Origin: Cumulibacter manganitolerans | Lineage (GTDB): Bacteria; Actinomycetota; Actinomycetes; Mycobacteriales; Antricoccaceae | Length of the DNA stretch: 45,681 bases | Reading direction: 5' to 3' | Assembly: GCF_009602465.1 (NCBI RefSeq) | Contig: NZ_WBKP01000029.1 | Coordinates: forward strand, 1-45,681 | In this document: in pieces, positions 1 to 45,681 of the stretch | Numbering within the stretch: the stretch's first letter is position 1 | How the letters are laid out: each line of letters starts with the position of its first letter | Notes under the pieces: generated by a model | Told to the model about the DNA's origin: nothing | Databases searched by the model: none | What the model saw: only the letters and a program-made list of their open reading frames with translations | Translations under genes and position numbers: made by a program

Positions 1-373
1 AGCGACTCGCGGACGGGATCAAGGACCAGATTCGGAACACGGCTACGCTTCACCTACGGAGTGCCTCTCTGCGTGATGGACCTTGAGCTTCAGCAACCCA
101 AGAATCCCGCGCCAGACAGGCACTTCCGTGCTTTACACGCCGTACTCACCCCCGACCACGTGAATCCCGAGGCTAGCGGCTCCGCTCGCTCGACGACCAG
201 AGAAGGGCTCGGCGGCCGGGAAGCTCGGCGGCCGTGGAAGGCTCGGTGACCCTGCAGGGGGCCGACGACCGTTGACCGCCTGCGGGCGTCTCGACGTCGC
301 TTCGCCTATCGGCTCCGCTCGCTCGACGACCGTTATCACGCTCGACCGTTAGCAGACCGACGACCGTTGAGGG
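1..373. other. Intergenic/left-edge region without a confident gene
   Basis: No convincing gene is visible downstream of gluD. A short frame open from the window edge to a TGA at 84-86 could be the tail of a plus-strand gene that begins outside the window, but it is too short to assign. The right half is made of the window's repeat family: a truncated copy at about 173-199 and a fuller copy at 288-334. Further isolated CGACGACCGTT modules occur just before the gluD stop. No clear hairpin terminator for gluD was found. Confidence 0.5.
288..334. repeat. Dispersed palindromic repeat, half-element
   Basis: The stretch starts with GTCTCGACGTCGCTTCGCC and ends with CTCGCTCGACGACCGTT. The same two modules in the same order recur at 2083-2129, 9070-9200 (twice), 15656-15695, 15878-15917 and 36628-36667. 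They appear inverted as the left arms at 5627, 5821, 15582 and 15804. It resembles the REP/RPE-like repeats of other high-GC actinobacteria; the family assignment is by pattern only. Confidence 0.75.
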
Positions 374-1312
374 TTAGTCCTTGAGCTGGCGTTCGGTCTC
401 GATCTCGATCATGGTGTCCGGCGGAAGCAGGGGATCGGCCTTCACCGGCGCGAGCCTCTTGGTGCGCGCCTGCCGCTTGCTCAGGTAGCCGGCCAGCCGC
501 GACAGCGAGTAGTTGATCGCGATGTAGACGCACGCCAGGACGATCGTGACCGGGATGAAGTTGTCGTATCCGGTCGCGATCAGCTGCCCTTGGCGGACCA
601 GCTCGCCGTACCCGACGATCAGGCCGAGCGAGGTGTCCTTCAGCGCCACGACGCTCTGGCTGATGATGGCCGGCAGCATCGTGCGGATCGCCTGCGGGGC
701 GAGGATCTTGCGCAGCGTCTGGCTGCGGGTCAGGCCGATCGAGTACGCCGCCTCACGCTGTCCGCGCGGCACCGACTGGACGCCGGCGCGGAAGATCTCC
801 GCGAGCACCGATCCGTTGTACAGCGTCAGACCGATCACCAGCGAGGCGAGCGCGCCCTGGCCCTTGCCGAGACCGGCGTTGTCCATCACCGTGGTGATGC
901 CGAGGTTGTTGGAGATCGACTGCAGCGTGTCGGCGAAGCCGAGGAACACGAACAGGATCAGCAGCACGAGCGGCACGGCGCGGAAGAACTCGACCACGAC
1001 TGTGGAGATCGTCCGCAGGATCGCGTTGTGCGAGACCCGCATCGCCCCGAAGACGGCGCCGAAGATCAGCGAAAGGATGATCGCGAGAATCGCGGCGATC
1101 AGCGTGTTGATCAGCGCGTTGGCCAGTGAGTTCAGCGCGGTCGGGTCGGTGAAGATCGACCACTTCCGGGCGGTGAACTGCTTCGTCTCGTACATCCGGT
1201 ACACCAGGTAGCCGAGGATCGCGAGGATCACGAGACTGCCGATGATGCCGGCGATCAGCTGGTTGCGCCGGGCGCGCGGCCCGGGCTGATCGAAGAGGAC
1301 CGAGGCGCTCAT
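374..1312 (-). CDS. gluD: Glutamate ABC transporter permease GluD
   Basis: Integral membrane permease of a polar amino-acid (HAAT family) ABC importer, 312 aa. It has a hydrophobic segment near residues 20-42, then the conserved permease core with the EAA loop around RGQREAAYSIGL, which contacts the ATPase, and a basic cytoplasmic C-terminal tail. The ATG start overlaps the gluC stop by 4 nt, indicating translational coupling. It is the last gene of the minus-strand gluABCD operon. By similarity to Corynebacterium GluD it should pair with GluC to form the glutamate channel. Substrate preference is inferred from operon composition and could extend to glutamine or aspartate. Confidence 0.88.
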   Translation of the reverse strand: MSASVLFDQPGPRARRNQLIAGIIGSLVILAILGYLVYRMYETKQFTARKWSIFTDPTALNSLANALINTLIAAILAIILSLIFGAVFGAMRVSHNAILRTISTVVVEFFRAVPLVLLILFVFLGFADTLQSISNNLGITTVMDNAGLGKGQGALASLVIGLTLYNGSVLAEIFRAGVQSVPRGQREAAYSIGLTRSQTLRKILAPQAIRTMLPAIISQSVVALKDTSLGLIVGYGELVRQGQLIATGYDNFIPVTIVLACVYIAINYSLSRLAGYLSKRQARTKRLAPVKADPLLPPDTMIEIETERQLKD

Positions 1313-2016
1313 CGGGCGACCTCCAGCTTCCGCTCGAACACTCGCGAGATCCCCGAGATTGCGAACACGATGATGATGTAGCCGAGCGCCGTTCCGAAGA
1401 ACACCCAGTACAACGCCTGCGGCTCGTCGCGGATCAGGCCCTTCATCACGAACGAGGCCTCTGCGATCAGGAACGCCTCGGCCACCGCCGAGTTCTTCAC
1501 CAGCGCGATCAGCACGCTCGTCAGCGGCGGGATCACCGCCCGCATCGCCTGCGGCAGGATCACGAGCTTCAGGTTCTGGTTGAACGTCAGGCCGATCGAG
1601 CGTGCCGCCTCGGCCTGGCCCGGGTTCACCGAGTTGATGCCCGAGCGCACCGCCTCGCAGACGAACGCCGAGGTGTACGTCGCGAGCGCACCGACGGCGA
1701 ACCCGAACGTGTGGTCGCCCTTGATGCCCAGCAGGCCCGGCAGTCCGTAGGTGAAGACGACGAACAGCAGCACCAGGGGAGTGTTGCGGAAGATCGTGAT
1801 GTACGCCGTGCCGACGGCGCGCAGCGCCGGTACCGGCGACACGCGGAAGGCCGCCAGGATCGTCCCGACCACCAGCGCGATGATGCCGGCGAGCGCGGAC
1901 AGCGCGAGAGTCTTGCCGAACCCCTCGAGCAGCTTGTCGATGTTCGACGTCAGGACCGTCAGGCCCGACTGGGCGAACACCGAGAAGCCGGCGTCCGACA
2001 ACAGTGTCGTAGTCAC
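1309..2016 (-). CDS. gluC: Glutamate ABC transporter permease GluC
   Basis: Second permease of the glutamate importer, 235 aa, a normal length for HisM/GluC-type proteins. A short N-terminal stretch precedes a membrane segment at about residues 35-57. The EAA loop is visible as PGQAEAARSIGLT. The chosen start is GTG, preceded by purine-rich AGAAGGA. The 3-prime end overlaps gluD (ATGA). The gene is separated from the upstream gluB by 347 nt holding a hairpin and a repeat array, so the permeases may be expressed at a lower level than the binding protein. Confidence 0.88.
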   Translation of the reverse strand: MTTTLLSDAGFSVFAQSGLTVLTSNIDKLLEGFGKTLALSALAGIIALVVGTILAAFRVSPVPALRAVGTAYITIFRNTPLVLLFVVFTYGLPGLLGIKGDHTFGFAVGALATYTSAFVCEAVRSGINSVNPGQAEAARSIGLTFNQNLKLVILPQAMRAVIPPLTSVLIALVKNSAVAEAFLIAEASFVMKGLIRDEPQALYWVFFGTALGYIIIVFAISGISRVFERKLEVAR

Positions 2017-2082
2017 GTGTCCTTCTGCTTCCTTCCGATCTCACCGGGGTGAGAGGTGGTTCCGTTGTCCTGCAGGTGCGGC

Positions 2083-2275
2083 GTCTCGACGTCGCTTCGC
2101 CTAGCGGCTCCGCTCGCTCGACGACCGTTGGTGGGTCTTGCTCGATGACCGTCGGGGCCTCCTGCTCGACGACCGTTGGTGGTCTGGCTCGATGACCGTC
2201 GGGGCCTTCTGCTCGACGACCGTTGGGGGTCTGGCTCGACGACCGTCGGGGCCTCCTGCTCGACGACCGTTGGGG
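2083..2275. repeat. Half-element plus composite tandem array between gluB and gluC
   Basis: A dispersed-repeat half-element (2083-2129) runs into an array of CTCGAYGACCGT cores. Unlike the 16-copy array at 15.9 kb, the units here alternate: a TTGG-type unit ending GGTCTGG and a TCGGGGCC-type unit. This gives a higher-order period of about 47 nt, repeated roughly three times up to 2275. It fills most of the 347-nt gap between gluB and gluC; the rest holds the hairpin at 2323-2354. Confidence 0.8.
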
Positions 2276-2322
2276 CGGCTTCCCCGCCCGACGGCCGCTG
2301 CGTCGAGGCGCCGTACGAGAGT

Positions 2323-2354
2323 GCGGGCCGGTCCGCGGCTGCGGACCGGCCCGC
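2323..2354 (-). terminator. Hairpin after gluB (terminator or mRNA stabiliser)
   Basis: Perfect 14-bp inverted repeat GCGGGCCGGTCCGC (2323-2336) with its complement at 2341-2354 and a 4-nt loop. It begins about 9 nt past the gluB stop in the direction of minus-strand transcription. There is no U-tract, as is common in actinobacteria. In this position it would let gluB mRNA accumulate above gluCD. Confidence 0.65.
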
Positions 2355-2363
2355 GACCCGTCG

Positions 2364-3239
2364 TTATGCGCAGGCGTCGACCTTCGGCGGCTCGGGAGCC
2401 TTCGCGCCGCCCTTGCCCAGGGTGTCGTTGAACGCCTTCTTCCAGCTGCCGTCGTCGATCATGTCCTTGATCGTCTTGCTCAGGAACTCGCACATCTGCT
2501 TGTCGTCCTTCTTGAAGCCGATGCCGTAGCGCTCCTCGGAGAACGGCTCGCCGACGACCTTGAGGTCATCGGGGTGCTGCGCGGCGTAGCCGAGCAGGAT
2601 CGGGCCGTCGGTGGTGACCGCGTCGACTGTGCCGTTCAGCAGCGCGGTGACGCACTCGGAGTACGTGCCGGCCGGCTTCGGCGCGGCGCCGTACTTCTCC
2701 TGCACCGTCTTGATCGACGTCGAACCGTCGACCGAGCAGACGCCCTTGCCGGTCAGGTTCTCCGGGCCCTTGATCGAGTTGTCGTTCTTCTTCACCAGCA
2801 GCTGCTGGCCGGTCACGTAGTAGGGGCCGGCCTGGCCGACGACCTGCTTGCGCTTGTCGGTGATCGAGTACGTCGCGACGACGAGGTCGACGGTGCCGTT
2901 CTGCAGGAACGGCTCACGGTTGGCCGACACGGCCTCGACCCACTCGATCTTGTCGGCCGCGATGCCGAGCTTCGCCGCGACGTACTTCGCGACCTCGATG
3001 TCGAAGCCCTGAGGGGTATCGCCCTTCGCGGGATCCTTGTAGCCCAGGCCGGGCTGGTCGAACTTGACGCCGATCTTCACCGAGCCGGCCTTGTTGAGCG
3101 TCTCCATCGTGGAGCCGGCCTCGAAGCTGACCTTCGACTCGACCGACGGCGTGCTGCCGCCGGAGTCGCTCTTGCCGCAGCCGGTCATGGCCAGCGCCAG
3201 AGCCGACACGGCAGCGACCGCTGCAATCTTGATACGCAT
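2364..3239 (-). CDS. gluB: Glutamate-binding lipoprotein GluB
   Basis: Extracytoplasmic substrate-binding lipoprotein of the glutamate importer, 291 aa. It has a signal peptide with lipobox MTGC, lipidated Cys at residue 21. The mature part is an SBP_bac_3 fold: GVKFDQPGLGYKD, GFDIEVAKYVAAKLG and a ligand-site region containing TYSITDKR are typical of glutamate/glutamine binders. The ATG is preceded by AAAAGGAA at good spacing. It lies second in the operon, 104 nt downstream of gluA and followed by a strong hairpin. Two extra Cys pairs in the C-terminal half suggest disulphides (inference). Confidence 0.9.
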   Translation of the reverse strand: MRIKIAAVAAVSALALAMTGCGKSDSGGSTPSVESKVSFEAGSTMETLNKAGSVKIGVKFDQPGLGYKDPAKGDTPQGFDIEVAKYVAAKLGIAADKIEWVEAVSANREPFLQNGTVDLVVATYSITDKRKQVVGQAGPYYVTGQQLLVKKNDNSIKGPENLTGKGVCSVDGSTSIKTVQEKYGAAPKPAGTYSECVTALLNGTVDAVTTDGPILLGYAAQHPDDLKVVGEPFSEERYGIGFKKDDKQMCEFLSKTIKDMIDDGSWKKAFNDTLGKGGAKAPEPPKVDACA

Positions 3240-3343
3240 TCGCGTTCCTTTTCTCGTGGTGGTTCGGCATACCGTTGATCGATTGCCGGGTGGGCGGCGT
3301 ACGCCGCGGGGGCTGGCTATTGGGTCTGGCGGAAGCGCTCGGG

Positions 3344-4192
3344 TCAGTGGTTGAGGATCTTGCCGAGGAAGTCCTTGGCGCGGTCCGACCGCGGGTTGCT
3401 GAAGAACTCGTCCGGGGTCGACTCCTCGACGATCGCGCCGTCGGCCATGAAGATCACCCGGTCGGCCGCGCGGCGGGCGAAGCCCATCTCGTGCGTGACC
3501 ACGACCATCGTCATGCCCTCCCTCGCCAGGTCGGTGATGACGTCGAGGACCTCGTTGACCATCTCCGGGTCGAGCGCGGACGTCGGCTCGTCGAACAGCA
3601 TCACCTTCGGGCGCATCGCGAGCGAGCGGGCGATCGCGACGCGCTGCTGCTGTCCGCCGGACAGCTGCGCGGGCATCTTCTCCGCCTGGTTGGCGATCCC
3701 CACCCGGTCGAGCAGCTTCATCGCCTCGGAATCGGCGTCCTTCTTCGACTTCTTCAGCACCTTCAGCGGACCGAGGGTGACGTTTTCCTTGATCGACTTG
3801 TGGGCGAAGAGGTTGAACGACTGGAACACCATGCCGACCTCGGCGCGCAGCTTCGCCAGCTCCTTGCCCTCCTCGGGCAGCGGGACGCCGTCGATCTTGA
3901 TCGACCCCTCCTGGATCGTCTCCAGCCGGTTGATGCAGCGGCACAGCGTCGACTTGCCCGACCCCGACGGGCCAAGGATGACCACGACCTCGCCCTTGCG
4001 GATGTCGAGGTTGATGTCCTTCAGGACGTGCAGGTCGCCGTACCACTTGTTCACGCCCTGGATCTCAACGAGCGGACGCCCGTCGGCAGCGGCGGGCGTC
4101 GTCGAGGGGGCGGTTCCGGCGGCACGATCCGCCGGCCGGGCCGGATCGTCGGCCGCCGAGCCGGCTGCGACCGGGTCGTTCGCATGTGTCAT
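3344..4192 (-). CDS. gluA: Glutamate ABC transporter ATP-binding protein GluA
   Basis: Cytoplasmic ATPase of the polar amino-acid importer, 282 aa. Visible motifs are Walker [10 protein letters not shown] (about residues 74-82), Q-loop VFQSFNLF, signature LSGGQQQR, Walker [13 protein letters not shown] and switch-loop VVTHEM. A roughly 40-residue Ala/Pro/Asp-rich N-terminal extension precedes the usual start of the domain ([12 protein letters not shown]). The ATG at 4192 is kept because a TACGCT -10 lies 8 nt upstream, implying a leaderless mRNA. If that promoter is wrong, translation could start further in. It is first in the gluABCD operon and divergent from the nucleoside transporter. Confidence 0.9.
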
Positions 4193-4200
4193 GGGCCAGA

Positions 4201-4206
4201 AGCGTA
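4201..4206 (-). promoter_or_regulatory. Putative -10 element for gluA
   Basis: TACGCT on the minus strand, 8 nt before the gluA ATG, fits the actinobacterial TANNNT leaderless pattern seen repeatedly in this window. No good -35 is visible at 17-18 nt. Confidence 0.4.
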
Positions 4207-4334
4207 CAGAAGTCGTCAGATGCTGCCTGTTGCGCAGGCATCACAACCGTGTAACAGCACCCTATGGAATCGGTCCCTCGCGCGCGAGTATGTGCCCGCC
4301 GCTCACGAATTGGTCTCGGGTGCGAAAGGCGCGG

Positions 4335-4362
4335 TTAACACGAACTTCAGGCGCGCTACCCT
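4335..4362 (+). promoter_or_regulatory. Putative promoter of the nucleoside transporter gene
   Basis: TTAACA (4335-4340) and TACCCT (4357-4362) are separated by 16 nt. They lie about 70 nt before the TTG start of the lipoprotein gene, leaving a leader with the strong Shine-Dalgarno GAAAGGAG at 4421-4428. Confidence 0.45.
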
Positions 4363-4434
4363 CTAGTAGCACGACTCTAGATTTCGCCCGCCGCGGCCAC
4401 CGCCGACCGGGCAACCACCTGAAAGGAGACGGTT

Positions 4435-5496
4435 TTGCGCCGTCCAAAACTCTTCCGCAGGGGCGCCGTGATCGCCTCGCTCCTCTCGGCGACCATGGCC
4501 CTGAGCGCGTGCGGCAGCGACAACAAGTCCGGCGGCTCGGGCGACAGCGGTAGCGGCTCCAAGGGCGGACCCGTCGTCGCCGTCGCGTTCGACACCGGTG
4601 GCCGTGGCGACAAGTCGTTCAACGACGCCGCCGCCGCCGGCCTCGACAAGGCCGTCGAGGAGTTCAAGCTGGAGAAGCCGACCGAGCTCTCGGGCAAGCC
4701 CGACGAGTCGGACGCCGACAAGGAAGACCGTCTCCGCCAGCTGGCCGACAACGGCGCCACCGCGATCGTGACCGTCGGCTTCTCGTACAAGAACGCCCTC
4801 GAGACCGTCGCGCCGGACTACCCGGACGTCAAGTTCGTGCTCATCGACAACAGCCTCGAGGCCAAGAACGTCGCCTCGTACGTCTTCAAGGACAACGAGA
4901 ACGCGTTCCTCGTCGGCGCCATCGCGGCGCTGACCTCGAAGACCGGCAAGATCGGCTTCGTCGGCGGCGTCAACGAGACCCTGATCAACAACTTCGAGAA
5001 GGGCTTCACCGCCGGCGCCAAGCAGGCGAAGGCCGACATCCAGGTCGACGTGAAGTACCTGACCGAGGCCGGCGACTACTCCGGCTACAACGACCCGGGC
5101 AAGGGCAAGGTCGCGGCCGAGGGCCAGTACGACGGCGGCGCCGACGTGGTGTACGCCGCCGCGGGCCTGTCGAACAACGGTGTCTTCGAGGCGGCTGCCG
5201 AGAAGGGCAAGCAGGCCATCGGCACCGACTCCGACCAGTACCTGACCGCTGACGCCTCCTACAAGGAGTCGATCATCGCCTCGGCGCTCAAGCGCATCGA
5301 CACGGTCGTCTACGACTTCATCAAGTCGGTCAAGGACGACACCTTCAAGGCCGGCACGCACGCCGTCGGCCTCAAGGAGAACGGCGTCGACTACGTCATC
5401 AACAACCCGCAGGTGAAGGCGGCCGTCGACAGCAAGATCCAGGATCTGAAGAAGCAGATCATCGACGGCAAGATCACCGTTCCGTCGGCGAACTAG
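4435..5496 (+). CDS. BMP-family nucleoside-binding lipoprotein
   Basis: Substrate-binding lipoprotein of the Bmp/PnrA family, 353 aa, which captures purine/pyrimidine nucleosides outside the membrane for the ABC importer encoded downstream. The signal peptide has lipobox LSAC with Cys26, followed by a Gly/Ser linker. The mature domain shows FDTGGRGDKSFND, a classic BMP N-terminal motif, and VGGVNETLINNFEKGF. The start is TTG at 4435, supported by GAAAGGAG 6 nt upstream. A 12-bp hairpin and 640 nt of repeats separate it from the ATPase gene, so it may be made in excess. The nucleoside specificity is inferred from the linked cdd and deoA. Confidence 0.88.
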   Translation: MRRPKLFRRGAVIASLLSATMALSACGSDNKSGGSGDSGSGSKGGPVVAVAFDTGGRGDKSFNDAAAAGLDKAVEEFKLEKPTELSGKPDESDADKEDRLRQLADNGATAIVTVGFSYKNALETVAPDYPDVKFVLIDNSLEAKNVASYVFKDNENAFLVGAIAALTSKTGKIGFVGGVNETLINNFEKGFTAGAKQAKADIQVDVKYLTEAGDYSGYNDPGKGKVAAEGQYDGGADVVYAAAGLSNNGVFEAAAEKGKQAIGTDSDQYLTADASYKESIIASALKRIDTVVYDFIKSVKDDTFKAGTHAVGLKENGVDYVINNPQVKAAVDSKIQDLKKQIIDGKITVPSAN

Positions 5497-5515
5497 CAGC
5501 ACCCGCACGGCACAG

Positions 5516-5550
5516 GTGGCGGGCATCGTGAGCAGGTCGATGCCCGCCAC
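5516..5550 (+). terminator. Hairpin after BMP lipoprotein gene
   Basis: Perfect 12-bp inverted repeat GTGGCGGGCATC (5516-5527) with complement at 5539-5550 and an 11-nt loop, starting 20 nt after the stop codon. There is no U-tract. It is likely a partial terminator or 3-prime stabiliser. Confidence 0.65.
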
Positions 5551-5576
5551 AGTCGTGTCCGGCCCCACGGTCGACT

Positions 5577-6060
5577 GGCGACCTTCCACGGTCGTCGAGC
5601 CTCCGGACGCCCGAGCGACGCCTTTCCACGGTCGTCGAGCGAGCGAGCGCCAGCGAGCGACGTCGAGACGTGGCGACTGCGGCTTGCGTCGTCTCGACGT
5701 CGGGCTCGTTCCTCGCCCTCGCTCGACGACCGTTGGGGGGAGCGGCGTCGGACGGCCGTTGGGGAGCGACCGGAGGTCCACGACGGTTGGGGTAGGCGCC
5801 CGCGGTCGGGTCGGCCCCTTCACGGTCGTCGAGCGAGCGAGCGCCAGCGAGCGACGTCGAGACGTGGCGACTGCGGCTTGCGTCGTCTCGACGTCGGGCT
5901 CGTTCCTCGCCCTCGCTCGACGACCGTTGGAGAGCGACCGGCGTCGGACGACCGTTGGGGAGCGAGCGGCGTCGGACGACCGTCGGGGAGCGAGCGGCGG
6001 TCCACGACGGTTGGGGAGCGCCCCGCGCTCGGGTCGGCCTTGCGACGGCCGTTGGAGGTC
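5577..6060. repeat. Repeat-filled spacer with a perfect 110-bp duplication
   Basis: The 641-nt gap between the lipoprotein and ATPase genes holds repeats and no gene. The 110 nt at 5627-5736 are repeated without a mismatch at 5821-5930. Each copy is an imperfect hairpin: the left arm runs from CACGGTCGTCGAGCGAG to CGTCGAGACG, and the right arm from GTCTCGACGTCGGG to GACGACCGTTGG. Flanking stretches (5577-5626, 5737-5820, 5931-6060) hold degenerate single modules, several inverted. The last roughly 75 nt before the ATPase gene are unique and include its Shine-Dalgarno GAGGTAG. Confidence 0.85.
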
Positions 6061-6137
6061 TTCGTCCGCGAGGTCACGGGCGATGACCGGTATGTTCGCC
6101 ACAGCAACCACGATGCACCCATGAGGTCGAGGTAGTC

Positions 6138-7808
6138 ATGACAACTACGCCACCGCGAGCGGCGTCCCCCAGCAGCGCGCCGGACACCCCGGATCGCGCA
6201 GCGCTGGCAGTCGAGCTGGACGGGATCACCAAGCGGTTCCCCGGCGTCGTGGCCAACAAGGACATCTTCCTGAAGGTCCGCCGCGGCACGGTGCACGCCA
6301 TCGTCGGGGAGAACGGCGCCGGCAAGTCGACGCTGATGAAGACGCTCTACGGCATGCAGCGCCCCGACGAGGGCGAGATCCGCATCGACGGCAAGCAGGT
6401 GCGGTTCGCGACGCCGTCCGACGCGATCAAGGCCGGCATCGGCATGGTGCACCAGCACTTCATGCTCGCCGACAACTTCACCGTCCTGGAGAACATCGTC
6501 CTGGGCGCCGAGAAGCTCTACGGCATCGGCGACAAGGCCCGCGAGGTGATCCGCAAGATCGGCGAGGACTACGGCCTGGAGGTCGACCCCGACGAGCTCG
6601 TCGAGAACCTCGGCGTGGGCGACCGGCAGCGTGTCGAGATCATCAAGGTGCTCTACCGCGGCGCCAAGATCATCATCCTCGACGAGCCCACCGCCGTCCT
6701 CGTCCCGCAGGAGGTCGACGAGCTGTTCGACAACCTCCGCGAGCTCAAGGCCGAGGGCTACACCGTCATCTTCATCTCGCACAAGCTCGACGAGGTGCTG
6801 TCCGTCGCCGACGACGTGACCGTCATCCGCCGCGGCACGACGGTCGCCGCCGTCGACCCCAAGCAGACCACCGCCCGGCAGCTCGCCGAGCTGATGGTCG
6901 GCAACGAGCTGCCCGAGCCCGCCACTCGCGGCAACACCGTCCAGCAGGACAACTTCGTCCTCGACGTCCGCGACCTCGTCGTCAACGACTTCAGCGGCCG
7001 CGCCGTGGTCGACCACATCAGCCTGCAGATCCGCGCGGGGGAGATCCTGGGCATCGCGGGTGTCGAGGGCAACGGGCAGGAGGAGCTCGTCGAGGCGATC
7101 ATGGGCATGGACGTCATCCAGGGCGGCACCGTCACGCTGTCGGGCAAGGACATCGGCGAGTGGTCGACCCGCAAGCGCCGGGAGGCCGGCATCGGGTTCA
7201 TCCCGGCCGACCGGCACCGGCACGGGTTGCTGCTCGACTCGCCGCTGTGGGAGAACCGGATCCTCGGCCACCAGACCGAGGAGCCCAACATCGCCGGGCC
7301 GCTGATCGACGCCAAGGGTGCGAAGGCCGACACCGAGCGCATCGTGGCCGCCGAGGACGTGCGCACCCCGTCGATCGACGTCACCGCCGGCTCGCTGTCG
7401 GGCGGCAACCAGCAGAAGCTGATCATCGGCCGCGAGATGGCGCACACGCCGAAGGTGCTGCTCGCCGCGCATCCGACCCGCGGCGTGGACGTCGGCGCCC
7501 AGGCCGCGATCTGGGACAAGCTCCGGGCGGCGCGCGCCGAAGGCATGGCGATGCTGCTGATCTCCGCCGACCTCGACGAGCTCATCGGGCTCTCGGACAC
7601 CCTGCAGGTCATCCTGCGCGGCAGGCTCGTCCGGTCCTTCGACCCGTCGTCCGTCACCCCCGAGGACCTCGGGTCGGCGATGACCGGCGCCGACGGCGAC
7701 GTCCGGCCGGCGTCCACCACGGGTCCGGGCGCCACCGCCTCCGGCACCAGCGCGACCGGCACCAGCGCGACCGGCTCCGGCGCGAGCACCGAGGAGGGAT
7801 CGCGATGA
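6138..7808 (+). CDS. Nucleoside ABC transporter, tandem ATP-binding protein
   Basis: Double-cassette ATPase of the BMP-linked nucleoside/sugar importer class (YufO/NupA-like), 556 aa. The first cassette has Walker A GENGAGKST, H/Q loop GMVHQHFML and Walker B IIILDEPTAVL. The second has a degenerate Walker A region GVEGNGQEE and signature SGGNQQK, as is usual for the family. In its Walker B (VLLAAHPTRGVD) the usual acidic residue is not obvious, also common in cassette 2. The signature of cassette 1 is NLGVGDRQ. A low-complexity Ala/Thr/Gly tail ends the protein. The ATG is preceded by GAGGTAG. The stop overlaps the next gene by 4 nt. Confidence 0.9.
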   Translation: MTTTPPRAASPSSAPDTPDRAALAVELDGITKRFPGVVANKDIFLKVRRGTVHAIVGENGAGKSTLMKTLYGMQRPDEGEIRIDGKQVRFATPSDAIKAGIGMVHQHFMLADNFTVLENIVLGAEKLYGIGDKAREVIRKIGEDYGLEVDPDELVENLGVGDRQRVEIIKVLYRGAKIIILDEPTAVLVPQEVDELFDNLRELKAEGYTVIFISHKLDEVLSVADDVTVIRRGTTVAAVDPKQTTARQLAELMVGNELPEPATRGNTVQQDNFVLDVRDLVVNDFSGRAVVDHISLQIRAGEILGIAGVEGNGQEELVEAIMGMDVIQGGTVTLSGKDIGEWSTRKRREAGIGFIPADRHRHGLLLDSPLWENRILGHQTEEPNIAGPLIDAKGAKADTERIVAAEDVRTPSIDVTAGSLSGGNQQKLIIGREMAHTPKVLLAAHPTRGVDVGAQAAIWDKLRAARAEGMAMLLISADLDELIGLSDTLQVILRGRLVRSFDPSSVTPEDLGSAMTGADGDVRPASTTGPGATASGTSATGTSATGSGASTEEGSR

Positions 7809-9388
7809 GCGAGACGCCCACGACCCCCACGCAGCCGCCCAGCAGCGCCCCTCCCGTCTCCGACGAGATCACCGCTCCGTCGGTCAAGAGCACCCGCTGG
7901 CGCTCGCTGCTGCTCACCCTCGTCGCGCCGATCGCCGCGTTCATCGTGGCGCTCGTCGTCGTCATCATCGTCGTCCTCGCCTCCGGGCGCGGCATCGACG
8001 AAGTGTTCGCCTCCATCGACAAGACGATGGGCCTCGGCCGCAACTGGATCGACCTGATCAACAAGGCCGGGATGTACTACATCTCGGCGCTCGCGGTCGC
8101 CATCGGCTTCAAGATGAACCTGTTCAACATCGGCGTCGAGGGCCAGTACCGCCTCGCGGCGTTGTTCGCGGCGTACGTCGGGGCCTCGGTCGGCAACCTG
8201 CCCGGCCCGCTGCACATCCTCGTGATGATCGTGACCGCGATGATCGTCGGCGCGATCTGGGCGGGCATCGCCGGCGTCCTGAAGGTGACCCGCGGCGTCT
8301 CCGAGGTGATCTCGACGATCATGCTCAACGCCATCGCCGCGGCGATGATCGGCTTCCTCCTGCGGGACGGCGGCTTCAGCCCCGATCCCGCCGGTCGCAA
8401 GCCCGCCACGCAGCCGCTCGCGGAGTCCGGCTGGTTCCCCAACCTCAACGGCGTCGTCGACCCGATCCTCGACGCGATCGGCCTCACGCCGCCGCCGAAG
8501 AGCTCCAACACCTACGGCTTCATCCTGATCGCGATCGTGCTCGGCATCGTCTACGCGTTCATCCTCAAGCGCACCCGGTTCGGGTTCGACCTGCGCGCCT
8601 CCGGCCAGAACGCCGAGGCGGCCCGCGCGAGCGGCGTCAACGCCAAGCGGATGACGGTCTACGCGATGCTCATCTCCGGCGCGCTCGCCGGCCTCGCCGG
8701 CCTGCCCGAGCTGCTCGGCGGCCGCCAGCACAGCTTCGACGAGACGTTCGTCGCCGGCGTCGGCTGGGCCGGCATCTCGGTCGCGCTGCTGGGCCGCAAC
8801 AACCCGGTCGGCATGTTCTTCGCGTCGGTGATCTGGGCGTTCCTGGACATCTCGACCCGCGGCTTCCAGACCATCGGCATCTCCAACAAGCTCGCCGCGA
8901 TCATGCAGGCCGTCGTCCTGCTCGCCGTGGTGGTCGCCTACACGGTGGTGTCCCGCCGCACGAAGGCCGCCGAGGCCAAGGCGGTAGCGGCCAACACCCG
9001 ACCGCACGGGGGCGGCGCGGCTCCGGCGTCGGGGGAGTCCGAGGAGCGGCCTGCGGCGTCTCGACGTCGCTCGCCTAGCGGCTCGCTCGCTCGACGACCA
9101 TCGGAGGGCGGCGGCGCGGCTTCGGCGTCGGGAGAGTCCGAGGAGCGGCGCGCGGCGTCTCGACGTCGCTCGCCTAGCGGCTCGCTCGCTCGACGACCGT
9201 TGGGGGAGGACGACCCGGCCGGGGGTGACCCGGCTGCGGCTCGACGACCGTTGGGGGAGAACGACCCGGCCGCGGGTGACCCGGCTGCGGGTCGACGACC
9301 GTTGGATGGCGACGGGGCAGGGGATAGGGATGACGGTCCGGGGGATCGACCTGGTGCCGGTTCCACGAATGACGACGAGGTGAAGTGA
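7805..9388 (+). CDS. Nucleoside ABC transporter permease 1, with repeat-encoded C-terminal tail
   Basis: BPD_transp_2 membrane permease of the nucleoside importer, 527 aa by the ATG overlapping the ATPase stop. The core (residues about 35-395) has multiple membrane segments and the motif FKMNLFNIGVEGQYR, typical of NupB/YufP permeases. After the last segment (VVAYTVVSRRTK) comes a roughly 125-residue hydrophilic tail that the family normally lacks. It consists of two 33-residue units containing ASRRRSPSGSLARRP and two 17-residue units containing RRPLGE and GDPAA, then a Gly/Asp-rich end. This tail is encoded by the same repeats that fill intergenic gaps. It should lie in the cytoplasm if topology follows the family (inference). 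Confidence 0.87.
   Translation: MSETPTTPTQPPSSAPPVSDEITAPSVKSTRWRSLLLTLVAPIAAFIVALVVVIIVVLASGRGIDEVFASIDKTMGLGRNWIDLINKAGMYYISALAVAIGFKMNLFNIGVEGQYRLAALFAAYVGASVGNLPGPLHILVMIVTAMIVGAIWAGIAGVLKVTRGVSEVISTIMLNAIAAAMIGFLLRDGGFSPDPAGRKPATQPLAESGWFPNLNGVVDPILDAIGLTPPPKSSNTYGFILIAIVLGIVYAFILKRTRFGFDLRASGQNAEAARASGVNAKRMTVYAMLISGALAGLAGLPELLGGRQHSFDETFVAGVGWAGISVALLGRNNPVGMFFASVIWAFLDISTRGFQTIGISNKLAAIMQAVVLLAVVVAYTVVSRRTKAAEAKAVAANTRPHGGGAAPASGESEERPAASRRRSPSGSLARRPSEGGGAASASGESEERRAASRRRSPSGSLARRPLGEDDPAGGDPAAARRPLGENDPAAGDPAAGRRPLDGDGAGDRDDGPGDRPGAGSTNDDEVK
9008..9310 (+). repeat. In-frame tandem repeats inside the permease gene
   Basis: Two 99-bp direct units (9008-9106 and 9107-9205) each contain one dispersed-repeat half-element. 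They are followed by two 51-bp units around CGACGACCGTTGGGGGAG and a terminal partial module near 9294-9306. All unit lengths are multiples of three, so the reading frame stays open to the stop at 9386-9388. Confidence 0.85.
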
Positions 9389-10926
9389 TGACGCAAGCGG
9401 CAGGCACCTCGGCCCTCATCGACACCCGTACCGCGACCGCCGGAGCCGGCGACGGCACCAAGCGTCGCAAGATGACCGCCCAGCGGCGCTGGACGATCAT
9501 CGGCGCTGCCTTCCTGGCGTTCTGCCTGGTGCGCTGGGCGACCGGCGCCGACCAGTTCACCAGCGTCGGCACCGTCGGCGCGGCCCTCGTCTTCACCATC
9601 CCGATCGCGATGGCCGGCCTCGCCGGCCTGTGGTCGGAGCGCGCCGGCATCGTCAACATCGGCCTGGAGGGCATGCTGATCGCCGGCACCATCTTCGGCG
9701 CCTGGATGGGCGTCAAGGGCGGCCCGTGGGCGGGCGTCATCGCGGCCGTCGCCGGCGGTGCGCTGTTCGGCTTGATCCACGCCGTCGCGACGATCACCTT
9801 CGGCGTCGACCACGTCGTCTCCGGTGTGGCGATCAACCTGCTGGCCGCCGGCGTCGCCGGCATGCTCGCCGAGATCCTCTTCCCGGAGCAGAACGGCAAG
9901 ATGTCGCCGGCTCCGGGCCAGATCACCAAGGTCACGCTGCCGTGGAGCGACGCGCTGATCTCCCTGCAGGCCAAGGGTATCCCGGTCGTCTCCGACCTCG
10001 CCGGCATCGTCGGCGGCCTCACCACCAACCTCAGCCTGCTGACCGTGCTGTGCCTGGCGCTGTTCCCGCTCACCTGGTTCGTGCTGTGGCGTACGGCGTG
10101 GGGCCTGCGGGTTCGCTCGGCCGGTGAGAACCCGAAGGCCGCCGAGTCGCTCGGCGTCAACGTGTACCGCGAGAAGTACCTCGCCGTCATCATCTCCGGC
10201 GCCATGGGCGGCCTCGGCGGCGCCTTCCTCGTCATCGTCACCTCCCAGGGGTACCTGGAGAACCAGACCGGCGGCCGCGGCTACATCGGCCTCGCGGCGC
10301 TCATCTTCGGCAACTGGACGACGTCCGGCACGCTGCTGGGCTCGCTGCTGTTCGGCTACACCAGCGCCGTGAACCAGCGCTCCGACCTGTCGGCGTCCAC
10401 CGCCATCGTGGTGCTCGTCGCCATCGGCCTGGCCGTGCTGCTGATGCTCGAGCTGCGCAAGCTGGCCGCCGGCAAGGGCGATCACGCGACCAAGCGCTCG
10501 ACCCGCATCTCGACCCTGACGTTCATGGGGCTGCTGCTGGCCGGCGCCCTGGTGTCGCTGTTCTTCTCCGGCAAGACGCTGCTGCTGAAGTCGCAGTTCA
10601 TCCCCGACAACCCGCAGACGACGAGCCTGGCGAAGGTCGGCGTCGTCATCCTGATCGCCGTGGTGATGCTCGTGCTGGCGGCGCTGCTGTACTACGGCGT
10701 CCGGGCGTTCCGCACGACCCTGGCGCACCCGCAGTCGTCGGCGAACCTCCCGGCGTACGCGTGCGGCTACCTGCTGTTCGCGTGGATGTGGCTGTCCAAC
10801 ACCGGAATTCCCCAGTCCTTCAAGGGCGCGATCCCCAATATCATCACCCTCATGGTTCTCACCTTCGCCGCCCAGCGGCTGCGGATGCCGGCGTCCGACG
10901 GCCTGGTCTATCGTCGCGGCGAATAG
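9388..10926 (+). CDS. Nucleoside ABC transporter permease 2
   Basis: Second BPD_transp_2 permease of the nucleoside importer (NupC/YufQ-like), 512 aa from the ATG at 9388. A GTG at 9385 overlapping the previous stop is possible, but the ATG sits 7 nt after GAGG, a better spacing. The conserved motif AGIVNIGLEGMLI is present near residue 80, together with SAGENPKAAESLGVN, the cytoplasmic coupling loop. The protein is longer than typical (about 310-420 aa): an extra C-terminal block with at least three more hydrophobic segments follows KLAAGKGDHATKR. Such extended forms occur in actinobacteria. The gene ends 1 nt before cdd, so uptake and salvage are co-transcribed. Confidence 0.88.
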   Translation: MTQAAGTSALIDTRTATAGAGDGTKRRKMTAQRRWTIIGAAFLAFCLVRWATGADQFTSVGTVGAALVFTIPIAMAGLAGLWSERAGIVNIGLEGMLIAGTIFGAWMGVKGGPWAGVIAAVAGGALFGLIHAVATITFGVDHVVSGVAINLLAAGVAGMLAEILFPEQNGKMSPAPGQITKVTLPWSDALISLQAKGIPVVSDLAGIVGGLTTNLSLLTVLCLALFPLTWFVLWRTAWGLRVRSAGENPKAAESLGVNVYREKYLAVIISGAMGGLGGAFLVIVTSQGYLENQTGGRGYIGLAALIFGNWTTSGTLLGSLLFGYTSAVNQRSDLSASTAIVVLVAIGLAVLLMLELRKLAAGKGDHATKRSTRISTLTFMGLLLAGALVSLFFSGKTLLLKSQFIPDNPQTTSLAKVGVVILIAVVMLVLAALLYYGVRAFRTTLAHPQSSANLPAYACGYLLFAWMWLSNTGIPQSFKGAIPNIITLMVLTFAAQRLRMPASDGLVYRRGE

Positions 10927-10927
10927 C

Positions 10928-11335
10928 GTGCCGGTCGACTGGACGGCGCTGCGCGAGGCCGCGGTACAGGCGATGCGGCACGCCTACGCGCCCTACTCGC
11001 ACTTCCCGGTCGGCGTCGCCGGCCTGGTGGACGACGGCCGCGTCGTCACCGGCTGCAACGTCGAGAACGCGGCGTACGGCGTGGGCCTGTGCGCCGAGTG
11101 CGGCCTGGTGTCGTCGCTGCACGCCACCGGCGGCGGACGGCTGGTCGCCGTCTCCTGCGTCAACGGCCGCGGCGAGGCGCTGATGCCGTGCGGGCGCTGC
11201 CGCCAGCTGCTGTGGGAGCACGGCGGTCCGAGCTGCCTGGTGCTGACCCCACGCGGCGTGCTGGCGATGCGCGAGGTGCTGCCCGACGCGTTCGACGTGG
11301 CCGACATCGACGACGTCACCGGCGCGCAGGCCTGA
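10928..11335 (+). CDS. cdd: Cytidine deaminase
   Basis: Zinc-dependent deaminase converting cytidine and deoxycytidine to uridine and deoxyuridine, 135 aa, the size of tetrameric CDAs. Catalytic features: CNVENAAYG for substrate contact (residues 43-51), CAE with zinc ligand Cys55 and proton shuttle Glu57, and PCGRC with Cys88 and Cys91. The start is GTG, 1 nt after the permease stop. The TGATG at the end overlaps deoA. Its placement directly after the transporter genes supports import of pyrimidine nucleosides. Confidence 0.95.
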   Translation: MPVDWTALREAAVQAMRHAYAPYSHFPVGVAGLVDDGRVVTGCNVENAAYGVGLCAECGLVSSLHATGGGRLVAVSCVNGRGEALMPCGRCRQLLWEHGGPSCLVLTPRGVLAMREVLPDAFDVADIDDVTGAQA

Positions 11336-12612
11336 TGGCGCAGCACGACGCCGTCGACGTGATCCGCGCCAAGCGCGACGGACGCCCGCTCACCGACGGC
11401 CAGATCGACTGGGTGATCGACGCCTACACGCATGATGCGGTCGCCGAGGAGCAGATGTCGGCGCTGCTGATGGCGATCTTCATCCGCGGCATGTCCGACG
11501 ACGAGATCGCCCGCTGGACCGACGCGATGATCCGGTCCGGCGAGCGCATGTCCCTCGATTTCGACCGGCCCACGACCGACAAGCACTCGACCGGCGGGGT
11601 CGGCGACAAGATCACCCTGCCGCTCGCGCCGCTGGTCGCCGCCTGCGGGGCCATCGTGCCGCAGCTGTCCGGCCGCGGGCTCGGGCACACCGGAGGCACC
11701 CTCGACAAGCTCGAGTCGATCCCGGGCTGGACGGCGTCCGTCTCGCCCGCGCACTACCGCCGCCAGCTGCAGGACGTCGGGGCGATCATCTGCGCCGCGG
11801 GCGACACCCTCGCGCCGGCCGACAAGAAGCTCTACGCGCTGCGCGACGTCACCGGCACCGTCGACTGCATCCCGCTGATCGCCAGCTCGATCATGAGCAA
11901 GAAGATCGCCGAGGGCGCCGACGCGCTCACCCTCGACGTGAAGTTCGGCTCCGGCGCGTTCATGCGCGAGTACGCCGACGCCGAGCAGCTCGCCCGCACG
12001 ATGGTGCGGCTCGGTACGGCGCACGGCGTGCAGACGACCGCGGTGCTGACGTCGATGGAGCACCCGTTGGGCCGCTCGGCCGGCAACGCGCTCGAGGTGG
12101 CCGAGGCCGTCGAGGTCCTCGCCGGCGGGGGACCGGCGGACGTCGTCTCCCTGACCCTGACCCTCGCCCGCGAGATGCTGCAGGCCGTCGGGATCGACGC
12201 CGACCCTGCCGACGTGCTCGCCTCGGGCAAGGCGATGGACACCTGGAACGCGATGATCGCCGCGCAGGGCGGCGATCCGGCGGCCGCGCTGCCAATCGCC
12301 ACGGAGACCCACGACGTCCTGGCGCCGCGGGACGGCGTCCTCGCCGGACTCGACGCGTTGTCGGTCGGCATCGCCGCGTGGCGGCTCGGCGCCGGACGCG
12401 CCCGCAAGGAGGACCCGGTCAGCGCCACCGCCGGGGTCACCTGGCACGCCGGCATCGGCGACGACGTCCGCGCCGGCCAGCCCCTGCTGACGTTGCACGC
12501 CGACGACCCCGCGCGGTTCGCCCGCGCCCTCGAGGCGCTCGACGGCGCGGTGACCGTCGCGGACGCCGCGCCCGAGCCCGCACCGCTGGTCCGCAGCACG
12601 ATCCGCGGCTGA
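11335..12612 (+). CDS. deoA: Thymidine phosphorylase
   Basis: Phosphorolysis of thymidine/deoxyuridine (family members also accept uridine) to base and (deoxy)ribose-1-phosphate, 425 aa. Seen in order: the N-terminal helical domain, the phosphate-binding loop KHSTGGVGDK (83-92), the family signature SGRGLGHTGGTLDKLE (112-127), and the C-terminal PYNP_C domain with GRARKEDPV. The ATG shares one base with the cdd stop. It is the last gene of the transporter-salvage operon, followed by an 18-bp hairpin. Uracil released here can be used by upp, encoded 6 kb downstream. Confidence 0.95.
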   Translation: MAQHDAVDVIRAKRDGRPLTDGQIDWVIDAYTHDAVAEEQMSALLMAIFIRGMSDDEIARWTDAMIRSGERMSLDFDRPTTDKHSTGGVGDKITLPLAPLVAACGAIVPQLSGRGLGHTGGTLDKLESIPGWTASVSPAHYRRQLQDVGAIICAAGDTLAPADKKLYALRDVTGTVDCIPLIASSIMSKKIAEGADALTLDVKFGSGAFMREYADAEQLARTMVRLGTAHGVQTTAVLTSMEHPLGRSAGNALEVAEAVEVLAGGGPADVVSLTLTLAREMLQAVGIDADPADVLASGKAMDTWNAMIAAQGGDPAAALPIATETHDVLAPRDGVLAGLDALSVGIAAWRLGAGRARKEDPVSATAGVTWHAGIGDDVRAGQPLLTLHADDPARFARALEALDGAVTVADAAPEPAPLVRSTIRG

Positions 12613-12657
12613 CCCTGCCGGCCGGCGGACGAAGCCGCGTGTGAGCCGCGGACTGGC

Positions 12658-12703
12658 AAGGTGCCTACTTGTGCACGCCAGACGCTGCACAGGTAGGCAT
12701 CTT
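12658..12703 (+). terminator. Terminator hairpin after deoA
   Basis: The arms 12658-12675 and 12686-12703 form an uninterrupted 18-bp RNA stem with only two G-U pairs and a 10-nt loop. It starts 45 nt after the deoA stop. No U-tract follows. Confidence 0.7.
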
Positions 12704-12742
12704 GGCGAACCTCAGGCCGTCCCGCAGGCAAGTCATCCGCCG

Positions 12743-12778
12743 TCAAGACTTGATCTATTCCAGACTCGTGGCTAGCGT
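12743..12778 (+). promoter_or_regulatory. furA promoter with overlapping palindromic operator
   Basis: TTGATC (12750-12755) and TAGCGT (12773-12778) are separated by 17 nt. The -10 is 6 nt before the furA ATG, indicating a leaderless transcript as in mycobacterial furA. The palindrome TCAAGACTTGA (12743-12753) overlaps the -35 and is a good candidate for FurA autoregulation. Confidence 0.6.
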
Positions 12779-12784
12779 CGAGCC

Positions 12785-15506
<2,722 letters not shown>

Positions 15507-15917
15507 TCAACCCGGCTCGCTCGACGACTCTAGGCATGGCGCCTTCCACGGTCGTCGAGCGAGCCGGAGCGTGCGGCTTTCCACGGTCGTCGAGCGAGCC
15601 GGAGCGCCAGCGGAGGCGACGTCGAGACGTGGTGACGTTCATGGTCGTCGTGCGGCGTCTCGACGTCGCTCGTTCCTCGCTCGCTCGACGACCGTGTGGG
15701 GGCCGGCGCTGTTGGGCGCATCTCGACGTCCGCCCTGTCGAGGGTCGTCGACACGCCCGTGCGGCGTTTCGGCGATCGTGGGGGCCGGGTGGTGGCGGTT
15801 TTTCACGGTCGTCGAGCGAGCCGGAGCGCCAGCGGAGGCGACGTCGAGACGTGGTGACGTCCACGGTCGTCGTGCGGCGTCTCGACGTCGCTCGTTCCTC
15901 CTCGCTCGACGACCGTG
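15507..15917. repeat. Repeat-rich spacer after katG with two hairpin elements
   Basis: No gene is visible. Two near-identical 114-nt elements occupy 15582-15695 and 15804-15917, and a truncated left arm lies near 15546-15570. Each element pairs a left arm from CACGGTCGTCGAGCGAGCC to CGTCGAGACG with a right arm from GTCTCGACGTCGCTCG to CGACGACCGTG. Compared with the 5.6-kb copies, the arms carry a slightly different spacer (AGCCGGAGCGCCAGCGGAGG). No conventional terminator for katG was found, so these hairpins may end transcription from both sides. Confidence 0.85.
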
Positions 15918-16235
15918 GGGACGGGCTCGACGACCGTGGGGACGGGCTCGACGACCGTGGGGACGGGCTCGACGACCGTGGGGACGGGCTCGACGACCGT
16001 GGGGACGGGCTCGACGACCGTGGGGACGGGCTCGACGACCGTGGGGACGGGCTCGACGACCGTGGGAACGGGCTCGACGACCGTGGGAACGGGCTCGACG
16101 ACCGTGGGAACGGGCTCGACGACCGTGGGGACGCTGGCTCGACGACCGTGGGGACGGGCTCGACGACCGTGGGGACGGGCTCGACGACGGTGGGGACGGG
16201 CTCGACGACCGTGGGGACGCTCGCTCGACGACCGC
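15905..16235. repeat. 16-copy 21-nt tandem array
   Basis: CTCGACGACCGTGGGGAC recurs with starts at 15905, 15926, 15947, 15968, 15989, 16010, 16031, 16052, 16073, 16094, 16115, 16138, 16159, 16180, 16201 and 16224. The period is exactly 21 nt for the first eleven units, then 23 at the junction 16115-16138, and 23 at the last. Units 8-10 carry GGGAAC in place of GGGGAC. The unit is the right-hand module of the dispersed repeat. The array abuts the stop codon of the kinase gene at 16236. Confidence 0.92.
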
Positions 16236-16802
16236 TCAGGTCGCGGCGATGAGGGCGCGCAGCCGCGACTCGGCGGCGCGTGCGGACATCGGCGTGCACC
16301 CGGCCGCCTGCAGCTCACGCAGGATGACCGCCTCGGCGCGCACCTTCTGCACGCCGATCCGGACGATGTCGCGGATCGGCTTGCGCCGGTGGTCCAGGTC
16401 GCGGCGCAGCCGGCGGGCGAACGTGGTCGCCCGGCGGTTGTGGATCAGGATGGCGTCGGCCAGCAAGCCCGGCCTGTTGAGCGAATAGGAGTACGTCGGT
16501 ACCTCGACCGAGCCGACGGCGCAGATCGCCCGCAGCGCGGCGATCGCGGCCGCGCGATCCCAGGAGGCAGGGCTTTCCCAGTCGAGATGTCCGCCGTTGC
16601 GCGGCATCGTCGGATCGGTGGCGTCCTTGTAGTAGTCGTCGAGTGGGACGACCGGCAGCCGCAGCCGCTCGGCGAGCCGGGTCTTGCCACTGCCCGACGG
16701 TCCCGCGAGCACGATGACCCGAGCCAGCGGCGCCGGTTCCCCGGCGACATCGCCGAGCGGCGCGGCGTTCGGCAACTCGCCGCGGCGTGCTGCACCGCTC
16801 AA
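16236..16802 (-). CDS. P-loop uridine-kinase-like protein, internally shortened
   Basis: Cytoplasmic P-loop kinase, 188 aa. Walker A is GPSGSGKT (34-41), followed by LPVVPLDDYYKD, which resembles the substrate-binding loop of uridine/phosphoribulokinase-type enzymes. The C-terminal half has FARRLRRDLDHRRKP and the ending GCTPMSA typical of an actinobacterial 'uridine kinase' family. From memory, relatives carry about 30 more residues between VPTY and LLADAI, including an EGIFA segment. Here the two parts are joined directly at residues 102-114. If so, catalysis may be impaired. It starts 4 nt after the upstream acidic-protein gene, likely one operon. The repeat array touches its stop codon. 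Confidence 0.65.
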   Translation of the reverse strand: MSGAARRGELPNAAPLGDVAGEPAPLARVIVLAGPSGSGKTRLAERLRLPVVPLDDYYKDATDPTMPRNGGHLDWESPASWDRAAAIAALRAICAVGSVEVPTYSYSLNRPGLLADAILIHNRRATTFARRLRRDLDHRRKPIRDIVRIGVQKVRAEAVILRELQAAGCTPMSARAAESRLRALIAAT

Positions 16803-16806
16803 CGGA

Positions 16807-18282
16807 TCAGTCGGCCCATTCGATGATGCTGGAAACCTCGCTCAGCACCGACTCCCACCGCTCGATGACCTCGTCGGTGACGGCGTCGTCCGCGACGTCG
16901 TTGCCCTCCCGCGCGGAGGAGACGATCTCGGCCAGCGGTCCGTCGCCCTCGAGCTGCTCCTTCGCGCCGTCCAGATCGCCGTACTCCGCCAGGTCGACCA
17001 GGAGGTCGGCGGCTCCGGCGAAGACCGTCGCGTCGAAGTCGGCATCGCCGCGGAGCATCGCATCCGCACCCTGCAGGTCGATGTCGTCCTCGGCGGCGAT
17101 CGCCAGCGGCATGTCCTCGTGCCGTACGGCGCCGACGACGGTCGGCCAGGTGGCGAGGTCGCGCAGATCGTGGCCCGGCTTCTCGATGTCGTTCTGGTCC
17201 TCGTCCTCGATCACGTCGAGCATCGCGTCCGGAGTGCCGAACAGCCACGGCGCCTGATCGGCGCCGAGGAAGACGGGCCGATCCTCGACATAGCAGCGAA
17301 GCGTGAACGCCTCCGGCTGCTCGAACCGGTCCTTGGGGAAGGTGATCCGGACCGGCAGGATGCCGGAGTCCTCCCAGAACTCGTAGGCCGCCTCGGGGTC
17401 GATGTCGTCGTCGTCGTCCGAGCTCCCGGCGAGGGGGTGGTAGGCGAGGTCCTCCTCCTCGACGTCCTCGACGTCGTCCTCGTCCTCGTCGTCGTCCCCG
17501 TCCTCGTCGTCGTCCTCGTCGTCGACGTCGTCCTCGTCCTCATCGAGGTCGTCCTCGTCGTCGCTCAGATCGGCCTTGAGGCGGGCGTCCCGCTCGTTCA
17601 GGTAGTCGTCGTCCTCGTCGTCGTCGCGAACGTCGTCCTCGGCGTCGATCAGCGCCTCGGGGTCGTCGACCGGAACCACCGACGCGTCGATCTCGCGCTG
17701 GGCCCGCGCGAGGTCGTCGTCGAGGTCGACCGGATCCCGCCAGTCGATCCACTCGCTGATCCGCTCGCAGACCGCTTCCCACTGCCCGGAGATGGCGATG
17801 GCGACCTTGTCCCACGCCCGGTCCCCACCGCGGCCGGCGAACGCGCCGGGACCGTCGGCGACCATCGAGAGCTCCGGGGCATCGGCGACCGGCTCCAGGA
17901 TGTCCTCGTCGCAGCACTGCGCGATCGAGTCGACGATGCTCAGCGTTCGGCCGAGGTCGCGGACCGACCAGCGGTCGGGAGCCGAGGCGACCAGCTCGTA
18001 GACGCCGTCGAGGTCGTACACGTGGTCGTCGTCCGGCACCAGCTCGAAGGCGTCGACGTCCTCCCACTCGTCCCAGTCCGGATGGTCGGCGAGGTCGTGG
18101 TCGTCCTCGTCGCGGATGAACTGCGCCAGCTGACCGGGGGTGTCGAACAGCAGGATCTTGTCGTCCTGGCCGAGGAAGGCCTGCCAGACCTCGCCGTCCT
18201 CTTCCCACGGAGGAGCCCACAGCGTGTAGCCGGTGCGCTCGTCAAGCACCAGGGCGATCGGAATGATCTCAGCGGTGCTCAT
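16807..18282 (-). CDS. Acidic protein of the Rv3311/'primosomal protein'-annotated family
   Basis: Conserved actinobacterial protein of unknown function, 491 aa. The N-terminus [21 protein letters not shown] and [13 protein letters not shown] match a family often labelled 'primosomal protein' without evidence. The centre (about residues 215-290) is an extreme acidic low-complexity stretch, almost all Asp/Glu, encoded by GAC/GAG runs. A further folded region follows ([20 protein letters not shown]). There are no membrane segments or signal peptide. M. tuberculosis has Rv3311 at the corresponding place beside upp, which supports orthology. The function is not known; the acidic tract could be a charge mimic or a disordered linker (inference). 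Confidence 0.75.
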
Positions 18283-18394
18283 CGGTTTCCCCTCGATTGC
18301 CGGAAATTCACGGTGCCCACTCTATCGGTGCCGCCTCGCGGATTTCGCCCCCTGCGCACGGGGCTTCGCGCCGATCGAGTGTGAGTCGCAACGC

Positions 18395-18400
18395 TAGGCT
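18395..18400 (+). promoter_or_regulatory. Putative -10 of upp (leaderless)
   Basis: TAGGCT lies 7 nt before the upp GTG. No clear -35 is seen. Confidence 0.45.
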
Positions 18401-18407
18401 GTCCGGT

Positions 18408-19034
18408 GTGCAGACCACAGTTGTAGATCATCCGCTCGCACAGGTCCGGCTGACCGCGATCCGCGACCAGCGCACGGACAACGAGACGTTCCGCGCCTCG
18501 CTGAAGGACCTCACCCGGATGCTGGTCTACGAGGCCACTCGCGACGTCCCGCTGGCCGAGCACGCGGTGATGACGCCGGTGGCGCGCACCCGCGGCGTCT
18601 CGCTGGCCAACCCGCCGCTGCTGGTGCCGGTGCTGCGCGCCGGGCTGGGGATGGCGGAGGCGTCGATGGCGCTGCTGCCGGATGCGCAGATGGGCTTCGT
18701 CGGGCTGGCCCGCGACGAGCGGACCCTGCAGCCGCGCTCCTACATGGAGTCGCTCCCGGCGTCCCTCGAGGGCCGACCGGTCTTCGTCCTCGACCCGATG
18801 CTGGCCACCGGCGGATCGCTGCTGCACGCCGTCGAGCTGCTGCGCACCCGCGGCGCCGACGAGATCACCTGCCTGTGCGTGCTCGCCGCCCCCGAGGGGG
18901 TCAAGCGGCTGGAGGACAGCGGGATCGACCTGCGGCTGTTCACCGCGTCGATCGACGAGCGGCTCAACGACTCGGGCTTCATCGTGCCGGGGCTCGGCGA
19001 CGCCGGCGACCGCCAGTTCGGCGCGGTCGACTAG
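18408..19034 (+). CDS. upp: Uracil phosphoribosyltransferase
   Basis: Makes UMP from uracil and PRPP, 208 aa, the standard length. Visible are [11 protein letters not shown] and the PRPP loop [11 protein letters not shown], with C-terminal [11 protein letters not shown] for uracil binding. The GTG start at 18408 gives the family-consistent N-terminus [12 protein letters not shown] and sits 7 nt after a TAGGCT -10, so the mRNA is probably leaderless. It is convergent with the phosphohexomutase gene, 30 nt away. It completes the route nucleoside import, deamination, phosphorolysis, uracil salvage. Confidence 0.95.
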
Positions 19035-19064
19035 CGGCCCCCGATTCCGTTACGCCCGACCCGC

Positions 19065-20705
19065 TCAGCGAGTCGGCGGCACCAAGATCAGGGAGAGCGC
19101 GCTCCGGAGGGTCGCCATCTGCGACCCGGCGTCCGCCTCGGACGTCGCGGTGACCTCCAGGTAGGCCTTCAGCTTCGGCTCCGTGCCGGACGGGCGGATG
19201 ACCACGCGCAGGCCGTCGCCGCTGAGCACCAGGGCGTCGGTGCGCGGCAGCAGGTCCTCGACGGCGACGGCCCACGGTCCGATCCGGGTCGGCGGCTCGT
19301 CGCGCAGCCGCCGCATCGTGCCGGCGATGATCGACAGGTCGTCGACCCGCAGCGAGATCTGCGAGGTCAGGTAATAGCCGAACTCCGCGTACAGGTCGTC
19401 GAGGCGCTGCTGGATCGACGAGCCTTCCGCCTTCAGCGCCGCCGCGAGCTCGGCGGTGACCAGCGCCGCGGAGATGCCGTCCTTGTCGTTGACCGAGCGC
19501 GGATCGACGGCGTACCCGATGGCCTCCTCGTAGCCAAAGCGCAGCGGCGCGCCGGTCTGCTCGGGGGCCCGCACGATCCACTTGAACCCGGTCAGGGTCG
19601 CGGCGTACGGCACGCCTCGCTTGGCGCAGATCGCGCCGAGCATCGAGGAGGAGACGATCGTGGTCGCGTAGGTCCCGCGCTCGCCGCGGCGCATGAGGTG
19701 GTCGGCCAGCAGCACCCCGAGCTCGTCGCCGCGCAGCTGCCGCCAGCCGCCGCGCATCGGCGCGGCCGCGGCGCAGCGGTCGGCGTCCGGGTCGTTCGCG
19801 ATCGCCAGATCGGCGCCGCGCTCGGCGGCGAGGGCGAGGACGTCGTCCATCACACCCTTCTCCTCGGGGTTCGGGAAGGCCAGGCCCGGGAACTCGGGGT
19901 TGGGCCGCTGCTGGTGCGCCACCGGCGTCGGCGCGGCGAACCCGGCCCGCTCGAACGCGGCGAGCAGCGTGTCGCCGCCGACGCCGTGCAGCGCGGTGGA
20001 CACCACGCTCACCTCGCGCGGCGAGCCCGGCGCGACGGCGTCCGCGGCCGCCTGCAGGAACTTCTCGTAGACCTCCTCGCCGACGACCTGGTAGTCATCG
20101 GAGCGCGGGATCTGCCCGAGGGCCGTGACGGCGGCGATGCGGGCGGAGATGTCCGCGTCGGCCGGCGGGACGATCTGCGCGTTGAGCCCGCTCGCCCCGC
20201 CGAGGTACACCTTGTACCCGTTGTCCTGCGGCGGGTTGTGGCTGGCCGTGACCATCACGCCGGCGGCCGCCTCGAGCGCGCCGACCGCGAACGCCAGGAC
20301 CGGAGTGGGCAGCTGCCGGGGCATCAGCAGCGCCGCCCGCCCCGAGCCCTGGACGATCTGCACGGTGTCGAGCGCGAACTCGTGCGAGCCGTGCCGGGCG
20401 TCGTACCCGACCACGACCGGCCCCTCGGCGCCGACGTCGTCGAGGTAGCGCGCGAGCCCGGCGGCGGCGCGGCCGACGACCGCGCGGTTCATGCCGTTGG
20501 GGCCGGCGCGCAGCGGTCCCCGCAGCCCGGCGGTCCCGAACTGCAGCGGGCCGCGGAACCGGTCGGCGAGGTCGGCCACGGCGGCCGCGTCGGGCAGGGC
20601 GTCGAGCAGCGCCTCGAGCTCGGCGCGGCTGCGCGGGTCGGGATCGTCGGCGATCCACGCCCCGGCGAGGGCGCGCAGCTGCTCGGCGGACGGCGTACCG
20701 GCCAT
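19065..20705 (-). CDS. pmmB: Phosphoglucomutase/phosphomannomutase (PmmB-like)
   Basis: Alpha-D-phosphohexomutase superfamily enzyme, 546 aa. Catalytic phosphoserine loop TASHNPP (Ser155), metal loop NDPDADR, sugar-binding FKWIVRAPEQ..GYEEAIGY region and phosphate-binding RPSGTEPK are all present. The ATG at 20705 has a near-perfect CCAGGAGG. The neighbour upp and the synteny with Rv3308 suggest a possible role in pentose/hexose phosphate interconversion in nucleoside catabolism, where the ribose-1-phosphate released by phosphorylases must be isomerised. The exact substrate cannot be read from sequence. Confidence 0.88.
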   Translation of the reverse strand: MAGTPSAEQLRALAGAWIADDPDPRSRAELEALLDALPDAAAVADLADRFRGPLQFGTAGLRGPLRAGPNGMNRAVVGRAAAGLARYLDDVGAEGPVVVGYDARHGSHEFALDTVQIVQGSGRAALLMPRQLPTPVLAFAVGALEAAAGVMVTASHNPPQDNGYKVYLGGASGLNAQIVPPADADISARIAAVTALGQIPRSDDYQVVGEEVYEKFLQAAADAVAPGSPREVSVVSTALHGVGGDTLLAAFERAGFAAPTPVAHQQRPNPEFPGLAFPNPEEKGVMDDVLALAAERGADLAIANDPDADRCAAAAPMRGGWRQLRGDELGVLLADHLMRRGERGTYATTIVSSSMLGAICAKRGVPYAATLTGFKWIVRAPEQTGAPLRFGYEEAIGYAVDPRSVNDKDGISAALVTAELAAALKAEGSSIQQRLDDLYAEFGYYLTSQISLRVDDLSIIAGTMRRLRDEPPTRIGPWAVAVEDLLPRTDALVLSGDGLRVVIRPSGTEPKLKAYLEVTATSEADAGSQMATLRSALSLILVPPTR

Positions 20706-20836
20706 GACTACCTCCTGGAAACGTCCGGCTCGGTCGGTGACGTCGGCGCCGGGATCTGCGTCAAGTCTGCCCGACCGGCTTCCGGCGCCGAGCGTGCCCG
20801 TCGTGCCGGGCGCGGCCGCGCCGCCGCAGCTTCGAT

Positions 20837-20916
20837 TCTCCGGAAAACGTCGCCGAATCGGCCGGAACGGGCCGTGTGCGGCGACAGCGGGCCGCACGCG
20901 CGACGTTTTCCGGAGA
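20837..20916 (-). terminator. Long inverted repeat after the Ser/Thr kinase gene
   Basis: Perfect 17-bp arms TCTCCGGAAAACGTCGC (20837-20853) and its complement (20900-20916) flank 46 nt that contain a second small inverted repeat (GTGCGGC with GCCGCAC). It lies 30 nt beyond the kinase stop on the minus strand and upstream of pmmB. It probably separates the two transcription units. Confidence 0.6.
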
Positions 20917-20945
20917 CCGCCAGGAGTCTGGGCCGGCGGGCCGGC

Positions 20946-23126
20946 CTAGGAGGCCTGGAAGGTCTGGATGACCTTGTTGGCGACCGCGGCCGTCTTGTCG
21001 CCCTGGTCGTGCGGGCCGGCCGTGATGACCTTCCAGAGGATCCCGTTGCCCTTGTCGGTCGCGTAGAAGTAGCCGCGGCGGTCGGCGCCCTTGAAGGTGT
21101 TCGTGTACTGCCACAGCACGTTGCCCTGCTGCGTGACCTCGTACTTCACGTTGTCGTACCCGGGCAGCTTGGCCGGTGAGCCCTCCTGGCTCTGCTGCGA
21201 CTTGATCTGCTCGTCGACGCTGCTCTCGACGAGCGGCTCGGCGACCACGGTCACCTTGACCATCGTCTCGGGGTCCTCGCCGCCGGCGGCCAGCAGGAAC
21301 TCGCTGCGTCCCTCGTCGAAGTTGCCGACCTTCCACCCGTCGGGCAGCGTGAAGGAGAAGGGGTGGAACTTGCCGTTCACGCTGATCGCGCCGGACGCCG
21401 TGCCGGACTGGATGGTGGTCTTGTTCGCCGTCGGCAGCGCGGCGGTCGGCGAGGTGGACGTGTCGGACGGCTCGCTGGCGGACGCCGTCGCCGAGCCGGA
21501 CGCGCTCGGGGCACCGCCGGTGGAGCTGCCCGCGAGCTGCCACCAGAGGACCCCGCCGACCAGCAGCGCGACGACGAGGACACCGATCAGCACCGGGACC
21601 AGCAGGTTGCGGCCCCGCTCGCGGCGCGGCGTGATCGGCTGGTAGCCGCCGTCGTAGGAAGAGGCGCCGTAGTCGCCGCCGTACGCCGAGACGTCGTGGT
21701 CGCCGGTGGCCGGGCGTCCGCCGGTCGGGAACGCCGGCCGTCCGGGGCCGGCCTGGCCGTATCCGGACGGCCTGTACCCCGTGCCGCCGTAGCCGGTGCC
21801 GCCGGCCTCCGGGCCGCGCCGCCCTTGGCCCGGGCCCGGTGGGTAGGCGCCCTGCACGTACGCCGTCCGCCGGCCGGGCGCGGATCCCGCGTGACCGCCC
21901 TGCATCGGTCCCGAGGTACCGCCCTGCGCCGGTCCCGAGGTACCGCCCTGCACCGGTCCCGAGGTAGCGCCCTGCGGCCGTCCGGGTGCCGACGGCCCGC
22001 CCTGTCCGCCCCACGCCGTACCGCCGAGCGGGGCGAGCGGGCCGGTGGGCGGCGAGTACGTCGGCCGTGGGCCGGGCCGCTGGGCCGCGACCGACTCGAG
22101 CGCGTCCTGCAGCTCGTCGGGACGGATCCGGCTGCGCGGATCCTTGTCGAGCATCCGCTCGAGCAGCGGCCGCAGCGGGCCCGCGTGCGGTGCGGGACGC
22201 GGGTGCTCGCCGACGACGGCCGTGAGCGTCGCGACCGGGTCGCCCATGTCGAACGGCGGCGAGCCCTCGACCGCGCACTGCAGCGTCGCGCCGAGTCCCC
22301 AGATGTCGGCGGCCGGACCGGCGGGACGCCCGCGGGCCACCTCGGGCGCGATGTACGACGGCGAGCCGACCATCAGGCCGGTGCGGGTCAGCTGGGAGTC
22401 CTCGGCGCGACGGGAGATGCCGAAGTCGGCCAGCTTCACCCGGCCGTCGGGGGAGACGAGGATGTTGCCCGGCTTGACGTCGCGGTGCGTGATGCCGACC
22501 TCGTGGGCGCTCTTCAGCGCGGCCAGGACGGCCACGCCGATGCGCGCCGCCTCGGCTGGCGGCAGCGTGCCGTCGTCCTTGATGATCTGCGCGAGGCTCT
22601 TCGCCGGGACCAGCTCCATGACGACCCACGGCCGGCCGTCGTCCTCGACCACGTCGTACAGCGTGACCACGTTCGGGTGCGACAGCGCCGCGATCGAGCG
22701 GGCCTCGCGCAGCGCGCGCTCGCGGGCGACGTGGTTCTCCTCGGCGGTCTGGGTCGGTGGCAGCAGCACCTCCTTGACCGCGACGGACCGGCCGAGGACG
22801 ACGTCCTGCGCCTTCCAGACGGCCCCCATCGACCCGCGGCCCAGCAGCGAGTCCAGCCGGTAGCGGTTGGCCAGCAGCCGCTGCCGGTAGGCGCCGTCCG
22901 CAGCCCCCGCGCCTTCGGCGTCCGGCTCGTTCCCGGGAACCGGCTCGAGCCGGGTGCGCGTCTCGCCGCCGGCGACCAGGTGCGCGTCGGCCGTGGGGTC
23001 GCCGTCGTCCCAGGTCTCGTCCCAGCCGTCGCCCCAGCCGCCGGACGGCGGACCGCCGGCGGGCGCATCCGGGCGCGACGAACCGTCCGGCGCGGGGCCG
23101 GCCCGCTCGTCGTCGAACTGCGTCAT
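20946..23126 (-). CDS. Membrane Ser/Thr protein kinase (Pkn family)
   Basis: Eukaryotic-like receptor kinase, 726 aa. An acidic/Gly-rich N-terminus (1-85) precedes the kinase domain (about 89-350): Gly loop GRGSMGAV (96-103), VAVKEV with Lys118, HRDVKPGNIL (Asp216), DFG (234-236) and SPSYIAPEVARG. A Pro/Gly/Gln-rich linker follows, including three GGTSGP-like units. A membrane helix lies at about 508-529 (LLVPVLIGVLVVALLVGGVLW). The extracellular domain of about 190 aa is not PASTA and begins with a Ser/Thr-rich stalk. The end domain (FTLPDGWKVGNFDEGRSEF to the C-terminus) resembles small secreted lipoprotein-like domains. The ATG at 23126 follows CGGAAG. The signal sensed is unknown. Confidence 0.9.
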   Translation of the reverse strand: MTQFDDERAGPAPDGSSRPDAPAGGPPSGGWGDGWDETWDDGDPTADAHLVAGGETRTRLEPVPGNEPDAEGAGAADGAYRQRLLANRYRLDSLLGRGSMGAVWKAQDVVLGRSVAVKEVLLPPTQTAEENHVARERALREARSIAALSHPNVVTLYDVVEDDGRPWVVMELVPAKSLAQIIKDDGTLPPAEAARIGVAVLAALKSAHEVGITHRDVKPGNILVSPDGRVKLADFGISRRAEDSQLTRTGLMVGSPSYIAPEVARGRPAGPAADIWGLGATLQCAVEGSPPFDMGDPVATLTAVVGEHPRPAPHAGPLRPLLERMLDKDPRSRIRPDELQDALESVAAQRPGPRPTYSPPTGPLAPLGGTAWGGQGGPSAPGRPQGATSGPVQGGTSGPAQGGTSGPMQGGHAGSAPGRRTAYVQGAYPPGPGQGRRGPEAGGTGYGGTGYRPSGYGQAGPGRPAFPTGGRPATGDHDVSAYGGDYGASSYDGGYQPITPRRERGRNLLVPVLIGVLVVALLVGGVLWWQLAGSSTGGAPSASGSATASASEPSDTSTSPTAALPTANKTTIQSGTASGAISVNGKFHPFSFTLPDGWKVGNFDEGRSEFLLAAGGEDPETMVKVTVVAEPLVESSVDEQIKSQQSQEGSPAKLPGYDNVKYEVTQQGNVLWQYTNTFKGADRRGYFYATDKGNGILWKVITAGPHDQGDKTAAVANKVIQTFQAS

Positions 23127-23368
23127 GGAACTTCCGGTCTGTGGTTCGGGCTCGCACCATTCTTGCAGCGATCCTCCGCAGGACTCGCGCCGCCGGGTGA
23201 CGATTCGTGCACTTCGCCGCGGCAGACGCACGCCGGGCGCGTCCGGTGCCACCGCCGAACGAGCGGCACGACCGGCGTCCGTCGCGGGCGGACGCCGCAC
23301 CCGGTGCATCGCGCGCACCGGACCCGTTGCGTCATCGCGACCTGCGCCGTCATGGAAGACTCGTCCGC

Positions 23369-24499
23369 GTGGATATTCCTTTCAACCCGTCAGCCGGACC
23401 CACGCTCGGTGTCGAGTGGGAGCTCGAGCTGGTCGACCTCAAGACCCGCGAGCTGACCTCGCGCGCCGTCGAGATCCTCGGTGACATCACGCCCGAGGGC
23501 GCGGCGGAGCACCCGCGCGCCAAGCACGAGCTGCTGCAGTCGTGCATCGAGGTCATCACCGGCATCTGCGACTCGGTGGAGGAGGCGACGTCGCAGCTCG
23601 CCGCCACGGTCGCCGAGGTGCAGGCCGCCGCCGACCCGTACGGCATCGGGCTGATGTGCTCGGGCACCCACCCGACCAGCGACTTCCGCGAGCAGGACAT
23701 CTCGCCGAAGGAGCGGTACGCCGACCTCATCGAGAACATGCAATACCTCGCGCGGCGGATGGCCATCTTCGGCGTCCACGTGCACGTCGGCGTCACCGAC
23801 AAGAACAAGGTCATCCCGATCGTCAACGCGCTGACCCAGTACGTCCCGCACTTCCTGGCGTTCTCGGCGTCCTCGCCGTTCTGGATCGGCGAGGACACCG
23901 GGATGGCGTCGTACCGATCGAAGATCTTCGAATCATTGCCGACCGCCGGGCTGCCCTACCAGCTGGACTCGTGGGCCGAGTTCGAGCTGTACATGGAGAC
24001 GCTCGTCGAGACCAAGTCGATCCGGACGATCCGCGAGGTGTGGTGGGACATCCGCCCGCACCCGAACTTCGGGACCATCGAGCTGCGGATCTGCGACGGG
24101 CTGCCGTCGCTGGAGGAGATCGGCGCCGTCACCGCGCTGTCGCAGTGCCTGGTGACGCTGCTCGACCGCGAGATCGACCGCGGCTACCAGCTGCCCAAGC
24201 CGCGCCAGTGGCTGGTCCGCGAGAACAAGTGGCGCGCCGCCCGGTTCGGGATGGACGCCGAGATCGTCGTCGACAACATCCGCACCCTGCGCCCGGTGCG
24301 CGAGTCGCTGCTCGGCCTGGTCGAGGAGCTCATGCCGACCGCCAAGCGGCTGGGCTGCGTCGACGAGCTGGGCTCGATCGAGACGATCCTCGACCGCGGT
24401 GCCAGCTACCAGCGGCAGCGGGCCCGGCTGCAGGAGACCGGCAAGATGAGCGACGTCGTGGACCTGCTGCTCGGCGAGATGCGAGACGGCCTGAAGTGA
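23369..24499 (+). CDS. Carboxylate-amine ligase, GCS2/YbdK family
   Basis: ATP-dependent glutamate-cysteine ligase-like enzyme of the GCS2 family, 376 aa, the same length I recall for M. tuberculosis Rv0433. Motifs are GVEWELELVD at the N-terminus, CSGTHP, HVHVGV and ELRICDGLPS. The start is GTG at 23369; GGAAG lies 10 nt upstream. A longer frame upstream lacks coding character. Family members show weak ligase activity, and the true product in mycothiol-making actinobacteria is unclear. Its 3-prime end overlaps the M20 peptidase gene by 4 nt (GTGA), so the two may act on related gamma-glutamyl or amide substrates (inference). Confidence 0.88.
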   Translation: MDIPFNPSAGPTLGVEWELELVDLKTRELTSRAVEILGDITPEGAAEHPRAKHELLQSCIEVITGICDSVEEATSQLAATVAEVQAAADPYGIGLMCSGTHPTSDFREQDISPKERYADLIENMQYLARRMAIFGVHVHVGVTDKNKVIPIVNALTQYVPHFLAFSASSPFWIGEDTGMASYRSKIFESLPTAGLPYQLDSWAEFELYMETLVETKSIRTIREVWWDIRPHPNFGTIELRICDGLPSLEEIGAVTALSQCLVTLLDREIDRGYQLPKPRQWLVRENKWRAARFGMDAEIVVDNIRTLRPVRESLLGLVEELMPTAKRLGCVDELGSIETILDRGASYQRQRARLQETGKMSDVVDLLLGEMRDGLK

Positions 24500-25680
24500 G
24501 CGTGGACCGGCAACGCCTCGATGCCTGGGTGGAGCAGGACCTGCAGCGGGTCATCGACGTACGGCACGACATCCACGCGCATCCCGAGCTCGGATTCGAC
24601 ACGCCGCTGACCTGCCATGCGATCGCCACCGAGCTGCGGGCCAGCGGCCTGGAGCCGGTGATGATCCGCGGCGGGCTGTACGTCGACATCGGGGACGGGC
24701 CACCGCGGGTCGGCGTCCGCGCCGACATCGACGCGCTGCCGCTGCCGGAGGAGACCGACCTGCCGTGGGCCTCGGTCTTCCCGGGCCGCATGCACGCGTG
24801 CGGGCACGATGTGCACGCCGCGGTCGCCCTCGGCACCGCCCTCGCGCTCGCCGACCAGCCGGATCTGGCCGCCGGCGTGCGGGTCATCTTCCAGCCCGCG
24901 GAGGAGGTGCTCGGCGGAGCGCTCGCCGTCATCGACGAGGGCGCCGTGGACGGCCTCGAGCAGATGTTCGCGCTGCACTGCGAGCCGCACCACGAGGTCG
25001 GCACGGCCGGTACCCGCAGCGGACCGATCACCGCCGCCTGCGACAAGTTCGAGGTCACCCTCCGCTCCACCGGCGGGCACACCGCGCGGCCGCACCTGAC
25101 CGTCGACATCGTCGACGCGCTGGCCCGGCTCGCGACCGGGCTGCCGGCGCTCGCGTCGCGGCGGGTCGACCCGCGCGCCGGCCTGAGCATCGTCTTCGGC
25201 TCGCTGCAGGCCGGCGAGGCCGCCAACGCGATCCCGACCGAGGGCACGCTGGCCGGCACCGTCCGCGTCATGACGCCGCGGGTCTGGCGCGACTGCGAGG
25301 AGCTCGTGCGCGGCTGGATCTCCGAGCTGGTGGGGCAGTCCGGCGCCGAGATCACGATCGACTATGCGGTCGGCGTACCGCCGGTCGACAACGACCCCGA
25401 GGCGGCGTTCGCGCTGCGCCAGGCGATCTTCGAGGTCGTCGGCGCGCACGGCACCTTCGTGCCCGAGCAGTCGATGGGCGGCGAGGACTTCGCGTGGTAC
25501 GGCGAGCGGTGCCGGATCGCGCTGGCCCGGCTCGGCGTCCGGGCCCCCGACCAGCCGAAGACGGACCTGCACCAGGGCGCCTTCATCGCCGACGACGGCG
25601 CCATCGAGGTCGGGGTGCGGATCCTGGCCGCCGCGGCGGTGGACGCCGTCGAGCAGCTGGTCGGCGAGCCCCTGGAGTAG
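24496..25680 (+). CDS. M20-family amidohydrolase
   Basis: Zinc metallo-amidohydrolase of the M20D aminoacylase/IAA-amino-acid hydrolase type, 394 aa. Metal-site motifs are RADIDALPL and HACGHDVH (100-107), catalytic FQPAEEV, then the dimerisation domain (STGGHTARPH) and the late MGGEDFAWY motif. The GTG start overlaps the upstream stop. By position it corresponds to the AmiA1/AmiB1 pair next to lpdA in M. tuberculosis; only one copy is present here. The natural substrate is unknown. A nested-palindrome terminator follows. Confidence 0.88.
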   Translation: MSVDRQRLDAWVEQDLQRVIDVRHDIHAHPELGFDTPLTCHAIATELRASGLEPVMIRGGLYVDIGDGPPRVGVRADIDALPLPEETDLPWASVFPGRMHACGHDVHAAVALGTALALADQPDLAAGVRVIFQPAEEVLGGALAVIDEGAVDGLEQMFALHCEPHHEVGTAGTRSGPITAACDKFEVTLRSTGGHTARPHLTVDIVDALARLATGLPALASRRVDPRAGLSIVFGSLQAGEAANAIPTEGTLAGTVRVMTPRVWRDCEELVRGWISELVGQSGAEITIDYAVGVPPVDNDPEAAFALRQAIFEVVGAHGTFVPEQSMGGEDFAWYGERCRIALARLGVRAPDQPKTDLHQGAFIADDGAIEVGVRILAAAAVDAVEQLVGEPLE

Positions 25681-25702
25681 CGCCGCTCCCGCAGTTCCCC
25701 CG

Positions 25703-25760
25703 CCCGTTGTGTTGTTACCGCTTCGGGCGACGTCGCCCGGAGTCGTCACGACACAACGGG
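25703..25760. terminator. Bidirectional terminator with nested palindrome
   Basis: Outer arms CCCGTTGTGT (25703-25712) and ACACAACGGG (25751-25760) enclose a perfect 16-nt palindrome CGGGCGACGTCGCCCG (25724-25739). It lies between two convergent genes, 22 nt from one stop and 14 nt from the other. Confidence 0.7.
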
Positions 25761-25773
25761 GAAGGCGCCCGGG

Positions 25774-26220
25774 CTACAGGGAGTTGCAGGGGCGGTTGCG
25801 CAGCGCGGCGACGTAGTCGTCGGGGGCGCCGGCGGCCTGCGCAGCCTCCGCGAGGACGCCGAGGTAGCGCGCCGACGGCAGGCCGCCCTCGTACGCGTTG
25901 AGGACGTACGCCCACGCCGCGACGTCCCCGTCGAGGGAGTGCACGTGCAGCCGGATCCGCTGGTAGAGGCCCGTGGTCGCCGATTCCCACTCGTCCAGGG
26001 CGCGGGCATCGGAGGCGGGGACGTCGTACAGCGCGACGAACACCGAGCCGACCCGGTCGGGGACGATCGTCGCGAGGGCGCCCTCCCAGCCGTGCTCCTC
26101 GCCGCCGAAGGTGAGCCGCCAGCCGCGCACCCAGCCGGTGCCGGCGGTAGGGGAGGAGGGGCAGCGCTCACGCATCTGGGCCGGGTCCATGTTCGACCCA
26201 TAGGCGGCGTACAGGCTCAC
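25774..26220 (-). CDS. Gamma-glutamylcyclotransferase-like (AIG2/GGCT) protein
   Basis: Small cytoplasmic protein, 148 aa, with the GGCT-fold signature YAAYGSNM at the N-terminus, used to bind the gamma-glutamyl group, and the later YDVPASDARALDEWESA segment containing the conserved Glu region. The start is GTG at 26220, giving MSLYAAYGSNM; no longer frame fits. Its neighbours are a GCS2-type ligase and an M20 amidohydrolase, so this may be a small gamma-glutamyl metabolism group. From memory the M. tuberculosis equivalent next to lpdA is Rv3304. Confidence 0.8.
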   Translation of the reverse strand: MSLYAAYGSNMDPAQMRERCPSSPTAGTGWVRGWRLTFGGEEHGWEGALATIVPDRVGSVFVALYDVPASDARALDEWESATTGLYQRIRLHVHSLDGDVAAWAYVLNAYEGGLPSARYLGVLAEAAQAAGAPDDYVAALRNRPCNSL

Positions 26221-26288
26221 CGGACCAGGTTAGCGGCCGCATGAAAAGATCGTCAGGTAAGGCACCCTCCCGCGAAGGACAGACCGAC

Positions 26289-27692
26289 GTGACCAACATC
26301 GTCATCATCGGCGGCGGACCCGCCGGCTACGAATCGGCGTACGTCGCCGATTCTCTCGGCGCGACCGTGACCCTCGTCGAGGCCGACGCGCCCGGCGGGG
26401 CCTGCGTGCACTACGACTGCGTGCCCTCGAAGGCGTTCATCGCCTCCAGCGAGGTCGTCTCCAACACGCGGGACGCCGACGTGCTGGGCATCCGCATGCC
26501 GCCTGCCGACCAGATCACCGTCGACGCGCCGCAGGTGTACGCCCGCGTCAAGGAGCTCGCGCAGGCGCAGCTCGACGACGTCACGGCCGGCCTGGCGCGG
26601 ACCAAGGTGAAGGTGGTCTGCGGCCGCGGCCGGCTGCTGCCGGCGGAGGGCAAGGGCGGCCACCCCGTCGAGATCACGCCCACCGACGGCCCGGCGTACG
26701 TCGAGCAGGCGGACGTCGTGCTGCTGGCCACCGGCGCCAGCCCGCGCGTCGTGAGCGGCGCCGAGCCGGACGGCGAGCGGATCCTCGACTGGCGGCAGGT
26801 CTACGACCTGCCGGACCTGCCCAGCAAGCTGATCATCATCGGCTCGGGCGTCACCGGCGCTGAGTTCGCCTCGGCGTACAACGAGATGGGTGTCGACGTC
26901 ACGCTGATCGCCTCGCGCGACCGGGTGCTTCCCCACGAGGACGGCGATGCGGCCCGCCTGCTGGAGGAGGCGTTCGCGCGGCGCGGCATGACGATCCTGA
27001 CCCACGGCCGCGCGAGCTCGGTCACCAATACCGGCGACGGCGTCCGCGTCGAGCTGGCCGACGGCCGTGTGATCGAGGGATCGCACTGCCTGATGACCGT
27101 CGGGTCGGTCCCCAACACCGGGGGTCTCGGCCTCGAGGACGCCGGCGTCGCGACGGACGACGGCGGGTTCGTGCGGGTCGACCGCGTCTCGCGCACGTCG
27201 GTGCCCGGGGTGTACGCCGCGGGCGACGTGACGGGGGTGCTGATGCTCGCCTCGGTCGCGGGCATGCAGGGACGCATCGCGATGTGGCACGCGCTCGGCG
27301 AGGCGGTCGCCCCGCTGCAGCTGAAGACCGTGTCCTCGAACATCTTCACCCACCCGGAGATCGCGACCGTCGGCATCGGCGAGCGGACCATCGACGACCG
27401 CGACATGGACGTCCGGTCGGTCACCCTGCCGCTGCGCACGAACGCCCGCGCCAAGATGGCCGAGCTCACCGACGGCTTCATCAAGCTGTTCTGCCGGCCG
27501 ACCACCGGCGTGGTGATCGGCGGCGTCGTGGTCGCGCCGCACGCGAGCGAGCTGATCATGCCGATCACCCTCGCCGTCCAGCAGCGGCTGACGGTCCAGC
27601 AGATCGCGCACACCTTCACGGTGTACCCCTCGATCACCGGCTCGATCAGCGAGGCGGCCCGCCGGCTCATCGAGCACGACGACCTCGACTAG
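26289..27692 (+). CDS. lpdA: NAD(P)H-quinone dehydrogenase LpdA, flavoprotein disulphide reductase
   Basis: FAD-dependent pyridine-nucleotide disulphide oxidoreductase, 467 aa. It has the FAD dinucleotide motif GGGPAGYESAYVA, redox-like motif GGACVHYDCVPSK (Cys39, Cys44), NAD(P) motif GSGVTGAEFAS, second FAD motif VYAAGDVTG and the C-terminal dimerisation domain. Rv3303c lacks the first Cys as I recall, while this protein keeps both, so a disulphide reductase function is not excluded. The usual His-Glu pair of lipoamide dehydrogenases near the C-terminus is not seen (VYPSITGSISEA instead). GTG at 26289 with GAAGGA 9 nt upstream is preferred to the ATG at 26241. Confidence 0.9.
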   Translation: MTNIVIIGGGPAGYESAYVADSLGATVTLVEADAPGGACVHYDCVPSKAFIASSEVVSNTRDADVLGIRMPPADQITVDAPQVYARVKELAQAQLDDVTAGLARTKVKVVCGRGRLLPAEGKGGHPVEITPTDGPAYVEQADVVLLATGASPRVVSGAEPDGERILDWRQVYDLPDLPSKLIIIGSGVTGAEFASAYNEMGVDVTLIASRDRVLPHEDGDAARLLEEAFARRGMTILTHGRASSVTNTGDGVRVELADGRVIEGSHCLMTVGSVPNTGGLGLEDAGVATDDGGFVRVDRVSRTSVPGVYAAGDVTGVLMLASVAGMQGRIAMWHALGEAVAPLQLKTVSSNIFTHPEIATVGIGERTIDDRDMDVRSVTLPLRTNARAKMAELTDGFIKLFCRPTTGVVIGGVVVAPHASELIMPITLAVQQRLTVQQIAHTFTVYPSITGSISEAARRLIEHDDLD

Positions 27693-27718
27693 CTCGGGCC
27701 GCGGAGCCCAACGGTTGG

Positions 27719-27773
27719 CTACCCGCCGGTAGTTTCCCCTGATGCAGCAAGAACGCTGCATCGGGGGAACATC
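27719..27773 (+). repeat. Double-hairpin element, left copy
   Basis: It consists of a small hairpin (CTACC/GGTAG, 27719-27732) and a strong 15-bp hairpin with arms 27734-27748 and 27755-27769 (core GATGCAGC/GCTGCATC, loop AAGAAC, one T-G pair). It starts 26 nt after the lpdA stop. A direct copy lies at 28861-28916. It is likely a terminator for lpdA. Confidence 0.85.
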
Positions 27774-27942
27774 CACCGAGACGTGCGCGGCCGGGGCGTC
27801 GGCGGCCGGGGCCATCGGGTGGCCGTCGGCGCCCGAGCTGCGGCCAGGCCGGGTGCCGCGTCGTCGTCCACACCCGCCCTCGGTGTCCACAGGCCGGCGG
27901 CCGGTGCTGCCGGCCGACGATGCATCGCGCGACGCTGGGGCG

Positions 27943-28860
27943 GTGAGCAAGCTCAGGGTCGATGGCGACGCGTTGGCGGCGCTCGCCGACGCGGACGGCG
28001 TCATCGACGCCGACGCGCTGCGCTCCATCGCGGTGACCCGCTTGGTGCAGGCGCGGCTGCTCGGTGCCGGGCTGCTGCACCAGCTCGCGCCCACGCTCTT
28101 CGCGGTCGCGCCGGTGAGCTGGCGCAGCCGGGTCGGCGCGGCCCTGCGGCTCGGCGGCCCGCGCGCGGCGACCTACGGCCCGACGTCCCTCGCCCTGCAC
28201 GGCGTCGGCGACGAGTCGCTGCCGGTGCACGTCGTGCTGCCGCCGGCCGTCCGCGTGCGGGATCGTGACTGGGTCCGCTTCCACCGCAGCGACCTCGACC
28301 GGCTCGTGCTGGTCAACCACGCGCCGCGGCGCGTGGGACTCGACGACAGCGTCGTCGACGCGGTCGGGATGCTCGACGAGCTGGCGGCGGTCGCGCTGAT
28401 CACCCGCGTCGTCCAGGAGCGCCGTACGACCGCGCTGCGGCTGCTGCAGGTCGCGCAGCGGCGACCGCGCCTGCCGCACCGACGGATCGTGCTGCTGGTC
28501 CTGCGCGACGGCGCGGGGATCGAGAGCGCGCTCGAGTGGGTGTACGCCGACCGCGTCGAGCGGCCGCACGGGATCGCGCCGATGCGGCGGCAGTTCGTGG
28601 TACCCGAGACCGGCCACCGCGCCGACGGCGCGTTCGTCGATCGCCGGTGGCTCATCCACCTCGACGGTGCGGCGTACCACGACGCGGACGCCGACCGGAG
28701 GCTCGACGTCCGCCACGCGGCGCTCGGGTACAGCTCGTCGCGGCTGACGTGGTCGGACTGCTGGGGCACCCCGTGCGCGACCGCCAGGCTGCTGGCCGGG
28801 GGTGAGCCGCCCCGGCGCTGTCGGCGTTGTCCACCCGCGCCCGGCCGGACCGTCCTCTGA
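27943..28860 (+). CDS. AbiEi-antitoxin-like/DUF559-type protein
   Basis: Accessory protein, 305 aa. The N-terminal helix-turn-helix region (ALADADGVIDADALRSI, then YGPTSLALHGV) resembles the AbiEi antitoxin family. The C-terminus (RADGAFVDRRWLIHLDGAAYHDADADRR, then SSRLTWSDC) matches the DUF559/Vsr-like nuclease fold often fused to it in actinobacteria. In the usual (V)VELDG strand the Glu is replaced by His, so nuclease activity is doubtful. No AbiEii toxin partner is adjacent. The GTG at 27943 is chosen; an upstream ATG at 27742 lies inside a hairpin and its extension lacks family similarity. Double-hairpin copies bracket the gene, and the right copy begins at the stop codon. Confidence 0.7.
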   Translation: MSKLRVDGDALAALADADGVIDADALRSIAVTRLVQARLLGAGLLHQLAPTLFAVAPVSWRSRVGAALRLGGPRAATYGPTSLALHGVGDESLPVHVVLPPAVRVRDRDWVRFHRSDLDRLVLVNHAPRRVGLDDSVVDAVGMLDELAAVALITRVVQERRTTALRLLQVAQRRPRLPHRRIVLLVLRDGAGIESALEWVYADRVERPHGIAPMRRQFVVPETGHRADGAFVDRRWLIHLDGAAYHDADADRRLDVRHAALGYSSSRLTWSDCWGTPCATARLLAGGEPPRRCRRCPPAPGRTVL

Positions 28861-28916
28861 CTACCCACCGGTAGTCTTCCTCCGATGCAGCGGGAACGCT
28901 GCATCGGGGGAACATC
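28859..28916 (+). repeat. Double-hairpin element, right copy
   Basis: Direct copy of the element at 27719. The first hairpin is GACTACC/GGTAGTC (28859-28876). The second has 15-bp arms 28877-28891 and 28898-28912 with loop GGGAAC. Stem differences from the left copy (CCTCC against CCCCT) keep pairing with GGGGG. The TGA stop of the AbiEi-like gene overlaps the first stem. Confidence 0.85.
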
Positions 28917-28955
28917 GCAAGACCGACGCTCAGCGCCACTGATGCGGGCTCGGCG

Positions 28956-29537
28956 CTAGGCGCCCACCGATGGGAACGGCGTCGTCGTCGAGCCGGTCCC
29001 CAGCGCGTTCGGGTCCCAGGGCCCCTCGCATCCGCGATAGCCGACGACCGGGTCCCACAGCCCGTCGACGGGATCGAACCGGATGTTCTGCGCCCACCGG
29101 GCGCAGCCGGTCCAGTACTCCTCCAGCGACGGGGCGATCACCTCCTTGATCCGGGCCTCGTTGTAGGAGAACCACACCGCACCGGTGATCCGGTCCACCG
29201 CGACGACGTCCTTGGGCGAGGACGTCAGCAGTGGCCACCAGGAGTCCTCCCAGTACGGATCGGCCTCCCCGAAACGGCGGGCGTACCCGCCCTTCATCGC
29301 CGCGTACGCGCGGGAGCGCTCCTCGCCGAGCAACTCGGCCATCATCATCAGCTCCGGCGCCCGCCCGTCGTACCGCGCCCGCCACGACACGAGGTCGAGC
29401 CCGTCCGCGACGGCGTAGGTGGCGGCGACCGAGGCCGGGACGTCGTCCGCCTCGACGGCCCGCCCCGGCCGGAGCAGCGCGCGGTCGAAACCGCGATCGA
29501 CGAGAACGGCGAGCAGGGCCTCGAACGACGTGCTCAT
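28956..29537 (-). CDS. SMI1/KNR4 (SUKH)-like immunity protein
   Basis: Soluble protein of 193 aa. The layout of a helical start, a VAATYAVADGLDL-type segment and a later DVVAVDRITGAVWFSY followed by SLEEYWTGCARW resembles SUKH-superfamily immunity proteins, which neutralise secreted polymorphic toxins. It has no signal peptide. The ATG overlaps the stop of the upstream gene by 4 nt, so the two are co-translated. No toxin gene is seen within the window, so this may be an orphan immunity gene. The assignment is by motif impression, not a search. Confidence 0.6.
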   Translation of the reverse strand: MSTSFEALLAVLVDRGFDRALLRPGRAVEADDVPASVAATYAVADGLDLVSWRARYDGRAPELMMMAELLGEERSRAYAAMKGGYARRFGEADPYWEDSWWPLLTSSPKDVVAVDRITGAVWFSYNEARIKEVIAPSLEEYWTGCARWAQNIRFDPVDGLWDPVVGYRGCEGPWDPNALGTGSTTTPFPSVGA

Positions 29538-30424
29538 CGACCGGGCTGCCCGAGGCGCTCTGCGCAGAGGTGGGCGCGGTGCTCGGTCATCAGCGGGACG
29601 TGCTCGCCGAACCCGTTCCAGCCCCGGTCCGCCCGCAGGAAGGGCTGGGCACCGATCGCCTCGTAGACCGAGTGCTTCCAGGCGTAGGCCTCGGGCGTCG
29701 CGGCGCCCTCATCGAAGGGCGGTGGCTCCTCCGTGGCCCACACGACGTATCCGCCGTGGCTGAGCACCCGCCGCCGCGCTCCCGCCCGTTCGAGGCGGTC
29801 GGCACCCCACCGCGCGACGAAAGCGGGCCCGAAGACCTGCACCCAGAAGACATCGGGAAGGTGCATCTCCAGCGCCTGGAACGGCGGCGGCCGCCACGCC
29901 GGCGGCGCGCCACCGGCGGGAGACGGCCCGTGCCTGCCGACGCGGTCGGCGAGGAAGCGGCCCCGCTGCTGATGCACGTGCTCGACCTGCGCGAGGAAGC
30001 CGTAGGAGGCTTCGATCGCCTCGGCGAGCCTCGCCAGCAGCTCGCCGAGATCGCCCGGCGACCGCGGTGCCAGCAGGAGCTCCACCTTGCTGGGTCGGAC
30101 GAAGCCCGGGGGATGGCGGCGGAATGGGTCCGCCACGTACGACACCGTGCCAGTCCCGCCTCCGTGCGGAGCGGCCAGGTGCACGACAGCCTGCGGCCGG
30201 TCGGCCTGTCGGGTGGCCAGCTCGACCAGCTGGCCCGGGAGGTCGGAGACCGTCGTCCGCGCCGGGTCCCGCGCACCCACCCGCGTCGGGGCGTGCTGGG
30301 GAAACGTCTCGAGCACCCGAGCCACGCGGGCGACGAACTCCGCCGCGCCGGGTCGGGCGACGGTCACGAGCTCGAGGGAGTAGGTGGGCGCCGTGGCCTG
30401 CGGAGCGCGCGCTGGTTCGGTCAC
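29534..30424 (-). CDS. Unrecognised protein, possibly immunity-like
   Basis: A 296-aa soluble protein I do not recognise with confidence. The C-terminal part (DVFWVQVFGPAFVARWG, then SHGGYVVWATEEPPPFDE) resembles type VI effector-immunity proteins of the DUF3396 kind, in which a 'GP.. V.RLG' strand precedes a GG-containing strand. The N-terminal half has a predicted alpha/beta pattern (TVSDLPGQLVELATRQ; SKVELLLAPRSPGDLGELLARLAEAI). GTG at 30424 is chosen because the longer frame to 30517 crosses the promoter area and looks non-coding. It is translationally coupled to the SUKH-like gene and divergent from the esterase operon. Confidence 0.5.
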   Translation of the reverse strand: MTEPARAPQATAPTYSLELVTVARPGAAEFVARVARVLETFPQHAPTRVGARDPARTTVSDLPGQLVELATRQADRPQAVVHLAAPHGGGTGTVSYVADPFRRHPPGFVRPSKVELLLAPRSPGDLGELLARLAEAIEASYGFLAQVEHVHQQRGRFLADRVGRHGPSPAGGAPPAWRPPPFQALEMHLPDVFWVQVFGPAFVARWGADRLERAGARRRVLSHGGYVVWATEEPPPFDEGAATPEAYAWKHSVYEAIGAQPFLRADRGWNGFGEHVPLMTEHRAHLCAERLGQPGR

Positions 30425-30549
30425 GCACCGATCATCGCGCAGGTCACCCGGCGAAGCGCTGTCGGGAGTGGCCGTCGCGGCCGAACGGGTCGGCCGAGGC
30501 AGGCATGGACAGAACACGTAAAGGGGACCCGATTCCGGACCGGTGCACT

Positions 30550-30579
30550 GTTGACATGTGCGTCAACTGTTGCCATCGT
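30550..30579 (+). promoter_or_regulatory. Promoter with overlapping palindromes, esterase-BVMO operon
   Basis: TTGACA (30551-30556), 17 nt, then CATCGT (30574-30579), 7 nt before the ATG. The -35 lies within an 18-nt palindrome GTTGAC, 6 nt, GTCAAC (30550-30567), which is overlapped by CAACTGTTG (30564-30572). This is a likely operator for a TetR/MarR-type regulator encoded elsewhere. Confidence 0.55.
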
Positions 30580-30586
30580 CACAGGT

Positions 30587-31531
30587 ATGGCGCTTGATGA
30601 GGCATCACAACAATTTCTGGTAGCAATGGCCGAGGGCGGCTCGCCGCCCCTCTACGAGCAGACGCCCGCGATGGCCCGCACGACCGGTCCGATCTTCGCG
30701 GGAATGAGCGGTCCGGGACCGGAGGTCGGGGAGGTCCGCGACCTTGAGCTGGACGGCGCGAACGGGCAGTTCCGCGCGCGCGTCCTGAAACCCAAGGGCG
30801 ACCCGAAGGCGATCATCGTCTACTACCACGGCGGCGGCTGGGTGATCGGCGACATCGACCTGCAGTACGACACGGTGGCGCGGCAGCTGGTCGACAAGAG
30901 CGGCTGCACGGTGGTGATGATCAACTACCGCAAGGCCCCCGAGTTCCCGTTCCCCACCGCGGTCGACGACTCGTACGCCGGTCTCGAGTGGGTCGACGCG
31001 CACCGCGACGAGCTGGCTCCCGCGGGCGCGCCGCTGATCGTCGCCGGTGACAGCGCGGGCGGCAACCTGAGCGCGGTGATGGCGCTGCGCTCGCGCGACC
31101 GCGGCGGCCCCAAGATCGACTTCCAGGTGCTCGTCTACCCGGTCACCGACTGCGACTTCGAGCGTGCGTCGTACAACGCCGAGTCCAACCAGCTGCTGCT
31201 GGACCGCAAGCTGATGGAGTGGTTCTTCGCGCACTACGAGCCCGACCCCGAGGCGCGCAAGCACCCCGACATCTCCCCGATCCGCCACGAGAACCTCGGC
31301 GGCCTGCCGCCGGCGTTCGTCTACGTCGCCGAGTGCGACCCGTTGCACGACGAGGGCGTCGAGTACGCCGAGAAGCTCAAGCAGGCCGGCAACGAGGTCG
31401 AGCTGGCGGAGGCCGAGGGCCAGATGCACGCCTTCTTCCAGATGGCCAACATCCTGCCGGGCTATGCCAAGGGCATAGACCTGGTCGTCAACAAGATCAA
31501 CGGGTTCGTAGCGAAAGCAGGGAAGCAATGA
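30587..31531 (+). CDS. Alpha/beta hydrolase esterase, HSL family
   Basis: Carboxylesterase of the hormone-sensitive-lipase family, 314 aa. Oxyanion motif HGGGW (81-85), nucleophile motif GDSAGGN with Ser156, an Asp in ECDPLHDEG and a His in QMHAFFQ complete the triad. It has no signal peptide, so it is cytoplasmic. The ATG at 30587 gives a leaderless transcript from the adjacent promoter; the longer frame to 29231 runs across the antisense genes. It overlaps the BVMO gene by 4 nt. It probably hydrolyses the ester or lactone produced by that enzyme. Confidence 0.88.
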   Translation: MALDEASQQFLVAMAEGGSPPLYEQTPAMARTTGPIFAGMSGPGPEVGEVRDLELDGANGQFRARVLKPKGDPKAIIVYYHGGGWVIGDIDLQYDTVARQLVDKSGCTVVMINYRKAPEFPFPTAVDDSYAGLEWVDAHRDELAPAGAPLIVAGDSAGGNLSAVMALRSRDRGGPKIDFQVLVYPVTDCDFERASYNAESNQLLLDRKLMEWFFAHYEPDPEARKHPDISPIRHENLGGLPPAFVYVAECDPLHDEGVEYAEKLKQAGNEVELAEAEGQMHAFFQMANILPGYAKGIDLVVNKINGFVAKAGKQ

Positions 31532-33174
31532 CCACGACGACTACCCGAGAAGAGGCTGCTCAGCAGGGCGCCGAGCAGGCGAAGGTCGACTACGACGTCG
31601 TCATCGTCGGAGCCGGCTTCTCCGGCATGTACCAGCTGCACAAGCTGCGTCAGCAGGGGATGACGGCGCACGTGTTCGAGACCGGCGACGACGTCGGCGG
31701 CACCTGGTTCTGGAACCGGTATCCCGGCGCGCGGGTCGACATCGAGTCGCACCACTACTCCTTCGGCTTCGACGAGCAGCTGCAGCAGGAGTGGGACTGG
31801 CAGGAGCGCTACGCGCCGCAGCCCGAGTTGCTGGCCTACGCGCGACACGTCTCCGAGCGGTACGACCTGCGCAAGGACATCAGCTTCTCCACGAAGGTCG
31901 AGGCGCTGGATTGGGACGACGCGTCGGGCACCTGGACGGTCCGCACCGACAACGGCGACCCGGTCACTTGCCGGTTCGTCATCCTCGCCACGGGCTGCCT
32001 GTCGGTACCGCAGCGCCCGAAGTTCGAAGGCCTCGACGACTTCAAGGGCGAGCTGTACTACACCTCCAGCTACCCCAAGGAGGGCGTCGACCTCTCGGGC
32101 AAGAAGGTCGCGGTGATCGGCACCGGATCGTCGGGCCTGCAGACGATCACCGCGATCGCGCCCGAGGTCGGCGAGCTGACGGTCTACCAGCGCACGCCCT
32201 CGTTCGCCGTACCGGCGCGCAACTACGAGCTCAGCGACGAGGACCGGCAGAAGTACAAGGCCAACTACTCGGAGATCCGCACGAAGAACTTCGCGTCGAA
32301 GGTCGGTTTCGACGACGGCCAGAAGGCCGGCGTCCTCGCCTCGGAGCTGCCGCCGGACGAGGTCCGCGCGATGCAGGACGATCGGTGGGAGTTCGGCGGC
32401 CTGAGCTACGGGTTCGCGTTCGGCGACATCCTGCTGGACGCGGCCGTCAACGAGCAGTTCGCCGAGTACGTGCGCGAGCGGATCCGCGAGCGCGTCAAGG
32501 ATCCCGAGCTCGCCGAGAAGCTTTCGCCGCGCACCTACCCGATCGCCAGCAAGCGGATGTGCGTCGACACCGGCTACTTCGAGGTCTACAACCAGGACAA
32601 CGTCACGCTGATCGACATCCACGAGAAGCCGATCGAGAAGTTCACCGAGGGCGGGATCATCGCCGGCGGCGAGGAGCGTGAGTACGACGTCGTCATCCTC
32701 GCGACCGGGTTCGACGCGATGACCGGCGCGGTCAACAAGATCGACATCACGGCACGCGGTAAGAAGCTGCGGGAGCACTGGGCGCACGGTCCGCAGACGT
32801 ACCTCGGCCTGATGGTCAGCGGGTTCCCGAACCTGCTGATGATCACCGGCCCGCAGAGCCCGTCGGTGCTGACGAACATGATGACGTCGATCGAGTACGA
32901 CGTCGACTGGATCAGCCGGCTGCTGACGGACATGCGCGATCGGGGCAAGACGCGCATCGAGGCGCGCCCGGAGTCCGAGCAGTGGTGGGTGAAGGCCAAC
33001 AACGACATCGCCGCGCTGACGCTGATGCCGCAGGCCCACTCCTGGTACATGGGCGCCAACATCCCCGGCAAGGAGCAGGTGTTCATGCCGTGGGTGGGCG
33101 GTTCCGACGTCTACATGGCGATCTGTGAAGGGATCGCGCTCGCCGGCAACTACCACGGCTTCAAGATGCAGTAG
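31528..33174 (+). CDS. Baeyer-Villiger monooxygenase-type flavoprotein
   Basis: Class B flavin monooxygenase similar to cyclohexanone monooxygenase, 548 aa. FAD motif GAGFSGMYQLHKL (28-40), GTWFWNRYPGARVD, NADPH motif GTGSSGLQ (198-205), second ATG motif LATGFDAMTG and C-terminal GPQSPSVLTNM are all in place. The BVMO fingerprint FxGxxxHxxxW reads FKGELYYTSSYP at 172-183, so the conserved His is Tyr178 and the Trp is Tyr182. The partner esterase suggests oxidative ketone degradation (ketone to ester/lactone to acid plus alcohol). With the altered fingerprint, activity or cofactor behaviour may differ. Confidence 0.88.
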   Translation: MTTTTTREEAAQQGAEQAKVDYDVVIVGAGFSGMYQLHKLRQQGMTAHVFETGDDVGGTWFWNRYPGARVDIESHHYSFGFDEQLQQEWDWQERYAPQPELLAYARHVSERYDLRKDISFSTKVEALDWDDASGTWTVRTDNGDPVTCRFVILATGCLSVPQRPKFEGLDDFKGELYYTSSYPKEGVDLSGKKVAVIGTGSSGLQTITAIAPEVGELTVYQRTPSFAVPARNYELSDEDRQKYKANYSEIRTKNFASKVGFDDGQKAGVLASELPPDEVRAMQDDRWEFGGLSYGFAFGDILLDAAVNEQFAEYVRERIRERVKDPELAEKLSPRTYPIASKRMCVDTGYFEVYNQDNVTLIDIHEKPIEKFTEGGIIAGGEEREYDVVILATGFDAMTGAVNKIDITARGKKLREHWAHGPQTYLGLMVSGFPNLLMITGPQSPSVLTNMMTSIEYDVDWISRLLTDMRDRGKTRIEARPESEQWWVKANNDIAALTLMPQAHSWYMGANIPGKEQVFMPWVGGSDVYMAICEGIALAGNYHGFKMQ

Positions 33175-33227
33175 CTCCGCCGTCCTCGCGCCGGTCACTC
33201 GACAGCGAGGTGCGCAGGGTTGCTCGA

Positions 33228-33280
33228 CAGCAAGGGTGCGCGGGATTCGTCGCTGACGACGAATCCCGCGCACCTTGCTG
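33228..33280. terminator. Strong hairpin between BVMO and DUF1304-like genes
   Basis: A perfect 18-bp stem (33235-33252 with 33257-33274, loop CTGA) extends outwards by six more pairs past a one-base bulge. A partial tandem copy of the left arm (CTCGACAGCGAGGTGCGCAG) precedes it. It is convergent to both neighbouring genes. A similar hairpin in the same orientation lies at 33884-33926. Confidence 0.8.
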
Positions 33281-33348
33281 GTAGGTAGGCGAAGCGGCCC
33301 CGCGGAGGCGACTGCGGACCACCTGCCGGCAGCGCCGCATCGTCGTCC

Positions 33349-33747
33349 CTAGAGCGCGATCGCGACCAGTGCGACGGCCGGGAGGATCACCGAGCCCACG
33401 GTGCCGCGGACGCTTCCGCCGCGCGGGCGCCAGTACCCGATCAGGTCGGCGACGCCCATGAACAACGACGAGAACAGCATGTAGATGCAGCACACGACCA
33501 CCACGGTGGTTCCGGTCACCGCGTCGGCGTAGCCGACCATCCACAAGCCGATGAACGTGCCGACGCCGACGAGGGCGTTCCTGGCGCCGATGCAGAACGA
33601 CCACAGGTGCACCTGCCGCAGGCCGCTCGCCTCGATGCCGAGAAACCGCTGCACCCAGGGGCGATCGATGAGGAAGGCCTCCAGGGGGAACACGACGATC
33701 AGCAGCAGCGCCGAGAGCCCGGCGGCGAGCTGCGCGACTGCGTTGAT
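33349..33747 (-). CDS. DUF1304-like small membrane protein, probable ATC start
   Basis: Small integral membrane protein, 132 aa if started at the ATC codon at 33745-33747, with four hydrophobic segments. From the conventional GTG at 33693 it would be only 114 aa and lose the first helix. The frame upstream continues in family-like sequence (NAVAQLAAGLSALLLIVV, then FPLEAFLIDRPWVQRF), and a perfect GGAGG (33753-33757) lies 5 nt before the ATC. No ATG, GTG or TTG occurs in frame upstream of 33693 before a stop. DUF1304 members are membrane proteins of unknown function with a conserved Glu in the first helix and an Asn later (GARNALVG). Hairpins bracket it. Confidence 0.65.
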   Translation of the reverse strand: MNAVAQLAAGLSALLLIVVFPLEAFLIDRPWVQRFLGIEASGLRQVHLWSFCIGARNALVGVGTFIGLWMVGYADAVTGTTVVVVCCIYMLFSSLFMGVADLIGYWRPRGGSVRGTVGSVILPAVALVAIAL

Positions 33748-33883
33748 GGTGACCTCCGCCGAAGACTTGCGCCGGTGGCAATCGGCACGCGGGTAGTACC
33801 GACCTCCATGGTCGGCGCTCCCGATGGCTTGTCAAGCCCGCTCGCGGTGTCCGGCACCGCCGCCGGACAGGGTGCCCAAAAGC

Positions 33884-33926
33884 AAGGTGCGCGGGTTCGT
33901 CCCTAAGGACGAATCCCGCGCACCTT
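33884..33926 (-). terminator. Strong hairpin after accA3
   Basis: The stem 33884-33902 with 33907-33926 (19 pairs, one-base bulge, loop CTAA) has the same arm sequence GGTGCGCGGG, TTCGTC as the hairpin at 33235. The right flank CTGGTAGGCAG followed by CGAAGCGGC is also shared. It lies about 26 nt beyond the accA3 stop on the minus strand. Upstream, 33824-33869 holds two further small palindromes (GGCTTGTCAAGCC; TGTCCGGC/GCCGGACA). Confidence 0.78.
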
Positions 33927-33952
33927 ACTGGTAGGCAGTCGAAGCGGCGCCG

Positions 33953-35767
33953 CTACTCGGCGTCCTTGATCTCGCAGATCACGGTGCCCTGGGTGACCGG
34001 GTCGCCGGGGGAGCCCTGCAGGCCGGTGATCACGCCGTCCTTGTGCGCAGTCACCGGGTTCTCCATCTTCATCGCCTCGAGGACGACGACGAGTTCGCCG
34101 GCGGAGACCGACTGGCCCTCCTCGACGGCAACCTTGACGATGGTGCCCTGCATCGGGGCGGTGACCGAGTCGCCGGAGGCCGCGGAGCCGCTGCCGCCGC
34201 CCATCTTGCGCTTCTTCGCGGCCTTCTTCGGCCCGGTGCCGTTGCCGCCGAAGGACAGGTCGCCCGGCAGCGAGACCTCGACGCGCTTGCCGCCGACCTC
34301 GACGACGACCGTGTGCCGCGGCAGCGTCTCGTCGTGCGCCTCGGCGCCGCCGGTGAACGGCTCGACCTGGTTGTCGTACTCGGTCTCGATCCAGCGGGTG
34401 TGGACGTCGAAGCCCTCGGCGGGCTTGCCGTCCTTGTCGGCGGCGATGAACGCGGGGTCGCGGACGACGGCGCGGTGGAACGGGATGACCGTCGCCATGC
34501 CCTCGACCTGCAGCTCGTCGAGCGCGCGCCGCGAGCGCTCCAGCGCCTGCGTGCGGTCCTTGCCGGTGACGATCAGCTTGCCCAGCAGCGAGTCGAACTG
34601 GCCGCCGATGACCGAGCCGGTCTCGACGCCGAAGTCCATGCGCACGCCCGGGCCGGACGGCTCGACGAGCTTGGTGACGGTGCCCGGGGCGGGCAGGAAG
34701 TTGCGGCCGGCGTCCTCGCCGTTGATGCGAAACTCGAACGAGTGCCCGCGCGGCTCCGGATCCTCGGTGTACGGCATCGCCTTGCCCTCGGCGATGGCGA
34801 ACTGCTCGCGGACGAGGTCGAAGCCGGAGGTCTCCTCGGTGACCGGGTGCTCGACCTGCAGGCGGGTGTTGACCTCGAGGAACGAGATCACGCCGTCCTG
34901 GCCGACGAGGAACTCGCAGGTGCCGGCGCCGTAGTAGCCGGCCTCCTTGACGATCTTCTTCGACGCCTCGTGCAGGCTGGCGCGCTGCTCCGCGGTCAGG
35001 AACGGCGCGGGCGCCTCCTCGACGAGCTTCTGGTTGCGGCGCTGCAGCGAGCAGTCGCGGCTGCCGACGACGATCACGTTGCCGTGCTGGTCGGCCAGCA
35101 CCTGGGTCTCGACGTGCCGGGGCTTGTCCAGGAACCGCTCGACGAAGCACTCGCCGCGGCCGAACGCGCTCTCGGCCTCGCGGACGGCGGAGTGGAACAG
35201 CTCGGGGATCTCCTCCATCGTGCGGGCGACCTTCAGGCCGCGGCCGCCGCCGCCGAAGGCCGCCTTGATCGCGACCGGCAGGCCGTGCTCCTCCGCGAAC
35301 GCGATGACCTCGTCCGGCCCGTTGACCGGGTCGGCGGTGCCGGGCACCAGCGGAGCGCCGGCCTTCATCGCGATGTGGCGGGCGGTGACCTTGTCGCCGA
35401 GCGCCTCGATCGCCGACGGCGGCGGACCGATCCAGATCAGGTCGGCGTCGATCACGGCCTGCGCGAAGTGCGCGTTCTCGGACAGGAAGCCGTAGCCGGG
35501 GTGGATCGCGTCGGCGCCGGACTTCTTGGCCGCGTCGATGAGCTTGTCGATCACCAGGTAGGACTCGGCCGACGTGCTGCCCCCGAGCGCCACGGCCTCG
35601 TCGGCCATGCGCACGAACGGCGCGTCACGGTCGGGGTCGGCGTACACCGCGACGGAGCCGATGCCGGCGTCCTTGCACGCGCGGATGACGCGTACGGCGA
35701 TCTCACCGCGGTTGGCGACGAGCACCTTCTTGATGGCGGTGGTGTCGCCCTCGCTCTGTACAGGCAT
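33953..35767 (-). CDS. accA3: Acyl-CoA carboxylase alpha subunit (biotin carboxylase + BCCP)
   Basis: Biotinylated alpha chain of the acyl-CoA carboxylase complex, 604 aa. N-terminal biotin carboxylase domain ([21 protein letters not shown]), ATP-grasp glycine loop [22 protein letters not shown], then the C-terminal carrier domain with EAMKM, biotinylated Lys567. It forms malonyl- and methylmalonyl-CoA with the beta subunit encoded in the same operon. The ATG at 35767 follows AGAAAGG; an upstream extension to 35794 is unlikely. It is the last gene of the accD5-accE-maf-accA3 operon and is biotinylated by BirA, encoded 5 kb away. Confidence 0.93.
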
Positions 35768-35790
35768 ATCTGGCCTTTCTAATCCGTGCG

Positions 35791-36396
35791 TCAAACAGCT
35801 AGTTGAAAAGATTGAGTGATGTCGATGTCGAGCTCGGCGAGCATCCGACGGACGAGCGGGAGGCTGATCCCGATGACGTTAGTGTGATCGCCCTCGAGAC
35901 GCTCGACGAACCAGCCGCCCAGACCGTCGATGGTGAACGATCCCGCGACGTGCAGCGGCTCGCCGGTGGCGACGTACGCCTCGATCTCCGCGTCGCTCAT
36001 CGGCCCGATGTGCACCTCGGTGGACGCCGACGAGCTCGTCGAGCGGGCGCCCACGATGACGTGGTGGCCGGTGTGCAGCGTCCCGTGGTTGCCGCGCATC
36101 TGCCGCAGGCGGCGCGTGGCGTCACCCGCGTCGCTGGGCTTGCCGCGCACCTCGCCGTCCATCTCGAACATCGAGTCGCAGGCCACGACGACCGCGTCGT
36201 CGTCCGCGAGCTGGGTGGCGACCTCGCGACCCTTGGCCTCGGCGAGCGCGATGACCTTCTGCTGCGGCGACGCGTCGGGCATCAGCGCGAGCAGCGCATC
36301 CTCGTCGACGTCCGAGACGACGACCTCGGGCTCGATGCCGGCCGCCCGCAGCGTGGCCAGCCGGGCCGGCGAGCGGGAGGCGAGGACGAATCTCAT
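35791..36396 (-). CDS. maf: Maf-family nucleotide pyrophosphatase
   Basis: Nucleoside triphosphate pyrophosphatase that hydrolyses non-canonical or dTTP/UTP-type nucleotides, 201 aa. Typical motifs are [17 protein letters not shown] at the N-terminus, the KV(I)ALAEAKG segment, [18 protein letters not shown] with the catalytic Asp, and [10 protein letters not shown]. The ATG overlaps the accE stop by 4 nt. Its position between accE and accA3 is the same as Rv3282 in M. tuberculosis. It is followed after 23 nt by accA3. Confidence 0.92.
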
Positions 36397-36709
36397 CGGG
36401 GCTGGTACTCCGCCCGCCAGCCGCCGAATCCGGGACGGCCGATGCTGCGCATGCGGCGCGCCGGGCTCGCCCAGCCGCTGACCGGCTTCGGCGCCGGCGC
36501 CTTCTCGCCGCCGGACGCGGCCGCCGCCAGGACGAGCGTCAGCACCGCGATCTCCTCCGGGGTCGGATTTCCGGCCTCGATGGTGAAGAACGGCGTGGGC
36601 GGTGCGGTGGCATCGTCGGCGTGCGGCGTCTCGACGTCGCTCGTTCCTCGCTCGCTCGACGACCGTGAGGTGTCCGCGGGGGCGTCCGGGTCGGCCGGCT
36701 TCTGCTCGC

Positions 36710-36713
<4 letters not shown>
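36393..36713 (-). CDS. accE: Acyl-CoA carboxylase epsilon subunit with repeat insertion
   Basis: Small epsilon subunit that stabilises the alpha-beta carboxylase assembly, 106 aa. The conserved core is [24 protein letters not shown], followed by a basic Trp-containing tail ([11 protein letters not shown]). The N-terminal disordered part contains residues 16-29 ([14 protein letters not shown]), which are encoded by a copy of the window's dispersed repeat. GTG at 36713 overlaps the accD5 stop by 4 nt, and the stop overlaps maf by 4 nt. The epsilon core lies outside the insertion, so function is probably kept. Confidence 0.85.
36628..36667 (-). repeat. Dispersed repeat half-element inside accE
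   Basis: GTCTCGACGTCGCTCGTTCC followed by TCGCTCGCTCGACGACCGTG on the plus strand matches the right arms at 15656-15695 and 15878-15917 almost base for base. It is read in antisense by accE without breaking the frame. Confidence 0.88.
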
Positions 36714-38320
<1,607 letters not shown>

Positions 38321-38327
38321 GGATTGC

Positions 38328-38333
38328 ACTTTA
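38328..38333 (-). promoter_or_regulatory. Putative -10 of the acyl-CoA carboxylase operon
   Basis: TAAAGT on the minus strand, 7 nt before the accD5 GTG. No convincing -35 is present. Confidence 0.45.
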
Positions 38334-38434
38334 ACGCCCGCGACGCGCGGGGCTGCGCCGGGTTCCGGAGGCAGCGACGCGGCGGCGTGCGCGATCCGGG
38401 GCGCGGAACTATTCGGTCGGGCGACCGAAGCGGC

Positions 38435-38440
38435 TATCGT
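38435..38440 (+). promoter_or_regulatory. -10 element for leader ORF and aldolase gene
   Basis: TATCGT lies 6 nt before the ATG at 38447. A weak TTCGGT at 38412-38417 is 17 nt upstream. The transcript would start at or next to the ATG of the short leader ORF. Confidence 0.55.
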
Positions 38441-38446
38441 CGGCAG

Positions 38447-38476
38447 ATGACCTCCGCAGCGCAGGATCGGGCGTGA
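38447..38476 (+). CDS. Leaderless 9-codon leader ORF
   Basis: ATG at 38447 begins MTSAAQDRA and stops at TGA 38474-38476. The GTG start of the next gene (38473) overlaps this stop as GTGA. The GTG itself has no clear Shine-Dalgarno, while the ATG has an ideal leaderless position after TATCGT. Translation of the main gene would therefore depend on termination-reinitiation from this mini-ORF. Nothing in the peptide suggests amino-acid attenuation. Confidence 0.5.
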
Positions 38477-39699
38477 CCCGCGCCCGGCGGGTGCGACCGG
38501 CCGCCCCGGGTGCGCCGCCCGGGAACAGACCGGGAGCGCCGCCGCCCCCGGACGGGCCGTGGCGGGCGCTGCGTACCGCGGGGGGACCGATCGCGGTCGT
38601 CGACCTGGACGCCTTCGACGCCAACGCCGAAGGCCTGCTGCGGCGCGCCGCCGGGACACCTATCCGCGTGGCGTCCAAGTCCGTGCGGTCGCGGGCGCTG
38701 ATCTCGCGGGTCCTGCAGATGGAGGGGTACGCCGGCGTCCTCGGCTACTCGGTACGCGAGGCCGTCTGGCTCGCCGAGCACGGCATCCGGGACGTCGTCG
38801 TCGCCTACCCGTCCGTCGACCGCGACGCGATCGCCGCCGTGGCCTCCTCGCCCGCGCTCGCCGAGCAGATCTGCTTCATGGTCGACCTGCCGGAGCACGT
38901 CCGGCTGCTCGTCGACCTGGCGGTCCTCGCCGGCGCGCGGCTGCGGGTGGCGATCGACGCCGACTGCTCGCTGCGGCTCGGACCCCTCAGCGTCGGCGTG
39001 CACCGATCAAAGGTGCGCACCCCCGAGGACGCCGGGCGCCTCGCCGGGCTGATCGCGCGGACCCCCGGCGTCCGGCTCTGCGGCCTCATGCTCTACGAGG
39101 CGCAGGTCGCCGGCGTCCCCGACGACCGCCGCGGCATCCGCCTCGTGAAGCGGCTCTCCAACGACCAGCTGAGCCGTCGCCGGCGGGAGATCCGGGCCGC
39201 CGTGGAGGGGCACGGGAGCCTCGAGCTCGTCAACGGCGGCGGCACCGGCAGCCTGCACACCACGCGGCTCGACCCCGCCGTCACCGAGCTCGCCGCCGGG
39301 TCGGGCCTGTTCATGCCAGCCAGCTTCGACGGGTTCGCGGACCTCGGGACGCGGCCCGCGGCGTGGTTCGCCTCGCCGGTCACCCGCAAGCCCGCCGACG
39401 ACGTGGTGGTGACCTTCAGCGGCGGCTATCACGCCTCGGGCGCCCCCGGACGCTCGCGGCTGCCGGTGCCGACCTACCCCGCCGGGCTGTCCTACTTCGC
39501 GCAGGAAGGCGCCGGGGAGGTGCAGACCCCGCTGCGCGGGGCCGCGGCCCGCCGGCTGAACGTCGGCGACCTCGTGTGGTTCCGGCACGCGAAGGCGGGG
39601 GAGATGTGCGAGCGGTTCACCGAGCTGCTGCTGGTCCGCGGCGGCCAGGTGGTCGAGCGGGTCCCGACGTACCGCGGGGAGGGGCAGAGCTTTGGCTGA
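38473..39699 (+). CDS. PLP-dependent alanine racemase/D-threonine aldolase-like enzyme
   Basis: Fold-type III PLP enzyme, 408 aa. The PLP lysine is Lys69 in VASKSVRS, after the substrate strand [13 protein letters not shown]. The barrel region contains [11 protein letters not shown], and the C-terminal D-serine-dehydratase-like domain contains [13 protein letters not shown], a likely metal-binding His/Cys pair. It resembles M. tuberculosis Rv1769, which also precedes a sugar-lactone oxidase gene. GTG at 38473 is preferred because it overlaps the leader ORF; a Pro-rich start follows. It overlaps the oxidase gene. Substrate unknown. Confidence 0.82.
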
Positions 39700-40993
39700 G
39701 TGGACCAACTGGACCGGCACCAGCACGGCGTCCGGCATCGACGTCGTCCGGGTGCGCGACGTGGACCACCTGCGCCAGGTCTGCGCCGGCGCGTCCGCGC
39801 GCGGCGGCCGGCTCAAGCCGATCGGGGCGGCGCACTCCTTCACCGGCATCGGCCAGCCGGTCCAGACGCAGCTGGACGTGTCGCGGCTCAGTGGCCTCAT
39901 CAGCGTCGACGCGGAGCGCTCGCGGGCCTGGCTCGGCGCCGGAACCCGGCTGGGCGACGCGGTGCGCGCGCTGCACGACGCGGGGCTCGGGCTGTCGAAC
40001 CAGGGCGACTACGACCGGCAGACGCTCGCCGGCGCCACCTCCACGGGGACGCACGGCACCGGCCTCGGGCTGACCGGGTTCGCCGGCATGGTGCGCGGCG
40101 TCGAGGTCGTGCTGGCCGACGGCAACCTGCTGCGCGTCACCGAGACCGAGAACGCCGAGCTGCTGCCGGCGATGTCGCTGAGCCTCGGCGCGCTCGGCGT
40201 CCTCACCGCCATCGAGTACCAGTGCGAGCCGCGCTACCTGCTGTCGGCACACGAGGGGCCAGCCCGCTTCGGCGCCGTCCTCGAGGAGCTCGACGAGCGG
40301 GTCGCGAGCGCCGACCACTTCGAGTTCTTCTGGTTCCCGGACACCGACCGGGTGCTCGCCAAGACCAACCGGCGCCATCGCGACGAGGCGCTGCGCGCGC
40401 CGCTGCCGGCCTGGAAGGACCGCCTGGACAACGACATCCTCTCCAACCGGGTGTTCGGCGTGGTCACCGCGCTGACCCGCCGGTTCCCGCGGCTGACCGC
40501 CCCGATCAACCAGGTCAGCGCGCGGGCCCTGTCGGAGAAGTCGTACACCGACTGGTCGCACGTCGTGTACCCCACCGAGCGCAACGTGCGGTTCTGCGAG
40601 TCGGAGTTCTCCGTGCCGCGGGCGGACGTCGTCGCCGTGCTGCGCCGGCTGGAGGCGTGGCACCGCGCGCACCGCTCGGCCACGCCGTTCCCCGTCGAGG
40701 TGCGCTTCACCGGCGCGGACGACCGGTGGCTGTCGACGTCGTACGACCGCGAGTCGGCGTACATCGCGGTGCACCAGGTCGCGGGGCGCCCGTACGAGGA
40801 GTACTTCCGCGCGTTCTGGGAGATCCTGCGCGACTACGAGGCGCGCCCGCACTGGGGGAAGCTGCACGAGCTCGCGGCGGCGGACCTGCGGCGGGTCTAC
40901 CCGCGCTTCGACGACTTCGTCGCGGTGCGCGACCGGCTGGACCCGGCCCGGGTCTTCGCCAACCCCTACCTGGACCGCGTCCTCGGCCCGTGA
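39692..40993 (+). CDS. FAD-linked sugar-lactone oxidase/dehydrogenase (ALO family)
   Basis: VAO-type flavoprotein similar to L-gulono-1,4-lactone dehydrogenase (Rv1771) and D-arabinono-lactone oxidase, 433 aa. The FAD-binding half contains IGAAHSFTG, LGAGTRLGD and GATSTGTHGTG; the ALO domain ends with the RPHWGK motif whose Lys/His contact the flavin and substrate. The start is TTG at 39692, overlapping the upstream gene, with GGAGGGG 8-9 nt before it. It probably oxidises an aldonolactone; vitamin C-like product formation cannot be assumed. Confidence 0.88.
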   Translation: MAEWTNWTGTSTASGIDVVRVRDVDHLRQVCAGASARGGRLKPIGAAHSFTGIGQPVQTQLDVSRLSGLISVDAERSRAWLGAGTRLGDAVRALHDAGLGLSNQGDYDRQTLAGATSTGTHGTGLGLTGFAGMVRGVEVVLADGNLLRVTETENAELLPAMSLSLGALGVLTAIEYQCEPRYLLSAHEGPARFGAVLEELDERVASADHFEFFWFPDTDRVLAKTNRRHRDEALRAPLPAWKDRLDNDILSNRVFGVVTALTRRFPRLTAPINQVSARALSEKSYTDWSHVVYPTERNVRFCESEFSVPRADVVAVLRRLEAWHRAHRSATPFPVEVRFTGADDRWLSTSYDRESAYIAVHQVAGRPYEEYFRAFWEILRDYEARPHWGKLHELAAADLRRVYPRFDDFVAVRDRLDPARVFANPYLDRVLGP

Positions 40994-41055
40994 CCCTCTC
41001 CGATCCTGGTGCCGAGAGCCCGCTCCGCGGGTCACCGGTCGCACGACCGGGTGGG

Positions 41056-41061
41056 TAGGGT
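41056..41061 (+). promoter_or_regulatory. Putative -10 of birA (leaderless)
   Basis: TAGGGT ends 7 nt before the birA ATG. Confidence 0.5.
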
Positions 41062-41068
41062 TCGGCGC

Positions 41069-41875
41069 ATGATCGATGCGGATGCCGTACGCCGGGGGCT
41101 GGACTCGTTCTGGCAGGAGCTGCAGGTGGTCGCCGAGACGGGGTCCACCAACGACGACGTCCTGGCGCTCGCCGCCGAGGGCGCCCCGCAGGGGCTGGTG
41201 CGGGTCGCCGAGTTCCAGACGGCCGGCCGCGGGCGGCTGTCCCGGACCTGGCAGGCGCCGCCGGGCAGCTCGGCCATGTTCACGATGCTGCTGCGTCCCA
41301 CCACGCCCGTCGCCCGCTGGGGCTGGATCCCGCTGATCGCCGGGCTCGGCGTGTACGACGCGCTCCTGGCCGCGGGCGCGGAGGTGGCCCTGAAGTGGCC
41401 CAACGACGTCCAGCTCGGGGACGACCGCCGCAAGTGCGGCGGGATCCTCACCCAGGCCACCACCGGAGCGGTGGTGGTCGGCATCGGGCTCAACGTCGTG
41501 CCGCACGACGGGCTGCCGAGCACGGCCGCCGCGATCCACCAGTTCTGGGACGCGCCGCGCGAGGACATCCTGCGCGCGGTGCTGAACGGGATCGGCCGGC
41601 GGTACGGCGCCTGGGAGGCCGCCGGCGGCGACGTCGCGCGCAGCGGGCTGCTCGCGGCGTACCGCTCGGCCTGCGGGACGATCGGCCGGCGGGTCCGGGT
41701 GCTGCTGCCGGGTCCGCCTCCGGCCGCCTCCGGCCAGGGGGCGGAGGCCGGGACGGAGCACGCGGTGGAAGGCGATGCCGTGGGCGTCGACGAGGACGGC
41801 CGGCTGGTCGTCGAGACCGCGTCGGGCCCGCTGGTGGTCGGCGCCGGCGACGTGGTGCACGTCCGTCCGGCGTGA
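41069..41875 (+). CDS. birA: Biotin-protein ligase
   Basis: Attaches biotin to AccA3, 268 aa. It has GSTNDDV, the biotinoyl-AMP loop GRGRLSRTW and KWPNDVQ in the catalytic domain, then a C-terminal SH3-like domain (VEGDAVGVDEDGRLVVET). There is no N-terminal DNA-binding domain, so it is a class I, non-repressor ligase. The ATG is fixed by the -10 7 nt upstream; a longer frame has no promoter support. Location near accA3/accD5 matches Rv3279c. Confidence 0.93.
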   Translation: MIDADAVRRGLDSFWQELQVVAETGSTNDDVLALAAEGAPQGLVRVAEFQTAGRGRLSRTWQAPPGSSAMFTMLLRPTTPVARWGWIPLIAGLGVYDALLAAGAEVALKWPNDVQLGDDRRKCGGILTQATTGAVVVGIGLNVVPHDGLPSTAAAIHQFWDAPREDILRAVLNGIGRRYGAWEAAGGDVARSGLLAAYRSACGTIGRRVRVLLPGPPPAASGQGAEAGTEHAVEGDAVGVDEDGRLVVETASGPLVVGAGDVVHVRPA

Positions 41876-41908
41876 GGCTCATGGGCGGTATGTGTCCGTG
41901 CTGCCGTC

Positions 41909-41914
41909 TAGCGT
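41909..41914 (+). promoter_or_regulatory. Putative -10 of the VOC gene (leaderless)
   Basis: TAGCGT lies 7 nt before the ATG at 41922, and is the same hexamer as the furA -10. Confidence 0.5.
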
Positions 41915-41921
41915 GGTCTCC

Positions 41922-42335
41922 ATGACTGGAATGCGGCTGCGCTGGTACACCGTCGTCGTCGACAGCCTGGACGTGCGCGCCCAGGCCAGGTGGTGGGCGG
42001 AGGTGCTCGACTGGGTCCAGGTGTACGACGCCGACGACGAGTGCGTCATCGTGCCCCGGCACGCGAGCGCCGACCCGATCAGCGCCGAGGAATGGGATCG
42101 CGCCGGGCCGGGCATCGTGTTCGTGACGGTTCCCGAGACCAAGACCATCAAGAACCGGCTGCACCTCGACCTCGCGCCGCACCTCGACGACGACCGGGAC
42201 GCCCAGATCGAGCGGCTGCTCGCCATGGGGGCCCGCCGCGTCGACGTCGGGCAGGACGACGAGAAGGTCGGCTGGACGGTGCTCGCGGACCCCGAGGGCA
42301 ACGAGTTCTGCGTGCTGTCCTCCCGCGACCGGTAG
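41922..42335 (+). CDS. VOC (glyoxalase-fold) family protein
   Basis: Small cytoplasmic protein, 137 aa, with a two-module glyoxalase/bleomycin-resistance fold. YTVVVDSLDVRAQARWWAEVLDW is the typical first module. NRLHLDLAPHLDDDRDAQIERLLAMGA and VLADPEGNEFCVL close the second. Metal-site His/Glu positions are plausible (HLDL, EGNEFC). Substrate unknown. It has its own leaderless promoter. There is no operon partner. Confidence 0.85.
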   Translation: MTGMRLRWYTVVVDSLDVRAQARWWAEVLDWVQVYDADDECVIVPRHASADPISAEEWDRAGPGIVFVTVPETKTIKNRLHLDLAPHLDDDRDAQIERLLAMGARRVDVGQDDEKVGWTVLADPEGNEFCVLSSRDR

Positions 42336-42474
42336 CCCGTCGGGCCGCAGAACGACGCGCTTCCGGGCCGCTGTCGACTCCCGGCGGACACCGGCTCTCA
42401 GCGCTGTCGGTTTCCGGCAGGTCCGGGCCGTGGTCGCGTAGATTTGCTGGTAACGGCCGCGAGTGGAGGATCCG

Positions 42475-43179
42475 ATGGGCTTTCCCGAGAACATCCTGAC
42501 CAAGGACGAGAAGGTCGTACGCAGCCTGCACCCGCACTGGCTGACCGTCCTCGCGCCGACGGTGATCGGCATCCTGATCATCGCGGCGGCCTGGCTGATC
42601 GTCGCCATGACGCCGGTCAACCCGACCTGGGACGTCGTCGACTGGATCATCATCGGCCTCGGAGTCCTGCTGCTGATCATCTTCGTGCTGGTGCCGTTCC
42701 TGCGCTGGCGCACGACCCGCTACGTGATCACCACCAACCGGGTCGCCGTCCGCCGTGGCGTGCTGTCGAAGTCCGGCCAGGACATCGGCCTGTCGAAGAT
42801 CACCGACGTCTCCTTCCACCAGTCGTTCCTCGATCGGATCATCCGCTCGGGCTCCCTGCACATCGAGACCGCGGGCGACGGGCCGGACGAGGACATCGCG
42901 AACATCCCGCGCAGCAACCAGGTGCAGCAGCTGCTCAACCGGCTCGTCGAGGAGGACGCCGCGCGCCGCGGCGGCTTCGGCGCGGGCGGGCACCGCGCGT
43001 ACGACGCGACGTCCGGCAGCGGCTCGTACGGCGGCGCCGCGGCGAACGACGCCCGCGGCAGCGACCCGGCGTACGACCCCCGTGGGGAGCCGCGCCCGGA
43101 CCGCACCGACCGCACCGACCGCGCGGAGCGCCGGCCGGACGCCGGACCGGACGAATGGGAGACCCCGCCGCTGCGCTGA
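42475..43179 (+). CDS. PH-domain (bPH2/DUF304) membrane protein
   Basis: Membrane protein of 234 aa with two adjacent helices (about residues 24-46 and 56-80) followed by a bacterial PH domain (TTRYVITTNRVAVRRGVLSKSGQDIGLSKITDVSFHQSFLDRII, read in parts). The tail of about 75 residues is hydrophilic, rich in Gly/Asp/Arg with DRTDRTDR. ATG at 42475 is chosen, with GGAGG 5 nt upstream; GTG at 42463 is possible. It corresponds to Rv3278c beside birA. Function unknown. Confidence 0.85.
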   Translation: MGFPENILTKDEKVVRSLHPHWLTVLAPTVIGILIIAAAWLIVAMTPVNPTWDVVDWIIIGLGVLLLIIFVLVPFLRWRTTRYVITTNRVAVRRGVLSKSGQDIGLSKITDVSFHQSFLDRIIRSGSLHIETAGDGPDEDIANIPRSNQVQQLLNRLVEEDAARRGGFGAGGHRAYDATSGSGSYGGAAANDARGSDPAYDPRGEPRPDRTDRTDRAERRPDAGPDEWETPPLR

Positions 43180-43278
43180 GCAGCGAATCTGCCGGCGACG
43201 GGTCCGCCAGTCCGGGGAATCACAGCCGCGCGGGCGGCTCGCCGATCGCAGGTCCGAAATCTTGTCGGGGACCCGACC

Positions 43279-43284
43279 TACGTT
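43279..43284 (+). promoter_or_regulatory. Putative -10 of sbcDC
   Basis: TACGTT lies 6 nt before the sbcD ATG. GAGGA between them could alternatively act as a Shine-Dalgarno. Confidence 0.4.
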
Positions 43285-43290
43285 GAGGAC

Positions 43291-44484
43291 ATGCGGATCC
43301 TGCACACCTCCGACTGGCACGTCGGACGCCGGTTCAACGAGACCGACGTGCTCGATCACCTCGGCGAGGTGATCGATGCGCTCATCGACGCCGTCCGTCG
43401 TGAGCGCATCGACGTCGTGGCCATCGCGGGCGACGTCTTCGACCGCGCCGCGCCCACCGCCGAGGCCACCGCGTTCCTGTCCGAGCGGCTGCGGCTCGTC
43501 CGCGCCGCCGGCGCACAGATCGTGATGATCAGCGGCAACCACGACGGAGCCTCCCGGCTCGGGTACGGCGGGTGGGCGGCCGCGGCCGGCGGCCTGCACT
43601 CGATCACCTCCGTCGCCCAGATCGGCAGCCCGGTCGAGATCGCCGACGAGCACGGGCCGGTCTACTTCTACGGCATCCCCTTCCTCGATCCCAAGATCGA
43701 CCGGGGGCACTTCGGCGACGACGCGCTCGCCAGCCACGAGCTGATCCTGGACGCCGCGATGGACCGGGTGCGCGCCGACCTCGCGCAGCGCGAGGGCGAC
43801 CGCTCGATCGTGCTCGCGCACTGCTTCGCGGTCGCCGGCGAGCGCGGCGCGCAGCTGCCGCAGGGCGAGCAGATCGCCGCCGACGTCACCGACTCCATGC
43901 GCTCGATCGCCTGCGGCGGCGTCGAGTGCGCGCCGACGGCGGTGTTCGAGGGCGTGTCGTACGTCGCCCTGGGGCACCTGCACTCGCGGAAGGTCCTCGC
44001 CGAGCACATCCGCTACAGCGGCTCGCCGCTGGCCTACTCCTTCGGCGACCGGGGACCGCGCGGGGCGTGGCTGCTCGATCTGGATGCGGACGGCGTCCGC
44101 GACGTCTCCTGGGTCGAGCTGCCCGTGCCGCGCCAGATGTCCTTGCTGACCGGGAGGATCGACGATCTGCTCGAGGATCCGGCGCACGAGCCGCTGACCG
44201 GGCACTGGATCAGCGCGGTGCTCACCGACCGGGCCTACCCGCTCGAGGCGATGCGCCGGCTGCGGGCCCGCTTCCCCTACTGCGTGCGGCTCGAGTTCCG
44301 CCCCGAGGCAGGCTCGACCGTGGCGGCGCGCAGCTACGCCGAGCGGGTCGCCGGCAAGAGCGACGAGGCGCTGACCACCGAGTTCGTGGCCGAGATGCGC
44401 GGCGGCGTGGCCGCGACCGACCTCGAGTCCGAGCTGATCCGCGCCGCTTTCGAGGAGCTGCGCTCGCGGGAGGCGATCGCATGA
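43291..44484 (+). CDS. sbcD: Exonuclease SbcD (Mre11-type)
   Basis: Metallophosphoesterase nuclease of the SbcCD complex, which cleaves DNA hairpins and processes double-strand ends, 397 aa. Metal-binding motifs in order are HTSDWHVGR, AGDVFDR, SGNHDGASR, LAHCF and LGHLHSRK. A capping domain follows. The stop overlaps sbcC by 4 nt. It is notable in a genome segment so rich in palindromic repeats, since long palindromes are the substrate of this complex. Confidence 0.93.
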   Translation: MRILHTSDWHVGRRFNETDVLDHLGEVIDALIDAVRRERIDVVAIAGDVFDRAAPTAEATAFLSERLRLVRAAGAQIVMISGNHDGASRLGYGGWAAAAGGLHSITSVAQIGSPVEIADEHGPVYFYGIPFLDPKIDRGHFGDDALASHELILDAAMDRVRADLAQREGDRSIVLAHCFAVAGERGAQLPQGEQIAADVTDSMRSIACGGVECAPTAVFEGVSYVALGHLHSRKVLAEHIRYSGSPLAYSFGDRGPRGAWLLDLDADGVRDVSWVELPVPRQMSLLTGRIDDLLEDPAHEPLTGHWISAVLTDRAYPLEAMRRLRARFPYCVRLEFRPEAGSTVAARSYAERVAGKSDEALTTEFVAEMRGGVAATDLESELIRAAFEELRSREAIA

Positions 44485-45681
44485 GGCTGCACGCGCTGAC
44501 GATGACCGCGATCGGGCCCTATGCCGAGACCGAGCGGGTCGACTTCGACGCGCTCGCCGGTGACGGGCTGTTCCTGTTCGCCGGGCCGACCGGCGCCGGC
44601 AAGACGACCGTCCTGGACGCCGTCACCTTCGCGCTGTACGGCCGGCTGCCCGGCACCCGTGAGGGCCAGCTGTCGCGGCTCAAGAGCGACTTCGCGGCCG
44701 CCGACGTCCGGCCCGAGGTGGTGCTCGAGCTGACGGTCGGCGCGGAGCGGCTGCGGGTGCACCGGTCACCGTCGTACGAGCGGCCCAAGAAGCGCGGCGA
44801 CGGCACCACCACCGAGCGGGCCTCGGTCGCCATCGAGCGGCAGGTCGACGGCGCCTGGATCGGCGTCGAGGGCGCGCGCAAGGAGAACGTCGCCAACGAC
44901 TGGCTGGCCGAGCGCCTCGGCCTGACCTGCGATCAGTTCACCCAGGTCGTGCTGCTGCCGCAGGGCCAGTTCGCGGAGTTCCTGCACGCCTCCGACGACG
45001 TCCGCGAGAAGCTGCTCGTCTCGCTGTTCAACGCGCACCGGTTCAAGGACGTCGAGGACTGGTTCGACGACCGGCAGCGGACCGAGGCGGCGGTCGCGGC
45101 GGACGCCGAGGAGAAGGTCACCGCATTGCGCACCAAGGCGCAGGCCGTCGCCGACCTGGGCGACGACGACCTGCCCGAGGCGGTGGACGTCGAGTGGTTC
45201 GCCTCGCTCGCGGACTCGGTCCGCGCCCGCAGCGACGAGGCCGAGATCCGCGTCGACGTCGCTGCCCGGCTGCACGAGGAGGCCGCGGAGCGCCTGCTCG
45301 CGGCCGAGGACGTCGTCCGGCGCCAGCAGGAGCTGACCGAGGCGCGGCGGCTGCACGAGATCGTCGAGGTGCAGCGCGACGACATCGCGACGTTGCGCAG
45401 CCGGTACGAGCGCGCCGTCGCGGCTGCATCCGTCGCCCCACTGCTGATCGAGCTCGACCGGCGCCGCAGCACCGCCGAGGGGGCAGCGGCGCAGGCCGCC
45501 GCGTCCCGGCAGGCGCTGCTGGCCACCGAGCCCGACCTCGCCGAGCAGCCCGTCGACGCGGCTCGCGCGCGGCTGCGCGCGCTCACCTCGCGACGGGGCG
45601 CTCTCGACGACGTGATCGCCGCCGAGCGCGAGATCGCCGGCCAGCGCGCGGCGCTCGAGGCCGCCACCGAGGCGTTGGCGG
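44481..45681 (+). CDS. sbcC: Exonuclease subunit SbcC (Rad50-type), partial
   Basis: N-terminal 400 residues of the SMC-like ATPase; the gene continues past the window edge. Walker A is FAGPTGAGKTT (33-43), preceded by the conserved N-terminus RLHALTMTAIGPY. The Q-loop region TQVVLLPQGQFAEFL is typical of SbcC. From about residue 190 the sequence becomes a charged Ala/Glu/Arg-rich coiled coil. ATG overlaps the sbcD stop, so the two subunits are coupled. The signature and Walker B lie outside the window. Confidence 0.93.
   Translation, partial: MRLHALTMTAIGPYAETERVDFDALAGDGLFLFAGPTGAGKTTVLDAVTFALYGRLPGTREGQLSRLKSDFAAADVRPEVVLELTVGAERLRVHRSPSYERPKKRGDGTTTERASVAIERQVDGAWIGVEGARKENVANDWLAERLGLTCDQFTQVVLLPQGQFAEFLHASDDVREKLLVSLFNAHRFKDVEDWFDDRQRTEAAVAADAEEKVTALRTKAQAVADLGDDDLPEAVDVEWFASLADSVRARSDEAEIRVDVAARLHEEAAERLLAAEDVVRRQQELTEARRLHEIVEVQRDDIATLRSRYERAVAAASVAPLLIELDRRRSTAEGAAAQAAASRQALLATEPDLAEQPVDAARARLRALTSRRGALDDVIAAEREIAGQRAALEAATEALA

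Follow-up and report, generated by a model that had tools for sequence, protein, structure and literature searches.

The minus-strand frame 33349-33831 of the window (the whole stretch of 45,681 nucleotides analysed, contig NZ_WBKP01000029.1 of Cumulibacter manganitolerans) raises the question of where its gene begins. The frame is open from stop to stop over 160 codons, and GTG 33693 is the first ATG, GTG or TTG within it. Upstream of GTG 33693 the same frame encodes EVT-INAVAQLAAGLSALLLIV. The initial annotation placed the start further upstream, at ATC. Experimental characterisation exists for very few non-standard start codons, according to passages of PMC5472188.

The open frame and its start region

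Two parts of the proposal could be read directly. A perfect GGAGG had been claimed exactly 5 nt before the ATC at 33747-33745, and it is present at 33757-33753. A frame scan also confirmed that no standard start lies ahead of GTG 33693 back to the upstream stop. The features of the locus are collected in Table 1.

Table 1. Features of the DUF1304 locus, in window coordinates.
Feature	Position	Strand	Remarks
DUF1304-family membrane-protein gene	33349..33747	minus	ATC to TAG, 132 residues; PF06993 match
ATC at start-codon position	33745..33747	minus	ATG (16) or GTG (11) there in 27/27 distinct alignable orthologues
GGAGG Shine-Dalgarno	33753..33757	minus	5 nt (TCACC) upstream of ATC; read from sequence
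GTG, first standard in-frame start	33691..33693	minus	taken to be a valine codon inside the gene (residue 19)
Out-of-frame ATG frame, 36 codons	33699..33809	minus	overlaps ATC start; part of frame 33699-33902; judged non-gene
Inverted repeat CCGACC-ATGGA-GGTCGG	33799..33815	minus	seen in sequence; candidate operator
Direct-repeat copy with hairpin	33893..33953	plus	upstream of gene
Direct-repeat copy with hairpin	33243..33303	plus	downstream of gene

TTGACA, a candidate promoter element, precedes the inverted repeat at 33835-33830 on the minus strand, and the two may represent a promoter element and an operator. Promoter and terminator scans over 33150-34050 returned none, including no sigma-70-type promoter, and the leader RNA folded no differently from shuffled sequences (z 0.02).

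The protein and the DUF1304 family

The 132-residue protein belongs to the DUF1304 family, scoring 47.6 bits against the PF06993 gathering cut-off of 26.9, with residues 11-130 matching positions 2-109 of the 110-position profile. The family has one match in the C. manganitolerans genome at E 0.001. Its identity to the remaining 16 clade rows, whose lengths are 132-133 codons, is 64-76%, and 70/132 alignment columns are invariant between the window protein and 7 orthologues. A structure model was built from the window protein and 7 orthologues (mean pLDDT 71.8, C-terminus poor). Helices were predicted along the full length at residues 2-27, 30-36, 40-73, 76-102 and 113-131, and their hydrophobic character points to a membrane location. 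The first of these predicted helices agrees with the initial annotation, which had proposed a full first membrane helix upstream of the GTG. A search of PDB sequences gave no match up to E 1, and among the 6 papers listed for DUF1304 none dealt, judged by title, with its function.

Translation could instead begin at GTG 33693 and produce a 114-residue protein, since this is the first standard in-frame start and PF06993 still matches the shorter protein at 41.5 bits. That start would, however, drop residues 1-18, which make up 17/26 residues of the predicted helix 2-27, leaving 9. By eye there is no Shine-Dalgarno sequence ahead of it, and in 27/27 distinct orthologues a start codon lies 18 codons upstream. 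GTG 33693 itself aligns with V19, which is invariant in 8/8 proteins. We consider initiation at this codon very improbable.

The start codon in relatives

Orthologues were sought in the genus (3 genomes), the family (5 genomes), the order (397 genomes, E 1e-10) and the class (394 genomes, E 1e-15); the counts include the genome under study and the sets overlap. The family of genome G559 was also searched (341 genomes, E 1e-15), and patterns were run against the GTDB contig collection, which yielded 7 loci, all from Nocardioides. Seven loci from the class and G559-family searches were identical in coding sequence to these 7 named loci, and the family of G559 was therefore taken as Nocardioidaceae and genus g122 as Nocardioides.

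A total of 36 loci were examined. L016 was dropped because it gave no alignment at 1e-5, as was L050, whose N-terminus was unaligned and whose extrapolated codon, GGA, was left uncounted. For L017 and L020, which align from residue 4 onwards, the position of the start codon was obtained by extending the alignment without gaps. Seven loci duplicate others, so that the 34 alignable loci represent 27 distinct sequences. The proposal that the residues upstream of GTG 33693 form a family-like N-terminus held for all of these, as 34/36 loci (27 distinct) align there and every one has ATG or GTG at the codon.

The codon matching the window ATC is ATG in 18 and GTG in 16 of the alignable loci. Among the 27 distinct orthologues it is ATG in 16, GTG in 11 and ATC in none; ATG had been expected. 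In the clade with the closest sequence (L034, 76% identity) ATG occurs in 6/6 rows (L034, L035, L036, L037, L040 and L041). Three of these, L035, L037 and L040 from Nocardioides, read CAGGTCACC-ATG-AACGCAGTCGC, and the window reads GAGGTCACC-ATC-AACGCAGTCGC. Within the shorter block the two are one base apart, AGGTCACC-ATG-AACGCAGTCGC in the three Nocardioides loci and AGGTCACC-ATC-AACGCAGTCGC in the window. The start of L034 is AGGTCCCC-ATG. Given the codons of the relatives and these near Nocardioides blocks, ATC was taken as the orthologous start; a single-base change from ATG to ATC would be its simplest history.

On the evidence of these alignments, ATC 33747-33745 is the start position of the DUF1304 membrane-protein gene. 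The locus has a non-standard codon at the orthologous start and no standard in-frame start upstream, as a gene with a non-standard AUH start should. It is a well-supported example, by comparison of sequences, of a known kind of gene with ATC at the start position.

A single base separates the window from the expected ATG, and the assembly is a draft of 136 contigs, so the true base might be G and the gene might start with ATG after all. Against a sequencing or assembly error, the start region has a single match in the genome when up to 3 mismatches are allowed over 25 bases, which argues that no repeat is collapsed there. If this is a short-read assembly, a substitution error in the consensus would also be rare. 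We regard an error at this base as improbable.

The Nocardioides genes resemble the window gene in length, in protein identity (64-76% in the near clade) and in starting at the matching codon. They differ from it in their ATG or GTG start, their upstream context and a weaker Shine-Dalgarno sequence in 16/16 clade rows. The leaders of L034-L037, L040 and L041 contain the palindrome GTCAG-TAAGA-CTGAC or a similar one ∼115-135 bases before the start, and this is possibly an operator.

In the Nocardioides loci L007, L009 and L011 the DUF1304 start adjoins the stop of an upstream gene that contains V/IVDxGGGHG and looks methyltransferase-like by eye, an arrangement that suggests translational coupling. 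By eye, a remnant of this upstream gene in the window leader seemed plausible, but it was rejected after 21 frame-by-tail comparisons, in which at least 82/1000 shuffles reached the score. A related possibility is translation of the overlapping ATG 33809 frame that leads into the gene, either by frameshift or by a stop at 33699 followed by restart at GTG 33693. A gap of 5 bases separates the end of this out-of-frame ORF from GTG 33693, and in several Nocardioides relatives the upstream gene ends at the start. Such a restart would yield a truncated protein, however, and in 7/7 comparisons the frame does not significantly resemble the tail of the upstream gene, the best score being reached by 82/1000 shuffles. 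We find this route scarcely credible.

infC and the strength of the ribosome-binding site

The infC gene offers a comparison from the same genome. The initial annotation had cited infC-type genes as a precedent for ATC starts, and the C. manganitolerans infC (L052) does start with ATC; its frame begins right after a stop, as GGAGGACTC-ATC-AGC. GGAGG-N4-ATC is found at the infC start in 5/5 family genomes, this one included (L051-L055), so that ATC behind a strong ribosome-binding site is in conserved use. In 4/5 of these genomes the stretch from the upstream stop to the ATC has no in-frame ATG, GTG or TTG; the G003 frame begins far upstream and contains some standard starts.

Shine-Dalgarno duplex energies were calculated with what we take to be the anti-Shine-Dalgarno sequence. 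The window gene gave -10.7 kcal/mol, matching infC in strength (-10.2 to -11.5 kcal/mol). Its Shine-Dalgarno sequence is the strongest in the 17-row clade, where the other 16 range from -2.6 to -7.8 kcal/mol, and the third strongest of 28 rows.

pcnB of E. coli starts with AUU. Like the window gene, it is a gene other than infC with an AUH start, but gene, codon and organism differ. Passages of PMC5472188 describe ATT as the infC start in E. coli and ATC in Streptomyces, where IF3 represses non-standard starts; the infC starts of the family genomes agree with Streptomyces. The window gene and infC are alike in having ATC with GGAGG 4-5 nt upstream, as the infC of the same genome does. They are unlike in that infC is essential, autoregulated and has ATC in 5/5 family genomes, whereas the window ATC is found in one genome, at the start of a gene for an uncharacterised membrane protein. 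With ATC in 0/27 distinct orthologues, the window gene lacks the conserved non-standard start that would be expected of an IF3-regulated gene. Streptomyces sigR, which has a GTC start and is IF3-repressed according to passages of PMC5472188, is likewise an actinobacterial gene with a non-standard start that a standard-start annotation would get wrong. Whereas the start of sigR has been tested experimentally, that of the window gene is read from sequence and its ATC is unconserved.

The abstract of PMC5622118 states that weak starts are compensated by changes in the Shine-Dalgarno sequence, while in its results coupled switches of start codon and Shine-Dalgarno strength did not reach significance. 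Passages of that paper list no switch to AUC among 61,358 ancestral AUG starts. AUC is usable as a start in a chloroplast gene, according to passages of PMC9845219 that cite other work.

ATC candidates in the same genome

The survey of gene-like frames covered 848,891 bases of the 3,904,919-base genome, made up of 40 pieces of 20 kb, the window and the infC locus. The pieces came from the first 40 kb of each of the 19 largest contigs, or the first 80 kb in the case of the largest, a non-random sample. Under a coding-score filter, on 856 frames, no ATC candidate other than the window gene emerged, but infC, the known positive, was missed. A looser filter (679 gene-like frames) generated 3 cases of ATC 4-9 nt after GGAGG or AGGAG and ahead of the first standard start. 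One was infC, deliberately included; the others were the window gene and a case in L059 with an extension that looks non-coding by eye. ATC is not enriched in the looser survey, as 46 other triplets each turned up between 1 and 10 times, and for this reason the motif count alone proves nothing. Whether the window ATC exceeds chance is settled by orthology between sequences, not by the Shine-Dalgarno motif alone.

Origin and locus context

The DUF1304 gene had no match in 4/4 other family genomes. In two congeners both flanking genes, labelled by eye as a putative carboxylase and a putative monooxygenase, are adjacent, their matched parts separated by 105 and 154 bases. These short spacers are predicted to fold into long hairpins that differ from those of the window. 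In G004 other sequence follows the carboxylase end. In the window the gene is bracketed by two 61-base direct repeats, 87% identical and 650 apart, each within a strong hairpin. Within the C. manganitolerans genome they occur only at the DUF1304 locus at E 0.01.

In the midpoint-rooted tree the window protein falls within a 17-row group whose other 16 members are all Nocardioides (support 96/91). Its branching inside the group is unsettled, with a sister relationship to the other 16 among the options. The simplest reading of tree and distribution is a probable acquisition of the gene from a Nocardioides-like donor, with the direction of transfer inferred; loss in the family relatives is a possible alternative. 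The window gave 0 Rfam matches, 36 pattern matches in viral contigs included no relative, and a tblastn search of plasmids gave no match.

Selection on the gene

Over codons 19-132, dN/dS between the window gene and 16 relatives was 0.26-0.49 (0.26 for L034), in every case <0.5. Four pairs of relatives gave 0.23-0.29, so that the window comparisons are mostly higher, with one overlap (0.26). Codons 2-18, which offer few sites, ranged from 0.18 to 2.0 and exceeded 1 in 3/16 window comparisons. These ratios show past constraint on the coding sequence, undated with respect to the ATC change. Selection on the window gene is perhaps mildly relaxed.

The ratios bear on a different history, in which ATG changed recently to ATC in this strain, leaving a nearly silent gene that is becoming a pseudogene. 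The absence from 4/4 other family genomes indicates that the gene is dispensable to the family, its dN/dS is mostly above that between relatives, ATC occurs in none of the 27 distinct orthologues, and AUG to AUC switches look very rare in passages of PMC5622118. A gene in decay is nevertheless harder to reconcile with an intact frame and motifs, dN/dS <0.5 over codons 19-132, a strong Shine-Dalgarno sequence at the proper spacing, and an infC in the same genome that uses AUC. Recent loss of the start is possible, though we lean against it.

Discussion

We favour, with little more than even confidence, an acquired gene in which ATG changed to ATC at the true start and which is translated from AUC at a low, IF3-sensitive rate. 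The DUF1304 gene would have been transferred from a Nocardioides-like donor, and its ancestral ATG would have become ATC by a G to C change at the third base. AUC would then be read by initiator fMet-tRNA, aided by the strong Shine-Dalgarno sequence. The initiation rate would be low and held down by IF3, as expected for infC with its AUC start. Both active initiation at AUC and IF3 control of the window gene are what we infer from the DNA.

Active initiation at AUC is suggested by the duplex energy of -10.7 kcal/mol, the ATC of the infC in the same genome, the intact frame and the dN/dS below 0.5. Several points count against it. ATC at this codon is known from a single genome, and the gene is absent in four family genomes. 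Passages of PMC5622118 list no AUG to AUC switches and report joint Shine-Dalgarno and start switches as not significant. The third-base mismatch of AUC with CAU should initiate poorly, an extrapolation from passages of PMC10158994, outside which the pair itself lies. The possible mild relaxation of selection, a leader fold like that of shuffled sequences (z 0.02) and a scan that detected no sigma-70-type promoter also stand on this side. A stronger version, in which the ATG to ATC change was paired after transfer with the gain of a perfect GGAGG as a recent natural recruitment to IF3-sensitive translation, like infC, seems to us unlikely.

Annotation tools assume ATG, GTG or TTG, and a gene of this kind would likely lose 18 residues in annotation. 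Should the start be active, the ancestral ATG, the altered codon and the stronger ribosome-binding site would be directly comparable.
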